NCBI GenBank assembly: GCA_014379595.1
Contig: JACMLM010000070.1
Location: 1-52,132 of the forward strand
Length of the DNA stretch: 52,132 bases
Direction: 5' to 3'
DNA from: Anaerolineales bacterium
Lineage (GTDB): Bacteria > Chloroflexota > Anaerolineae > Anaerolineales > Villigracilaceae
Position numbers and translations under genes: made by a program. The notes beneath the pieces were generated by a model. The model saw nothing but the letters and a program-made list of their open reading frames with translations. It was not told where the DNA came from and made no database searches. Positions 1 to 52,132 of this stretch are shown here, in pieces; the stretch's first letter is position 1; each line of letters starts with the position of its first letter.

Positions 1-1
1 A

Positions 2-274
2 GTGGAAGTACCGAGTCATGCCACGCCTGAAACTGAGTGGCAGGTAACGAGGCTTTCGCGTCACCGATACTATCAACCCGTCGCCGCTGAGAGAGCCTCC
101 TGGGATCTACCTGGCTTGATCACATACAAAGAAGCTGCCATGCTCGAGCAGGAAGGTGAGGACACGGATGTATATGTTTTACGAAAAAAGAAAATGGTTG
201 CGGTCACGCCGTTGAATTTGGATATGACAGCACGTATTCCGCTAAATGACTTTGATAAATTCTTGCGTGAGTAA
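2..274 (+). CDS. C-terminal fragment of an unrecognised protein (truncated by window edge)
   Basis: The frame is open from the left edge and ends with TAA at 272-274. The GTG at position 2 is probably not the real start, so this is best read as the tail of a longer gene. The ~90 visible residues are mostly polar, with a charged central part (EQEGED, then RKKK) and a short C-terminal stretch ending in DKFLRE. I see no membrane segment and no motif I recognise. It converges on the MFS gene at 357, with a perfect hairpin between the two. No function is proposed. Confidence 0.4.
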   Translation: MEVPSHATPETEWQVTRLSRHRYYQPVAAERASWDLPGLITYKEAAMLEQEGEDTDVYVLRKKKMVAVTPLNLDMTARIPLNDFDKFLRE

Positions 275-298
275 TAAAACGGAGAGCATTGTTAGTTT

Positions 299-321
299 TG
301 TATGCAGTTGCACTGCATACA
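299..321. repeat. Perfect 9-bp inverted repeat between convergent genes
   Basis: Arms at 299-307 and 313-321 (TGTATGCAG / CTGCATACA) are perfectly complementary with a 5-nt loop. It lies between the stop of the first gene and the stop of the convergent MFS gene. There is no T-run on either side, so it is only a weak terminator candidate. Confidence 0.4.
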
Positions 322-356
322 TCCCACTCGCAGTTCAACTGCTCGCAAACAAAAGA

Positions 357-1589
357 TTACAACTTAGCATTTTCCTCGGGTGGTTTTACAGAACGAAATT
401 CTCTAAACAGAAGAAGATCATAAATAATCTTGAGTCCGCCTGCGAGAAAAAAGGGGAAACTAAATAACGCAGGAATGCTAAACAAGATACCTGTCAGTGT
501 GGGAGAGAGGGCTGCGCCCACAGAACGGGCAATGGCAGTCACACCCGAAGCGGCGGATCGTTCGTCTGGGGCAACAACAGCCATCGTGTAGGATTGGCGC
601 GTGGGCACATCCATTTGTGAAATGCTAAATCGGATGAGTAGAAGCCCAATGGCGAGAGGGAGAGTTGGCATTAATGGAACGAGCATCAATAAAATATTCG
701 ATGGAATATGTGTGAAGACCATTGTGTTGATCAAGCCGATTTTATTAGCAAGCGGAACAGCCAATAAAGCAGAAATGCCTGCGAGAATATTTGCGCCAAA
801 AAAGATACTGCCAAGGACACCCGAGTCGATTCCAAATTTTATGTGAAACCAATACGCGATCATACTTTGCACGATCAATCCGCCAGCAAAGGCATCCAAC
901 GCGAAGAGTGCACTCAGCTTGAAAACTACATTTCGTGACTGATGCAGGCCGAGTGTATGTTTAACTTCCGATGTTCTATTTGTCACTTCGATTGCAGGGG
1001 ATAATCCCAGGAATAAAAGAACAAGCAAAATCCCGCCAAGTCCGTAGCCCATCAACACGATGCGATATGACTCTAGCTGAGTCCAGCCATTCCCTTGCAA
1101 AATTTGCGCCAACCATCCACCCGCGAGTGCGCCCGTTGCAGTTGCAAATGAGCCAACCGTGTTGTACCACGCAAATATTTTTGTGCGTCTTTCGTTTGAT
1201 ATCAATTCGGTCAATCCCGCCTGTTCCACAGAAAGAAATGGGCCGATCTCATTTCCGCTCGGGCTGATGACCCCAATAATAGCCGCTACTATCAAAATAA
1301 TTATGTTATTGGTAAGAATAAAAATAATCCCCGCCCCCAGCATTAACAACGCACCAATAAGTAAAGTTTGTTTACGCCCCAATCGGTCTGCGCTGGTAGT
1401 GAGCCATAACGAAATGCCCGCGTCGCCAGCTAAGGTAAATGTGAAGAGCAATCCAATTTGTTTTTCATCAAGGCCTGTTTCGGCAAGATACAAAACGAGA
1501 ATAACAGACAGAAACCCATAGCAAAACAGGCGGATGATGCGCGTGGAAAAGAGCAGGGTGATATCGCGCTTTGCAAATATTTGATCCAT
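357..1589 (-). CDS. MFS transporter (drug/metabolite efflux type)
   Basis: A 410-aa inner-membrane protein made almost entirely of hydrophobic helices, roughly 11-12, the usual size for a major facilitator superfamily transporter. The motif-A signature between helices 2 and 3 is visible (DRLGRK at about 68-73). The second half contains a DVPTRQSY segment followed by an SAASG loop, as in multidrug-type MFS proteins. It is the last gene of a minus-strand series behind chrA, with a 25-bp gap, so it is probably co-transcribed. The substrate cannot be told from sequence. Pairing with a chromate transporter suggests export or detoxification, which is inference. Confidence 0.85.
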   Translation of the reverse strand: MDQIFAKRDITLLFSTRIIRLFCYGFLSVILVLYLAETGLDEKQIGLLFTFTLAGDAGISLWLTTSADRLGRKQTLLIGALLMLGAGIIFILTNNIIILIVAAIIGVISPSGNEIGPFLSVEQAGLTELISNERRTKIFAWYNTVGSFATATGALAGGWLAQILQGNGWTQLESYRIVLMGYGLGGILLVLLFLGLSPAIEVTNRTSEVKHTLGLHQSRNVVFKLSALFALDAFAGGLIVQSMIAYWFHIKFGIDSGVLGSIFFGANILAGISALLAVPLANKIGLINTMVFTHIPSNILLMLVPLMPTLPLAIGLLLIRFSISQMDVPTRQSYTMAVVAPDERSAASGVTAIARSVGAALSPTLTGILFSIPALFSFPFFLAGGLKIIYDLLLFREFRSVKPPEENAKL

Positions 1590-1614
1590 TTTGCGTATCC
1601 TGAATGAATATATT

Positions 1615-2781
1615 TTACAGAAGATGAATTAATAAACCAATTATTCCCGCTCCCAAAACAATTCCTGCAACGGCAACTTTTGCTTTCCATTGATAAAGCA
1701 AAATCAATGCACCGATAAATATTCCAAGTGCAGGCAGGTCAATGATCGCGGCGCGGAATAATCCGATTGTGGTTGCAGCGATCAACCCAACTACGCCCGC
1801 TGTAATACCGTCAAGAAATGCGTGAGCGGATCTATTCTCAATAAGTTTTTCAAAATAATTATGACCAATAAGTGTAAATGCGAATGCAGGCAGAAAAATA
1901 CCAGCAGTAAGTGCCAACGCGCCGAACGGGCCGCCGCCTACGTAGCCTACAAAAGTTGAAAATATAATTAAAGGCGCTGGAAGAATGCTCGACAATGCCA
2001 ACCCATCCATAAACTGCTGATTGGTCATCCATTGACCCGTGATAACAGCATCATGCTGCAGGAAGGGAATGGCTGTATATGCGCCGCCGAAAGTAAGCAG
2101 GCCGCTTCTTAATCCATATATAAATAGATTAAATACAGTTGGTGCAGCTATTGAAACCACGACAGGTATAAAAACTAGTGGCCATAAAACCATCATATGA
2201 GTTGACATGGATGGAAGTTGCCGTTTGATCAGCGCATAAAATATCCCCGAGACCAAAAGTGTCAGGAAAAAATTTACCCCCAGCAATTGGGCAACTCCAC
2301 TAAAAATAGCGATTGCCCACAGCCAACGGTCTGTAAGCGCGTGCCCGCCAATACGGTGCACTGCACGGACAATTAATGCGGCGACTGCGGCTTGAAACCC
2401 ATAAAACACACCTGCAAAAAATGGAGAGTTGATTCCATAGGTCACATAGAACCATGAAAGAAGAAACATGAGCACAAAACCAGGCAGCATAAACCCAAGC
2501 CCAGCCAGGATCGCTCCAATACGTCCGCGAGAGATCATGCCAAAATAAACGCACAGTTCATGCGCTTCAGGACCAGGCAACGCTTGATAAATGGCAAGCA
2601 CACGATTGAAACGCTCGCGAGAGATCCAATGTTCTTCTTCAACCAGTTCCTGACGAAGCATGGCGATCTGAGCTGCGGGTCCGCCCCAGGCTAGGAAGCC
2701 GAATCTCAAAAAGCGTAAAAATAACTGTAAATAAGATTCGCGCGGAGGCGAAAAGGAATCGTCACTTTGTAAATTGATCAT
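1615..2781 (-). CDS. chrA: Chromate transporter ChrA, long-chain (two CHR domains)
   Basis: A 388-aa membrane protein of the CHR family, which exports chromate in characterised members. The first domain carries GGPAAQ (about 33-38) and the signature LPGPEAHELCVYFG (about 68-81). A second, related half carries LLTFGGAYTAIPFLQ near residue 235. This is the standard bidomain ChrA architecture and length. The start ATG overlaps the stop of the upstream helicase gene (TAATG), so translation is probably coupled. Many CHR proteins in environmental bacteria have not been tested for chromate transport. Confidence 0.9.
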   Translation of the reverse strand: MINLQSDDSFSPPRESYLQLFLRFLRFGFLAWGGPAAQIAMLRQELVEEEHWISRERFNRVLAIYQALPGPEAHELCVYFGMISRGRIGAILAGLGFMLPGFVLMFLLSWFYVTYGINSPFFAGVFYGFQAAVAALIVRAVHRIGGHALTDRWLWAIAIFSGVAQLLGVNFFLTLLVSGIFYALIKRQLPSMSTHMMVLWPLVFIPVVVSIAAPTVFNLFIYGLRSGLLTFGGAYTAIPFLQHDAVITGQWMTNQQFMDGLALSSILPAPLIIFSTFVGYVGGGPFGALALTAGIFLPAFAFTLIGHNYFEKLIENRSAHAFLDGITAGVVGLIAATTIGLFRAAIIDLPALGIFIGALILLYQWKAKVAVAGIVLGAGIIGLLIHLL

Positions 2782-5321
2782 TACAATCGCTTTAATATCT
2801 CCAGCGTTTCGGCTTTTCCCCCCACTCCATTTTCACCACCTGGCCCCACACATGATGGACAGCCATCTTCACATTCACATTGACTTACCAATTCAAGCGC
2901 TCGTTGAATTAACTCATTATGTATTTCAAATAACTTTTGACTAAATCCGATCCCAGCAGGGACATGGTCATATAAAACAACGGTTGGCATATTGTTCGCA
3001 GGTTTCCAAGCTGGGTCAGTGTGGACGCCGAGGTCTCGCGCATCACACATCAGGAAGAGCGGTGCGAGGTTACCAAGAACGAATCCCAGGCCCGCGAGTC
3101 CACTTCTCATGCGGACATTTTGTTCCACTTTTTGATGACAGGTTCTGCATAATGTGGTTAAATTTTCGAGTCGATTCGCATCTTCAAAAGAAACAAAAGC
3201 GCGAAATGGGGTTTTATGATGGACATCATGCTGGCGATTCGTTTCAACGGCTCCACATACCTGACACGTAAACTGATCCCGCTTACGGACACGTTCGCGG
3301 ATTTGAGTCCAGTCAGGGCCGTAATTGTTTGCGTCGTTGGACCAGGCTCCAGCGTCACGTAGATGCGAGACTGTATCTTCAGAAAGAGAAAGCCAATAGC
3401 CTGTCGTCTGCAATTCGGACGGAGGCATGTCCAGCAATTCTTCCCCTAAGTTTTCATAGGTGAACCAGCGTAATTTTTTAAATCCCACAACTTGCGTGGT
3501 TACTTGAATTTCGCCATATGCTTTTTCTCCACCGGGGACGGTGGAGTGAGCATTTGTAGATAGCACTTCGATCTCGGAATTTCTTTGCGCTTCGGTATAG
3601 TAATCAAGGCCTACAGGAATTAATTGCGCGAGATGATTTTCAAGATTATATTCCTGCACAAAATATTGCTGACCTTCGTGCATGTAGATCGCACCGGGAT
3701 GAACCATCCATGCCGCACTTTCACCGTCCACTGTGCCAATGGTCGTTGGCCTGCCATCATCTGCAGTGGATTGCAAAACAATACTTTGAGGCGAGGCGGA
3801 ACGTAACGAAATATTCGCAGCGGGATATTGATCCTTCATCCAGTAATATTTTTCATTGGAGAAATGCGCATCTTGATTTGCAACAAGGAATTCAAGATAT
3901 TCATCCAATAGTTCATCGGAAATACTTCCAAAGCCATCGCCTTTTTGGAAAGGCAATTCAAACATCGCGCAGCGCAAATGTTCCAGTAGGATCAACAAAT
4001 GATTGGGGTTCACCAAAGCCATCTCTGGCGAACGGCCAAAGAAATATTCAGGATGATGTGCAAGAAACTGATCCAGCGGATTGGGTGACGCAACCAATAT
4101 TGATACAGCAGGATCATCTCCGCGTCCTGCCCGACCTGCCTGCTGCCTCGCGCTTGCAATCGTACCTGGATACCCAACGAGAATCGCTGCGCCGAGACCG
4201 CCAATGTCTATACCTAACTCGAGGGCATTCGTGGCTACAACAGTTCTTACTGAACCATCACGCAGACCTTGTTCTATCTCGCGGCGTTGCAAAGGAAGAT
4301 AGCCGCTGCGATAGCCGCGGATGGAAGAACCGATATTCGACAATTCGGTATTCGATTTTCGATTTTCGAGTATCGTATTTTGATTTCCACCCTGAAGATA
4401 AGTAAGGATAATTTCAACACTTCGCCTTGTACGTGCAAAAACCACACTTTGAATATGACGTGTAAACAAGTCATTTGCGAGTCTTACACCTTCAAGCAGA
4501 CTGCTTTTTCTTAAACCAAGTGTGGGGTCGGTGACAGGGGGATTGTAAATAATAAAATGACGTTCGCCGCGTGAAGAGCCGTCATTATCAACTAATTCCA
4601 CTGGCGCTTCAATAAGTTTTTCTGCAAGTTCTTTTGGGTTGCCAATGGTGGCAGATGCAAGGATAAATTGTGGTTTTGCGCCATAGAAATTTGCAATACG
4701 TTTGAGTCTGCGAATTACATTGGCGACATGGGAGCCAAAGACTCCGCGATACGTGTGAGCTTCGTCAATGATAATGAATTTTAAGTTGCCGAAGAAATCA
4801 CTCCAGTTGGAGTGATGAGGCAAAATTCCTGTATGAAGCATATCTGGGTTGCTCAATACAATGCGTGCGTTCTTGCGAATGAGTGATCTGGAAGATTGAG
4901 GTGTATCACCATCATAAATTGCAGCTTTCAAGTTCCAAGTTTCAAGGGTCAGGTTTGCAAGTGTGGAAAATTGATCCTGTGCAAGCGCTTTGGTTGGGAA
5001 CAGATAAAGCGCACGAGCTTCTGTGTTTTGAAGCATGGCTGCAAGCACGGGCAGGTTATATGCAAGAGTCTTTCCACTGGCCGTACTAGTAGCTAAGATA
5101 ATATTTTTATTTGCGCGTGCATTTATCCATGCAGAAAGTTGGTGTGAGTAGAGTTGGTCAATGCCGCGGGAAGATAATGCTGTTCGAAGTGAATCAGGCA
5201 GATCGTTTGGGAAAGGATGCGTTTGTGCGGGACGCGGAGGTGTTGTCTGCCAGGCAGAAAAATTAGGTGCGGTATCTGCATCCTGTTTCCAGAAATCTAG
5301 TAGAGATTGAATGGTATTCAA
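2781..5321 (-). CDS. DEAD/DEAH-box helicase with DUF1998 (MrfA-like) C-terminus and an inserted HNH domain
   Basis: Superfamily 2 helicase. Numbered from the chosen start, it shows Walker A STASGKT (79-85), DEAH (186-189), SATIGNP (223-229), the ATNALELGIDIG motif (363-374) and QQAGRAGRG (393-401). The C-terminus has the cysteine cluster of MrfA/DUF1998 helicases (CECEDGCPSC, 815-824). Unusually, an HNH-type module (CQVC, DVHH, CRTCH) sits at about 671-735 inside the C-terminal region. MrfA proteins act in DNA repair. The frame is open up to 5453, but that would overlap the upstream gene by 136 nt. I prefer the TTG at 5321, which overlaps the upstream stop as TTGA and gives 846 aa. A linker near 311-335 is encoded by a repeat-like ATTCGATTTTCG tract. 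Confidence 0.88.
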   Translation of the reverse strand: MNTIQSLLDFWKQDADTAPNFSAWQTTPPRPAQTHPFPNDLPDSLRTALSSRGIDQLYSHQLSAWINARANKNIILATSTASGKTLAYNLPVLAAMLQNTEARALYLFPTKALAQDQFSTLANLTLETWNLKAAIYDGDTPQSSRSLIRKNARIVLSNPDMLHTGILPHHSNWSDFFGNLKFIIIDEAHTYRGVFGSHVANVIRRLKRIANFYGAKPQFILASATIGNPKELAEKLIEAPVELVDNDGSSRGERHFIIYNPPVTDPTLGLRKSSLLEGVRLANDLFTRHIQSVVFARTRRSVEIILTYLQGGNQNTILENRKSNTELSNIGSSIRGYRSGYLPLQRREIEQGLRDGSVRTVVATNALELGIDIGGLGAAILVGYPGTIASARQQAGRAGRGDDPAVSILVASPNPLDQFLAHHPEYFFGRSPEMALVNPNHLLILLEHLRCAMFELPFQKGDGFGSISDELLDEYLEFLVANQDAHFSNEKYYWMKDQYPAANISLRSASPQSIVLQSTADDGRPTTIGTVDGESAAWMVHPGAIYMHEGQQYFVQEYNLENHLAQLIPVGLDYYTEAQRNSEIEVLSTNAHSTVPGGEKAYGEIQVTTQVVGFKKLRWFTYENLGEELLDMPPSELQTTGYWLSLSEDTVSHLRDAGAWSNDANNYGPDWTQIRERVRKRDQFTCQVCGAVETNRQHDVHHKTPFRAFVSFEDANRLENLTTLCRTCHQKVEQNVRMRSGLAGLGFVLGNLAPLFLMCDARDLGVHTDPAWKPANNMPTVVLYDHVPAGIGFSQKLFEIHNELIQRALELVSQCECEDGCPSCVGPGGENGVGGKAETLEILKRL
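4333..4386. repeat. Short imperfect repeat tract (ATTCGATTTTCG-type) inside the helicase gene
   Basis: The tract contains several near-copies of ATTCG(A/G)TTTTCG and CGATATTCG. It falls in a linker of the helicase (about residues 311-335), between the two RecA-like lobes. The frame is kept, giving an N/R/E/S-rich segment. It looks like a dispersed intergenic repeat that has been tolerated in a coding region. Confidence 0.45.
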
Positions 5322-6343
5322 GAGGTTACTTTTTCGGCTACTGGTTCTTCCCCACCTGTATGTAATGAACGGAATGCCCATGCGCCTATTCCGAATGGAA
5401 TCCAAAACGTGACTGTACGGTAGGTAAGCGTAATAACGACTGCCTGACTCCAAACCACGCCAAGCGAGGTAAGTGCAAGCGGCATTAGTCCCTCCACAAT
5501 TCCGATTCCCGAAGGCGTTGGTGAAACGATCAGAAAAAGATACGCAATTGAAAATCCTGCTATGATCGTTTCTGCTGAAAAAGGAACTTCAAAAGATAGA
5601 AATGAACAAACAAGAACACCCATCAATAAAACTTTATCTAAAACTCCCCACAGAATAGGTCTTAACAAACTGGAAGGCTTTTCAGTGAGCCCGGAAAAAC
5701 CTTCAGATATTTCATGAGAAAATTCATAAGCGCGGGCTTCGCTTAAGTATTCTTCCTTACGAAAGAATTTTACAAACCGGTTGATCCCGCGCACCATTTT
5801 TGCCAAAAGCTTTGCCAATTTTTCTTCTGAACGATATCCAATGTAAAGAATAAGAGCATAAACGACGGCAATGCAAAGCAAAAAGAATGAGGCGGAGATC
5901 TCACCTGCATCCAGGTCATTACGGCGTGCAAGCACGATCAAGCCCAATGCCAATACACACAAAAATGCGGCCTGATCAAGCAGAAGGAATAACGCTGCAG
6001 CCACAGTCACTTTGCCGGCGGGATGCCCACGCCTGCGCGCTTCTGCAGCGAAGAGTGCCACTCCTCCTATGCCCGCAGTGGGCGCAACCACATTAACAAA
6101 GTTCGCGGCTGTGGCAATACGACTTAATGCAAGTATGGATTCATGTACTCCAAGCAAATGAAAAATGGACTGATACATGCGTGCCGTTGTAATGAACCAT
6201 ATCAACTGTATGATGATCGCAAGGAAAAAATATCTTAAGTGCGATTTTTGCAAAGTGAGCATGATGGTTTCAAGTTCGCTGAAACTGATGGCCACCACTG
6301 CAATACCAAGAAATAGAATGACAACGACGAATAATTTCTTCAT
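5318..6343 (-). CDS. YbhN/AglD-like flippase-domain membrane protein (LPG synthetase TM family)
   Basis: About 341 aa with 7-8 hydrophobic segments. It has the two signatures of the lysylphosphatidylglycerol-synthetase transmembrane family (PF03706, UPF0104): an internal NVVAPTAGIGGVALFAAEARRRG and, near the C-terminus, SPTPSGIGIVEGLMPLAL. These proteins are membrane-embedded and have been linked to lipid or lipid-linked sugar handling; the C-terminal LPG synthase catalytic domain is absent here. I start at the ATG at 6343 (MKKLF) because a TATAAT hexamer lies 7 nt upstream. The longer frame to 6376 would run through that promoter. It is the first gene of the operon continuing into the helicase, chrA and the MFS gene. 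Confidence 0.8.
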   Translation of the reverse strand: MKKLFVVVILFLGIAVVAISFSELETIMLTLQKSHLRYFFLAIIIQLIWFITTARMYQSIFHLLGVHESILALSRIATAANFVNVVAPTAGIGGVALFAAEARRRGHPAGKVTVAAALFLLLDQAAFLCVLALGLIVLARRNDLDAGEISASFFLLCIAVVYALILYIGYRSEEKLAKLLAKMVRGINRFVKFFRKEEYLSEARAYEFSHEISEGFSGLTEKPSSLLRPILWGVLDKVLLMGVLVCSFLSFEVPFSAETIIAGFSIAYLFLIVSPTPSGIGIVEGLMPLALTSLGVVWSQAVVITLTYRTVTFWIPFGIGAWAFRSLHTGGEEPVAEKVTS

Positions 6344-6356
6344 TAGAATGATTATA
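6344..6356 (-). promoter_or_regulatory. -10 element placed for leaderless transcription
   Basis: TATAAT on the minus strand at 6356-6351, followed by 7 nt and the ATG at 6343. No Shine-Dalgarno sequence is present. The same geometry is seen before mutL, the HAD gene and the PAS-GGDEF gene. No clear -35 hexamer is seen. Confidence 0.55.
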
Positions 6357-6374
6357 CACGTCAGGTGTGAAAAC

Positions 6375-6408
6375 AAAAAAGGCAGGCTTGAAGCCTGCCT
6401 TTTTTGTT
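6375..6408. terminator. Bidirectional rho-independent terminator
   Basis: GGCAGGCTT (6381-6389) and AAGCCTGCC (6391-6399) form a GC-rich stem flanked by six A on the left and six T plus more T on the right. On the minus strand it terminates the zinc-peptidase transcript just before the promoter of the flippase-like gene. On the plus strand it could also act. Confidence 0.8.
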
Positions 6409-6424
6409 TTTTTAAACTTGTATG

Positions 6425-7120
6425 CTAATCTCTTCGTCGTCCTGAACCGCTCACAAGAGAAACATAATAAAGCAAGTTCAAAACAGCTGTGATCAAACCT
6501 GCAACATAGGTCAACGCTGCTGCATTGAGCACAGTGTTCATACCGCGTCTCTCTTCGTCAGTTTGGATAATGCCTGCCTGCTGAAGCAGTTCCTTCGCGC
6601 GTACTGATGCGTTAAGTTCCACCGGTAGGGTAGCCAATGCAAAAAGTGCTCCACCTGCAAAGATAAATACACCTAACCATGCCAACTGGGTAAACTGGAT
6701 GACCACGCCGATAATGATAAGGATCGGGCCAAGGTTTGAACCAATACTGACAGCCGGGACAAGCGCAGAGCGAATCTTCATGGGGAAGTAACCTTCTGCA
6801 TCCTGCACCGCGTGACCAAGTTCATGCGCAGCGATCGCAACCGATGCCACAGACGCAACATTGGCAACACCCTCTGAAAGATAAAGCGTCTTGTTGCGAG
6901 GGTCATAATGATCGCTCAAATTTCCGGGTGTGCCTTGCACCTGCAAGCCCTGTATTCCGCTGATGGAAATGAGTCTTTGCGCGGCTTGCGCCCCGGTCAG
7001 CCTGCTTAGGGATTGTACACGGCTCCATTTATTGTAGGAGGATTTCACATACCAGGATGTAAGCCCCATAATAATAAAGGCGGGAATCATGTAAATTAGG
7101 TAATCCATACTGAAAAACAT
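6425..7120 (-). CDS. Membrane zinc metallopeptidase, YugP family
   Basis: A 231-aa protein with an N-terminal membrane helix (about 6-22), the zinc-binding HELGH motif at 99-103, then two hydrophobic segments (about 122-165) and a third near the C-terminus. This order and length match the YugP/PF04298 family of neutral zinc peptidases. The catalytic site should face the cytoplasm or membrane interface; substrates in this family are not established. The start at 7120 has a good ribosome binding site (AGGAG, 5 nt before ATG). It is closed by the strong terminator at 6375-6408 and separated from the upstream protease gene by a palindromic repeat. Confidence 0.88.
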   Translation of the reverse strand: MFFSMDYLIYMIPAFIIMGLTSWYVKSSYNKWSRVQSLSRLTGAQAAQRLISISGIQGLQVQGTPGNLSDHYDPRNKTLYLSEGVANVASVASVAIAAHELGHAVQDAEGYFPMKIRSALVPAVSIGSNLGPILIIIGVVIQFTQLAWLGVFIFAGGALFALATLPVELNASVRAKELLQQAGIIQTDEERRGMNTVLNAAALTYVAGLITAVLNLLYYVSLVSGSGRRRD

Positions 7121-7141
7121 TTTTGCTCCTTTTCATTGTTT

Positions 7142-7234
7142 CGTCATTGCGAGGCGGTTGTACTTCCGCCGAAGCAATCCCCGTCAAAATATAGGAGATT
7201 GCTTCGGCAAAAACAAGGACGCCTCGCAATGACG
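7142..7234. repeat. Palindromic intergenic repeat, family A (GTCATTGCGAGG type)
   Basis: Outer arms are at 7142-7155 (CGTCATTGCGAGGC) and 7221-7234 (exact reverse complement). Inner arms are at 7168-7179 (GCCGAAGCAATC) and 7197-7208 (exact reverse complement). It can form a nested hairpin filling the gap between the S41 protease and peptidase genes. Related copies are at 28715-28755 and 47675-47776, with a half copy at 44446-44456. Confidence 0.8.
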
Positions 7235-7235
7235 T

Positions 7236-8495
7236 TTAGTTTCCGATCATCTCCAGTAATACTTCCACAGCTTTATCGAGCTGCGGGTCAAGCCCGGCTT
7301 GCCGATCTTCAATAGTCATATCCATTGCAACATCCGGGGTGAGGCCAACTTGATGAATTGTGTTCTCATTTGGTGTCAGCCATTTTGCAATCGTAATGCG
7401 GACCGCGCCATTTTCTCCACTAAGCGGAATCCAGTTTTGTACAGAACCTTTGCCATAAGAAACGGTACCTACAAGTTTTGCACGGCCCAGGTCTTGTAAT
7501 GCGCCAGCCACTATCTCAGAAGCAGAAGCCGAGCCTTCATTGATCAGAACAACCATGGGGATCGTTTTGTCGGTGGCCAGGCCGCCCGCAAGAACTTCAT
7601 ATGTCTCACGGCTGCCGTTACCATATTGTTCATATAGTACAACGCCTTCGTCAACAAATTGTGACGTGACTTCTACAGATGTGGACAAAAATCCGCCGCC
7701 ATTGTTGCGCAAGTCAAGAATAATGCCTTTTGGATTTTGAGCCATTAGGGTAGCAAGAGTATCCAGTAATTCAGGCGTAGTCTTTGTGCCGAAAGTAGTC
7801 ACCTGAATATAGGCGATATCATTTTCTAGCATTTCGCCTGAGGATGATTTCAAGACGATCTTTTCGCGCGTTACATCAAACTCAAGCAGTTCCGCTTCGC
7901 CCTCGCGGAGAATTGTCAGATGAACCGTGGAGCCTTCCGGACCGATGACTTTTGTACGCGCAACTTCAGCATCAATACCAGTCATATCCACACCATCAAT
8001 AGCGACAACCTGATCGCCGGGCAAAAGTCCAGCACGTTCGGCAGGAGAACCCGGCATTGGACTGGTAATGGTAAGAAACTCAGTAGTGGTATCTACATAT
8101 GCGCCGATACCTTCATATTCACCTTCAAGGCTGGCGTTAGCTTGTTCGTAACTCAGCGGATCCATATAAGATGAATGTTCGTCGCCCAGCGCTTGCATCA
8201 TGCCATTGATCGCACCGCGCATCAGCGCCAAATCGTCCACAGGCTGATCTACATAATTTTCATGGACAAGCGTCCAAGCTTCCCAAAAAGGTACGAAGAG
8301 GGTTTGAAATTCTTCAGGAGTGGCTGATTGCTGTTCAGGAGATGTTGTAGGGGGTGCAGTCACAACCGGCGACTCTAGTCCGGGGATTCCTGCGAATGGC
8401 AACATATGCCCGGCGACAAATCCGCCTGCAAATGAACCTAGCACAAGGACAATTACAACAAGTCCGGCAAAAATATACTTTAAAGTTTTATTCAC
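7236..8495 (-). CDS. S41-family carboxyl-terminal processing protease (CtpA-like)
   Basis: 419 aa from the GTG at 8495, chosen because GGAGG lies 5 nt upstream; the longer frame to 8543 lacks a site. It has an N-terminal signal anchor (hydrophobic about 6-28), a Pro/Thr-rich linker, a PDZ domain (about 125-210) and the S41 catalytic domain. Motifs are NNGGGFL and EGSASASEI, with the predicted nucleophile Ser about 324. GKGSVQ supplies the catalytic Lys about 349, 25 residues later as in the family. These periplasmic or extracytoplasmic proteases cut C-terminal tails of exported proteins. Neighbours do not show a dedicated substrate. Confidence 0.92.
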   Translation of the reverse strand: MNKTLKYIFAGLVVIVLVLGSFAGGFVAGHMLPFAGIPGLESPVVTAPPTTSPEQQSATPEEFQTLFVPFWEAWTLVHENYVDQPVDDLALMRGAINGMMQALGDEHSSYMDPLSYEQANASLEGEYEGIGAYVDTTTEFLTITSPMPGSPAERAGLLPGDQVVAIDGVDMTGIDAEVARTKVIGPEGSTVHLTILREGEAELLEFDVTREKIVLKSSSGEMLENDIAYIQVTTFGTKTTPELLDTLATLMAQNPKGIILDLRNNGGGFLSTSVEVTSQFVDEGVVLYEQYGNGSRETYEVLAGGLATDKTIPMVVLINEGSASASEIVAGALQDLGRAKLVGTVSYGKGSVQNWIPLSGENGAVRITIAKWLTPNENTIHQVGLTPDVAMDMTIEDRQAGLDPQLDKAVEVLLEMIGN

Positions 8496-8636
8496 ACGAG
8501 CCTCCAATTGGCTTAACTGTAGGAAAAGATACCATTCAGGCATTAAAGTTTGCTGAATTCTTTGTACGATTTGTATAAGAATACCCGATCATTAATTAAG
8601 AGTGGCCCGCAGCCTCTTTCTTACCCTATTCAAGTG

Positions 8637-9272
8637 CTATTGACTCTCAAGAATTCCCATTAATTCCTGCCAATTTAAAAAGCTCGCGTCTGCGTCGCCG
8701 TTGGCAACCTCCCCGCCATATAAAATACTGAATATCCCCGCCTCTTTTGCTGCACGTGTTGTGCGATTGATATCATCGATCATCACACAACGTGACGGCT
8801 CAGTTTCACCTGCAAGTTGCATGGCAATCTCAAATGATCCTGGCATCGGCTTGCAATGAGGAGCAACAGCATTTACATCCACGATGGTGGAGAAGAGGTC
8901 ACTGAGATTCAATACTGTCAGAGCTCTTTGAGCGTGATGAATGTCTGCGTTTGTAAAGATCAGGTTGCGGGTTGGGAGCGACGCGATGATCGAGCGTAGA
9001 TCAGAGTTTGGCAGCAGATAATCTTTCAGCGGCAGGTCATGCACATAAGCCAGGTATTCATCCGTATCGATCTTGTGATGCGCCTGCAAGCCGCGCAAGG
9101 TTGTGCCGTATTGCAAAAAATATTTTTCACGCAGTTGCGGAATTTCTTTTTCATCAAAACCCATATGGTCGCGCATGTAATCATTCATGCGCCCCTTGAT
9201 GGCTTTCCATAGCCCGGTGTTGGATGGATACAATGTGTCATCAAGGTCAAAGAAAATAGTAGTGAATCGCAT
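8637..9272 (-). CDS. HAD-superfamily hydrolase, pyrimidine 5'-nucleotidase-like
   Basis: 211 aa starting MRFTTIFFDLDDTLYP. Motif I is DLDDT (Asp9 and Asp11), motif II is FTNAD, motif III Lys is in HCKPMPG and motif IV is the acidic VMIDDINR. The DLDDTLYP form and small helical cap match the SDT1/YjjG-like pyrimidine 5'-nucleotidase group of HAD-IA phosphatases. Substrate is inferred only. I chose the ATG at 9272, not the longer frame to 9479, because a TATAAT lies 6 nt upstream and the extension would run into mutL. It is transcribed divergently from mutL through a shared palindromic control region. Confidence 0.82.
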   Translation of the reverse strand: MRFTTIFFDLDDTLYPSNTGLWKAIKGRMNDYMRDHMGFDEKEIPQLREKYFLQYGTTLRGLQAHHKIDTDEYLAYVHDLPLKDYLLPNSDLRSIIASLPTRNLIFTNADIHHAQRALTVLNLSDLFSTIVDVNAVAPHCKPMPGSFEIAMQLAGETEPSRCVMIDDINRTTRAAKEAGIFSILYGGEVANGDADASFLNWQELMGILESQ

Positions 9273-9278
9273 TGCGCG

Positions 9279-9342
9279 ATTATATAATACCCGGCTCACA
9301 AATTGCGCTTCAATTTGTGAGCGTCGTGGGTATAATCTGCAC
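9279..9342. promoter_or_regulatory. Symmetric divergent promoter with a 12-bp palindrome (HAD gene / mutL)
   Basis: Minus-strand TATAAT (9284-9279) lies 6 nt before the HAD ATG. Plus-strand TATAAT (9331-9336) lies 6 nt before the mutL ATG at 9343. Between them is a perfect palindrome with 12-nt arms at 9294-9305 and 9311-9322 (GCTCACAAATTG and its complement) and a 5-nt centre. The gaps from palindrome to each -10 box are 9 and 8 nt. No consensus -35 is seen, so a regulator binding the palindrome may control both sides. Confidence 0.6.
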
Positions 9343-11112
9343 ATGCCCATTCGTCTTTTATCTTCTGAAGTCTCTTCGCAAATCGCCGCAGGTGAAGTTG
9401 TTGAACGCCCATCTTCTGTTGTTAAAGAATTAACTGAAAATGCGTTGGATGCAGGTGCAAAAAATATTTCAATTTCCATTACAGATGCAGGCAGGACTCT
9501 GATCGAAGTTGCGGATGATGGATTTGGGATTCCAGCCGACGAATTGGAGTTAGCCGCCGCGCGTCATGCGACCTCAAAACTGATTCAGTCCGATGACTTG
9601 TTCCACATTTCGACATTAGGCTTCCGAGGCGAAGCACTAGCATCTATTGGTTCTGTCTCATGCATGACGATTACGTCACGAGTGGAATCTGCAAAAGAAG
9701 GCGCGCGATTAAAAGTAGAAGGTGGCAGTGCAGGTAAAGTGGAAAAAATTGGCGCACCCGTTGGGACAGTATTGCGCGTGGAAGATCTTTTTTATAACGT
9801 TCCAGCTCGTTTAAAATTTTTGAAGACTGATACAACGGAGCGACGTGCGATTGATTCTTTGGTCACGCGTTACGCGCTGGCATATCCAAATGTGCGTTTT
9901 AAAGTGACAGACGGCAAGCAGGCCACACTTCAAACGGCTGGTGATGGTGACAGGCGTGCAATCCTTGCTGCGCTTTATGGCGTGGATGTAGCCAAGCAAA
10001 TGCTTGAGGTGATGGCACAGGAGGAAGGCTTATCACTAACTGGTTTTATCAGCCCCACCTCTGTAACACGTTCAAACCGCAAAGAGATCACTTTTTTTGT
10101 GAATGGGCGTTGGGTACAGGAATTCTCTCTGACGGCTGCTTTATTGCAGGCTTATCACACACTATTAATGGTGGGACGTTATCCGCTTACAGCTTTGTTC
10201 TTAGAGGTTACACCCGAAGATGTGGATGTAAATGTTCATCCAACTAAAGCGGAAGTACGATTTAGAACGCAGGATAAAGTCTTTAGTTTTATACAGCGTT
10301 CCACACGCAAAGCGTTGCTTGCATATACACCCGTCCCTTCTGTCTCGCCGCAGTTGTGGGGATCGCGTCCGCAACAAAGTGAAATGCCAAGCAGACAAGT
10401 TGGTATTGACTGGTCTATTGCGCATGATGAAAATATTGACAATGGACCAGAGACAATTGACCATGTAGACAATGATGAAGCAAATCGTCCGTCGTCTGTT
10501 GTTCATGGTCAAGAATCTTTTTCAGGCGTTCCCCTTCTCCGCCTGATTGGCCAGATCGGCGCGACATATCTAGTAGCCGAAGGACCTGATGGACTGTATC
10601 TCATTGACCAACACGCTGCACACGAACGCGTTTTATTTGAAAAATTAATGGCTCAGCGTGATGGAAAAAATATTCCATCACAGTCCTTGCTCACGCCAGA
10701 GGTTGTGACTTTGCCGCCACAATCTGCAAAAATACTAGAATCACAATTGCCATTCCTAAATCACTTTGGTTTTGAAGTGGAAGGATTTGGCACAAATACA
10801 TTTCAAGTGCGCGCCATGCCTGTATTATTTTCGGGCGGCGATCCATCGTCAGCGCTGCGCGCATTGGTTGAGGATTTTGAAGAGGATGAAGCACCGTTGC
10901 AAGCTGAGGTGGAAGCGAGACTCGCTGCACGCGTCTGCAAACGGTTGGCAGTCAAAGGCGGTCAGAGTCTGACCAATGATGAGCAACGTGCTTTGTTACA
11001 TGATCTCGAAGCCTGTCAATCACCGCGCACTTGTCCGCATGGCAGGCCGACCATGATCCATTTGTCAGTAGATACGCTTGAAAAACAATTCGGCAGAAAA
11101 GGACCGCGATAG
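9343..11112 (+). CDS. mutL: DNA mismatch repair protein MutL
   Basis: 589 aa. The N-terminal GHKL ATPase has IAAGEVVERP, ENALDAGA, ADDGFGI and GFRGEAL (93-99), with the DVNVHPTKAEVRF segment ending the ATPase region. A proline/charge-rich linker follows, then the C-terminal dimerisation and endonuclease domain. The nuclease metal motif DQHAAHERVLFE starts at Asp422, and CPHGRP (from Cys564) completes the site. MutL here is therefore predicted to nick DNA itself, as in bacteria without MutH. The start is the ATG at 9343 (MPIRLLSSEV); an in-frame extension to 9187 is non-homologous. mutS is not in this window. Confidence 0.96.
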   Translation: MPIRLLSSEVSSQIAAGEVVERPSSVVKELTENALDAGAKNISISITDAGRTLIEVADDGFGIPADELELAAARHATSKLIQSDDLFHISTLGFRGEALASIGSVSCMTITSRVESAKEGARLKVEGGSAGKVEKIGAPVGTVLRVEDLFYNVPARLKFLKTDTTERRAIDSLVTRYALAYPNVRFKVTDGKQATLQTAGDGDRRAILAALYGVDVAKQMLEVMAQEEGLSLTGFISPTSVTRSNRKEITFFVNGRWVQEFSLTAALLQAYHTLLMVGRYPLTALFLEVTPEDVDVNVHPTKAEVRFRTQDKVFSFIQRSTRKALLAYTPVPSVSPQLWGSRPQQSEMPSRQVGIDWSIAHDENIDNGPETIDHVDNDEANRPSSVVHGQESFSGVPLLRLIGQIGATYLVAEGPDGLYLIDQHAAHERVLFEKLMAQRDGKNIPSQSLLTPEVVTLPPQSAKILESQLPFLNHFGFEVEGFGTNTFQVRAMPVLFSGGDPSSALRALVEDFEEDEAPLQAEVEARLAARVCKRLAVKGGQSLTNDEQRALLHDLEACQSPRTCPHGRPTMIHLSVDTLEKQFGRKGPR

Positions 11113-11185
11113 ATTTATCCTTTCCGTAATGAAAAGAAGTAACTTCTAAAATTGTAAGGTGGGTGAAAAAGCTCAATGAATGGGC

Positions 11186-11197
11186 TAAAATCCAAAC
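11186..11197 (+). promoter_or_regulatory. -10 element placed for leaderless transcription
   Basis: TAAAAT at 11186-11191 followed by 6 nt and the ATG at 11198, the same layout as at mutL. No ribosome binding site precedes the ATG. Confidence 0.45.
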
Positions 11198-12169
11198 ATG
11201 GAAAATCTGGCACAATTGCTCTCAACACAGGATATGGGAATATTACTTGAACATACGCACGCCATGGTCGTGCTTGTAGAAAATGACGGCATATTGGTCT
11301 CATGGAATCCCGCTTTTGACTCATATAAAAAAATATTTCCATCAGCGAAAAAACTGGAGGATTTCTTCTCCCAATACGATAAAGAAGTGATCCTCTCAAA
11401 ATTATCTGAAAAGACAAAACACTCGTGGGTTACAGATATTCTGCTGAATGAAGAGGATGAAACTTTATCTTTCGGTTGCGTGCTTGTTCCAGTATCAAAT
11501 GAACGGATGCTCTTTATTGCCGAACAAATTACGTCGGGACCTGTCGGCCCTGAAAATGTTGAGCGTTTGAATCGGCAGATAAAGCTCTTCCGCATTGAAA
11601 GTGAATTCACAAAAAAATTAGCCCGCAACAAACAGATCGAGCTGGAATCAGTCATGGTTCAAGCCAGTGAAGTAGCTCAAATTGATGCACTTACCTTTCT
11701 TGTAAACAGACGAATGATCGTGAGAGAACTTCAAAGCGAGGTAATACGTGCCCAGCGATATGACAGTCCGTTCTCGATCTCTGTTGTGGATATAGATCAT
11801 TTTAAAAACGTAAACGATACCTATGGACATCAAATAGGGGACGAAACTTTAAGACAGGTTGCTCATCAATTGCGCGATCATATCCGCCACCCTGATATGG
11901 CCGGGCGATATGGCGGCGAGGAGTTTCTCATCCTGCTGCCGAACTCAGATGCAAAAGCGGCCTCAGAGCAGGCATCTCGTCTTTGCAAGCAGGTACGCGA
12001 AAATGTAATTGAAGTGGAGTATCATACGCTGAACATTACCATTAGTATCGGCGTCGCCCAATTTCGAAATGGCGAGGATACATGGGAAACCCTGCTCAAC
12101 CGTGCGGATAATGCCATGTACGAAGCGAAGAATAATGGACGTGACCGCTGGGTTGCAGCAGCCGATTAA
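11198..12169 (+). CDS. Diguanylate cyclase with N-terminal PAS-like sensor
   Basis: 323 aa, predicted soluble. Residues about 10-120 look like a PAS-type sensor (ILLEHTHAMVVLVENDGILVSWN-like start), followed by a coiled helix (about 125-155) and a GGDEF domain. The active site is GGEEF at 239-243. An RxxD motif (RHPD, 230-233) lies five residues upstream, the usual product-inhibition site. It should make c-di-GMP from two GTP. The ligand of the sensor is unknown. A second diguanylate cyclase is encoded at 20414, so c-di-GMP output here is probably redundant. Confidence 0.92.
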   Translation: MENLAQLLSTQDMGILLEHTHAMVVLVENDGILVSWNPAFDSYKKIFPSAKKLEDFFSQYDKEVILSKLSEKTKHSWVTDILLNEEDETLSFGCVLVPVSNERMLFIAEQITSGPVGPENVERLNRQIKLFRIESEFTKKLARNKQIELESVMVQASEVAQIDALTFLVNRRMIVRELQSEVIRAQRYDSPFSISVVDIDHFKNVNDTYGHQIGDETLRQVAHQLRDHIRHPDMAGRYGGEEFLILLPNSDAKAASEQASRLCKQVRENVIEVEYHTLNITISIGVAQFRNGEDTWETLLNRADNAMYEAKNNGRDRWVAAAD

Positions 12170-12180
12170 ATATAAACATG

Positions 12181-12217
12181 AATCACCCCGAAATTAATCT
12201 TTCATAGGTGATTTTTT
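12181..12217 (+). terminator. Possible terminator of the PAS-GGDEF gene
   Basis: AATCACC (12181-12187) pairs with GGTGATT (12207-12213) and is followed by a T-run. The loop is long (19 nt), so confidence is moderate. Confidence 0.45.
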
Positions 12218-12229
12218 AAGAACAAAACG

Positions 12230-12300
12230 GGACGCTGAAAAACGCAGAAAACGCTGATTCTTGCTTTGTTATCAGCGTAAATCAGCGTTCATCTGCGTCC
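12230..12300. repeat. Intergenic inverted repeat (ACGCTGATT type)
   Basis: Outer GGACGC (12230-12235) pairs with GCGTCC (12295-12300). Inner AACGCTGATT (12250-12259) pairs with AATCAGCGTT (12280-12289), and a further ATCAGCGT lies at 12271-12278. It fills the gap between the convergent GGDEF and DUF1501 genes and looks like a dispersed non-coding element. Confidence 0.6.
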
Positions 12301-12326
12301 AGATTAAATTTGGGGTTAATTATATT

Positions 12327-13553
12327 TTATCGATATATTCCCAGTGGATTGTAATTCCCTGAAAAGCCTGGGAACACTGACTCAATATTTGGGTTTCCCA
12401 AACGGGCCGTCATCAATTCACTCAATACCTGACGGTAATCTGTCGTTACAGCTAAGTCGGCATGATCATATAACTGGTCATTGTTTAAGCCAGGCCAGTT
12501 GCCAAAGACCTGTCCGCCGTTGACATTGCCGCCAAGCGTGAACATTACGCTGCCATGACCATGATCGGTGCCATAGGATTCATTTTGCACGAGCCGCCGT
12601 CCAAATTCACTGATGACGACAACTGACAAACGATTTGTGTACCCAGAGTCCAGGTCCAGATAAAAGTTCGAAAGGCCAGAAGCGAGATTGCCAAGCAGCT
12701 CGGCGATATATCCGCCATTGCCGTCAGTTTCATATTCGTGTGTATCCCAGCCGCCATAGTCCACGGCTGCTACTCGTAAGCCTGTTTCCAATTTGATCAT
12801 CTGTGCAACAGTTTTCAACTGCTGACCAAATTCATCATCGTTATAGGATGCGCCATTCGAAGGTTGATATTCAGCCTCAACAAGTGGGCTGACAACATTC
12901 AATGCATCCAGTGTGCGTGTACCTGCGCGATGCAGCAAACTATCTCCGCTGTACAGTTGACGTAACGCCTTTTGTTGAGATGCAACCAGGCCGTTATCCC
13001 ATTGTGAAAAATCTTCTGGCGTACTCAAACTAACTGTTGGCGTGAAATTAAGTAATGATGTCGGCTGGCCCGAAGTAGAAAGAACTGGAAGAATTGACGA
13101 AGCTCCAACTCCCTGCAAGTACCGTGTGATCCAGCCTGAAGTTGTGCTCTTTGAACCGGGTGTGCCCAGCTCAATAAATTCCTGTGCATCAAAGTGACTG
13201 CGCGTATCGTGATCCAAACCAACTGCGTGCACAATTCCCATATTGCCTGCTTGATATAAATCATGCAAAGGTGCAAGTGCGGGATGAAGACCGAACTGGT
13301 CATTGAGTTGGAGCAGCTCAGATATCTTTATATCAGGACGGGCCTGTTCGTAGATGCCGCGGTCATCGCCTTGAAGCGGCGGAACCACATTGAGCGCGTC
13401 CCAGCCGCCCCGCAGAAAGACAACGACCATCGTATCCGCTGAATTGTTCTGTTCAGCAAAAGAAAGGTTTGTCAGGCGTGCACCAGCCATTGAAGCAATT
13501 GCATACGAACAACCCTGTAGAAAATTACGTCGCGGTAGTATGGGTGTAGGCAT
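12327..13553 (-). CDS. DUF1501 family exported protein
   Basis: 408 aa with a twin-arginine-type leader (RRNFLQG at about 8-14, then a hydrophobic stretch). It has the features of DUF1501: VVVFLRGGWDALNVVPP near residue 43, a GLHPALAPLHDLY segment, VDYGGWDTH and VISEFGRR. The family resembles the alkaline phosphatase/sulfatase fold and is usually encoded next to DUF1800 proteins, as here. The upstream DUF1800 gene ends 16 bp before it and a GGAG site lies between, so the two form one operon. The biochemical role of the pair is not established. Confidence 0.88.
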   Translation of the reverse strand: MPTPILPRRNFLQGCSYAIASMAGARLTNLSFAEQNNSADTMVVVFLRGGWDALNVVPPLQGDDRGIYEQARPDIKISELLQLNDQFGLHPALAPLHDLYQAGNMGIVHAVGLDHDTRSHFDAQEFIELGTPGSKSTTSGWITRYLQGVGASSILPVLSTSGQPTSLLNFTPTVSLSTPEDFSQWDNGLVASQQKALRQLYSGDSLLHRAGTRTLDALNVVSPLVEAEYQPSNGASYNDDEFGQQLKTVAQMIKLETGLRVAAVDYGGWDTHEYETDGNGGYIAELLGNLASGLSNFYLDLDSGYTNRLSVVVISEFGRRLVQNESYGTDHGHGSVMFTLGGNVNGGQVFGNWPGLNNDQLYDHADLAVTTDYRQVLSELMTARLGNPNIESVFPGFSGNYNPLGIYR

Positions 13554-13568
13554 TAAAAATCTCCAAAA

Positions 13569-15299
13569 TTATTTCCATTGAAAGTCCGGGCTCATCAAGA
13601 TCACTTCGATCATGCCAGGTAAAACATATTGAACATGGTCATCTGACAATTGCTCTTGTATTCCATATTCCTGCGCCATGACTTCTATGATAGCGTTGCG
13701 GTCCACATCAGCCATAGTTCGACCCAACAAACGATTGATCCAAAAATCAGCAAGGCCTTCCGCGGTGCGGATCTCAGCTGGCGTTTGACTGTACACATCG
13801 GTTAAGACAGTAGCTCCGGTATCGTCATCATTTAGCCAATTTTCGGCAATGCCTACTGCAAAGTTCCAGCGATATAAAATTGACATTGAATTCGCCCACG
13901 CTTCCTTTGTATCTGGATACCCATCTGGAGAGCGGCGTTCAAAGATTGGCTGCCCCATCATGCCGATCATCCATGAGATGCCGCTGGGGACCCGTGTAAA
14001 TTCTGAATTCAAGGCGCGCATGATGGATACGCCTGCTTCAAACGGACGCTTGATCTTTTGTCCCCAACTCTGTTTAAATTCATCTGACAGGAGAATCGTT
14101 TCCATCACGCGTTTCAACTGATCGGGCGCATCGTGGTTTTCTGTAAAAGTGGCAGCAGCTGCCTGCACAACAGAATCAGGCGGCGTGTCAGAAATGAAGC
14201 GTCGGCATAATTTACGCGCAATATGACGTGCCGTGCCCGGGTGATAAGCGAGCAAGTCCAATACGTCGCGTCCATCCTGCATGTCAGATTGATCGGCAAC
14301 AATATACTTACCAAGCACAAGTTTATTGAAACGATCATGCCAGGGCCGGTAATAAATGAAGTTCCCTGTTATTTCGATGCCGTCCTGCCATTCACCGAGA
14401 TCATCATCGACGCGCCAACCTGTGAAACAACGTGCGGCTTCATAAACATCATTATCCACATAGCCTACTGAAATGCCGCTCGCATCTTTCTCAACTGTAT
14501 TCGGGTCGCGGACACCCAGATAATTTTCTGCGCCGAGGGTGTGCAGTTCAAATAACTCGCGCGCAAAATTTTCATTCGGGCCAGCATCGGAACTATTATT
14601 TTGATTCAGGTAATACAACATGGATGGATGTGTTGCAACTGCTTCGAGCATCTGACGGAAGTTACTGAACATATGACTGCGCAGCACATCGCGGTTATAG
14701 GATGCGACCAAAGGCACACCATCATCCTGCCAAAAATAAATATTGAAATGATTGTGCCAGAAATCTGCAAGCATTTCAGTTAGCTGCTTTTTGCTATACA
14801 CCGCGCGCAGGAGAGTTGCATCCACCAATTCGTGAGCGGGCTTGCTATACCACTGCCAATAATCATCATTGTTTGAATCATACGGATTGCTTGCAATATG
14901 ATCTGCATAAAGTTGTTCGTGTGATTTATACAGAGTTTCAAAGGCAGCTGCGCTATAGTGTGCTTCAAAATCGCTGTCGTCAATTGAATCGGGATTCAAT
15001 TGCTGCTGCACATACGCACGCAAACGTTCATCATCATTGCCGCCTAAAGCGAGAAATGATTCGATGTCGCCAGGGCGCATTCCAAAACTCATGCGGCTTA
15101 ATGCAATGATGGCAAGTTGAACTGCAGGCAATGGAGTTGGGGTCTCATTGGCTACGAATGGTTCGCTCTCAGTAGTGGGCAGGCTCACAACAGGTGTTTC
15201 CTGCTCTGGCTGGCATGCAGCCAGCAGTGATGCTGTGGCAAGGGTTCCGCTCAGTTTAAGAAAATCCCTGCGCGTAAGTCTCGTAAGTTGAGAAGTCAT
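13569..15299 (-). CDS. DUF1800 family exported lipoprotein
   Basis: 576 aa. The N-terminus has RRDFLK (about 10-15), a hydrophobic stretch and a lipobox LLAAC (Cys about 29), so it is predicted to be a Tat-exported lipoprotein. The body matches DUF1800: LSRMSFGMRPGD, the FWHNHFN motif, NENFARELFELHTLG, RCFTGWRV and CRRFISD are all recognisable. AGGAG lies upstream of the ATG at 15299. It is co-transcribed with the downstream DUF1501 gene, a pairing common in many phyla. Both are probably surface-located; function is unknown. Confidence 0.88.
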   Translation of the reverse strand: MTSQLTRLTRRDFLKLSGTLATASLLAACQPEQETPVVSLPTTESEPFVANETPTPLPAVQLAIIALSRMSFGMRPGDIESFLALGGNDDERLRAYVQQQLNPDSIDDSDFEAHYSAAAFETLYKSHEQLYADHIASNPYDSNNDDYWQWYSKPAHELVDATLLRAVYSKKQLTEMLADFWHNHFNIYFWQDDGVPLVASYNRDVLRSHMFSNFRQMLEAVATHPSMLYYLNQNNSSDAGPNENFARELFELHTLGAENYLGVRDPNTVEKDASGISVGYVDNDVYEAARCFTGWRVDDDLGEWQDGIEITGNFIYYRPWHDRFNKLVLGKYIVADQSDMQDGRDVLDLLAYHPGTARHIARKLCRRFISDTPPDSVVQAAAATFTENHDAPDQLKRVMETILLSDEFKQSWGQKIKRPFEAGVSIMRALNSEFTRVPSGISWMIGMMGQPIFERRSPDGYPDTKEAWANSMSILYRWNFAVGIAENWLNDDDTGATVLTDVYSQTPAEIRTAEGLADFWINRLLGRTMADVDRNAIIEVMAQEYGIQEQLSDDHVQYVLPGMIEVILMSPDFQWK

Positions 15300-15398
15300 A
15301 CAAACTCCTTTTTTGATTGGGTCTGATTGTATATGATGAATGATTGTTTACCTATCAGACGAAAGTCCACTTCCCCTTGTATATTTTTAATGCTGGGT

Positions 15399-16112
15399 TT
15401 ATGTATCAAGCTCAAACACTTCACGAAATGCAGAGCTAATCTCTTTTTTTACATCATCCATCGAAGGAACAATTGGGAGTAAGTCTGCCAGTGAAACAAC
15501 GGGTTCGCTTAATCCGCAGGCAATGATGCCATCCCAATATTCCATATCTGGATTCACATTCAACGCGAACCCATGCCGGGAGACCCCGCGTGCATCCACC
15601 TTCACGCCAATCGCAGCGATCTTGGCTGGCTTTTCTTTATCTTCAGGGTGACATCGTTGACAACGGGAATGGACATCTGGCTGTACCCACACACCGGTCA
15701 AACCTGACCTTTGACCTGCTACAACACCGAGGCGCATTAACGCCACGATTAGAGTTTTCTCCAACTTACGAACATAACCTACATAATCCGCTTGAGGTAA
15801 TTTATTTTCAGTGTTTAATTTTCCAAGAGGTAACAAGGGATAACCTACCAATTGCCCGGGGCCATGATAGGTCACGTCACCGCCGCGATCAACCCAATGA
15901 ACAGCAATTCCTTTTTTCTTTAACTGCTCTTCACCCCATAATAAATTTTCGGCATGGCCTTTTCGTCCAAAAGTATAAACGTGAGGGTGCTGCAATAAAA
16001 GTAGTGTAGGCGGGCGTTTTCCATCTGCAATTTCAGCTGCATACTCACCCTGCAACTTCCAAGCCTTTTCGTATTCGATCAAACCGAGGTCGCTAATCAC
16101 ATATTGCTGCAT
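15399..16112 (-). CDS. lipB: Lipoyl(octanoyl) transferase LipB
   Basis: 237 aa. It transfers octanoate from acyl carrier protein to lipoyl domains, the first step of de novo protein lipoylation in the cytoplasm. The signature RGGDVTYHGPGQ is at 76-87, the catalytic lysine is K164 (PAKIAAIGV) and the catalytic cysteine is C199 (IIACGL). An unusual segment of about 19 residues (144-162), containing CxxC and acidic/basic residues, separates GVWV from the KIAAIG motif, where most LipB proteins have only a short turn. The corresponding DNA resembles repeat sequence. lipA is not in the window. A small hypothetical gene ends 6 bp upstream. Confidence 0.93.
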   Translation of the reverse strand: MQQYVISDLGLIEYEKAWKLQGEYAAEIADGKRPPTLLLLQHPHVYTFGRKGHAENLLWGEEQLKKKGIAVHWVDRGGDVTYHGPGQLVGYPLLPLGKLNTENKLPQADYVGYVRKLEKTLIVALMRLGVVAGQRSGLTGVWVQPDVHSRCQRCHPEDKEKPAKIAAIGVKVDARGVSRHGFALNVNPDMEYWDGIIACGLSEPVVSLADLLPIVPSMDDVKKEISSAFREVFELDT

Positions 16113-16118
16113 AAATAT

Positions 16119-16607
16119 TTACTTAATATATTCGTACAGCGACAAGTCACTACCGGTTGCTAAAACTAGGAATCGACCAGTATTTGAAAATCCAAATGCT
16201 CTAATCTCGGTGATTGGTTTATCAATAAAAACATCAATATTTGATTCTTTTTGTGCTATATAAGCAAATTCTGTTTGGTCTTCGTACCTAACATTTACTG
16301 ACCAACCAGTTGAGCAGTGGGTATTTAAAGAACCACCCCATAATCCAACTACTTGAATCCATTCATCACACAATATATCAATCCCGCGAACTGCTTTTTG
16401 CAATAAATCTATCCAATCTGCATTATAAGATGGCTGCTCATGATCACGGGCGATAATTTCCCTGCTCGCTAGTGATATCACGCTACGTCCAGATGAAGAA
16501 AGAATCAAAATATAGTCTTCCCCGGATGAAAAGCCAATTTCTGTCAACCCACCTATCGCGTAGGTCAAAACAAAGCGCCAAGGTCCAATTTGAGATTTAC
16601 TCATCAC
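16119..16607 (-). CDS. Hypothetical protein, no recognised family
   Basis: 162 aa. A GGAGG site lies just upstream, with either the GTG at 16607 or the next codon ATG as start. The sequence is soluble with alternating short strands (FVLTYAIGGLTEIGF near the start and EIRAFGFSNTGRFLVLATGS near the end), suggesting a beta-rich fold. There is no signal peptide, membrane helix or catalytic motif I recognise. It lies between the transhydrogenase gene and lipB on the same strand, probably in the same transcript. Confidence 0.6.
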   Translation of the reverse strand: MMSKSQIGPWRFVLTYAIGGLTEIGFSSGEDYILILSSSGRSVISLASREIIARDHEQPSYNADWIDLLQKAVRGIDILCDEWIQVVGLWGGSLNTHCSTGWSVNVRYEDQTEFAYIAQKESNIDVFIDKPITEIRAFGFSNTGRFLVLATGSDLSLYEYIK

Positions 16608-16645
16608 CCTCCAAATATGTCCTGATACAAATCTGATACCACGAA

Positions 16646-18052
16646 CTATTTTTTATTCGCTTCAAGCCATTTTTCATAATTTCCGAGCCCATCATAGGCG
16701 GCATACTGATATGAATCCGATAAAGTGGGGTAGTTATACACAGCCTCGATAAACGCGTCAATCGGACCGTTCGCCAACATCACATGCGAAGCGATATGAA
16801 TCAACTCAGAAGCCTGTTCGCCGATGATATGCGTTCCGAGCAGTTTCTTATCTATGGGCGAGAAAACCAGTTTGATCATCCCACCCAGATCACCGATGAT
16901 CTGACCGCGCGCATTCTCTTCATAATATGCACGCCCGATCAGATAGGGAATATTCATCTTTTTGCATTCATCCTCGGTCAGCCCAATGGATGAAAGCTCA
17001 GGAATCGCATAGACTGCTAATGGTAGAAATGGAGCCAGCTTTTCCTTATATTCCAGATCGAATGCATGCACAATTGCGGCCCGCGCCTGTTCCATGGAGG
17101 TGGAAGCCAGGGCAGGAAAACCGATCACATCACCCACAGCGAAAATATTAGAAATGTTGGTCTTAAAATTCTCGTCAACGAGTATCAATCCGCGCTCCCC
17201 CATCTTTATACCAACTTGCTCCAGCCCCAACCCTTCGACATTACTTTGTCTGCCTGCGGCGATCAATGCAACTTCAAAGTCCAGCGAACCGCCTTTTTCA
17301 AGAGTCAGATGAATATGATCACCACGTGGTTCAATTGCAGTCATGCGGTCACCAAAAATGAAATTGAGGCCGAGCTTTGTAAGTTGCTCCATCAAGCGTT
17401 CGGCGATCTCGGAATCAACGAACGACACAATACGTCCACGAGGCTCGATCAATGTGACCTGTATGCCAAGTGCTGTAAAAATGGATGCATATTCAGTGCC
17501 GATCACTCCTCCACCCACAACCACCATTGTTTTGGGAATATGATCCATATTCAGAATGGAATCAGAATCGTAAATCATTTTATGGTCAAAAGGGATTTCG
17601 ATAGGATGATGTGGAGAGGAACCAGTAGCAATCAAAATGATCTCCCCAGATATATCTTTGTCACCATCGGGAGAATTTACATGGACCGTGTGAGCATCTT
17701 TTAGGGAAGCATTTCCGTGAATGACAGAAATATTATGACGCTTAACAGTTTGCTCAATCATCTTCCTTTCATTATCGACTACAGCCCGTTCATGATACAT
17801 AAAGTCCTTGATAGACAAATTTTCCTTGAGCGAATAGTCGATACCGTATAGGCCTCGTTGCTGTAACCCGGAGAAATACAAGGCAGATTCACGAAGTGTT
17901 TTTGATGGAACTGTTCCAGTATTGATCCCTGCCCCTCCCAGATATGGTTCGCGTTCGATCAACGCAACGCGTTTTCCATAATAAGCGGCTTTTGAAGCAC
18001 CTTTTTCCCCTGCTGGTCCGGCACCAATCACAATCAAATCATATTTTTCCAT
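16646..18052 (-). CDS. sthA: Soluble pyridine nucleotide transhydrogenase (Si-specific, SthA-like)
   Basis: 468 aa FAD/NAD(P) flavoprotein of the dihydrolipoamide dehydrogenase superfamily. It shows the FAD-binding GAGPAG (10-15), a second Rossmann motif VVGGGVIGTEYAS near 180, and FAVGDV. The redox CxxxxC of lipoamide dehydrogenase is replaced by GGAGINTGTVPSK (39-51), and the C-terminal His-Glu pair by a YNYPTLSDSYQ segment, both typical of soluble transhydrogenase. It should exchange hydride between NADPH and NAD+. The ATG at 18052 starts MEKYDLI; the open frame to 18241 is non-homologous and would overlap the upstream gene. It follows a DprE1-like gene by 7 bp. Confidence 0.85.
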   Translation of the reverse strand: MEKYDLIVIGAGPAGEKGASKAAYYGKRVALIEREPYLGGAGINTGTVPSKTLRESALYFSGLQQRGLYGIDYSLKENLSIKDFMYHERAVVDNERKMIEQTVKRHNISVIHGNASLKDAHTVHVNSPDGDKDISGEIILIATGSSPHHPIEIPFDHKMIYDSDSILNMDHIPKTMVVVGGGVIGTEYASIFTALGIQVTLIEPRGRIVSFVDSEIAERLMEQLTKLGLNFIFGDRMTAIEPRGDHIHLTLEKGGSLDFEVALIAAGRQSNVEGLGLEQVGIKMGERGLILVDENFKTNISNIFAVGDVIGFPALASTSMEQARAAIVHAFDLEYKEKLAPFLPLAVYAIPELSSIGLTEDECKKMNIPYLIGRAYYEENARGQIIGDLGGMIKLVFSPIDKKLLGTHIIGEQASELIHIASHVMLANGPIDAFIEAVYNYPTLSDSYQYAAYDGLGNYEKWLEANKK

Positions 18053-18059
18053 GACATAG

Positions 18060-19454
18060 TTATCCAAATATTCTTCTATATAAATCGGATTCCAACAAAT
18101 GATGCGGATCGCATCTTTTTTTAAGTTGCTTGAATCTTGCAATTGCTTCTGCGCCCAGAAATGTACGTGCGGTTTCAGCAGATGTTTCGCTATTTTTGGC
18201 AAAATAAAAACGGCCGCCTGCTGCAAGAACAATACGATCAAAATCCTGTAACATCCTGCTTAACGTTGCGCGGTTACGATCTGTCACTTTGAAATCCATT
18301 GCGAGTGAAAAGCCATCCACTGCGTGGGTCAATAAAAATTTGTCAGGACGGTGACGTTTGGTTACACCAAGGTAAGAAGGCAGGCGATTCTTATGTGAAA
18401 GTTTAATGATTTCGGTCCACGCGGCTTCAGCAGTTTCCTTAGGAACAAAAGATTGATATTGGATCAATCCTCCACGCCCGGATGCACGCTCCCAATTGGG
18501 GACATAATCCAACAAAAAGTGAAAGGCTCCATGTGATTGACGAAAGATATGCTTTCGTAATGAAGCGGCATATTTTCCGGTGTTGATTACCCGCCACCCT
18601 GTATTATTCACAAACGGCGACATGAAATAATGCATCATGGACTTGGGGAACACACCAAACATATATGATGAGACAATTTGTTTTTCAAGTTTCATCGTCT
18701 CTTGCGGATTTTGATCTTCGCTTTCGTGCAGATAACGAGCACCGTGGATCTGTCCGCGGCCTAGAGTTTTGCCACCTGCAATGGCGTCCATCCAGCCGAC
18801 AATGTAATCGTAATTAGGAGCATTATCGAGCAAGCTGGTAATGTGTCCGTGTAGATTCTGCACGGGCCACGCGTTCACAGTCATAAGTCCAGAGTGGATG
18901 CGTTTCATTTGTAAAGTGATGGATGTGAATATTCCAAGCATCCCCAATCCGCTGATCATGGCGTAAAACAAATCCGCATTCTTTTTTGGAGAACATGTGA
19001 CTTCCGCGCCTGTGGGCAATACGGACGTGAATTCAAGGACATGTTCGCCAATCGGACCCATCTTGAAATTATTTTTGCCGTGAATGTTCGTGCTGAGGCA
19101 GCCGCCCAAAGTTGTTTTCATAGTGCCAGAAACGACGGGAGGCCACCAACCATCAGGCTCCACCTTTTGCCAAAGCTGTTCAAGGGTGACGCCGGGCTGT
19201 GCTGTGACTTCCCCTGTGGATTTATTCCATCTCGTAATCGCGTTCATGCCGCGCATATCCAAGGCAATACCACCACCATTGAGCGATGCGTCGTTATAAC
19301 TGCGGCCGGCACCACGCGCAGTAACGGTAAGCCCTATTTTCTTTGCGAGATGAAATGTTTCCGAAATTTCTTCAGGGATATTGGTTTTGATCAGATAAGA
19401 TGGGGCACGAAGAGAGTGACCGAAATTTTCAAGTTGAGTAAATTTTTTTTGCAT
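18060..19454 (-). CDS. FAD-dependent oxidase, DprE1-like
   Basis: 464 aa. The N-terminal half is a PCMH/VAO-type FAD domain: ARGAGRSYND (about 46-55), LDMRGMN, and NIHGKNN (about 123-129), where DprE1 has a closely related DIHGKNH. A C-terminal substrate-cap domain follows. DprE1 oxidises decaprenylphospho-ribose at C2. Together with the DprE2-like reductase 27 bp upstream it would epimerise a polyprenyl-phosphate pentose to the arabinose form. No arabinan glycosyltransferase genes are in the window, so the true sugar substrate is uncertain. Alternative: a generic FAD-linked sugar oxidase. Confidence 0.78.
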   Translation of the reverse strand: MQKKFTQLENFGHSLRAPSYLIKTNIPEEISETFHLAKKIGLTVTARGAGRSYNDASLNGGGIALDMRGMNAITRWNKSTGEVTAQPGVTLEQLWQKVEPDGWWPPVVSGTMKTTLGGCLSTNIHGKNNFKMGPIGEHVLEFTSVLPTGAEVTCSPKKNADLFYAMISGLGMLGIFTSITLQMKRIHSGLMTVNAWPVQNLHGHITSLLDNAPNYDYIVGWMDAIAGGKTLGRGQIHGARYLHESEDQNPQETMKLEKQIVSSYMFGVFPKSMMHYFMSPFVNNTGWRVINTGKYAASLRKHIFRQSHGAFHFLLDYVPNWERASGRGGLIQYQSFVPKETAEAAWTEIIKLSHKNRLPSYLGVTKRHRPDKFLLTHAVDGFSLAMDFKVTDRNRATLSRMLQDFDRIVLAAGGRFYFAKNSETSAETARTFLGAEAIARFKQLKKRCDPHHLLESDLYRRIFG

Positions 19455-19481
19455 GGAATGACAACAGAAAGCGAAAGATTT

Positions 19482-20270
19482 CTAAAAAGACATACGACGG
19501 AAGATAACCGATGGTATATATTGAATGACGAGCATGATCCAGCGCCAAATGGATGCGGTGTAGATCAACTGCTTGCGCTTGCTCATGGCTTTATAGATAT
19601 CGTCTGCAGCTTTTTCAGGCTCGATTGCAAAAGGTGTTGAACCTTGTGCAGCTTTCATCATTTCGGTTTTGACAAAACCGGGTTTTACAGTTAATACATT
19701 CACACCGTGACGCGTAAGTCTGTTACGAAGCGCTTCAAGATATGTGGTGAGCGCCGCTTTAGATGTGTTGTAACCGGGGTTACCAATACGCCCTCTGTCA
19801 CCCGCCACGGAAGAGATTCCGACGATTTGTCCCGCTTTTGCATTTTGAAACATCTCTGACACAGGGTTGAGCCAGGCCATTGCACCAATGACATTCACTT
19901 CGATCATCTGGCGGTCACCCTCAAAGTTATAGTTATTCAAACCAGGCGGAAAGTTTACGCCTGCCATGAAAACAACCAGATCGAGTCCACCCAGGTCTGC
20001 AACGATCTTTGAAAGCAGTGCAGGAACTTCAGCATAATTTGATACATCATGCACATACGCAAGTGTACGAGTATCATTCACAGAAGAATTGATCTCCGTG
20101 GACAAAGCATTAAGCTTATCTTTACTACGTGCGACCAACGCCAGTGTATATCCTTCTTTTGCAAGTTTACGGGCAAGAGCAGCGCCGATGCCATCAGATG
20201 CGCCAACGATGATGCCCCGTCGGCGTGGATTCAGTGGTGTTGCTTGAGCAGGTTTGGGTGAGTCAGACAC
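19482..20270 (-). CDS. Short-chain dehydrogenase, DprE2-like
   Basis: 262 aa SDR with the NAD(P)-binding GASDGIGAALA near residue 23, the active-site SSVAG and YNTSK, and a hydrophobic C-terminal tail (WRWIMLVIQYIPSVIFRRMSF) of the type seen in DprE2. The start codon is GTG at 20270 with AGGGA upstream. It is directly followed by the DprE1-like oxidase, the same gene order and partner as in mycobacterial decaprenylphosphoryl-arabinose synthesis. The tail suggests membrane association next to a polyprenyl substrate. An ordinary SDR is the alternative. Confidence 0.75.
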   Translation of the reverse strand: MSDSPKPAQATPLNPRRRGIIVGASDGIGAALARKLAKEGYTLALVARSKDKLNALSTEINSSVNDTRTLAYVHDVSNYAEVPALLSKIVADLGGLDLVVFMAGVNFPPGLNNYNFEGDRQMIEVNVIGAMAWLNPVSEMFQNAKAGQIVGISSVAGDRGRIGNPGYNTSKAALTTYLEALRNRLTRHGVNVLTVKPGFVKTEMMKAAQGSTPFAIEPEKAADDIYKAMSKRKQLIYTASIWRWIMLVIQYIPSVIFRRMSF

Positions 20271-20336
20271 GTGAGTCCCTTAAAAAAAGAATTTGAATGT
20301 CATTCTAACACAGTCAAATTATGAAGAAAATAGCCG

Positions 20337-20413
20337 TATAATGAGTTACCTCTCTCTGTAATAGTACAAATAGAGAGTTGCTTCTTGTCAAATGATATGA
20401 TAAAAAGGCTCAT
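20337..20413 (+). promoter_or_regulatory. Promoter and hairpin leader of the GAF-GGDEF gene
   Basis: TATAAT at 20337-20342 would start a leader of about 65 nt before the ATG at 20414. The leader can pair CTCTCT (20350-20355) with AGAGAG (20372-20377). AAGG precedes the ATG. No -35 consensus is evident, and the hairpin does not match a riboswitch I recognise. Confidence 0.4.
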
Positions 20414-21676
20414 ATGAAAGATAAAAATGAGGATCAAGGCGGCGTTTTTCAGCGTGCCTGGGAAATTATCATTAATGATACTTCTATCCCATCTCAAGAA
20501 AAAAAAGGGGTCTTAAAATTGATTCAGGTGCTAATTGAGGCCGCTGAATCATCCCCCTATCCACGCGAAAAAGACAATCAAGTTAAAACTTTTACTCAAG
20601 AGATCATTTCCAAGCACTCATTGATGACCTTGGTGAAACAACAAGCCGATGAACTGGATGCTTTGAAAAATCTGAGTCTTAACCTGACGTCCAGTCTTAA
20701 TCAACAAACTGTGTTGGATGCAGTTGTAAATGAAGCTATGAGGCTGGTAAAGAATGCGCGTGCGGTGCATATTTTTTTATACGTGCATGGGACGCTGAAT
20801 TTTGGAGCATCACTTAGTTCCGATGGATCGAGAAACAAACCTCTTGCCATGCCGCGCAAGGAAGGCCTCACTTATTCTGTAGCAAACAGCAGAAAACAGA
20901 TCATTATCGAAGATATGGCAAGCCATTCAATTTACAAGGGTTTGGATAGAAATTGGATGGGCTCGGTTATCGGGGCACCATTGATGTTTAACAATAATAT
21001 TGTCGGCGTTATGAACCTTTCACGGTCTACAGTTGGAGGTTTTTCGCGCGCTGAACTGCGGTTGATCGGGCTGCTTGCAGACCAGGCTGCTGTTGCAATA
21101 TCCAATGCAAGCATTTATAAACAGATGACTGAGCAAGCCAACACAGACAGTGTTACGGGGCTTCCCAACCGCCGTGCCTTAGACGAACGACTTGAAGAAG
21201 ATATACGCCACGCGAAGCGGATGAGTTCCAATTTCTCGGTTGTCATGATGGACCTGGATGGATTTAAGAATGTAAATGATACACACGGACATGTCATTGG
21301 TGATGAAGTCTTGCATTCACTTTTCAACTATCTGGCCGAAAATATCCGCCCAACAGATTTTCTTGCACGCTATGGCGGCGATGAACTGACTCTGATCATA
21401 CGCGAGGCTGATCAAGCCGTTGCTGAAATAGTTACCCAAAAGATCATAGATCTGGTCAAGGAATACGACCCTCCCATTCCAGGAAATAAGCATATCAAAT
21501 TGGGCATCACAGCTGGCATCGCCATCTATCCACTCCATTCAAAGAATGCAGGCGATCTTTTGCGTGCAGCCGATGCGGCTTTATATCAAGCCAAGAAACA
21601 TCATCGTGGTTCGTTCAGTATTGCAAAAGGAGCCACAGGCGAATTGCACCCGATCACACTTCCGCGAAAAAAATAA
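20414..21676 (+). CDS. GAF-domain diguanylate cyclase
   Basis: 420 aa, soluble. An N-terminal helical region (about 1-85) is followed by a GAF domain (about 90-235) and a GGDEF domain (about 240-405). The active site reads GGDEL at 321-325, a mild variant of GGDEF. RPTD lies five residues before it, a probable inhibitory I-site. Predicted to make c-di-GMP in response to a ligand or redox signal bound by GAF. The effect of Leu for Phe is unknown, but the Gly-Gly-Asp-Glu core is intact. It is followed by a hairpin and then a lipid kinase gene on the same strand. Confidence 0.9.
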   Translation: MKDKNEDQGGVFQRAWEIIINDTSIPSQEKKGVLKLIQVLIEAAESSPYPREKDNQVKTFTQEIISKHSLMTLVKQQADELDALKNLSLNLTSSLNQQTVLDAVVNEAMRLVKNARAVHIFLYVHGTLNFGASLSSDGSRNKPLAMPRKEGLTYSVANSRKQIIIEDMASHSIYKGLDRNWMGSVIGAPLMFNNNIVGVMNLSRSTVGGFSRAELRLIGLLADQAAVAISNASIYKQMTEQANTDSVTGLPNRRALDERLEEDIRHAKRMSSNFSVVMMDLDGFKNVNDTHGHVIGDEVLHSLFNYLAENIRPTDFLARYGGDELTLIIREADQAVAEIVTQKIIDLVKEYDPPIPGNKHIKLGITAGIAIYPLHSKNAGDLLRAADAALYQAKKHHRGSFSIAKGATGELHPITLPRKK

Positions 21677-21684
21677 AGCATCAC

Positions 21685-21714
21685 AACAATGCTGCAAGAT
21701 TGAAGCATTGTTTG
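21685..21714 (+). terminator. Possible terminator after the GAF-GGDEF gene
   Basis: AACAATGCT (21685-21693) pairs perfectly with AGCATTGTT (21704-21712), loop 10 nt. The T-tract is short (TTT), so it may only attenuate. Confidence 0.5.
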
Positions 21715-21771
21715 TAACCAAATAGACATTCATGGGGTTGTATCAATACAAATCCAAATTCGGGAGCCAAC

Positions 21772-22695
21772 ATGCCTCGTAAAGTAAAGCTTATTCTTAA
21801 TCCAATGGCAGATATGGGACGTGCGTGGAAAACCGCCAATGACCTGCGCCCCATAGCACAAGAATTCAAAGGTGAGTTGACTTGGAGCGGAACAGTTTAT
21901 CCAACACACGCAATTGAACTTGCCAAACAAGCGGCAGAAGAAGGTTGTGACCTGGTCATTGCCATGGGTGGAGACGGTACGGCTCACGAAGTAATGAATG
22001 GCCTTATGCAAATTCCAGAAAACAAACGCCCGATCATGGGTATTGTACCGATCGGTTCAGGAAATGATTTTGCATATTCCATGGGGATCACACAAAAATC
22101 AGCACATGCTCTTGCACACGCACTCAAAGCGGAAAATATTAAATCTGTAGATATAGGCGTAATGACCGATGAACATGGTCGCAAGGAATATTTCGATAAC
22201 ACGGTCGGTATCGGCTTCGACGCCATTGTTACTATTCGTTCGCATAAACTGCCTATTGTCAAAGGTTTCCTCATGTATCTTACAGCGGTGATTCAAACGA
22301 TCTTCCTGAATCATCATCCCGCCAAAGTGCAAATAGAAACTGAAACTGAAAAATGGGAGGATCAAGTTTTGATGGTCACATTATGCAACGGTCCACGTGA
22401 AGGCGGGGGCTTTATGCTTTCTCCTGATTCAAAAAACGACGATGGCAAAATGGAATTTCTCACCGTTAAAAAAGTTTCACGTGCCACAATGTTTCGCCTC
22501 GTGCCTGAATTTATGAATGGCACTCACAGGCGCTTCAAACAGATACGCATGGGTGAATTCAAAAAATTTAATCTCACATCTGATATTCCACTTTATATTC
22601 ATGCAGATGGCGAAATCTTTACAACTTTTGGAAGTAATTTGAAAAGAGTAACCTTTGAAATTTTGCCACAGGCATTGAGAGTCGTTAAAGGGTAA
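21772..22695 (+). CDS. Diacylglycerol kinase family lipid kinase (YegS/DgkB-like)
   Basis: 307 aa. The catalytic N-terminal domain carries KLILNPMAD, the nucleotide-binding GGDGT (66-70) and GSGNDFA (95-101), and a C-terminal beta-rich domain follows, as in DagK/YegS proteins. It should phosphorylate a lipid hydroxyl (diacylglycerol or a related lipid) with ATP at the cytoplasmic membrane face. GGGAG precedes the ATG. It lies about 95 bp after a diguanylate cyclase gene and before a palindromic spacer. Confidence 0.9.
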   Translation: MPRKVKLILNPMADMGRAWKTANDLRPIAQEFKGELTWSGTVYPTHAIELAKQAAEEGCDLVIAMGGDGTAHEVMNGLMQIPENKRPIMGIVPIGSGNDFAYSMGITQKSAHALAHALKAENIKSVDIGVMTDEHGRKEYFDNTVGIGFDAIVTIRSHKLPIVKGFLMYLTAVIQTIFLNHHPAKVQIETETEKWEDQVLMVTLCNGPREGGGFMLSPDSKNDDGKMEFLTVKKVSRATMFRLVPEFMNGTHRRFKQIRMGEFKKFNLTSDIPLYIHADGEIFTTFGSNLKRVTFEILPQALRVVKG

Positions 22696-22715
22696 AACAT
22701 AAATAAGTAGACACG

Positions 22716-22760
22716 TAAACAGGTAGACAGGTACAATACGCGTACTTGTTTACCTGTTTA
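22716..22760. repeat. Imperfect palindrome between lipid kinase and XPB-N-like genes
   Basis: TAAACAGGTA (22716-22725) is the exact complement of TACCTGTTTA (22751-22760). Inside, GTAC (22731-22734) pairs with GTAC (22742-22745). It sits immediately before a possible TATACC -10 box (22765-22770) that is 6 nt from the ATG at 22777, so it may be an operator or part of a dispersed repeat. Confidence 0.5.
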
Positions 22761-22776
22761 TATTTATACCCATCCC

Positions 22777-24405
22777 ATGCCTGATCTTTATCACACTCTT
22801 CTCAAATACGATATCGGACATCTTCGCATCATCGCAGAATCATGGGGACTCGAATTAGAGTCGAACGACGTGAATTCTGCCAGCGAAGAACTCGTCGCAT
22901 CTGTTCTGGACCCTGAACCTGTTCGCGAAACAATAGACATTCTCTCCGCCGATTCACGTGCCGCATTAAATTCGCTGATCGGGTCAAACGGCAAAGTGGA
23001 ATGGGTGAAATTTACACGCCAGTTCGGTGACATCCGCGAGATGGGAGAAGCTAAACGTGACCGTGAACGCCCGCATCTCAAACCCATTTCATCCACGGAG
23101 ACTCTTTTCTATCACGGTCTGCTTGCCAAAGCCTTCTTTGATACAGATAAAGGCGCGCAGGAATTTGCATATATTCCCGAAGACTTGTTTGAATTAATTA
23201 AACTGGAAACGCAGGAAGAATCATTTGAAGAAAAGGGAGAACCATTAGGACGCCCTGCGACTCCAGTTGAAAAATCATTTGAGATTCCTGCATCAGACCG
23301 TGTACTTGATGACGCTACAACATTGCTCGCTGCGTTACGTGTGGGTAATATGGAGTCCGACAGCTCACCTGCCCTGCGGGTGCTGTCGAAGCAGGAGCAA
23401 GCTCCTGCACTCCAAATTTTATTAACAACAGCAGGGATACTTAAAAAAGGTGAGCCACAGGCAGAGAAAGTGAAATCCTTTCTAGAAGCTTCTCGAACAG
23501 ATGCATTGGAATTAATAATAAAAGCCTGGCAATCTTCACACACATTTGATGAATTACGTTTAATACCGAACATCATTTGTGAAGGCGAGTGGAAGAATCA
23601 ACCACTTATCACGCGCGAATTCCTGCTTAATTTAGTGGATGCGATTCCATCAGGCAAATGGTGGAGCATTCCTGCGTTTATTCGTACCATCAAGGAAAAA
23701 TTTCCAGATTATCAACGCCCTGCAGGTGACTATGACTCATGGTTCATTAAACGTGAATCTGATGGACAGTATCTGCGTGGGTTTGCATATTGGGATCAAG
23801 TAGATGGTGCGTTGGTCAAGTACTTCATCCAAACTTTACACTGGCTCGGCATGGTAGATCTGGCTTCGCCTGAAGATGGAAAAGATACAACAGCGTTTCG
23901 AGTGAACGGGTTGAAAGATCAAAGTTCAAAGGTTGAAGGAAAGATCGTTGTTTCTTCTAATGGAAAGATTACAGTATCCAGATTCTTTTCCAGAGCTGTA
24001 CGGTATCAAATATCACGCTTCTGTGAATGGGAAAATGAGTACCCAGACGAATATAAATATCAAGTCACTGCACAATCGCTGACCCACGCTAAAGAGCAGG
24101 GATTGAAAGCCGAGCAGTTGCTGGCATTGCTGGTTAAATATACAAATGGGACTGTCCCGCCTGCTTTGGTGAAAGCACTCAAACAATGGGAAGCGCACGG
24201 CACGGAGGCTCGGGTGGAGAGTCTGCTTGTGCTAAGAGTGAGCAAGCCTGAGATTATGGAAGAGATACGTAAGTCGAGAGCGGGGAAATTTTTGGGCGAA
24301 ATGTTAAGCCCCACTGCAATCGTTGTCAAAAGCGGAGCCATCCAAAAAGTGATGGATGCTTTAATGGAATTGGGGGTAATGGGTGATGTACAGATCAACG
24401 AATAA
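22777..24405 (+). CDS. XPB/Ssl2 N-terminal-domain (helicase-associated) protein without helicase core
   Basis: 542 aa, predicted soluble. The N-terminal half repeats short helical units (DSRAALNSLIGSNG-type winged-helix-like segments). The C-terminal part (NGKITVSRFFSRAVRYQISRF, then TYR-like and LLALLVKYTNGTVPPALVKAL segments) resembles the helicase-associated/XPB N-terminal domain (PF13625). I recall such stand-alone proteins from actinobacteria and Chloroflexota. There are no Walker motifs. Likely DNA-binding; role unknown. A palindromic repeat at 23352-23413 is translated in frame into about 20 residues (193-212), which probably form a surface loop. Confidence 0.6.
   Translation: MPDLYHTLLKYDIGHLRIIAESWGLELESNDVNSASEELVASVLDPEPVRETIDILSADSRAALNSLIGSNGKVEWVKFTRQFGDIREMGEAKRDRERPHLKPISSTETLFYHGLLAKAFFDTDKGAQEFAYIPEDLFELIKLETQEESFEEKGEPLGRPATPVEKSFEIPASDRVLDDATTLLAALRVGNMESDSSPALRVLSKQEQAPALQILLTTAGILKKGEPQAEKVKSFLEASRTDALELIIKAWQSSHTFDELRLIPNIICEGEWKNQPLITREFLLNLVDAIPSGKWWSIPAFIRTIKEKFPDYQRPAGDYDSWFIKRESDGQYLRGFAYWDQVDGALVKYFIQTLHWLGMVDLASPEDGKDTTAFRVNGLKDQSSKVEGKIVVSSNGKITVSRFFSRAVRYQISRFCEWENEYPDEYKYQVTAQSLTHAKEQGLKAEQLLALLVKYTNGTVPPALVKALKQWEAHGTEARVESLLVLRVSKPEIMEEIRKSRAGKFLGEMLSPTAIVVKSGAIQKVMDALMELGVMGDVQINE
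23352..23413. repeat. Cruciform-like repeat translated within the XPB-N-like gene
   Basis: GGAGT (23352-23356) pairs with ACTCC (23409-23413). Inside it, GACAGC pairs with GCTGTC, and GCAGGAGC (23391-23398) pairs with GCTCCTGC (23401-23408) across an AA centre. The reading frame is preserved. The density of perfect dyads in 62 bp is far above the surrounding coding sequence. Confidence 0.65.
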
Positions 24406-24493
24406 ATGATTTTCCCTTGCCATTAAATTGAATGCCTGTTCTAATTGATGTCCGAAAATATTTTGATATTCTTTTCAGACAAAGAGGAGACTT

Positions 24494-25339
24494 ATGAAAT
24501 CACAGGCAAAGAAGGTTGCAGTGGTCACAGGGGCAAGCAGAGGAGTCGGAAAAGGAGTTGCATTTGGACTAGGCGAAGCAGGTGCAACAGTTTATGTTAC
24601 GGGACGAACAACGAAAAATAAAACCGATGTAGAAAAGTTGGGTGGAACGGTTTATCAAACAGCTGAAGAAGTAACGAATATGGGCGGGAAAGGAATCGCG
24701 GTCCCATGTGATCATCGCGAAGATGAACAAACAGAAAAAGTTTTTAAACAAGTCACGAAAGTAAGTAAACGAATTGACATTTTGGTGAACAACGCCTGGG
24801 GCGGATATGAAAATATGATCGAAGGCAAACGTCTTACATACTTCAAGCCGTTTTGGGAGCAGCCATTTTGGAGATGGGACGCCATGTTCGATTCAGGCGT
24901 GCGCGCGGCTTACACATCTTCTGCATTTGCAGCCCGTATGATGACTAGGAAGAAAAGCGGCTTGATCGTGAACATTTCTTTTTGGTCTGCTCAAGTATAT
25001 TTGGGTAACTCGCAATATGGTGCATCCAAAGCTGCGGTGGATAAGTTAACTGAATATATGGCACGTGAGTTGAAAAAATATAAAGTAGCAGTTGTGTCAC
25101 TGTACCCAGGTTTGGTGCGGACTGAAAGCATCATGCGAAATGCAAAACATTTTGATATGAGCAACTCAGAGTCGCCGCAGTTTATTGGCCGAGTGGTTGC
25201 GGCGTTGGCAAATGATCCAAACATCATGAAGAAAAGCGGAAAAGTTTTGGTGGCCGCGCAGGAAGCACTGGAATATGGGGTCAAGGATATTGATGGCAAG
25301 CAGCCTAGACCTTTGACGATCAAAGACTTTAAGTCGTAG
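24494..25339 (+). CDS. Short-chain dehydrogenase/reductase (DHRS1-like)
   Basis: 281 aa SDR. It has the cofactor motif TGASRGVGKG near residue 13, NNAWGG in the place of NNAG, and the active-site YGASK. A long loop (GKRLTYFKPFWEQPFWRWDAMFD) after NNAWGG is typical of the DHRS1-like group. GAGGAG lies before the ATG. Substrate is unknown. It lies 42 bp upstream of the glycine C-acetyltransferase gene, with a TATAAT at 25346-25351 between them, so the next gene may have its own promoter. It is not a threonine dehydrogenase by motif, although that is the classical partner of kbl. Confidence 0.82.
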   Translation: MKSQAKKVAVVTGASRGVGKGVAFGLGEAGATVYVTGRTTKNKTDVEKLGGTVYQTAEEVTNMGGKGIAVPCDHREDEQTEKVFKQVTKVSKRIDILVNNAWGGYENMIEGKRLTYFKPFWEQPFWRWDAMFDSGVRAAYTSSAFAARMMTRKKSGLIVNISFWSAQVYLGNSQYGASKAAVDKLTEYMARELKKYKVAVVSLYPGLVRTESIMRNAKHFDMSNSESPQFIGRVVAALANDPNIMKKSGKVLVAAQEALEYGVKDIDGKQPRPLTIKDFKS

Positions 25340-25381
25340 CATTGTTATAATAAAAAATCAAAATAACAAAACGGAGTTCCC

Positions 25382-26560
25382 ATGTCTAAAACTGACTGGA
25401 TTCAACAAGAAATTGACTCTTTAAAATCACAAGGTTTATATAACAACATTCGCACGATCAGCTCGCCACAAGGCGCATGGTTGACCGTGGATGGAAAAAA
25501 GGTCTTGAACTTTTGTTCAAACAATTATCTCGGACTAGCGAATCATCCCGCGCTGATCGCTGCTGCTAAAAAAGCAACAGATGACCTTGGCCTTGGGCCT
25601 GCGGCTGTGCGCTCGATTGCTGGGACAATGAATGTGCATATTGAACTCGAAAAGCGACTCGCACAATTCAAAGGTGTGGAAGCGGCGATAACTTTTCAAA
25701 GTGGGTTTACTGCGAACCTGGCAGTCATCCCCGCGTTGGTTACTAAAGAAGATGTTATTTTTTCAGACAAATTAAATCATGCATCCATTATTGATGGCTG
25801 TCGTTTATCGGGCGCGAAGATCATTGCGTACGAGCACAATGATGTAAAGTCATTAGAAGAACAAATTAAAGCAAATCTCAGTCAATATCGCCGCGCGATG
25901 ATCATCACAGATGGCGTCTTCAGCATGGACGGTGACATTGCTCCCTTGCCTGACATTTATGAAGTAGCAAAGAAATACGATATTCTCTTAATGGTGGATG
26001 ATGCTCACGGTGAAGGCGTACTTGGCAACGGCGGACGCGGCATCGTAGATCACTTCGGTTTGCACGGCAAAGTGGATGTGGAAGTTGGCACGATGTCCAA
26101 AGCTTTTGGTGTAGTGGGTGGAATCGTCGCGGGGAAATCGGTCATCATTGAATGGTTACGTCAACGCGGACGTCCATTTTTGTTTTCATCAGCTGTGACT
26201 GTGCCAGATGCGGCAGCATGTTTGGCAGCAGTGGATTTGCTTGAAGACTCCACTCAATTGGTGGATAAGCTTTGGGAGAATGCAAAATACTTCAAAGCCG
26301 AAATGAAGACGCTGGGTTTCAATACTGGTGTGAGTGAAACGCCGATCACGCCTGTGATGCTTGGCGAAGCACCATTAGCTCAACAATTCAGCCGTGAGTT
26401 ATTCGATGCAGGCGTATTCGCCATGGCCATCGGATTTCCAACCGTGCCACAAGGCAAAGCAAGAATCCGCGTGATGATATCTGCATCACATAGCAAAGAT
26501 GATTTAAATAAAGGTTTGGAAGCGTTTAAGAATGTTGGGAAGAATTTGGGAGTGATTTAA
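25382..26560 (+). CDS. kbl: Glycine C-acetyltransferase (2-amino-3-ketobutyrate CoA ligase)
   Basis: 392 aa alpha-oxoamine synthase (fold-type I PLP enzyme). The cofactor aspartate lies in VDDAHGEG (205-212) and the Schiff-base lysine in GTMSKAFG (K240). [20 protein letters not shown] and the TFQSGFTAN segment are conserved. The sequence is closest in feel to Kbl, which interconverts glycine plus acetyl-CoA with 2-amino-3-ketobutyrate. 8-Amino-7-oxononanoate synthase (BioF) is a close homologue and cannot be fully excluded. GGAG precedes the ATG. No tdh is adjacent. Confidence 0.87.
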
Positions 26561-26566
26561 ATTGTA

Positions 26567-26587
26567 GGGGCGAGGTCTTCTCGCCCC
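26567..26587. repeat. REP hairpin copy 1 (upstream of RAYT gene)
   Basis: GGGGCGAG (26567-26574) and CTCGCCCC (26580-26587) form a perfect 8-bp stem with a GTCTT loop. It is 29 bp before the RAYT start codon. Confidence 0.8.
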
Positions 26588-26616
26588 ATTTTCTCATCCC
26601 CACAAAATATCTAAAA

Positions 26617-27138
26617 ATGAAATTTGATCCACAGAAACATCACCGCCGCTCTATTCGCCTGAAAGGATATGATTATTCGCAAACAGGTGTGTATTATGTC
26701 ACGATTGTGACACAAGGTAGAGAATGTATTTTTGGGGAAATTGTAAATAAAGAAATGATTCTTAGCCGTTATGGTGAATTTGTTCAAACATGGTGGGATG
26801 ATATTCCTATTCATTTTCCGAACGTGGAGATATTAGCGTTTGTTATCATGCCCAATCACATTCATGGAATTATTTTTATAACCGACAACGGTAAGGGCGA
26901 GGTCATCTCGCCCGTTCATAGCAAACCAACCTTAGGACAGGTCATTGCGTATTTCAAATATCAATCTACAAAAGAAATGAACGCATTGGATAATAAAGGT
27001 GTAATTAAAAAATTCTGGCAAAGAAATTATTATGAACATATTATTCGTAATGAAAAAGAATTGAAACAGAAGACCGATTATATTCTTGATAACCCATCGA
27101 AATGGGATAACGATGCAGAAAATCTGATGAACAAATAA
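26617..27138 (+). CDS. REP-associated tyrosine transposase (RAYT, Y1/IS200-like domain)
   Basis: 173 aa. It carries the HUH motif (HIH at 81-83 in MPNHIHGII) and a candidate catalytic tyrosine in NYYEHIIRNEKE (Tyr138/139), the arrangement of Y1 transposase-domain RAYT proteins that nick REP hairpins. The ORF is intact. REP hairpins with the same stem type lie 29 bp upstream, inside the gene (26895-26913, encoding about residues 93-99), just downstream (27146-27164) and in the next gene (27769-27787). No IS ends or partner gene are seen, consistent with a domesticated single-copy element. Confidence 0.9.
   Translation: MKFDPQKHHRRSIRLKGYDYSQTGVYYVTIVTQGRECIFGEIVNKEMILSRYGEFVQTWWDDIPIHFPNVEILAFVIMPNHIHGIIFITDNGKGEVISPVHSKPTLGQVIAYFKYQSTKEMNALDNKGVIKKFWQRNYYEHIIRNEKELKQKTDYILDNPSKWDNDAENLMNK
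26895..26913. repeat. REP hairpin copy 2 (inside the RAYT gene)
   Basis: GGGCGAG / CTCGCCC with a GTCAT loop, nearly identical to copy 1 and in the same orientation. It is read in frame as part of the transposase, after the HUH motif. Confidence 0.8.
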
Positions 27139-27145
27139 AAAATCA

Positions 27146-27164
27146 GGGCGGGAGGACCCCGCCC
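27146..27164. repeat. REP hairpin copy 3 (downstream of RAYT gene)
   Basis: GGGCGGG / CCCGCCC with an AGGAC loop, in the opposite orientation to copy 1 (the complement begins GTAGGGGCGG). It ends at the stop codon of the convergent FAD-oxidoreductase gene and could also terminate both genes. Confidence 0.8.
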
Positions 27165-28682
27165 CTACATTTTCCTCTTCCTTCTATTCTTCCTCCCCAT
27201 CATCATCAAATTCTCGATCCATGCTGCGAGCGGCTCGGGCGGTGGGGGTGATTTTATATCCCATGTTGCCATGCTGCGCGATGTAAGCACACGGTTCGCG
27301 GCTTCCAGACCTGTTACGCAGGCGCGTTCCAAAAAGAATGCAGGCGTTTCATGACGTACCCAATCTCCCGCACAGAATAAATTTTCCCAGGGCGTTTCAA
27401 TGCCAAGATGTGTGCCGCGTGCACCAAGCGCTGGCAGCGTGTGTGTATCTGCATTACGCTGTAAATACGGCGCGATCAAATGTCCCTTCAATTCAGGGAA
27501 CGCGCGATACAAATCCGTGATTACATTTGTCACCAAAATTGCATCGGGCTGTGCCAGCACATTCCGCGGGCCGTAGACATGCACTTCAATGCAAGAGCCG
27601 CCTGTTTCTTCATTCCATTTTTTGTAAGGCGTATAAATTTTTTCAAGCCAGAAAAAATTATGCATTACAAAGTCGCCGCTGAACATGCCAGACTCAGGTC
27701 CGCGCCTCGGCTGTTTATCAAACCACAAACGGATCACCGCGTGCCCGAGTCCATGCGGAAAGAAGTAAGGGCGGGGCAATCCCGCCCCTCCAATGTTTTT
27801 GATGATCGACTCAGCTGAGGGTGAGTCAGATGCGAGGATGATGAACGGAGCATGGTCAGTGCCTGAGAGTCCATCTCGTTCCCAATGGACAATCCAATCC
27901 CCATCTTTTTTTTCCACCCGCTTCACTCTGGACTTGAACCTGATCTCGCCCCCGAGCTCCGTAATCTTCGCTGCTAATTTTTCGCAGACCTCGCCGCCGC
28001 CGTTGGGAAAATATTCAAATGCCCAGGCATCACGGCGCATAAGCGTATAAAAACGCAGGAAGGCAAGAAAGCCAGCAAGCGGAACCTGATCGGGGTCAGT
28101 AGATAAACCATTGCGCGTGAGACCAAAAAATAGCGAACGAAATGCGGGCCCCCAACGTTTGAGCGTTTTCCCAAAGGTCAGCCCTTCAAGAGGTTGGTCT
28201 TCAACAAACGGATCAATACCAATCGCCATCACCAACACAGACCAAACATTGAAAATGGAAATAAGGTCGCGAAAATTAAGCATGCCCCAAAAACGCGGCG
28301 AAAGAAAAATTTGAATGTAATGAAATGGAGCTGGGATTATGCTTTTACGAATTATTTTGCCGATCGACACACGCCTGACTGAATTGCCCGCGCGATAAAT
28401 CCACTGCTCATCACGAGCAGGAATATATTCTGAAACCACATCATGCCGCTTAAGCATATGCTTTAGATTCACATACGACGACCAAACTCCATGCACACCA
28501 TGTTCAGAAGGAAATTTCCAATCTTTTATTTTTATTTCTTCTTTGCCCGAGAGACGCCCGCCCACACGGTCATCCGCTTCGTGGATCAGTGGCGTAAGTC
28601 CGCGCTCAGCGAGATGAAGCGCGGCGGTTAAACCTGCAATTCCCCCGCCAATGATGATGACATCATATTTTTGTTGTTCCAT
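27165..28682 (-). CDS. FAD-dependent amine oxidase / carotenoid desaturase-like oxidoreductase
   Basis: 505 aa. The N-terminal dinucleotide-binding motif is GGGIAGLTAALHLAERG (12-28), followed by the DDRVGGRL segment of the phytoene-desaturase/amine-oxidase superfamily. The C-terminus has LFCAGDWVRHETPAFFLERACVTG, the usual second FAD-contact motif. Membrane-interacting hydrophobic segments occur near 110-165. Substrate unknown; carotenoid or other hydrophobic compounds are plausible. A REP hairpin is translated in frame (GGAGLPRPY region). The gene is convergent with the RAYT gene. Confidence 0.82.
   Translation of the reverse strand: MEQQKYDVIIIGGGIAGLTAALHLAERGLTPLIHEADDRVGGRLSGKEEIKIKDWKFPSEHGVHGVWSSYVNLKHMLKRHDVVSEYIPARDEQWIYRAGNSVRRVSIGKIIRKSIIPAPFHYIQIFLSPRFWGMLNFRDLISIFNVWSVLVMAIGIDPFVEDQPLEGLTFGKTLKRWGPAFRSLFFGLTRNGLSTDPDQVPLAGFLAFLRFYTLMRRDAWAFEYFPNGGGEVCEKLAAKITELGGEIRFKSRVKRVEKKDGDWIVHWERDGLSGTDHAPFIILASDSPSAESIIKNIGGAGLPRPYFFPHGLGHAVIRLWFDKQPRRGPESGMFSGDFVMHNFFWLEKIYTPYKKWNEETGGSCIEVHVYGPRNVLAQPDAILVTNVITDLYRAFPELKGHLIAPYLQRNADTHTLPALGARGTHLGIETPWENLFCAGDWVRHETPAFFLERACVTGLEAANRVLTSRSMATWDIKSPPPPEPLAAWIENLMMMGRKNRRKRKM
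27769..27787. repeat. REP hairpin copy 4 (inside the FAD oxidoreductase gene)
   Basis: GGGCGGG / CCCGCCC with a GCAAT loop. On the gene's strand it is translated as part of a Gly/Pro-rich turn (GGAGLPRP). It belongs to the same family as copies 1-3. Confidence 0.75.
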
Positions 28683-28714
28683 TGATGTTGATTATATCGG
28701 CGAAAAGTATCCCC

Positions 28715-28755
28715 GTCATTGCTTCGGGCGGAAGGTGCACCGCCCTCGCAATGAC
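28715..28755. repeat. Palindromic intergenic repeat, family A
   Basis: GTCATTGC (28715-28722) pairs with GCAATGAC (28748-28755), and GGGCGG (28726-28731) pairs with CCGCCC (28740-28745). It shares the GTCATTGC...GCAATGAC arms with the elements at 7142 and 47675. It precedes the tRNA-Ser genes. Confidence 0.75.
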
Positions 28756-28810
28756 AGCATCCTATATGGTAAAATCGCTTTCGCCCCCCGATAAAACGTC
28801 GGGACCCTGT

Positions 28811-28898
28811 GGAGGGGTGGCCGAGCGGCTGAAGGCGCATGTCTTGAAAACATGTTTGGGTCACACCAACGTGGGTTCGAATCCCACCCCCTCCGCCA
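28811..28898 (+). tRNA. tRNA-Ser (anticodon UGA), CCA encoded
   Basis: Acceptor GGAGGGG pairs with CCCCTCC (28888-28894). The anticodon stem CATGT/ACATG has loop CTTGAAA with anticodon TGA at 28845-28847. A long class II variable arm (TTGGG...CACCAA type) follows, then a T-arm GTGGG-TTCGAAT-CCCAC. The discriminator G is at 28895 and CCA at 28896-28898. The long variable arm and anticodon fit serine (UCA codons). Confidence 0.97.
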
Positions 28899-28979
28899 GG
28901 CGAATTACCCGTAGTGACAGCTTTAGCAACTGTCCTTGTGCGACTAGCCGCAGAATAAAAGTCGCTACTACAAAAAACT

Positions 28980-29069
28980 GGGGAGGTGCCAGAGTGGCTG
29001 AATGGGCTCGCCTGCTAAGTGAGTGCCGGGTTAAACCGGTCGCGGGTTCGAATCCCGCCCTCCCCGCCA
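28980..29069 (+). tRNA. tRNA-Ser (anticodon GCU), CCA encoded
   Basis: Acceptor GGGGAGG (28980-28986) pairs with CCTCCCC (29059-29065). The anticodon loop CTGCTAA has GCT at 29014-29016. The long variable arm contains GCCGG/CCGGT, and the T-arm is GCGGG-TTCGAAT-CCCGC. The discriminator G is followed by CCA at 29067-29069. It reads AGC/AGU serine codons and lies 81 bp behind the UGA tRNA-Ser, probably on the same transcript. Confidence 0.97.
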
Positions 29070-29076
29070 CAATGAG

Positions 29077-29106
29077 AACACGTTCGCAAGAACGTGTTTT
29101 TGTTTT
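29077..29106 (+). terminator. Rho-independent terminator of the tRNA-Ser pair
   Basis: AACACGTTC (29077-29085), a GCAA tetraloop, GAACGTGTT (29090-29098), then a TTTTGTTTT tail. Perfect 9-bp stem. Confidence 0.85.
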
Positions 29107-29107
29107 C

Positions 29108-29157
29108 GATCGCGGGCCCCCGCAAGGGGGATGTTATTCGAATCCCGCCCTCCCCGC
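29108..29157 (+). pseudogene. Remnant duplicate of the tRNA-Ser(GCU) 3' end with a small palindromic insert
   Basis: 29137-29157 repeats 21 nt of the tRNA-Ser 3' end (29047-29067) exactly. Upstream, the T-stem portion TCGCGGG is also kept, but a short insert containing CCCCC-GCAA-GGGGG splits the T-arm. The copy lacks the 5' half and cannot be a functional tRNA. It resembles either an old integration-site duplication or a partial tandem duplication hit by a small palindrome. Confidence 0.7.
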
Positions 29158-29164
29158 TACAACA

Positions 29165-29197
29165 AAAAACGCATCCGAGAGTGGATGCATTTTTTGT
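29165..29197. terminator. Bidirectional terminator
   Basis: GCATCC (29171-29176) pairs with GGATGC (29183-29188), flanked by an A-run on the left and a T-run on the right. On the minus strand it ends the cytochrome gene transcript (stop at 29215). On the plus strand it backs up tRNA termination. Confidence 0.75.
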
Positions 29198-29214
29198 TTA
29201 ATCTTCTTGTTTAT

Positions 29215-30099
29215 TTACTTATCATTAATGAATGCAATCAACGCATCCATCTCTGTATCACTCAATTCAAGGTTGGGCATTGTAGCTGTGGATTTTGCCG
29301 CGCGCGGATCTTTCAACCACAGACGAAGATATTCCGGGCTGGCAGTTAAGTTGGTTAGGTCCGGGCCTGAGTCAATACCAAATTCGCGGATGTTATTGGT
29401 CTCAACATGTGAATGACACATCATGCAGCCCTTGGCAATAAATAGATCACGTCCCAATTCGACTTGTGAAATGGAAGATACTGGTGATACTTCCTGTACT
29501 TCTGCCACCGCTGCTTCTATTTCTGCCTTAGGCTGATTCGCCGCCGAGACAAATCCGACTCCGCTGACGAGTAAACCGATCACCACAAAAGCTGCAGCCC
29601 AACGCACTTTCCTTTGCAATGCGAATAAGCCACCAACTGCGCCGAGCAGTCCAATTCCGCCGGCTAATAAAGGCAAAGAGTTGGATGCAGGGGTTGGAGC
29701 TACTGGTTCGCTTTCAGCGACAGCCACAGTTGCTTCTATGACCGTCAAAGCTGGCATAGGTTGAGTTCCAGTAAATGCCTGAATCGACCATTCCCATTCG
29801 CCAGATTTCGGCAGTATTAGCGTACCAACATAATGACCCACCTCACCCTCTTCGCTAGCTTCGACAATAACAGATTCAGTTGAATCAGCAAGATGCGCCC
29901 TGATCACCGGCGACTCGCCTCCTAACGGCGTGACTCCATGCTGACGAACCATAAATCCGATTTCAATAGGCTGATTGGCTTCCACATCCCCGGGTACTTC
30001 ATCGAGAGTGATGACTGCCCATCCGCCGGCCAAGGCTGGGACTGTAATGGCCATTGCAAGCAGAAGGGTTAATCCAATTGCTAAGATTGTTCGTTTCAT
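29215..30099 (-). CDS. Membrane-anchored c-type cytochrome with N-terminal beta-sandwich-like exported domain
   Basis: 294 aa from the ATG at 30099, chosen for GGAGG 5 nt upstream. It has a signal peptide (1-24, ending LAGGW), an extracytoplasmic beta-rich domain (about 25-125, FixH/YtkA-like in appearance), a Pro-rich linker, two hydrophobic helices (about 143-161 and 167-187), and a C-terminal cytochrome c domain. Heme attachment is CMMCH (225-229) and the probable axial Met is in ATMPNLELSD (M274). It is likely a membrane electron carrier. Two palindromic operators lie 81-126 bp upstream of the start. An anti-sigma-type gene precedes it on the same strand. Confidence 0.85.
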   Translation of the reverse strand: MKRTILAIGLTLLLAMAITVPALAGGWAVITLDEVPGDVEANQPIEIGFMVRQHGVTPLGGESPVIRAHLADSTESVIVEASEEGEVGHYVGTLILPKSGEWEWSIQAFTGTQPMPALTVIEATVAVAESEPVAPTPASNSLPLLAGGIGLLGAVGGLFALQRKVRWAAAFVVIGLLVSGVGFVSAANQPKAEIEAAVAEVQEVSPVSSISQVELGRDLFIAKGCMMCHSHVETNNIREFGIDSGPDLTNLTASPEYLRLWLKDPRAAKSTATMPNLELSDTEMDALIAFINDK

Positions 30100-30179
30100 T
30101 TTTACCTCCAAAAGTTTTGAGTGGTTCTATTTAAATTACACCACTCGAAAGAGGCTGGTTCCCAATCCTGAAACGTACT

Positions 30180-30225
30180 GCGACATTTATGTCGCCTTTT
30201 GCGTGTAGAGCGACATAAATGTCGC
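30180..30225. promoter_or_regulatory. Pair of phased palindromic operators upstream of the cytochrome gene
   Basis: GCGACATTTATGTCGC (30180-30195) and GCGACATAAATGTCGC (30210-30225) are both perfect 16-bp palindromes, identical except for the central TT/AA. Their centres are exactly 30 bp apart, about three helical turns, so two dimers would bind the same DNA face. They lie 81-126 bp upstream of the cytochrome start. The form is compatible with a winged-helix dimer such as a CRP/FNR-type or other metal/redox regulator; the regulator is not in this window. Confidence 0.75.
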
Positions 30226-30231
30226 GATACA

Positions 30232-31008
30232 TTATGGAACCTGCAAAGACTCAGCAATACGAATCGCTTCTTCCAATGAAACGTCAATTTCAAGGCGATA
30301 GGTAATGTCATTTTCCTCCCAGATCAAAACATGACCTTCGATCATTCTCATGAACTGTATATCGCTATTACGAAGCATTAGTGGATATTCTCCATCAGTC
30401 CACAAGGCTCGTCTGCCATGTACTGTAGTTTCTGCAACTTCTTCAGGATGGTATTTATCAATGGTCCAGCTGCCTTCTTCGATAAGATGCAGACTCATTT
30501 GAACTTGATTAGGCTGCTGCGGATCGAGCCAGACTAAAATCAACATCCAGCCGCCTGCATCTTGAACAAAAATGCGATCTGGTTCTCCAAGGTCAGCTGG
30601 ATAGGTTGGTAAAGGGATCGGGAAGTCCACTATATTTCGTGCGCTCTCAAGAGTCGTTTCGCCTGCGATCGCTTCTAAAATAGGAATCAGTGATGATTTG
30701 GTTGGTGCGGGTGTAACTGTAATAGGAGCTTCAATTGTTGGAACTGGCGATTCAATAGGCGCAGGGAAAATGCGGACAATACCGATCTGAATGAATTCCA
30801 ACACAGCAGCGCGGACGGGCGGGACGAACATCAAGCCTGCGAATATGACAAGGAGTATGGTCAACGCCCATGCTAATTTTCTACCAAGCAATGGGCGAGT
30901 TGCTTTCGCATCAATACGAGTCATCACAGCACCTGCAACCGATGGTGTAGGTGGATATTGAAATTCTTTTGCAAGAGCCTCTACGCGAGATTCAATAGGC
31001 TCGGTCAT
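30232..31008 (-). CDS. Single-pass membrane protein, probable anti-sigma factor partner of the ECF sigma
   Basis: 258 aa. A cytoplasmic N-terminal region (about 1-43) is followed by one transmembrane helix (about 45-63), a Pro/Thr-rich stretch (about 80-105) and an extracytoplasmic domain ending in a DUF4367-like pattern (NDITYRLEIDVSLEEAIRIAESL). Its start overlaps the stop of the sigma gene by 4 nt (ATGA), so the two are translationally coupled, the standard arrangement for ECF sigma and anti-sigma pairs. No zinc ZAS motif (HxxxCxxC) is seen, so the anti-sigma role is inferred from context and topology. Confidence 0.7.
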   Translation of the reverse strand: MTEPIESRVEALAKEFQYPPTPSVAGAVMTRIDAKATRPLLGRKLAWALTILLVIFAGLMFVPPVRAAVLEFIQIGIVRIFPAPIESPVPTIEAPITVTPAPTKSSLIPILEAIAGETTLESARNIVDFPIPLPTYPADLGEPDRIFVQDAGGWMLILVWLDPQQPNQVQMSLHLIEEGSWTIDKYHPEEVAETTVHGRRALWTDGEYPLMLRNSDIQFMRMIEGHVLIWEENDITYRLEIDVSLEEAIRIAESLQVP

Positions 31009-31568
31009 ATTTCAAATCCTTCGGATAAAGTTGGAAAGTCATTTTTGACAATGACACGCAAACGGCCTACTGCCCGATTCAAACGGGATTTGACCGTGCC
31101 ATCAGCCACGTCTAATGCCTGGGCGGCCTCAGCAGTTGACAGGTCCAGAAAGAAGCGTAGATAAATAACTTGTTGATCGTCCATGTTTAATTGCTGTACA
31201 GCTTTCCATAGTTGACCTGCATCCTGATTCTGTGATGTATGCTGTTCCACATCCAATGAAGCTGGCGGCTCCGCACGAAAAGATCGAGTCAGGGCGGCGA
31301 GATAACGCGCCGCAGAACGGTGACGATTTTTTGCAAGATTGGCGGCAATGCTTAACAGCCATGGACGCAGAGGGCGGGTTAGATCAAATCGTTTCAGGTT
31401 GTGATAGGCGCGCAAAAACGTTTCCTGAGTGATATCTTCAGCATCATCTGAGTCACCGAGGAAGAGATAGGCGAGGCGAAAGACAGGCTCCTGATGAGCC
31501 AGCATAAGCGGCTCCCATGCTGCCGCGTCGCCTTTGGTTGCGCGTTGAATAAGGTCGGATTCTTCCAA
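31005..31568 (-). CDS. ECF-family RNA polymerase sigma factor
   Basis: 187 aa. Region 2 includes DAEDITQETFLRAYHNLKRFD (about 42-62) and RPWLLSIAANLAKNRHR. Region 4 is a helix-turn-helix with QVIYLRFFLDLSTAEAAQALDVADGTVKSRLNRA. The start codon is TTG at 31568, preceded by GAGAGG within a perfect palindrome. It directs RNA polymerase to a stress or envelope regulon, with the coupled downstream membrane protein as likely antagonist. The cytochrome gene further downstream may be part of the same regulon, but the operator pair between them suggests separate control. Confidence 0.93.
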   Translation of the reverse strand: MEESDLIQRATKGDAAAWEPLMLAHQEPVFRLAYLFLGDSDDAEDITQETFLRAYHNLKRFDLTRPLRPWLLSIAANLAKNRHRSAARYLAALTRSFRAEPPASLDVEQHTSQNQDAGQLWKAVQQLNMDDQQVIYLRFFLDLSTAEAAQALDVADGTVKSRLNRAVGRLRVIVKNDFPTLSEGFEI

Positions 31569-31574
31569 TATGTT

Positions 31575-31588
31575 CCTCTCGCGAGAGG
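31575..31588. promoter_or_regulatory. 14-bp palindrome covering the ribosome binding site of the sigma gene
   Basis: CCTCTCGCGAGAGG is a perfect 14-bp palindrome. On the minus strand its GAGAGG half is the likely Shine-Dalgarno sequence of the TTG-started sigma gene. It could act as an operator at DNA level or lower translation by pairing at RNA level. Confidence 0.5.
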
Positions 31589-31656
31589 CCTTCTATAAAG
31601 TGTACACCAGCAGATGAAAAAAGGTTCCTGTTTCTATAAGGTAAAAGTCTTTTGCT

Positions 31657-31718
31657 ACAGAGTTCACAGAGAAAAAAGAGTTTTAAAAGCTTTTCTCGAA
31701 AATCTCTGTGTGCTCTGT
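31657..31718. repeat. Intergenic inverted repeat (CACAGAGA type)
   Basis: ACAGAG-2 nt-CACAGAGA (31657-31672) pairs with TCTCTGTG-2 nt-CTCTGT (31703-31718). It lies in the 212-bp gap between the sigma gene and the dehydrogenase gene, upstream of a TATAAT at 31740-31745. Dispersed-repeat appearance. Confidence 0.55.
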
Positions 31719-31739
31719 GGCTAATGATATTCAGGAAAG

Positions 31740-31772
31740 TATAATCAGCTAAACTTAAGCGTGTTTAGGAGA
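31740..31772 (+). promoter_or_regulatory. -10 box and ribosome binding site of the dehydrogenase gene
   Basis: TATAAT at 31740-31745 and an AGGAG site about 9 nt before the ATG at 31781. The leader is roughly 30 nt. The -35 region is not recognisable. Confidence 0.45.
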
Positions 31773-31780
31773 ATCATTTT

Positions 31781-34192
31781 ATGAAGTCGCATGTGCAGGT
31801 GGTCATTATCGGCGGTGGGATCGTAGGCACGAGTGTTCTCTATCATCTTGTGAAATTCGGCTGGAGGGATATTTTATTAATTGAGCGCAGCGAATTAACC
31901 TCAGGTTCTACTTGGCATGCAGCAGGCGGATTCCACGCACAGAACGATGACCCAACCATTGCTGGACTTCAAGGTTACACCATAAGACTTTATAAAGAGA
32001 TCGAAGCCGAGAGCGGACAAAACATCGGTATGCACATGACGGGCGGAGTCAGCCTCGCGACCACGCCTGAAAGATGGGAAATGCTCAAGGTGGAAAAATC
32101 ACGCTTTGAAACAATGAATATGGAAACACATCTCATCACGCCACAAGAGATTAAAGAAATGTGCCCAATCGTAGATTTGACAAACGTCATCGGCGGTTTA
32201 TATGATGAATTTGAAGGCTACATGGATCCGCATGGGACCACGCACGCGTATGCAGGTGCGGCACGTAAACGTGGCGGCGAAATTGTCTTGAATAATCGTG
32301 TGCTTGAATTGAATCAATTAGCAAATGGTGAGTGGTCAGTAGTGACTGAACGGGGAACGGTGATCGCTGAACATGTTGTTAACGCCGCTGGGTTATGGGC
32401 GCGTAAAGTGGGAAATATGGTTGGGATTAATTTACCTGTCACGCCGATGCAACATCATTATCTTGTCACCGAAGATATTCCTGAACTTGTTAAATTGGAT
32501 AAAGAGATTATCTCTGTCACAGACCTTGAAGGCTTCACCTATCTTCAACCTGACCGAAAAGGCGTATTGCTCGGAGTCTATGAACAGAATCCGCGCCATT
32601 GGAAAACTGAAGGCGCAGATTGGGATTATGACATGAGTCTACTTCCAACTGATATTGACCGTATCAGCCCTGAACTTGAAATTGGCTTCAATCGTTTTCC
32701 TATTTTACAAAATGTTGGGATTCGCAAATGGGTCAATGGTGCTTTTACATTTACACCAGATGGAAATCCGCTGGTTGGACCTGTGCCTGGGATAAAAAAT
32801 TATTGGGTCGCATGTGGATGTATGGGCGGTTTTTCTCAAGGTGGTGCCATCGGATTAACGCTCGCCAATTGGATGATTCATGGTGACCCAGGTCATGACA
32901 TCTTCGGCATGGACATTGCTCGTTATGGAAATTTTGCATCCGAAGATTCTTATCTCAAAGCAAAGACAGCACAATTCTACGCACGTCGTTTTGTGATCTC
33001 GTATCCGAATGAAGAGTTACCTGCAGGTCGTCCGTTGAAAGTTTCACCCAATTATGAGGCTTTGAAAAATGCTGGCGCATTATATGGAGTCACATGGGGA
33101 ATGGAGACTCCGCAATACTTTACACCGAATCAACCGAATTTCATTGAGAAGCCCACGCTGCGGCATTCAAATGCGTTTGATTTTGTAGCAGCAGAAGTGA
33201 GGTCAACACGTGAAGCGGCGGGGATGTTTGAAAGCGCAATCTATGCAAGATATGAAGTTTCAGGTGCTGGCGCAGAGAAGTGGTTGGATCATTTGGTGGC
33301 ATCCAAACTTCCAAAGATTGGACGAATCAAACTCGCGCCGATGTTGAATCAAAATGGCAAATTGATGGGCGACCTCACCATCAGCCGACTCGCCGAAGAT
33401 CGTTTCTGGATCATCGGCTCGTATTATTTACAGGAATGGCACATGCGCTGGTTTAATGAAAATCTTCCATCAAGTGGAGTAACGATCAAAAACCTTTCCG
33501 ATGACTGGATGGGATTTGCATTATCAGGTCCAAACTCACGAAAAATTATTTTGCAACTTGTACATGTAGATATGTCTAACGAAACATTTCCATTTTTATC
33601 CTGCTGTGAAATGGAAGTTGTCTCTGCAAATGCAATGGTTGCACGCATTTCATTGACAGGTGAGCTAGGATATGAAATCAATGTTCCTGTGAGTTATCAA
33701 GCAACTTTATATAATGCATTAATGAAAGCAGGCAAAGATTTGAAGTTGGTCAATATTGGAAATCGCGCATTAGACAGTCTACGACTCGAAAAGAGTTATG
33801 GCATTTGGAATGCAGAATTTACTCAAGGATATACACCTGAGATGTCTTATCTCAAAGATTTTATTGCTTTTGATAAAGGCGATTTCATTGGGCGACAAGC
33901 TGTATTGAAAGAAAAAGAAACAGGTGCAGCACAAGCTTTAGTTACTTTGCAAGTAGACTCAACCGATGCAGATGCTCCTGTTTATGCACCAGTCAAACAT
34001 AATGGGAAAGTTGTTGGCTTTATCACTTCCTCTGCTTATGGACATTACGTTAAACAAAGTTTATCGTTGGCATACATTGATAAAGAATTTGTCAATTCTG
34101 ATTTAACGGTGGATGTAATTGGCGAAGCGAAGAATGCGATTGTCTTGAAAGAGCCTGCTTACGATCCCAAAGGCGAAAGAATGAGAATGTAG
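31781..34192 (+). CDS. Dimethylglycine/sarcosine dehydrogenase-like FAD protein with GcvT-type folate domain
   Basis: 803 aa. The N-terminal DAO-type oxidoreductase domain (about 1-370) has GGGIVGTSVLYHL (11-23) and STWHAAGG (43-50), where the His aligns with the covalent-FAD histidine of dimethylglycine dehydrogenase. A linker domain follows (about 370-430), then GcvT aminomethyltransferase-like N and C domains (about 440-800) with GLDEL-like GELGYEINVP and SLRLEKSYGIW. It is predicted to demethylate a methylated glycine or related amine with transfer of formaldehyde to tetrahydrofolate. AGGAG precedes the ATG. A palindromic repeat separates it from the next gene. Confidence 0.88.
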   Translation: MKSHVQVVIIGGGIVGTSVLYHLVKFGWRDILLIERSELTSGSTWHAAGGFHAQNDDPTIAGLQGYTIRLYKEIEAESGQNIGMHMTGGVSLATTPERWEMLKVEKSRFETMNMETHLITPQEIKEMCPIVDLTNVIGGLYDEFEGYMDPHGTTHAYAGAARKRGGEIVLNNRVLELNQLANGEWSVVTERGTVIAEHVVNAAGLWARKVGNMVGINLPVTPMQHHYLVTEDIPELVKLDKEIISVTDLEGFTYLQPDRKGVLLGVYEQNPRHWKTEGADWDYDMSLLPTDIDRISPELEIGFNRFPILQNVGIRKWVNGAFTFTPDGNPLVGPVPGIKNYWVACGCMGGFSQGGAIGLTLANWMIHGDPGHDIFGMDIARYGNFASEDSYLKAKTAQFYARRFVISYPNEELPAGRPLKVSPNYEALKNAGALYGVTWGMETPQYFTPNQPNFIEKPTLRHSNAFDFVAAEVRSTREAAGMFESAIYARYEVSGAGAEKWLDHLVASKLPKIGRIKLAPMLNQNGKLMGDLTISRLAEDRFWIIGSYYLQEWHMRWFNENLPSSGVTIKNLSDDWMGFALSGPNSRKIILQLVHVDMSNETFPFLSCCEMEVVSANAMVARISLTGELGYEINVPVSYQATLYNALMKAGKDLKLVNIGNRALDSLRLEKSYGIWNAEFTQGYTPEMSYLKDFIAFDKGDFIGRQAVLKEKETGAAQALVTLQVDSTDADAPVYAPVKHNGKVVGFITSSAYGHYVKQSLSLAYIDKEFVNSDLTVDVIGEAKNAIVLKEPAYDPKGERMRM

Positions 34193-34198
34193 GAATCC

Positions 34199-34341
34199 CG
34201 GTGGTTGAGTAGGACGAGTGCTCTTCTCGTCCGTATCGAAACTACCAGTGAATAGAATACTTTTTGTAACAAGAAAAATCTCTTTAATTGGTGGTTTCGA
34301 TACGCCCTTCGCAAAGAACGCTCAGGGCTACTCAACCACCG
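34199..34341. repeat. Palindromic repeat element, family B (GGTGGTYGAGTAG type)
   Basis: Terminal arms GGTGGTTGAGTAG (34200-34212) and CTACTCAACCACC (34328-34340) are exact complements. Internal arms CGTATCGAAACTACC and GGTGGTTTCGATACG form a second near-perfect pair, and GGACGAG pairs with CTCGTCC. The AT-rich centre contains a TACTTTTTGTAAC-type segment. The same architecture occurs at 45481-45617, and a half-size copy at 49596-49645. No coding capacity; MITE-like. Confidence 0.85.
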
Positions 34342-34369
34342 AGTTGCTTTATAAATTTTAGGATATTTT

Positions 34370-36379
34370 ATGACCCCATACCAAACCAAAGTCCTCTACA
34401 ACGTTCGTATCACCATGCGCGACGGGATCGAACTCTCTGCCAATCTCTTCATGCCGATTCCCAAAGTAGATGGTGAGAAATTCCCTGTCATCCTCGAAAT
34501 GATCCCCTATCGCAAAGATGACTGGCGTTATGTCACCGATCATCAGCGCATGACCTATTTTGCCGAGCGCGGATTTGCCTGCTGTCGACTCGATATTCGC
34601 GGAACAGGAAGTAGTCAAGGCATTGCACATGATGAATACACAGCCGAAGAAACACAAGATGGATATGAAACAGTTGAATGGCTCGCATCACAAGATTGGT
34701 GTAATGGAAATGTAGGTATGTGGGGCATGAGTTATGGTGGCTTCACGTCTATTCAAGTTGCAAAACTTCAACCGCCGCATCTTAAAGCAATTGTCGCAGT
34801 CTATGCAACCGATGATCGTTATATCGAAGATTCACATTACATGGGTGGATGTAAAACTGCAAGTGAATGGGCGCAGTATGCTGTTAGTCAAGTGGGGTCG
34901 AATGCAATGCCTCCAAAGGCAGAATATGTTCGGGATGACTGGGCAGCTCAATGGAAAGAAAGACTCGAGAACACTCCGTTGTGGCTGTCGCATTGGTTGC
35001 GTCATCAAACTGATAGTGCGTATTGGCGCGTCGGTTCGCTGAATCCTGATTATGAAAAAATAACTTGCGCGTTGTATAGCATTGGCGGTTGGATGGATAG
35101 TTATGTCAACGCCGCAGTGCGTATGCACGAAAAATGTATCAACGCGCCGCGCAGATGTTTGATCGGAAATTGGAATCATCAAATGCCCGATTATGCGTAT
35201 CCAGGTCCGAACCTTGATTACTTGCATGAGATGACGCGTTTCTTTGATTATTGGTTAAAAAATATTGATAACAGCATCATGAACGAACCTGCGTTTACTT
35301 TTATGCGCCGCGAATACACCGTGCCCGAAGCATTTCCTGCGATGATGAATGGTGAATGGTGTAGTGCGGATGTCTACCCGTTGACATCGACTCAACTTAA
35401 AGAGTTTTATCTTGGCGATAAAAATTTATCTACTCAACAAGCAGACGCTTCTTTCTCCGACCATTATTTGAATCGACCAACTCATGGCACTGCTTCCTCT
35501 TATTGCTGGGGTGCTGGCGCGTCACCGAACGGACTCTTCCGAGATTTGCGTCCTGATGAATCTGTCATTCCCGTTTATACAAGCGAGCCATTAACTGAAT
35601 CACTTGATTTCATGGGAATGCCTGAAGCCGTTTTATACTTAAGTTCATCTGCTTCTGTTTCATACGCCGTCGTGCGTCTAACAGATGTTGCACCCGATGG
35701 AACCTCCGCACAAGTGACCGCTGGCATTTTGAATCTCACTCATCGCAACAGCCACACCAACCCCGAAGCATTGACTCCAAATGAAGTGTACGAAGTCAAA
35801 ATACAAATGCGAGCTACAGCTTATCGCTTTTTACCAGGTCATCGAGTTCGTTTGACCATTTCAAGCACATATTGGCCTCTTATTTTTCCATCGCCATATA
35901 AAGCGGATAATTATTTACATCGCGGCGGAAAACATTCTTCGCGATTGATTCTGCCAGTTGTGAATCAAGAATCGCTTCTGATTCCAAATTTCAAAACCAC
36001 GCCCCCTGACATGATTCAGATGGGCGAAAGCATTTCCGATGTGCCCGAATGGAAAATTGAAGAAGATGTGATTGCAGGTTCTGTGACTGTCAAATCCTAC
36101 GGCGGTGACCGATCTACATTGCCTGATGGAACAGTCATTACCACCTCTGAAAGAATTCAAATGACAGCCTATCATCAAGACCCTGCTCATGCGCAGTTTT
36201 TCAACGATATTAACTATCACCTCATCGAGCATGGACAAGACATTCACATCCAATCTACTGGCACAGTCCGCACCACGGAAACAGACTTTCATTTGGATAT
36301 TCAATTGGTCGTGAAGTTAAATGGAAATATGTTTTTTCAAAAGTCTTGGTTGGAAAGTATTAAGAGGGAGTTGGTTTAA
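34370..36379 (+). CDS. CocE/NonD family hydrolase (X-Pro dipeptidyl-peptidase S15 fold)
   Basis: 669 aa, no signal peptide, so cytoplasmic. The N-terminal alpha/beta-hydrolase domain opens with the VRITMRDGIELSANLFMP segment typical of the family, carries RLDIRGTGSSQG, and has the nucleophile in GMSYGG (Ser121). The C-terminal jelly-roll domain (about 420-590, with HRNSHTNPEALTPNEVYEV and LPGHRVRLTISSTYWP) matches PepX-C. These enzymes cleave esters or Pro-containing peptides; the exact substrate is unknown. It probably continues the transcript of the dehydrogenase, with a family B repeat between. Confidence 0.9.
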   Translation: MTPYQTKVLYNVRITMRDGIELSANLFMPIPKVDGEKFPVILEMIPYRKDDWRYVTDHQRMTYFAERGFACCRLDIRGTGSSQGIAHDEYTAEETQDGYETVEWLASQDWCNGNVGMWGMSYGGFTSIQVAKLQPPHLKAIVAVYATDDRYIEDSHYMGGCKTASEWAQYAVSQVGSNAMPPKAEYVRDDWAAQWKERLENTPLWLSHWLRHQTDSAYWRVGSLNPDYEKITCALYSIGGWMDSYVNAAVRMHEKCINAPRRCLIGNWNHQMPDYAYPGPNLDYLHEMTRFFDYWLKNIDNSIMNEPAFTFMRREYTVPEAFPAMMNGEWCSADVYPLTSTQLKEFYLGDKNLSTQQADASFSDHYLNRPTHGTASSYCWGAGASPNGLFRDLRPDESVIPVYTSEPLTESLDFMGMPEAVLYLSSSASVSYAVVRLTDVAPDGTSAQVTAGILNLTHRNSHTNPEALTPNEVYEVKIQMRATAYRFLPGHRVRLTISSTYWPLIFPSPYKADNYLHRGGKHSSRLILPVVNQESLLIPNFKTTPPDMIQMGESISDVPEWKIEEDVIAGSVTVKSYGGDRSTLPDGTVITTSERIQMTAYHQDPAHAQFFNDINYHLIEHGQDIHIQSTGTVRTTETDFHLDIQLVVKLNGNMFFQKSWLESIKRELV

Positions 36380-36423
36380 TAATAAAATCATCACTCCTAT
36401 GGCAGGTCACCCTTACTCTTTTT

Positions 36424-36945
36424 TCAAAAATTATAGAATCCATCAAGGACTGTATAGGCACCCCACACGACAAAGATAACACCACAACAAAATAGAAAAA
36501 ATGGTATCTCAATCTTCGAAACATTCAACTGATTTTTGTTTTTTACATATCCTAGCAAAAACACGAAGATACCAAGTGCAATTAATGAGAAACCTTGAGC
36601 AATGTGTGTGGCAAGTCGTTCTACTAAAAAAATTTCGGTGTAGTTATCAGTAATTAAATTTTGTGTAAATCTGATAAATCCAAACTCAGTTACGCTACTT
36701 GCAAGAAAAAGCAAACCAGCTATAAATATGACAATAGAATATAAATTGATGCTTTTCTTACGAATTACAAGAACTGCTGAAATACAAAGCAAGGTTATGG
36801 AAAGTATTAATGGCACAACATAGACTAAATCAAAATATGCAAGTGCTCCTATTGAACTAAATGGTAGAACAATAAAAAGTAATCCAAGCATACAAAGTAT
36901 TAATAGGACTTTTCCCACACTGGTTCCTTTAGTAATTGTACTCAT
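36424..36945 (-). CDS. Small multi-pass membrane protein, unknown function
   Basis: 173 aa with about five hydrophobic helices (approximately 12-32, 38-58, 67-85, 112-132, 146-166). A good AAGGTG site precedes the ATG at 36945. No family is recognised. It follows the GNAT gene on the same strand with a 16-bp gap. The coding region is more AT-rich than the genes on its right, which may indicate separate origin. Confidence 0.65.
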   Translation of the reverse strand: MSTITKGTSVGKVLLILCMLGLLFIVLPFSSIGALAYFDLVYVVPLILSITLLCISAVLVIRKKSINLYSIVIFIAGLLFLASSVTEFGFIRFTQNLITDNYTEIFLVERLATHIAQGFSLIALGIFVFLLGYVKNKNQLNVSKIEIPFFLFCCGVIFVVWGAYTVLDGFYNF

Positions 36946-36961
36946 AAAATCACCTTATGTT

Positions 36962-37885
36962 TTATACAACAGGTTTGCGATAGAGCGTATGACGTTTCGT
37001 CACACGAAATCCACAATCTTCATAGACTCGTGTGGCACCACTGATGTTTTCGCTATCGGCGCCGAGCACGGATTCGGTCATATCCTGCTCTTTTTGCAAA
37101 CGTAAACTGCGCACAATGAGCGCGCGAGCAAGTCCGCGCTTTCGCCATGGGCGGCGCACGCTGATAAATTCTGTGAAACCACGCTTGCGGTTATATTTTT
37201 CATTTTCCGCTGGGTTGATGAACGTACGCACTTGTCCAGCAATCTCATTCGTGTTTATATCCCATGCAATTTGCCACAGTTGAGGTTGAAAGATGTTCTT
37301 GTCGCCAAGCCAGGCTTGATGATCTTCTTCAGTTGGTTCTGAGTAACCCCAGTGATCGCGAAAGGCTTCCACGTCTGCATCCCATATAGCTCGGTAATGT
37401 TCGGGCAAAACTGGACGGACTTCCAGCCCATCAGGCATTGGAAAATCTGAAATGTTTTCCAGATCAGGTCGCATCATTTCGACAACATAACGTATGGGCT
37501 TATAGTTATTTTTCTCTACCAGCGCGGCAAGACCAATGTTCCCGTCAGTGACGAAACTCTCAAACAAGCCTGACTCCATAGCAGCGTGCGAATCAGCAAT
37601 GACCCGCATGCGGTTTTCGATCCAACGAAACATGCTTGTGCCTATGCCTTTGCGGCGCCATGCAGGCACTAAGAAGCCGGTCGAACCATAAATGCGTGGT
37701 CCGTTTTCCTCCTGCCGCCAAAACCCGCGTGAATAACCGATGACTTCATCATTCACTTCGGCAAAAAGCATATCTTGATATGGGTCAGAGTTAACGAGAT
37801 GGGAATATCCATTGGCAACATCCTCCACCGTATCCACGCGTTCGATCTTGTCCGCTTCGGCGCTGGCAGCGACGACAGTCACCAT
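36962..37885 (-). CDS. Tandem-GNAT N-acetyltransferase
   Basis: At least 307 aa with two GNAT folds. The first has VPAWRRKGIGTSMFRWIE (about 73-90); the second has VRRPWRKRGLARALIVRSL (about 244-262) and a final GATRVYEDCGFRV. This double arrangement resembles mycothiol-synthase-like acetyltransferases; the substrate is unknown. The first ATG (37885) lacks a ribosome binding site, and family-like sequence continues upstream in frame (ending IEGLAFRHFRSAEDYPKM) to a TAG at 37990. A GAGGAG site lies right after that stop, but only ATT/ATA codons follow it, so the true start is probably non-standard near 37978-37981 (or a sequence error is present). Confidence 0.85.
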   Translation of the reverse strand: MVTVVAASAEADKIERVDTVEDVANGYSHLVNSDPYQDMLFAEVNDEVIGYSRGFWRQEENGPRIYGSTGFLVPAWRRKGIGTSMFRWIENRMRVIADSHAAMESGLFESFVTDGNIGLAALVEKNNYKPIRYVVEMMRPDLENISDFPMPDGLEVRPVLPEHYRAIWDADVEAFRDHWGYSEPTEEDHQAWLGDKNIFQPQLWQIAWDINTNEIAGQVRTFINPAENEKYNRKRGFTEFISVRRPWRKRGLARALIVRSLRLQKEQDMTESVLGADSENISGATRVYEDCGFRVTKRHTLYRKPVV

Positions 37886-38016
37886 TTTGGGGTAATCTTC
37901 CGCACTGCGAAAATGCCGGAATGCAAGACCTTCAATCGCAGGTGCGTCGGGGATGTCAATGAAATCCGTTGTATTTATAATACTCCTCTATGTTTTCGGT
38001 CACGCCAATACCGAGA

Positions 38017-41000
38017 TTATGCTTCATTGGAAGCGAAGGCGATGGCTTGATCCATATTCATTGCCGCGCCAGTCTTCTGTGCCTTGGCAAATTCATCTAC
38101 ACCCAATGCAGATTGCATCATCTCACGATTTCGTTCCACTTCAACGCGGTCGGCAGGCCACCACGCGCCGCCTGTGATCTTCAATACAGACTCTGCCGCG
38201 CTGAGCATGATCGTTCCCCATTCGGTTTGTCCTTGCCGCGCTTTCAAACCAGCCAGCCCAGCCAGACATTCAGCGATTCCACGCCGATTACCCAAGCGTC
38301 GGAACATCGTCAGGCTTTTTCTAAATTGGGATTCCGCACGCTCGAAATCTTCTTCGTATTGGTCGATATATCCCAGCGTGTGGATGAGGCGGGCGAGGTC
38401 GCCCTTGTCGTCTATACTGCGCAGCAAGGCCTCGCTCTGTTCGTAATATGTTCGCGCCCTATCATATTGGCCCTGTGTACGGGCCACCTCGCCCAGGTTG
38501 TTAAGGGCGAATGACAGGAGCCAGCTATCGCCCGTAACACGGGCTTCGGCTTGTGCCTGTTCGAGCCAGGCGCGCGCCTGTTCGGGGTTTCCAAGACCGA
38601 GTTCCGCATTCCCGAGATGTACTAGTGTAAAGACATGGAAAAAAGGCTGGTTCGCTTCTTCGAATATCGTTCGGGCGGCCTCCAGAAAAGGCAGCGCGTC
38701 GCTATCCCGACCCATATTGATTAAAGCTATGCCGTTAGCCAGGAGTACAGGAGCCATCCATTGCTTGTTTTCCACGCTTTGCCAGATCCCCAGACTTTCC
38801 TGTAGATGTGCGAGGCCAATCTGTTGTTCACCCTGCCATATCGCCAGCAATCCGTTGGCTTGGAGCGCCAACGCACGCGCGGGACCGGCGGTCTTCAACT
38901 CTGAAGAGGCCATGATGCGTTCTGCCCACAGGCGACCCTCACTAAAGTAGCCGCGCCGGTACCAAAACCAGGTTAGCGCAAAGACGAGAGTTGCCATTAA
39001 CTCGGCGCTGTGCGGATCAACCAGACTCCAAGTCAATGTAGCTCGAACGTTGTCATGTTCTTGTTCAAGCCAGTTCAACCAGTAGAGAGCTTTCGCTGAG
39101 TAGAGTTCGAGCAGAACTTGGTTAGCGATGAGTTTCGCAAAATACCCGGCGTGCTGTCTCTGCAACACTTCCATTTCACCGCTCTCTGCAAGTCGTTCAA
39201 GAGCATAGGTGCGGATCGTCTCCAACATTCCAAAGCGTGACTCGCCATCGGCTATATCTTCCTGTCGCAGGAGGCTGTTATTTACAAGCGATGTAAGACT
39301 TTCGAGAATATCGAGCCTGCCATCTTGATTGCACACCGCTTCGGCGGCTTCGAGCGTAAATCCACCGACAAACACACTAAGACGGGCGTATAAAGTTTTT
39401 TCGTCAGCGTTTAAAAGTTCGTAACTCCATTCGAGTGTGTTGCGGAGAGTTTGATGCCGGGCTGGGAGATCGCGCGCGCCGCCTGTAAGTAATTTAAGTT
39501 TGTCATCCAGGCGAGTCAGGATCGCCTGCGGCTGGAGAAGTTTGACGCGTGCGGCGGCAAGCTCCAAGGCAAGCGGCAGCCCATCGAGACGGCGGCAGAT
39601 TTCCGCTACGGCAGAGGCGTTGTCTTTCGTCAAAGCAAAGTTGGGATGAACTGCCTGTGCGCGTCCAACGAACAGGAGTACTGATTCGTTTCCAATTAAA
39701 TTTTCCACCGTCAATTCATTTTCGGTTTGGGGGAGTTCCAATGGCGGGACAGGAAAGGCGCGCTCGCCATGCAAGTTAAGTGCAATGCGACTGCTGGTGA
39801 TGATCTTCAACTGTGGGGCGGCGGCAAGCAGATCAGCTACAATGGGCGCGGCGGAAACCAATTGTTCAAAATTATCCAATACCAACAACATGCGTTTATC
39901 GCGCAGATAGTCTTTTACGTTCTCGAGCAGAAGGCGACCGCCTTCACGAACTTCAAGCTGTTGAGCAACTCGGGAGATGAATTGGTTGGCATCCGTATCA
40001 TCAGCTAACGGAACGAAGTAGACACCGTTTGAGAATTGATCGAGCAATTCCTGTGCAACTTGTAAGCTCAGACGAGTCTTGCCGGTGCCACCGGGTCCTA
40101 GCAATGTAACCAGATGCGTGTCTGCACCTAGCAACAATTCTTTGATCGCAGCGATTTGCGCAGTGCGCCCGATAAATGGAGTTGGTTGCGCAGGCAGTTT
40201 ATGTTTCGGTTTCTTTGGCTTCGGCGTACCGGGTGAGTCTGTGTCGGATTGATTTTCGTCGTAGAGTAACTCAACATTCGCTGGCAAAGGCAACTTGAAA
40301 ATTGCGGCGTAGCGTTTGAGATTGGCAGTAGCATAGATCAACCCTGCCAAACGTTGTTCATCCGGTTGACCCGCTTTGTGGGTGTAACTCAATCCAGCGG
40401 CAACACCTGCTAACCAGTATTGCCCCCATAAATCATCGTGCAAACTTGGATGATTCTCTTGAACCCATGTAGCAAATGCATTTCGCGCCGATTCAAAGAC
40501 AGCGCTGACTCCAGACATTTCTATTGGCACCTTATGCGGGTCAGGGATATCGGCCACCGCCATCAACGTGAGAAAGTTGATGCATTTTGCGAATGAGACT
40601 TGCGACATCGCGTGCATCAAATAGGATATTTCCAAATAGCGCTGATCATACAAGAGCGGCATTTGATCCTTGAAAAGTGCAAAGTCAATCAAATAGTAGC
40701 CTTCAAGAGATTCTTTGTCGTCGGAAAATTTGACCAATATATTATTGGTATTCAAGTCGCCATGAATGAATCCAGTTGCAACATCCATGGAACGAACCTT
40801 GCCCCATTGTTCAGGTTTGCGCGCATAAAGTAGTGGATTGGGAAACACATGTCCACTGATGAGCAAGCCTGCGATATCTGGATTGACGTGGCAAGTCTCT
40901 TGCAGAAAGCGTTCGATATTCCCACCAGCATCAAGGCGAAAGCCAAGCCATTTTTCCAATACTTTTTGTGGATGAACGGCTTGTTCGAATGTGTGAGCGC

Positions 41001-41457
41001 TATTCCACTCTGAAAGTAAAACAGTATTTGTTTTTGTAAAAATCGTTTTGAGCTGATTTTGTCGTTCGTATTTGGAAAGGGGGAGATACTTGAGCAGAGA
41101 TTGACCAGCAATACGATAAAAGATGGCAATCGCGCCCTCATGTTCAACGCGATCAAAAACTAATTCAGCAATGTGATCTCGGGCAAACTCAGCCGTGGAC
41201 TTGCTTATCACGGTGTTGTGCCGTGTGACCTCATCCGATTTCGCTGCCTTGCCCTTGCGATCCAGTTTTAGGATGGAATGCTCAACTCGTTTCGTTTCAT
41301 TTGACGAAACACTGACAAGATACACGACTGCCCCTGACCAACCGCCAACCAATAGTTGAAGCGGAGCGACTGCTATATTGTATTTATCCTGTGCCAGACG
41401 AATGATGTGCTGGTATTCTTCCGGTAGAGATTGAAAATCAGTGGTCAGTTCGGGCAT
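38017..41457 (-). CDS. Kinase-like (APH/TCAD9-type) - STAND/NB-ARC ATPase - TPR protein
   Basis: 1146 aa in three parts. Residues 1-385 resemble an aminoglycoside-phosphotransferase-type kinase fold: glycine-rich VGGWSGAVVYLV (37-48), Lys64, catalytic loop HGDLNTNN (232-239) and DFA (258-260), so an active kinase site is possible. A Pro/Lys linker follows. The AAA/STAND NTPase has GPGGTGKT (454-461), LLVLDNFEQL and GLPLALELAAA, then a helical region and about eight TPR-like repeats from about 740 to 1100. No DNA-binding domain is seen, unlike AfsR/MalT regulators. The kinase-like part resembles the 'ternary complex associated' domains of predicted NTPase conflict systems. GAGG precedes the ATG. 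Confidence 0.85.
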   Translation of the reverse strand: MPELTTDFQSLPEEYQHIIRLAQDKYNIAVAPLQLLVGGWSGAVVYLVSVSSNETKRVEHSILKLDRKGKAAKSDEVTRHNTVISKSTAEFARDHIAELVFDRVEHEGAIAIFYRIAGQSLLKYLPLSKYERQNQLKTIFTKTNTVLLSEWNSAHTFEQAVHPQKVLEKWLGFRLDAGGNIERFLQETCHVNPDIAGLLISGHVFPNPLLYARKPEQWGKVRSMDVATGFIHGDLNTNNILVKFSDDKESLEGYYLIDFALFKDQMPLLYDQRYLEISYLMHAMSQVSFAKCINFLTLMAVADIPDPHKVPIEMSGVSAVFESARNAFATWVQENHPSLHDDLWGQYWLAGVAAGLSYTHKAGQPDEQRLAGLIYATANLKRYAAIFKLPLPANVELLYDENQSDTDSPGTPKPKKPKHKLPAQPTPFIGRTAQIAAIKELLLGADTHLVTLLGPGGTGKTRLSLQVAQELLDQFSNGVYFVPLADDTDANQFISRVAQQLEVREGGRLLLENVKDYLRDKRMLLVLDNFEQLVSAAPIVADLLAAAPQLKIITSSRIALNLHGERAFPVPPLELPQTENELTVENLIGNESVLLFVGRAQAVHPNFALTKDNASAVAEICRRLDGLPLALELAAARVKLLQPQAILTRLDDKLKLLTGGARDLPARHQTLRNTLEWSYELLNADEKTLYARLSVFVGGFTLEAAEAVCNQDGRLDILESLTSLVNNSLLRQEDIADGESRFGMLETIRTYALERLAESGEMEVLQRQHAGYFAKLIANQVLLELYSAKALYWLNWLEQEHDNVRATLTWSLVDPHSAELMATLVFALTWFWYRRGYFSEGRLWAERIMASSELKTAGPARALALQANGLLAIWQGEQQIGLAHLQESLGIWQSVENKQWMAPVLLANGIALINMGRDSDALPFLEAARTIFEEANQPFFHVFTLVHLGNAELGLGNPEQARAWLEQAQAEARVTGDSWLLSFALNNLGEVARTQGQYDRARTYYEQSEALLRSIDDKGDLARLIHTLGYIDQYEEDFERAESQFRKSLTMFRRLGNRRGIAECLAGLAGLKARQGQTEWGTIMLSAAESVLKITGGAWWPADRVEVERNREMMQSALGVDEFAKAQKTGAAMNMDQAIAFASNEA

Positions 41458-41508
41458 TGTATCTGCCTCTTTAAAATCTATGGGTTGAGTTCAGTGATTG
41501 AGTAGTAT

Positions 41509-41540
41509 ACCTACACTTTAATTTAATGCAAAGTATAGGT
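41509..41540. promoter_or_regulatory. Near-perfect inverted repeat upstream of the STAND gene
   Basis: ACCTACACTTT (41509-41519) and AAAGTATAGGT (41530-41540) pair with one mismatch. The arm sequence AAAGTATAGGT recurs at 43149-43159, 20 bp upstream of the Nudix gene, and its complement contains TATACT, a possible -10. It may mark a shared promoter or operator for the two transcripts. Confidence 0.4.
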
Positions 41541-41592
41541 TGAGAAATTAGGTGTAGAAATAAAAAGGAGACAATATGTTGTGTCTGCTCTT

Positions 41593-42054
41593 TTACAGCC
41601 TTTTTACCATAATTAAACAAGGATTCTCTTCGCCCCATATTTGTTTGGATTCTTCCATCGGTCGAAACCCAACCGCTTCATAGAAAGCTCTGGTTTTGGC
41701 GTAGCCTTCGTCAGGGTCAGAAGGTCCAAGCGTCTTGACTTGAAGATACTCCACGTTTTGGCTTCTCAGCCATTCCTGCGATTTCTCGATCAACGCGCGT
41801 CCAATTCCCTTGTGATGCGCCTCCATCAAAATGCCCATCACATATACTTCAGCTGCATAAGGCGTGTGCTGTTTAATACTGACAAACCCGATAGCCTTGG
41901 CTCTTTGATAAGCTAACCAGGTGGGTAAATGATCGATGGAATTCGAGTAATGCACGATGGCTTCCTCGATCCCAAACCATTCACCCAAAGAACGGACGAT
42001 CGGAGTGCAAATATGTGATTTTTCGAAATAAGGGCCTTCGATTTGGATACTCAT
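41593..42054 (-). CDS. GNAT family N-acetyltransferase
   Basis: 153 aa single GNAT domain. The acetyl-CoA loop is MEAHHKGIGRALIEKS (about 77-92) and the C-terminal TRAFYEAVGFRP is typical. Substrate is unknown. It is the last gene of a three-gene minus-strand set after the Nudix and AAC(3)-I-like genes. Confidence 0.88.
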   Translation of the reverse strand: MSIQIEGPYFEKSHICTPIVRSLGEWFGIEEAIVHYSNSIDHLPTWLAYQRAKAIGFVSIKQHTPYAAEVYVMGILMEAHHKGIGRALIEKSQEWLRSQNVEYLQVKTLGPSDPDEGYAKTRAFYEAVGFRPMEESKQIWGEENPCLIMVKRL

Positions 42055-42083
42055 AGCCTATTGTCTTTCGTCAAACTACTTTT

Positions 42084-42530
42084 CTATACTTCATATAGAA
42101 AGTTGATCACCTTCTCGCTTTTTCCACCTGTGGAGCGATAAAACTCAATGGCATGTTCATCTTCTTCATGCGCCATTACAAAGAAAGTTTCGATATTGTT
42201 CTTAATACAATATTCTTTCAAACTTTGGATTAATCCTTTTCCAATGCCTATTCTTTGGTATTCTGGTTTGACAGCCATGTCATATAGAAAGATTTCGGAA
42301 GCATTTGAATACAGCATTGGAAGTTCATAAGCCGTTAAGCCGCCCACTACTTCATTTTCAGAAATAGCTGCAAGAGCAATAAAGCTCCTATTATTGAGTA
42401 ATTTCAATAAGTTTACGTCGCTTCCAATTGTCCGTTCATCTTCTTCGAAGACCGTGTTGAACATGTGAGCAAGGGATTTGAATATCGATAGATCATCTTT
42501 TGTAAGCTGCTTAATCTCATATTGTTTCAT
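42084..42530 (-). CDS. AAC(3)-I-like aminoglycoside 3-N-acetyltransferase family protein (GNAT)
   Basis: 148 aa. The order FIALAAISENEVVGGLTAYELP, SEIFLYDMAV and QRIGIGKGLIQSLKEYC follows AAC(3)-I enzymes closely, including the FIALAA and SEI-YD-AV signatures that distinguish them from generic GNATs. Characterised members acetylate the 3-amino group of gentamicin-type aminoglycosides; chromosomal relatives may have other substrates. It starts 3 bp after the Nudix stop, so the two are co-transcribed. Resistance activity is inference and may be weak or absent. Confidence 0.8.
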   Translation of the reverse strand: MKQYEIKQLTKDDLSIFKSLAHMFNTVFEEDERTIGSDVNLLKLLNNRSFIALAAISENEVVGGLTAYELPMLYSNASEIFLYDMAVKPEYQRIGIGKGLIQSLKEYCIKNNIETFFVMAHEEDEHAIEFYRSTGGKSEKVINFLYEV

Positions 42531-42532
42531 AT

Positions 42533-43129
42533 TTATGCCTTTGCAAGCAAGCCGTGAATTTGTATATATTGAAGCAACATAATCGTCTTCCCGTCTTTGA
42601 TTCTGCCATCTTCGATCATCATGAGTGCTTCTGGAAATGGGATTTCAAGGACTTGTATATTTTCTTCTTCCTCTTTCACGCCGCCCCCATCATTGCGTAA
42701 ATCCGTATGAGCGTATTCTGCAATAAAGAAATACAGAATTTCTGTCACAGAGCCTGGGGACATATACGCCTCAAAAATTTTCTTCACCTCGCCAACTTCA
42801 TAGCCAGTTTCTTCAATGGCTTCTCTTTTGATACATTCTTCGGGGCTTTCTTTTTCGAGCAAACCCGCGCATGCTTCTATCAACATGCCATCTTCATTGC
42901 CGTTGATATAGGTGGGGATTCTAAATTGTCTGGTGAGCACCACGGTATTTTGAAGTTTGTTGTAGAGCAGAATCACGGCTCCGTTGCCACGGTCATAGGC
43001 TTCCCGGCTTTGAGTTACTTTCGTCCCGTCAGCTTTTTCAATTTCAAATGTAACTTTTCGAAGGGTGTACCAGTTATCTGAAAGAATATCCGTTTGAAGG
43101 ATTCGAACAGTAGGTGTTATATGACTCAT
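42533..43129 (-). CDS. Nudix hydrolase, NudK/GDP-mannose pyrophosphatase-like
   Basis: 198 aa. The Nudix box region (about 89-110) has [20 protein letters not shown]. An N-terminal beta domain contains [11 protein letters not shown] and [32 protein letters not shown] and the C-terminal [12 protein letters not shown]-like end closely follow the NudK family, which hydrolyses GDP-mannose and related sugar nucleotides. AGAGG precedes the ATG. It heads a transcript with two acetyltransferase genes. Confidence 0.88.
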
Positions 43130-43248
43130 AATTTACTTACCTCTTAAGAAAGTATAGGTATCTGATAATGATTTTTTCTTTAAATGCAAATATGAATTAT
43201 AAGCTAGCCCCACCTTTAAATTTTTAAAGCCTGGAATTTAAATATATT

Positions 43249-44394
43249 TTACATTTCCCCATTCCACTCAATATCAAAAGTGGAGGCTTCCAAGGCGGTG
43301 ATCTTTTCTTTTCCTGCAAGCGATAAATAAGCAAGAATGCTTTTAAATTGCATAATAAATGGCATAGGGTCTTTGAAATCGAGGATAACGTCGCTGCTGG
43401 TGAAGAATGTTTTTATCCACTGCATGAGTTGCTTATTCTTTAATGATTGGGGAAGTCCATAGAGAAGCATGGCAGTGGCAAGCATGAATGAATTATCACT
43501 TGTTGGAGTAATACAATCCATGTTTGGATTCAAAAATGCTTCTGCAAATTTTGGATGCGATGCCAGCAAATGCACTCCGCTTGTGGCGCGCGGATTACAT
43601 TCAAGCGCATAAACCTGCCCATCTGTTGCTTGAATAAAATCAAAAGCGATCTGACCTGTGAACTGATTTTTTTCTACAAAGTTTCTTACCCAATTAAATG
43701 TACCAAGATGGTCCATATGCTGAAAAGCGATCGCCGCACCTTCGCCCGCTGTGATCGTGGATGAATATGCGGTATGCGCTGTGATATATCCATCGTGGCA
43801 AATACTATAAGTACAGATCTGCCTGCCTTTGATATATTCCTGTGCCACCCAGGGGGAATTGGAACTAACTGTCAGCTTATGTAAAGCCTGTTTTAACGTG
43901 GGCAGGATCAAAGTCTGCGCGGCGAAGCGAGAGTAAACGGGTTTAAGTACCAGTTCGCGCCAGTGTGCAAACGCGTGCAGCAGGTCATCCTGATTAAGAA
44001 GATACATCGTCTCTGGCGCATACAAGTCACGCTCGATGGCATTAACAACAAAATGCCATTTATTATGCAGGCTGTTCATTTTTTTGAGCGGCTCAACGAA
44101 GACAATACAAGGAAGCTGCTCGCGCCCCATAGCAATATAAAATGCCTCTTCACAAGTGGGAATAAGCAGTTGAATTTTATTTTCAACAATAATAGTCTTG
44201 AGCGCGTCGATAAACGCCCGCGTTTTCTGGCGGGGCGGCGGCACAAAAAAGTTTTTCTTAATCGTATTGCTCGGCTCAGACAAATGCCCATGCAAAGACT
44301 CAGCCATAAAGACGATATGCCCCGCGCGATGAAATGCACGGGCGAGTTCAAGTGTGGCAGGAGCGCGCCCGCCTGTAAGTAGAATATTAGTCAT
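43249..44394 (-). CDS. ATP-grasp domain ligase
   Basis: 381 aa. An N-terminal Rossmann-like pre-grasp region starts ILLTGGRAPATLELARAFHRAGH. The ATP-grasp core includes VLKPVYSRFAAQT, the WVAQEYIKGRQI lid strand, and the metal-binding GQVYALECNPRATSG (about 257-271). Such enzymes join a carboxylate to an amine or thiol through an acyl-phosphate; the closest general type is carbamoyl-phosphate-synthase-like or peptide-ligase-like. It ends a minus-strand series containing the oleA-, oleD- and oleC-like genes, so a role in amide tailoring of that product is plausible but unproven. Confidence 0.85.
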   Translation of the reverse strand: MTNILLTGGRAPATLELARAFHRAGHIVFMAESLHGHLSEPSNTIKKNFFVPPPRQKTRAFIDALKTIIVENKIQLLIPTCEEAFYIAMGREQLPCIVFVEPLKKMNSLHNKWHFVVNAIERDLYAPETMYLLNQDDLLHAFAHWRELVLKPVYSRFAAQTLILPTLKQALHKLTVSSNSPWVAQEYIKGRQICTYSICHDGYITAHTAYSSTITAGEGAAIAFQHMDHLGTFNWVRNFVEKNQFTGQIAFDFIQATDGQVYALECNPRATSGVHLLASHPKFAEAFLNPNMDCITPTSDNSFMLATAMLLYGLPQSLKNKQLMQWIKTFFTSSDVILDFKDPMPFIMQFKSILAYLSLAGKEKITALEASTFDIEWNGEM

Positions 44395-44445
44395 TGTTAC
44401 CCAAAGTTAATTCCATCCTATCAGAAAATCACTTTGCAGTACGTA

Positions 44446-44456
44446 CTCGCAATGAC
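44446..44456. repeat. Half copy of palindromic repeat family A
   Basis: CTCGCAATGAC matches one arm of the elements at 7142-7234 and 47675-47776; the opposite arm is missing. It lies between the oleA-like and ATP-grasp genes. Confidence 0.45.
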
Positions 44457-44457
44457 A

Positions 44458-45453
44458 CTAAAATGTTAAGACCAACCCGCCAATAGACAAACCCGCGCCC
44501 GTGCCAGCGATAAGCACTTTTTGTCCGCGCTGAATGTTTCCATCGCGCACTGCCTGATACAGCGTAGACGGGATTGAAGCCGAGACGCAATTACCAAGTG
44601 TTTCCAGCGTGCTCATAATTTTTGAGTGAGGCCATCCAAACCGCTCAAGCATCATCAAACCAACTTTGCTGGCCTGATGCGGAACAACTACATCAATATC
44701 TACCAAACTTTTTGACAACCCAGGATACAACTCTTCGAGAAAATCTCCAGCAATCTCGCGCACCATGCGCAGCACAGCAGGGCCGTCCATGTGAAAGAGA
44801 TCATCTTCAGGGTTATGATTTTTGAAACGCGGATGAAGACGCGACCCGCCGCCCATGATGGCTGTAAGATATGCGCCTTCGCCATAGGTTTTAAAATGCG
44901 CATGATGCAGAATGGACGGATCCCCTGCATTTGATTTTGTGACAACAACCGCCGCCGCCGCATCCCCGACGAGTGAAGCTGATTCTGGTTCCTTTGGGTT
45001 GATCCCACACGAGGCCACATCCGCGCTGGCGATGAGAATATTTTTATATCTGCCGTTTTGCAAAAAGTTTGCCGCTACATCCATACCTGCCACGAAGCTT
45101 AAACAAGTTGTATGTATTGTCATCGCTGGGATGCCAGAATTCCCTAATCCAAGCTGACGTTGGATCAATGAACCTGTATCAGGAATGGCTTGCTCCCCTG
45201 TGCCTGAGGCATTGATAATAAGATCAAGTTGATCGGGTTTAAGTTTCGCTTCATCCAATGCTTCACGTGCGGCTTCAGCAGACATAAACGATGACGTTTC
45301 ATCTGTCACCCATCTGCGTTCACGCACACCATTGCGCCGCTCTACCCACCCAACGGGCAGTCCGCACATGGCTTCGAGTTCTGAGCTTGGTACGATTCTT
45401 TTCGGTAAGTATCTGCCTAATCCAATAATTTTAAGGGGTAAATTGACTTGCAT
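44458..45453 (-). CDS. 3-oxoacyl-ACP synthase III-like thiolase (OleA/FabH type)
   Basis: 331 aa with the KAS III catalytic triad: Cys117 in IHTTCLSFVAG, His259 in VVPHQASK and Asn288 in TLGNCVSASIPS. GVRERRW and the C-terminal GTGAGLSIGG are conserved. FabH starts fatty-acid synthesis with acetyl-CoA, while OleA condenses two long acyl-CoAs head to head. Linkage to OleC- and OleD-like genes favours the OleA-like reading. AGGAG lies before the ATG. A 137-bp family B repeat separates it from the upstream transferase gene. Confidence 0.85.
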   Translation of the reverse strand: MQVNLPLKIIGLGRYLPKRIVPSSELEAMCGLPVGWVERRNGVRERRWVTDETSSFMSAEAAREALDEAKLKPDQLDLIINASGTGEQAIPDTGSLIQRQLGLGNSGIPAMTIHTTCLSFVAGMDVAANFLQNGRYKNILIASADVASCGINPKEPESASLVGDAAAAVVVTKSNAGDPSILHHAHFKTYGEGAYLTAIMGGGSRLHPRFKNHNPEDDLFHMDGPAVLRMVREIAGDFLEELYPGLSKSLVDIDVVVPHQASKVGLMMLERFGWPHSKIMSTLETLGNCVSASIPSTLYQAVRDGNIQRGQKVLIAGTGAGLSIGGLVLTF

Positions 45454-45480
45454 TGAGTCTCCTGAATATATTCAAAACAA

Positions 45481-45617
45481 CCTGGTGGTCGAGTAGGGCG
45501 AATGTTCTTATCGCCCGTATCGAGACCACCATATTTGAATCATACTTTTTGTTTCTTATTAAATAGGTGGTCTCGATACGCCCCGCGAAAACCATACGGG
45601 GCTACTCGACCACCAGG
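45481..45617. repeat. Palindromic repeat element, family B, with 16-bp perfect terminal inverted repeats
   Basis: CCTGGTGGTCGAGTAG (45481-45496) and CTACTCGACCACCAGG (45602-45617) are exact complements. Inner arms CGTATCGAGACCACC and GGTGGTCTCGATACG are also exact complements, and GGGCGA/TCGCCC forms a small side hairpin. The AT-rich centre has TACTTTTTGTTTC, shared with the copy at 34199. It sits in the gap upstream of the oleA-like gene and could affect its transcription. Confidence 0.9.
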
Positions 45618-45629
45618 ATTGCACTGAAA

Positions 45630-46787
45630 TCAAAAATCCATCTTCTGAAAATATGGTATCGCGTATTTTGATATTGCCTTTATTAACTGCCAGGGTCTGT
45701 GTCTCTTTACGGGCAGGTGCTGATAATACACTGCATTGTACTCAATCACAGATTTCCCGCCACGCACCTTTTTAAATTTTCCTACTCCTCCACTGGCATG
45801 GACGAGTAAGTTTCGTTTTATTCCTTCCTGCAAAGTAATAAGTGTGAGCAAACGATATAAACCTTCTTCTTGAGAAATGCTTGTATCATAGCCAAATAAT
45901 GGTTGGGTCATTGCGCCATTACGAATAAAAAATCCCATGACGGCATTTATTTTCCCATCCCGTTTTAATGCGCGCAAGTGCAATATCTCTTCATCGCGTG
46001 CAAGTTTCATAAATTCAAATGTGAACTGTGGATTGTAATAAGAATATTTTTCAAGATACAACATATTGTATAAATCTAACGAGCGCGCCAACTCAGCTTC
46101 TGACAATTCTTTGCCATCCACCACTTCATATCCATGTTTGCGAAGCACGCGCGTATCCTCTTTATATTGCCGCGTGCGACTTGCCTCCATAGGGTCCATG
46201 TACCAAACCTGGCGGCTCAACACCATTTCATACTGATTCTCTACCAAAGCTGCATATACATGCGGATTCTTCTTTTGGTCAACGGATCGAAAAACGATTA
46301 CTCGATCTGGAAACCATTTCGGCAGCGCTTCAGTTAATGCTTTGAGCTGGTCCTTATTTATGAAAGGATACAGATTCGTTGAGAGCAAATAATTATTTAC
46401 ATATACAACTTTATCCAACTCGGCATTTTTGAAATACCAAGCGACAGGATTCATGATCAACTTTATCAATACTTCTAGAGGTGGATTATTAAGATGCTTT
46501 ACCTCTTCAAACCCGCCATAGGAAACATAATGGCTGTATGGTGAAACGGTGTATGTATTATCTGGGTGAAAATCTGAAATAGTAATGGGAATAATGACAT
46601 TGTCCACTTTGGCGAGCATCAACTGTGTGCTGTATACATTCTTTATATATTTTTGCGGGCCATCCATCATCAGCGGCAAAAGATAACGGCGCGCATAGTC
46701 TCCGTCAGGCGTGGACGGCCATTCAATGGTATGAATATTTTCGCGAGTATATAAGTGCGTCGCACCAGACGGGTTGGATAATGCCAT
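45630..46787 (-). CDS. GNAT/FemAB-like (BioF2-type) acyl- or aminoacyl-transferase
   Basis: About 385 aa from the ATG at 46787 (the frame also opens with a TTG at 46805; GAGAG lies 9 nt before the ATG). Two-lobed alpha/beta sequence; the C-terminal half has RALKRDGKINAVMGFFIRNG followed by a helix and LVHASGGVGKFKKVRGG, similar to FemAB/BioF2-type GNAT-fold transferases that attach amino acids or acyl groups. N-terminal residues 20-110 resemble no family I can name. It is embedded in the ole-like gene series. Function beyond acyl/aminoacyl transfer is not assigned. Confidence 0.6.
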   Translation of the reverse strand: MALSNPSGATHLYTRENIHTIEWPSTPDGDYARRYLLPLMMDGPQKYIKNVYSTQLMLAKVDNVIIPITISDFHPDNTYTVSPYSHYVSYGGFEEVKHLNNPPLEVLIKLIMNPVAWYFKNAELDKVVYVNNYLLSTNLYPFINKDQLKALTEALPKWFPDRVIVFRSVDQKKNPHVYAALVENQYEMVLSRQVWYMDPMEASRTRQYKEDTRVLRKHGYEVVDGKELSEAELARSLDLYNMLYLEKYSYYNPQFTFEFMKLARDEEILHLRALKRDGKINAVMGFFIRNGAMTQPLFGYDTSISQEEGLYRLLTLITLQEGIKRNLLVHASGGVGKFKKVRGGKSVIEYNAVYYQHLPVKRHRPWQLIKAISKYAIPYFQKMDF

Positions 46788-46821
46788 TGATGAAGATTCT
46801 CTCAAGAGTGGATTTGTCTAC

Positions 46822-47664
46822 TTAAGTAAGGTGCGACGCACTCTCATGAGATCGAATTGTCTCTTCACAATGCGAAGGGATAATTTCCACATCAGGGTGG
46901 GTTAAATGATAGCCATGTAAGTTTGTAAGTGTTTCACGATATACATTGCCATCAGAAAAGATTAGATTAGCAATCTTATGCGGCGGACGATTATCAACAA
47001 CGGCTTGTTTTAACCATGCGGCATCTGCAACGAAGAAAAATAATTTATCATTTTCGTCGCGAGCAAAAATCCCCATTTGACCAATGGCATGCCCTGGCAA
47101 CTCCACGCCAATAATGGAACTGTCGCCGAGCAAGTCATATCCTTTTGTGAAAGGCGCATATTCTTTGGGTAAGAGGATTACGCGATTCATTTCCACTGGA
47201 TGGGAGCGTTCATCGAAATCTGAAGGGATGAGTCCACGCATAAAGGCGTGTTTCATATCTTCTGAAGGCGGCAGGTTGCGCAAACCTGCATAAGCGTGGG
47301 GCATGTAGATATAACGGGAGCCTGTCAGGTCGGGGAGTGAGGCGATGTGATCCGCATGGAAGTGAGAGATAAAAGTGTGTGTAATATCATGTGGCTGGAT
47401 TCCAAAAGTCGCAAGTTGATTCACAACCAGATCTTCTTCATGAAGAGTTACTGGTGTCATCCAGCGATAAATCCGATTGGGGAAGTTTTTGGTCTCATCA
47501 AAGAAGCGATAGGAATAGCCTGTGTCAAACAACATGGGGCCAAAGCGCGGATGTTGAAGCAGAGCAAACATAGCGGGAAAGTGAATACTTCGCCAGCGTC
47601 CGCCTTGAATGGCAATATGTTCGGGTGCAGTGCAATAGCCTGCGTAAAGAATGTTAATTTTCAT
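46822..47664 (-). CDS. MBL-fold metallo-hydrolase (AHL-lactonase-like)
   Basis: 280 aa metallo-beta-lactamase fold. The metal motif is HFHADH (101-106), with LPGHAIGQMG, the bridging Asp in VADAAW, and the terminal His in PSHC. The overall order (MLFDTGY, then the TFISHFHADH strand) is like lactonases of the AttM/AiiA group. Members open lactone rings or hydrolyse thioesters. Next to a beta-lactone-synthetase-like gene, a ring-opening or self-protection role is an attractive inference. There is no ribosome binding site, and a palindromic repeat lies 11 bp upstream of the ATG. Confidence 0.85.
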   Translation of the reverse strand: MKINILYAGYCTAPEHIAIQGGRWRSIHFPAMFALLQHPRFGPMLFDTGYSYRFFDETKNFPNRIYRWMTPVTLHEEDLVVNQLATFGIQPHDITHTFISHFHADHIASLPDLTGSRYIYMPHAYAGLRNLPPSEDMKHAFMRGLIPSDFDERSHPVEMNRVILLPKEYAPFTKGYDLLGDSSIIGVELPGHAIGQMGIFARDENDKLFFFVADAAWLKQAVVDNRPPHKIANLIFSDGNVYRETLTNLHGYHLTHPDVEIIPSHCEETIRSHESASHLT

Positions 47665-47674
47665 AAGTAAATTA

Positions 47675-47776
47675 CGTCATTGTGAGGAGCGCTCTTGCTT
47701 TTCGCGACGACACTTGCGCCGCACTGCGTTTGTTGCAGTGCGGTGCAAGTGTCGCCTTATCAGGCTCGCAATGACG
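47675..47776. repeat. Large palindromic repeat, family A, running into the 3' end of the oleD-like gene
   Basis: Outer arms CGTCATTGTGAG (47675-47686) and CTCGCAATGACG (47765-47776) pair with one mismatch. Inner arms are two perfect 9-bp stems: GACACTTGC/GCAAGTGTC (47709-47717 with 47745-47753) and CCGCACTGC/GCAGTGCGG (47719-47727 with 47735-47743). The right arm supplies the last codons of the oleD-like gene (ending SLRA). As RNA it would form a very stable hairpin between oleD and the MBL gene. Confidence 0.85.
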
Positions 47777-48761
47777 GGTGAGTCTCCTTCCACCATTTCA
47801 TAAATCTATCAAAGCCTTCATCAAGAGAAACTTTGGGTTGATATCCAAGTTCATTTTTGGCAGCCGTGATATCAAGAGTTGTATTGTTTGCAAGCATACT
47901 TACTGCCACCCGCGTGAGCGGCGGTTCGGGATGTGTTGGAATGAGTGTGTAAATAAATTCAAGTAGACTTGCAGCAACATTTGCGGTTTGATAAGAAATC
48001 TTGCGTTTGGGATATGGCAAATTAAGTTCTTGGCAAATGCGTTCGACCAATTTCCAAATTTTGACAGGTTCGCCATTGGAGATATTGTATTTTCTACCAA
48101 GCGTACTAACAGGTGATTCTGCACATAATAAAAGTGCATCTACAACATTTTCGATATAGGTCAGGTCAACAACATTTTCACCGTTGCCCAAAATGGGAAG
48201 TCTGCCAGATTGCAGGCGCGGAATTAAACGAGGGAAAATAACTGTATCGCCAGGTCCAAATATCGCACGCGGGCGGGTTGTAATTGTAGGCAGGCCCTTC
48301 GCAAATGCTTCGTCAACTTCCTGTTCGGCGAGGATCTTTGTGGCTGCGTAATTACTCACGGGTTCAGGCAACACATCTGTTTCCTTGACATTCATGCGCG
48401 ATGAATATCCAAAATAAAGGCTGGGTGTCGAAACATACACGAGTCGTTTTATTTTATGTTCCTCGCATCCTCGAATAACATTGCGTGTGCCAATTACATT
48501 GGCTTGATAAAACTTTTCATAGTTTCCCCATGGCGATGGAAAAGCAGCGCAATGAAAAACGATCTCTTGATTCTTGCAGGCATCTATGAGTCCATCTTTC
48601 TTTGTAATATCTAGCTGAAACGTATTAATTCCTTCACTTTCAAGTTCATCCAACTTGAAGGTATTTCGTCCCAACGCAGTGACATCCCAGCCTATGCTGT
48701 GCAAACGGCGAGTCAATGCACCGCCCAGGAATCCTGTCGCCCCTGTGACCAAAGCCTTCAC
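47760..48761 (-). CDS. NAD(P)-dependent epimerase/3-beta-HSD-like reductase (OleD-like)
   Basis: 333 aa extended SDR. TGATGFLGGAL (6-16) binds the cofactor; STPSLYFG and SNYAATK (Tyr138, Lys142) form the active site; TTRPRAIFGPGD follows. The IFGPGD and GNGENVVDLTYIENVVDA segments are typical of the 3-beta-HSD family containing OleD, which reduces 2-alkyl-3-ketoacids to 2-alkyl-3-hydroxyacids. The GTG start overlaps the stop of the oleC-like gene (GTGA), so the two are translationally coupled, in line with sequential steps. Its C-terminal few residues come from a palindromic repeat. Confidence 0.85.
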   Translation of the reverse strand: MKALVTGATGFLGGALTRRLHSIGWDVTALGRNTFKLDELESEGINTFQLDITKKDGLIDACKNQEIVFHCAAFPSPWGNYEKFYQANVIGTRNVIRGCEEHKIKRLVYVSTPSLYFGYSSRMNVKETDVLPEPVSNYAATKILAEQEVDEAFAKGLPTITTRPRAIFGPGDTVIFPRLIPRLQSGRLPILGNGENVVDLTYIENVVDALLLCAESPVSTLGRKYNISNGEPVKIWKLVERICQELNLPYPKRKISYQTANVAASLLEFIYTLIPTHPEPPLTRVAVSMLANNTTLDITAAKNELGYQPKVSLDEGFDRFMKWWKETHPSLRA

Positions 48762-50437
48762 AAAATACTCTTTTCTGCCAGCAAAGTTAGTTGCTCACGA
48801 ATGATCTTTGAATTGTGCCGCACATCTGTTGGAAATTTTTTCATGAACAAAAATGTTCTTATTTTCGACGCTTGTGGATGATTCTTTGCGAGTTCCATTA
48901 ATTCCTGCTTGATTTTATCTTGGATTACAAAAACTTCGGAAGTCTGCCATGGTGCGGTTAAGACAGGAATTTTTCCAAAAGACTTCCGAAGTTTGGCGCG
49001 AGGTTCAACCCACAAAACTGGTTCTTTGTTCACGCCCACCAAAGCAGTTCTATAAATTTCTGCATGTTCATTGAAGATGCCTTCGATTTGTTCAGTAAAC
49101 ATAACAATATCATTTGTTTGGACACGATGAGATTTTCTTCCGCAATACCATAAATGTCCTTGCTCATCAAAATATCCCACATCCCCCATGCGATGAATGA
49201 CATCATCTCCCATTTTGATTTTTGCCAAACGATTTGCATCTTCTCTGTGGAAGTAAACCCGAGTCACCGCCGCGCCTTGAACTGTGATCTCGCCAATTAC
49301 ATTGGGTTGCACTTCAAGAGAATCCTGCCATGCCTCAATTGCAGAATCTGTTATCTCAATAATGCGGACAGTTGCTCCATCTACGGGCTTACCGAGGCAT
49401 ATGCCTGCACCTTGGGCTGTTTTATTTGCAATATCAAATATTTCATGGCTCTCTATCTTTGCAATGGGCAATGCTTCTGTTGCACCATAGATACCAAAAA
49501 GACTGGTTTCATCACCAAGGACATTCCTAAACCTATTCTGGAGTTGAGTTGATGCTGGTGCCCCTGCCGTGATGACTCGTTTTAAGCTAGGCAAATGGTG
49601 GTCTCGATACGTTTCTCGCTCGCGCTCGAAACTACTCGACCACTGTTGTTCATAATATTTTGCCAGAATATCCAGCACTACGGGCGAAGCGAACATATTT
49701 GTCACATTGAATTGTTGAATGGCATGAATTACTTTTTCGGGATTTGTTTTCCCTGGCACAGGAAAGTTGATATCTGGAATCACAGATGTGACGCCGAGCA
49801 ATACATCGATAATGGCATAAAGAGGAAAAGCAGGGAGATCAATTTCATCTGGTGAGATGTTAAATGTTGCCTGAAACAAATCCAATTGAGCAGAAAAGTT
49901 TCCGTGATTGTATAGCACGCCCTTTGGAGATCCTGTGCTTCCGCTAGTGTAGATGATGGCGGCGGGAGAGTCAGTATTCAGTAACCAGTGATCTGTTGTT
50001 TGTAATTCGTAATTAGTAATTCGTAACAATTGATTAATAGATAAGTTATGTTTGATCGATTCTTTTCCCCAGCCAAATAGTTTTCGCAAAGTATGAGTAA
50101 GTGTGTTCCCAATAAAAATATCGGGCTTTGATTCTTTGAAGGATGCTTTTACTTTTTTTAATCCAATGGCAGGATCAACAATGATCGGAACAATACCAAG
50201 TTTGAGCAGCGCAAATGTCAAAGCGAAGAACTCAACGGATGGAAGAGTCATCAATGCGGCAGTCATGCCTGAGGTAATACGGCAGGCTAAAAGTCCATGG
50301 GCGATACGGTTTGTTAAATCCAATAATTGGGCGTAGGTGACAGTTTCCCAAATCCCTTTGTGAAAATAAATAAACGCGGCCTTGTCTGGGTAACGCGCCG
50401 CGTTGGTTTCGAATCTTTTCCAAATGTCTGAAATCAT
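48758..50437 (-). CDS. oleC: OleC-like AMP-binding ligase / beta-lactone synthetase
   Basis: 559 aa of the ANL superfamily. The P-loop is YTSGSTGSPKG (163-173), A5 is YGATEALP (317-324) and the hinge region is CGRKSHRV. The terminal FPTDVRHNSKIIREQL segment and the GATEALPIA motif are hallmarks of OleC proteins, which convert 2-alkyl-3-hydroxyacids to beta-lactones with ATP. The start overlaps the stop of the small GNAT gene (ATGA). Two repeat-derived segments are translated in frame: residues 265-281 (49596-49645, family B) and about 138-146 (50002-50026). Both lie in loop regions, with core motifs intact. Confidence 0.88.
   Translation of the reverse strand: MISDIWKRFETNAARYPDKAAFIYFHKGIWETVTYAQLLDLTNRIAHGLLACRITSGMTAALMTLPSVEFFALTFALLKLGIVPIIVDPAIGLKKVKASFKESKPDIFIGNTLTHTLRKLFGWGKESIKHNLSINQLLRITNYELQTTDHWLLNTDSPAAIIYTSGSTGSPKGVLYNHGNFSAQLDLFQATFNISPDEIDLPAFPLYAIIDVLLGVTSVIPDINFPVPGKTNPEKVIHAIQQFNVTNMFASPVVLDILAKYYEQQWSSSFERERETYRDHHLPSLKRVITAGAPASTQLQNRFRNVLGDETSLFGIYGATEALPIAKIESHEIFDIANKTAQGAGICLGKPVDGATVRIIEITDSAIEAWQDSLEVQPNVIGEITVQGAAVTRVYFHREDANRLAKIKMGDDVIHRMGDVGYFDEQGHLWYCGRKSHRVQTNDIVMFTEQIEGIFNEHAEIYRTALVGVNKEPVLWVEPRAKLRKSFGKIPVLTAPWQTSEVFVIQDKIKQELMELAKNHPQASKIRTFLFMKKFPTDVRHNSKIIREQLTLLAEKSIL
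49596..49645. repeat. Half-size family B palindrome inside the oleC-like gene
   Basis: TGGTGGTCTCGATACG at 49596-49611 is identical to an arm of the 45481 element, and CTACTCGACCAC at 49632-49643 matches its terminal arm. GCTCGC/GCGCTC symmetry lies between. The 50-bp element is in frame and encodes an S/R/E/H-rich loop (residues 265-281) of the ligase. Confidence 0.8.
50002..50026. repeat. AATTCGTAATTAG-type dispersed repeat inside the oleC-like gene
   Basis: GTAATTCGTAATTAGTAATTCGTAA is a self-similar AT-rich tract. On the gene strand it yields the RITNYELQ-type peptide, a translated repeat pattern seen in many repeat-rich environmental bacteria. It is frame-preserving. Confidence 0.5.
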
Positions 50438-50739
50438 TCTTCTTTATGTGGTTTTGTGAGACCCATATATTGTGGATTTCTGCGAACATATGCACCGACA
50501 TACGGGCACATGGGAATCACCCGAAGCGACTTCTCTTTTGCATATTCAAGAGCCGCTTGTGTAACTTTTCCTGCAACACCCCTGCCTCTGTGATCTGGAT
50601 GCACACCTACATGAGTCATGATAATGGTGCTGCCATCCATGGTGTAATCCAATTTTGCAAGCTGACCATCGATCCATGCTTCAAAACGATTCTCTTTTTC
50701 ATTATGAGTTACTTCAAGATTCTCTAAGTTGAGATCCAT
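50434..50739 (-). CDS. Small GNAT-like acetyltransferase (YjdJ/GCN5-related, PF14542 type)
   Basis: 101 aa. The compact fold has MTHVGVHPDHRGRGVAGKVTQAALEYA (about 41-67), the acetyl-CoA-binding loop, and MCPYVGAYVRRNPQY at the C-terminus, which is characteristic of the short Gcn5-related family including human NATD1 and E. coli YjdJ. Substrate unknown. AAGGA precedes the ATG. It follows the agmatinase-like gene by 10 bp and overlaps the oleC-like start by 4 bp, so it sits in the same transcript. Confidence 0.87.
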   Translation of the reverse strand: MDLNLENLEVTHNEKENRFEAWIDGQLAKLDYTMDGSTIIMTHVGVHPDHRGRGVAGKVTQAALEYAKEKSLRVIPMCPYVGAYVRRNPQYMGLTKPHKEE

Positions 50740-50749
50740 TGGATTTCCT

Positions 50750-51643
50750 TTATTTTTGTTTTTCGCGTGCGATAACCGCGATATATTCCATGATAATTTT
50801 CAAGCCTGCGAAAACCGTAGCTTCAGATGGGTCCAGTGGAGGTGCGATCTCAACAACATCCAAGCCAACGAGAGGCAAACCTTGCATGGATTTAAGTAGT
50901 GTTAAAACATCACGCGAGGTCAAACCGCCAAATTCAGGAATACCAGTCCCAGGGGCAAAAGCTGGGTCGAGACAGTCAATATCCAGTGAGATATGAATTG
51001 CATCACAATCGTTGAGAATATTATGGATGCTATCCGCTACTTTTCGTATACCGCGTTCAGCCACATCTGCGGCAGTATAAACATGGACACCGCCATTTTC
51101 GATGATGTCAATTTCCTGATCTTCCCATGAACGCAAGCCCACCATACAAACATCGTGCGGTTCGATTCCAAATTCCAGTCCGCGCCTCATAACACAGGCA
51201 TGAGAAAGCCTTGAACCATCAAAGTTGTCACATAGGTCGGGGTGCGCATCCACCCATAGCACGCCAAGCCGCATATCTTTATAACGTTCGCGTTGACCTT
51301 GAAGAATGGGAATGGTTACAGAATGATCACCGCCCAGAAGAATCGGCATATTGGGCAGGGTGGCCACTCGTTGGCGAACCATGTTGAAGTCCGATTCAGG
51401 ATTCGTGATTGGAATGTCACCCAGATCGCAGACTGTTAAATCCTTGAGGCGAGTCCTGTCTTCACTAAAAGGAGTCACATGGCGTGACCAATATCGCAGC
51501 CGTTCAGGCGCCAGAGCCGCACCTTTTCGTGCACTGGCAAGGCCATCAAAAGGAATGCCGATCACACTGAAATCAGCTTGTTTTGGGGTGATATCGGGGC
51601 GGTGCAGATCGCCCCAAAATCCGTGATTGCCTTCAACTGCCAT
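50750..51643 (-). CDS. Arginase/agmatinase family ureohydrolase
   Basis: 297 aa from the ATG at 51643 (AGGAG upstream; the frame also extends to 51694). Manganese-site motifs are LLGGDHS (102-108), DAHPD (132-136) and SLDIDCLDPAFAPG (about 221-234), the full set for binuclear-Mn ureohydrolases. It is likely agmatinase (agmatine to putrescine and urea), but arginase, guanidinobutyrase or formimidoylglutamase cannot be separated by motif. It is the first gene of the series running into the ole-like genes, and it is divergent from a lysine 2,3-aminomutase gene. Confidence 0.88.
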   Translation of the reverse strand: MAVEGNHGFWGDLHRPDITPKQADFSVIGIPFDGLASARKGAALAPERLRYWSRHVTPFSEDRTRLKDLTVCDLGDIPITNPESDFNMVRQRVATLPNMPILLGGDHSVTIPILQGQRERYKDMRLGVLWVDAHPDLCDNFDGSRLSHACVMRRGLEFGIEPHDVCMVGLRSWEDQEIDIIENGGVHVYTAADVAERGIRKVADSIHNILNDCDAIHISLDIDCLDPAFAPGTGIPEFGGLTSRDVLTLLKSMQGLPLVGLDVVEIAPPLDPSEATVFAGLKIIMEYIAVIAREKQK

Positions 51644-51784
51644 ATTCGCTCTCCTTTTTATAACCCAATTGTACTCTTTAAAAATTAGCGACATTGACCC
51701 GCATTCCGTTTGCTTTTACAATGTTTATATGTATTTGAAGTTTGCAGGATTTTTTCGCCCCGATCACGACCCTCCATTTGCGCG

Positions 51785-51813
51785 TTGACAACACATCGTT
51801 AGCGACCTTTACT
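51785..51813 (+). promoter_or_regulatory. Candidate sigma-70-type promoter upstream of kamA
   Basis: TTGACA (51785-51790), a 17-nt spacer, then TTTACT (51808-51813). This is the best -35/-10 match I saw in the window. It lies about 110 bp before the kamA ATG, within the 280-bp divergent gap between the agmatinase-like gene and kamA. The rest of that gap shows no other clear feature. Confidence 0.5.
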
Positions 51814-51923
51814 GCACATCGCATAAATTCCTAAACCTTAGCAACAACAATATGTCAAAAATTAAAGTTTTGAGTTAGAAAATTATGCAGTACTGTGTAA
51901 CCATATATATTTTCGGAGGAAAA

Positions 51924-52132
51924 ATGCCCAGCCCTATTATTTCAAAACGTGCGCCAATTTACGCCGATGTTCCAGATGAAAAATGGAACGATTGGCGCTG
52001 GCAATTAAGCAACCGCCTGAATACCGCGGAAGATATTGAAAAAGTTTTACCGATCACAGACAGTGAAAGAAAGGCGTTGCAAACGCAAGGCCTGTTCCGT
52101 GTAGATATAACGCCTTACTTTATTTCTTTGAT
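51924..52132 (+). CDS. kamA: Lysine 2,3-aminomutase, N-terminal part (cut by window edge)
   Basis: 69 codons are visible, opening MPSPIISKRAPIYADVPDEK and continuing with the WNDWRWQLSNRL and DIEKVLPITDSER segments that are characteristic of lysine 2,3-aminomutase before its radical-SAM core. The ATG has GGAGGA 3 nt upstream. The full enzyme converts L-lysine to L-beta-lysine using SAM, PLP and a [4Fe-4S] cluster; these sites lie beyond the window. In some bacteria beta-lysine is acetylated to an osmolyte; a partner ablB gene may follow outside. Confidence 0.85.
   Translation, partial: MPSPIISKRAPIYADVPDEKWNDWRWQLSNRLNTAEDIEKVLPITDSERKALQTQGLFRVDITPYFISL

Follow-up and report, generated by a model that had tools for sequence, protein, structure and literature searches.

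The window, a 52,132-nucleotide stretch of contig JACMLM010000070.1 from an Anaerolineales bacterium of the Villigracilaceae, carries a series of eight genes on its minus strand, given here by increasing coordinate, such that the last gene in the series stands first.

43249..44394, minus strand: MysC-like ATP-grasp ligase; last gene in the series; nearest NCBIfam family NF005315/PRK06849
44458..45453, minus strand: CorB/MxnB-type KASIII ketosynthase (KS); C117, H259 and N288; Ile90 at the OleA Glu position
45630..46787, minus strand: Fem/MprF-like tandem-GNAT transferase, predicted from its modelled fold to be aminoacyl-tRNA-dependent
46822..47664, minus strand: AttM-like metallo-beta-lactamase-fold (MBL) hydrolase with a complete two-metal motif
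47760..48761, minus strand: OleD-like NAD(P)-dependent short-chain reductase (SDR), GTG start
48758..50437, minus strand: OleC-like adenylate-forming (ANL) ligase, over the NF006754 cut-off
50434..50739, minus strand: small GNAT (PF14542), accessory
50750..51643, minus strand: agmatinase-type ureohydrolase, over the TIGR01230 cut-off; local neighbor

A reading-frame check across 43249-51643 revealed that all eight ORFs are open, and the 4-nt overlaps between the small GNAT and the ANL ligase and between the ANL ligase and the SDR were confirmed. The series and coordinates given in the original prediction therefore stand, as do the fold classes named there; the enzymes are an ANL ligase, an OleD-like SDR, an AttM-like MBL with HFHADH, and an agmatinase. 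The GC content is ∼43–44% across the cassette and 44–49% elsewhere, a comparison that gave no clear signal of recent import, and scans for promoters and terminators performed no better than on shuffled sequence.

The KS, ATP-grasp, SDR, MBL, and an adenylating enzyme are co-located in six phyla (Chloroflexota, Bacillota, Cyanobacteriota, Deinococcota, Chlamydiota, and Pseudomonadota) and, usually together with the Fem-like transferase, make up a biosynthetic cassette. Loci in GTDB were located via the ATP-grasp and the best 80 of at least 556 were retained (80 distinct ATP-grasps), which consequently do not form a random sample; fragments under set lengths and rows with internal stops were removed before counting. 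All five core genes are present in 46 of the 54 loci, among these best 80 of at least 556, that have at least 7 kb on both sides of the ATP-grasp, a figure that leaves out loci with less on either side. The cassette is thus more than a chance neighborhood. Within the host family (152 genomes), the ATP-grasp was found in 43 genomes at E ≤ 1e-20, the KS in 42 at E ≤ 1e-90, and both in 40 (Fisher p = 1.2e-30, uncorrected for kinship). In 42 of 50 loci the ATP-grasp and SDR genes overlap or directly adjoin, as do the F390 and Fem genes in 29 of 32. When split apart, the cassette genes often stay in one genome: G220 and G214 carry SDR, MBL, F390-like ligase, and KS on one contig, with ATP-grasp and Fem-like transferase on a separate one. 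In G005 and G343 the ATP-grasp is present without a cassette-type KS, and the ECNPR motif of the G005 enzyme is altered. This comparison of split and KS-less cassettes comprised 14 entries, which correspond to 11 genomes and one plasmid (G295/G389 and G343/G390 have identical coordinates). The gene set is therefore not confined to this strain; confinement to it would, according to the original prediction, have counted against the proposal. No description of the cassette was found among the papers listed in open-access literature searches, in agreement with the proposal of a conserved pathway without description.

The two genes furthest upstream lie outside the conserved set. The agmatinase (187.7 bits on TIGR01230, cut-off 174.3) occurs in 3 of 9 host-family loci and the small GNAT in 5 of the 9 host-family loci with an OleC-like gene and 3.5 kb upstream. 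The agmatinase, the small GNAT, and KamA, another gene beside the cassette, were found in only 1, 6, and 6, respectively, of the best 80 (of at least 556) GTDB loci, and on these counts were rejected as conserved pathway parts; the ureohydrolase and small GNAT, earlier counted as pathway members, are like KamA possibly local accessories. Two further genes appear as lineage extras: a Rieske protein in 3 of the best 80 (of at least 556) GTDB loci, and a second SDR in 29 of 106 loci compared, all Paenibacillus, Cohnella, or Brevibacillus according to their titles, in a comparison that counts some places more than once.

The KS had been described as an OleA-like thiolase, a likeness that proved to be superficial. 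Its nearest PDB structures by sequence match are CorB (329 bits) and MxnB (323 bits), with the best FabH at 167 bits and OleA at 65–67 bits, and on the OleA model NF006720/PRK09258 it reached 111.2 bits against a cut-off of 285. The OleA pattern, EPxx[AS]x(14,18)DxxNACL, in which Pro follows the catalytic Glu, as described in PMC7158056, was found in none of 91 cassette KS rows, and the Glu in none of 92 (85 distinct sequences, as some host-family genomes are present twice). The corresponding column holds Ile or Leu in all 85 distinct sequences and Val in the aligned CorB and MxnB, and the Cys-His-Asn triad is kept in 85 of 85. As a control, PRK09258 identified genes at 440–461 bits in 20 of 301 Chloroflexota genomes; four of these control OleA were inspected: the published pattern is intact in all of them, with the catalytic Glu in the same column, and two of the four loci adjoin OleC- and OleD-like genes. 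The pyrone synthase PpyS uses a catalytic Glu105 (PMC4578411); this Glu is also absent from the cassette KS, which have Ile or Leu at the column matching MxnB Val94, the position being judged via MxnB with no PpyS row in the alignment.

Phylogenetic trees of the KS were small and quick, with SH-aLRT support only, left out PpyS and chalcone-type rows, and include one gene twice (L106/L157). In these trees, 15 FabH sequences are separate from the cassette KS (support 100, or 92 once OleA was added), the four OleA form their own clade (support 100), and CorB and MxnB group with the Chloroflexota-type cassette KS (support 97 and 99). Kresovic et al. (PMC4578411), working with a larger ketosynthase set, placed MxnB and CorB within the FabH clade, an arrangement not recovered in the present small trees. 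Identity of the KS with OleA was rejected on the low PRK09258 score, the missing pattern and Glu, and the separate OleA clade. Identity with a housekeeping FabH was rejected on the PDB scores and the separation from the 15 FabH; the grouping of the thiolase with FabH, against which the original prediction had staked its claim, was thus not seen. By its sequence the KS is of CorB/MxnB type, sharing with these two enzymes a strong match, the triad, the lack of an OleA-type Glu, and a common clade, and it is predicted to join two acyl chains.

CorB and MxnB act on PKS carrier proteins within PKS clusters, whereas the cassette KS belongs to a small set of genes that also encodes an MBL, an SDR, and two ligases. 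Neither a PKS nor a carrier protein was recognized among the cassette genes in Pfam/NCBIfam-type profile matches. In vitro, MxnB builds a pyrone out of two chains (PMC5724707), and the cassette KS could similarly release a CorB/MxnB-like α-pyrone, with the remaining enzymes tailoring its ends or detoxifying it by MBL-mediated lactone opening. The grouping of CorB and MxnB with the Chloroflexota-type KS and the lactonase-like character of the MBL are consistent with such a pathway, but it would require neither the SDR, the two ligases, nor the transferase, and the cassette is devoid of a PKS or carrier protein, making this reading improbable.

The OleC-like ligase scores above the cut-off of a broader family, NF006754 (556.9 versus 478 bits), but below the strict OleC models NF045785 and NF045786 (496.4 and 482.2 versus 850 and 900 bits), and the SDR, with motifs TGATGFLG and YAATK, reaches 271.8 bits on the OleD model NF042422 against a cut-off of 580. 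The metal-binding motifs of the MBL (HFHADH at 101, PGH at 190, VAD at 212, and SHC at 264) are well preserved, with H.H.DH, GH, AD, and HC showing conservation of 95% or more across 85 aligned rows (77 distinct sequences, window excluded). The OleC-like gene is not a fixed member and is found in a minority of cassettes: the 60 GTDB loci with a recognized ligase, among the best 80 of at least 556, comprise 46 with an F390-like enzyme, 14 with an OleC-like enzyme, and none with both. The F390-synthetase-related enzymes (TIGR02304) belong to a distant adenylating-enzyme branch and are absent from the window cassette; they substitute for the OleC-like ligase in loci from Bacillota, Pseudomonadota, Cyanobacteriota, and Chlamydiota and in a small number from Chloroflexota.

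These data bear on an oleACD-type pathway, in which the KS, SDR, and OleC-like ligase would form a β-lactone that is kept or opened by the MBL. The OleD-like reductase, the score of the ligase on its broad family, and the occurrence of an OleC-like ligase next to an enzyme of the thiolase fold in 14 of the best 80 (of at least 556) GTDB loci all resemble the Ole systems, no gene in the genome exceeds the OleA cut-off, and known oleACD clusters without oleB are described as yielding β-lactones (PMC7064751). The cassette differs from those systems in its added ATP-grasp, Fem-like, and MBL genes, its KS is not OleA, and the strict OleC and OleD scores lie far under their cut-offs, so that such a pathway is unlikely. 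Moreover, because the F390-like enzyme replaces the OleC-like ligase in 46 of the 60 loci (among the best 80 of at least 556), the retained β-lactone originally proposed is unlikely as a theme common to all cassettes, a judgment from which the Chloroflexota cassettes are exempt.

Classical OleABCD olefin synthesis, with oleB located elsewhere, appears highly improbable. Chloroflexi are among the phyla reported to carry oleABCD (PMC7158056), and the host genome contains 39 α/β-hydrolase-fold matches that may include an OleB; the cassette itself contains none, and the original observation that no OleB lies beside these genes holds. However, a profile search of the host genome found no gene above the PRK09258 OleA cut-off, compared with 20 of 301 Chloroflexota genomes that have one, and consequently there is no sign of a classical Ole pathway in the host; the pattern and Glu carried by all four control OleA are also missing here.

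The ATP-grasp ligase scored 402.8 bits on NF005315 (cut-off 406), with the next family at 30 bits, and a Nostoc gene identified as MysC scored 560 bits on this model, which is the nearest NCBIfam family for both. The two proteins are only 29% identical over 364 amino acids and have different gene partners, and Cylindrospermum and Calothrix genomes contain both a MysC-like gene and a cassette ATP-grasp. The AF2 model of the ligase (pLDDT 95) has the fold of PurD, PurK, PylC, and 2pn1, with the motif ECNPR at 265. MysC couples glycine to 4-deoxygadusol (PMC10510106). Judged by sequence, the cassette ligase is MysC-like, and its predicted role is to attach an amino acid to either an enol or a carboxylate. 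Enol chemistry is only a guess, given the 29% identity and the long branch of MysC in an ATP-grasp tree without other ATP-grasp enzymes as outgroup, and ordinary carboxylate ligation fits the fold equally well. The suitability of this fold for carboxylate-amine ligases such as PurD and PylC, and a Cys-His-Asn triad intact as in FabH, would also accommodate a lipo-amino-acid pathway, in which a FabH-like KS makes a single β-ketoacyl chain, the SDR reduces it, and the resulting 3-hydroxyacid is linked to amino acids by the ligases; this, too, is unlikely, as the KS falls in a clade apart from FabH (support 100 and 92) that includes CorB and MxnB.

At E 0.001 neither Pfam nor NCBIfam yields a match for the Fem-like protein, and sequence-profile comparison of its family with the PDB gave no credible match. 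Its AF2 model (pLDDT 95) most closely resembles Sbb17/Sba18 (Z 18.9–18.5), FemX (16.9), and MprF (16.5), at 10–13% identity, with matches across Sbb17, FemX, FemA, and MprF ranging from Z 18.9 to 14.4; it also matches the generic tandem GNAT VipF (Z 15.0). The family is basic (median pI 9.1). The modeled structure is the tandem-GNAT fold of aminoacyl-tRNA-dependent transferases, and the enzyme is predicted to be one of these. Its gene is present in 53 of the best 80 (of at least 556) GTDB loci but no copy was found close to the ATP-grasp in 20 of the 54 loci with at least 7 kb on both sides (among the best 80 of at least 556), and tRNA-dependent transfer would thus not be essential.

Collectively, these data lead us to favor, tentatively and with somewhat less than even confidence, a cassette whose product would consist of two joined acyl chains with amino acids linked to them. 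The KS would fuse two acyl thioesters into an enolizable 1,3-dicarbonyl, either a β-ketoacid or a 4-hydroxy-pyrone. Its oxidation state would be adjusted, a lactone or thioester opened, and a carboxylate activated by the SDR, MBL hydrolase, and adenylating ligase. Next, the enol (or carboxylate) would receive an amino acid through the MysC-like ATP-grasp, and the Fem-like transferase would add another aminoacyl unit, taken from tRNA, to yield a two-chain acyl compound bearing amino acids. Several observations weigh against this reading: the two genomes with an ATP-grasp but no cassette-type KS, the PKS carrier proteins that CorB and MxnB use and that were not recognized here, the low identity to MysC, the match of the Fem-like fold to VipF, the loci in which no Fem-like gene was found, and the position given to MxnB and CorB by Kresovic et al. 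The MysC-like sequence of the one enzyme and the modeled Fem-like fold of the other are in line with the amino-acid-joining activities originally suggested for the series. A more specific proposal, which we consider doubtful, is that of an undescribed natural-product class spanning six phyla, in which a myxopyronin-type KS would generate the enolic 1,3-dicarbonyl, MysC-like coupling would give a lipid-borne enaminone that is aminoacylated from tRNA, and CorB and MxnB would have descended from this stand-alone pathway.

Because named strains of Paenibacillus and Brevibacillus carry the core genes, the metabolite can be sought via one small operon, by deletion or expression, which offers a route to a compound common to all six phyla. 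Such a pathway would give a role to the families PRK06849 (“hypothetical protein”) and TIGR02304 (“F390 synthetase-related”), and the relationship of its ketosynthase to CorB and MxnB suggests an origin for these antibiotic-making enzymes.

The window is the complete contig C14 of a host genome of 4.47 Mb (72 contigs, 95% complete). All eight minus-strand genes of the original prediction, which had read them as an OleA/C/D-like series without OleB, are present as open reading frames, and the two 4-nt overlaps it described were confirmed in the sequence; the gene positions therefore stood, whereas the family labels had to be changed. Five of the genes form the core of a cassette, namely the KASIII ketosynthase (KS), ATP-grasp, SDR, MBL and adenylating ligase (OleC-like or F390-like), with a Fem-like gene as the usual sixth. 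Enzyme families were assigned from NCBIfam and Pfam profile searches. The ligase belongs to the ANL enzymes of family PRK09274 (556.9 bits, above the cut-off of 478), although it lies far below the cut-offs of the strict OleC models (496 and 482 bits against 850 and 900), and the SDR is OleD-like, yet below the OleD cut-off. For the MBL, AttM-type lactonases are the nearest family (65 bits against a cut-off of 390), and the protein retains a complete two-metal motif; the ureohydrolase is an agmatinase, above the model cut-off. Outside these eight genes the window also holds the following.

28811-29069, plus strand: tRNA-Ser pair (TGA, GCT), 81 bases apart
38017-41457, minus strand: 1146-aa open reading frame, by eye phosphotransferase-type kinase-like in its N-terminal part and NB-ARC/TPR regulator-like later
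~51924-52132, plus strand: gene that we take to be KamA-like (lysine 2,3-aminomutase-like), divergent from the cassette and truncated at the contig end

The ketosynthase had been labeled an OleA/FabH-like thiolase, and neither name could be kept. It scores 351 bits with PRK07204 (cut-off 402) and 111 bits with the OleA model PRK09258 (cut-off 285), and its best solved structures are CorB (329 bits) and MxnB (323 bits), the pyrone-forming ketosynthases of corallopyronin and myxopyronin, then FabH enzymes at 167 bits or less, with OleA structures at 65 (3s23) to 67 bits (3fk5, presumably also OleA). Excerpts of PMC5724707 name 3s23 as OleA and describe MxnB in vitro as forming a pyrone from two carrier-bound chains. 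Cys117, His259, and Asn288 are invariant in all 85 distinct cassette KS, where the column of window Ile90 holds Ile (60) or Leu (25) in place of Glu (67 and 25 in the 92 rows before duplicate removal, all of which keep the Cys, His, and Asn), and the published OleA pattern occurs in 0 of 91 cassette KS rows. MxnB and CorB likewise lack the OleA-type Glu and carry Val94 there (Kresovic et al., PMC4578411).

A control search of the phylum with PRK09258 placed 20 of 301 genomes above the cut-off, at 440-461 bits, and no gene of the host genome, whose two KASIII matches reach 121 and 105 bits against 285. All four control genes sampled have the published pattern and Glu at the column of Ile90, and two of them adjoin OleC- and OleD-like genes, in support of reading the model as one for OleA. 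Genuine OleA genes with the pattern (loci L220-L223) were seen in other Chloroflexota families. In a tree of 63 sequences (all trees here being quick trees with SH-aLRT support only), 15 FabH-type rows split with support 100 from the 48 others, which comprise cassette KS, cassette-type KS of other genomes, CorB, and MxnB, the last two grouping with the Chloroflexota-type KS (support 97). When the control OleA were added, they formed their own clade (100), CorB and MxnB stayed with the cassette KS (99), and FabH remained apart (92). Kresovic et al. (PMC4578411) assign MxnB and CorB to the FabH clade in their tree of 284 sequences, a placement that our trees, smaller and otherwise sampled, do not reproduce.

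The original prediction had also proposed a β-lactone or tailored-lipid product. Within the host genome, no second close copy of the window OleC-like protein was found, the sole other match having 23% identity, and hydrolases were counted at the level of the fold, with 39 matches that may include an OleB. A β-lactone stage may still occur in the Chloroflexota cassettes, because known oleACD clusters lacking oleB make β-lactones (PMC7064751, in excerpt). That an F390-like enzyme takes the place of the OleC-like ligase elsewhere argues against a β-lactone as the shared product.

ATP-grasp relatives were found in 14 plasmid records. One, from Nostoc sp. HK-01 and annotated "hypothetical protein," lies beside dehydroquinate-synthase-like, O-methyltransferase, and D-Ala-D-Ala-ligase-like genes, and is called MysC here because these neighbors match the mysABCD sunscreen cluster described in excerpts of PMC10510106, where MysC adds glycine to 4-deoxygadusol. 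On NF005315 the Nostoc MysC scores 560 bits and the window ATP-grasp 402.8 (cut-off 406), the next-best family for the latter reaching only 30 bits; the two proteins share 29% identity over 364 aa. In the ATP-grasp tree, which has no outgroup to fix their exact position, three MysC-type rows group together on a long branch among the cassette ATP-grasps. The AF2 model (pLDDT 95) matches PurD, PurK, 2pn1, and PylC, a predicted fold compatible with carboxylate-amine ligases generally.

Neither NCBIfam nor Pfam gave a match for the Fem-like protein. Its AF2 model (pLDDT 95) shares the fold of the aminoacyl-tRNA-dependent peptide synthases Sbb17 and Sba18 (best matches, Z 18.9 to 18.5), followed by FemX (16.9), MprF (16.5), FemA (15.2), and then tandem GNATs (VipF 15.0). 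The family is basic, with a median pI of 9.1 (71 rows).

Conservation beyond this strain was borne out, with core genes found together in six phyla. The GTDB scan for the ATP-grasp gave at least 556 confirmed stretches, of which the best 80 were retained, the best named relatives being Chloroflexota MAGs (Chloroflexi, Anaerolineaceae, and Anaerolineales bacterium). Near the ATP-grasp in these best 80 were a KS (73), SDR (66), MBL (67), F390-like ligase (46) or OleC-like ligase (14), never both, and a Fem-like gene (53); 59 had all five core genes and 6 no partner. Among the 54 of them with at least 7 kb on each side, the counts were KS 51, SDR 51, MBL 49, a ligase 47, Fem-like 34, all five core genes 46, and no partner 3. 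Full sets occur in Chloroflexota, Bacillota (Paenibacillus, Brevibacillus, Cohnella, Thermoactinomycetaceae), Cyanobacteriota (Cylindrospermum), Deinococcota (one Trueperaceae MAG), Chlamydiota (one Parachlamydiaceae MAG), and Pseudomonadota (Rhizobium, Roseateles, Paraburkholderia plasmids). The OleC-like ligase was observed in Chloroflexota as well as in the Trueperaceae MAG, and some Chloroflexota have the F390-like one (locus L109; genomes G128, G220, and G214). Of 152 host-family genomes, 43 encode the ATP-grasp (E <= 1e-20) and 42 a cassette-type KS (E <= 1e-90), with 40 encoding both, 3 the ATP-grasp alone, and 2 the KS alone (Fisher p 1.2e-30, kinship ignored); 8 of 251 genomes of the phylum sample have the ATP-grasp.

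Looser arrangements were also observed. On one Deinococcus plasmid the stretch read contains the ATP-grasp and Fem-like genes alone, on another the ATP-grasp adjoins a 372-aa gene, and three Pseudomonas plasmids carry looser sets. On pMPPla107 of Pseudomonas amygdali (L200) and a plasmid of Pseudomonas sp. Leaf58 (L211), TIGR02304 and MysC-like ATP-grasp genes, with an MBL gene in L211, are loosely packed among unannotated genes of large plasmids. A cassette-type KS (at least 375 bits, against ~260 or less for FabH-type copies) is present in 9 of 11 distinct genomes examined. Eight genomes have no KS near the ATP-grasp (G005, G343, G295, G220, G214, G388, G391, and G392), and six of these encode one elsewhere, a separation that contig breaks may explain in some cases; in G295 the ATP-grasp lies ~60 kb from the SDR, MBL, Fem-like, and KS genes. 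Among the 11, only G005 and G343 lack a cassette-type KS. The solitary ATP-grasp of G005 (L050, 11612-12847), with ECLPY replacing ECNPR, appears to be a remnant, either decaying or repurposed.

The agmatinase, small GNAT, and KamA genes were rejected as cassette members, occurring in 1, 6, and 6 of the best 80 of at least 556 GTDB loci; among the nine host-family loci that carry an OleC-like gene and extend far enough upstream, the counts are 3, 5, and 6. In the window the small GNAT and ligase genes share 4 nt, so that a local role of the GNAT is possible. Of 106 loci compared, 13 have a KamA-like gene close to the cassette site, several of these being one place counted twice. Behind the cassette, 29 loci of Paenibacillus, Cohnella, or Brevibacillus (L121, 14428-15297, and 28 others) carry a second short-chain dehydrogenase gene, whether or not the Fem-like gene is present. 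A Rieske [2Fe-2S] protein accompanies some cassettes of Pseudomonadota, Cyanobacteriota, and one Chloroflexota MAG (L070, 11137-12126; L071, L072, L101, L106, and L109), that of L070 being weakly similar to the sterol demethylase SdmA.

Taken together, these data show which genes make up the cassette, to which families and folds they belong, and that they are conserved and retained together; the cassette is real and widespread, and no description of it was found in the open-access literature searched. MysC acts on an enolic 1,3-dicarbonyl. In the most likely scheme, the KS would join two acyl thioesters into an enolisable β-dicarbonyl, which the SDR, MBL, and adenylating enzyme would modify and activate; an amino acid would be coupled by the MysC-like ATP-grasp, and the Fem-like enzyme, where present, would supply an aminoacyl unit from tRNA. 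The KS, SDR, MBL, and ligase would make the acyl part, with the ATP-grasp and Fem-like enzymes attaching amino acids, a putative division of labor that fits the gene split in G220 and G214, where the ATP-grasp and Fem-like genes share one contig and the SDR, MBL, F390-like ligase, and KS genes another.
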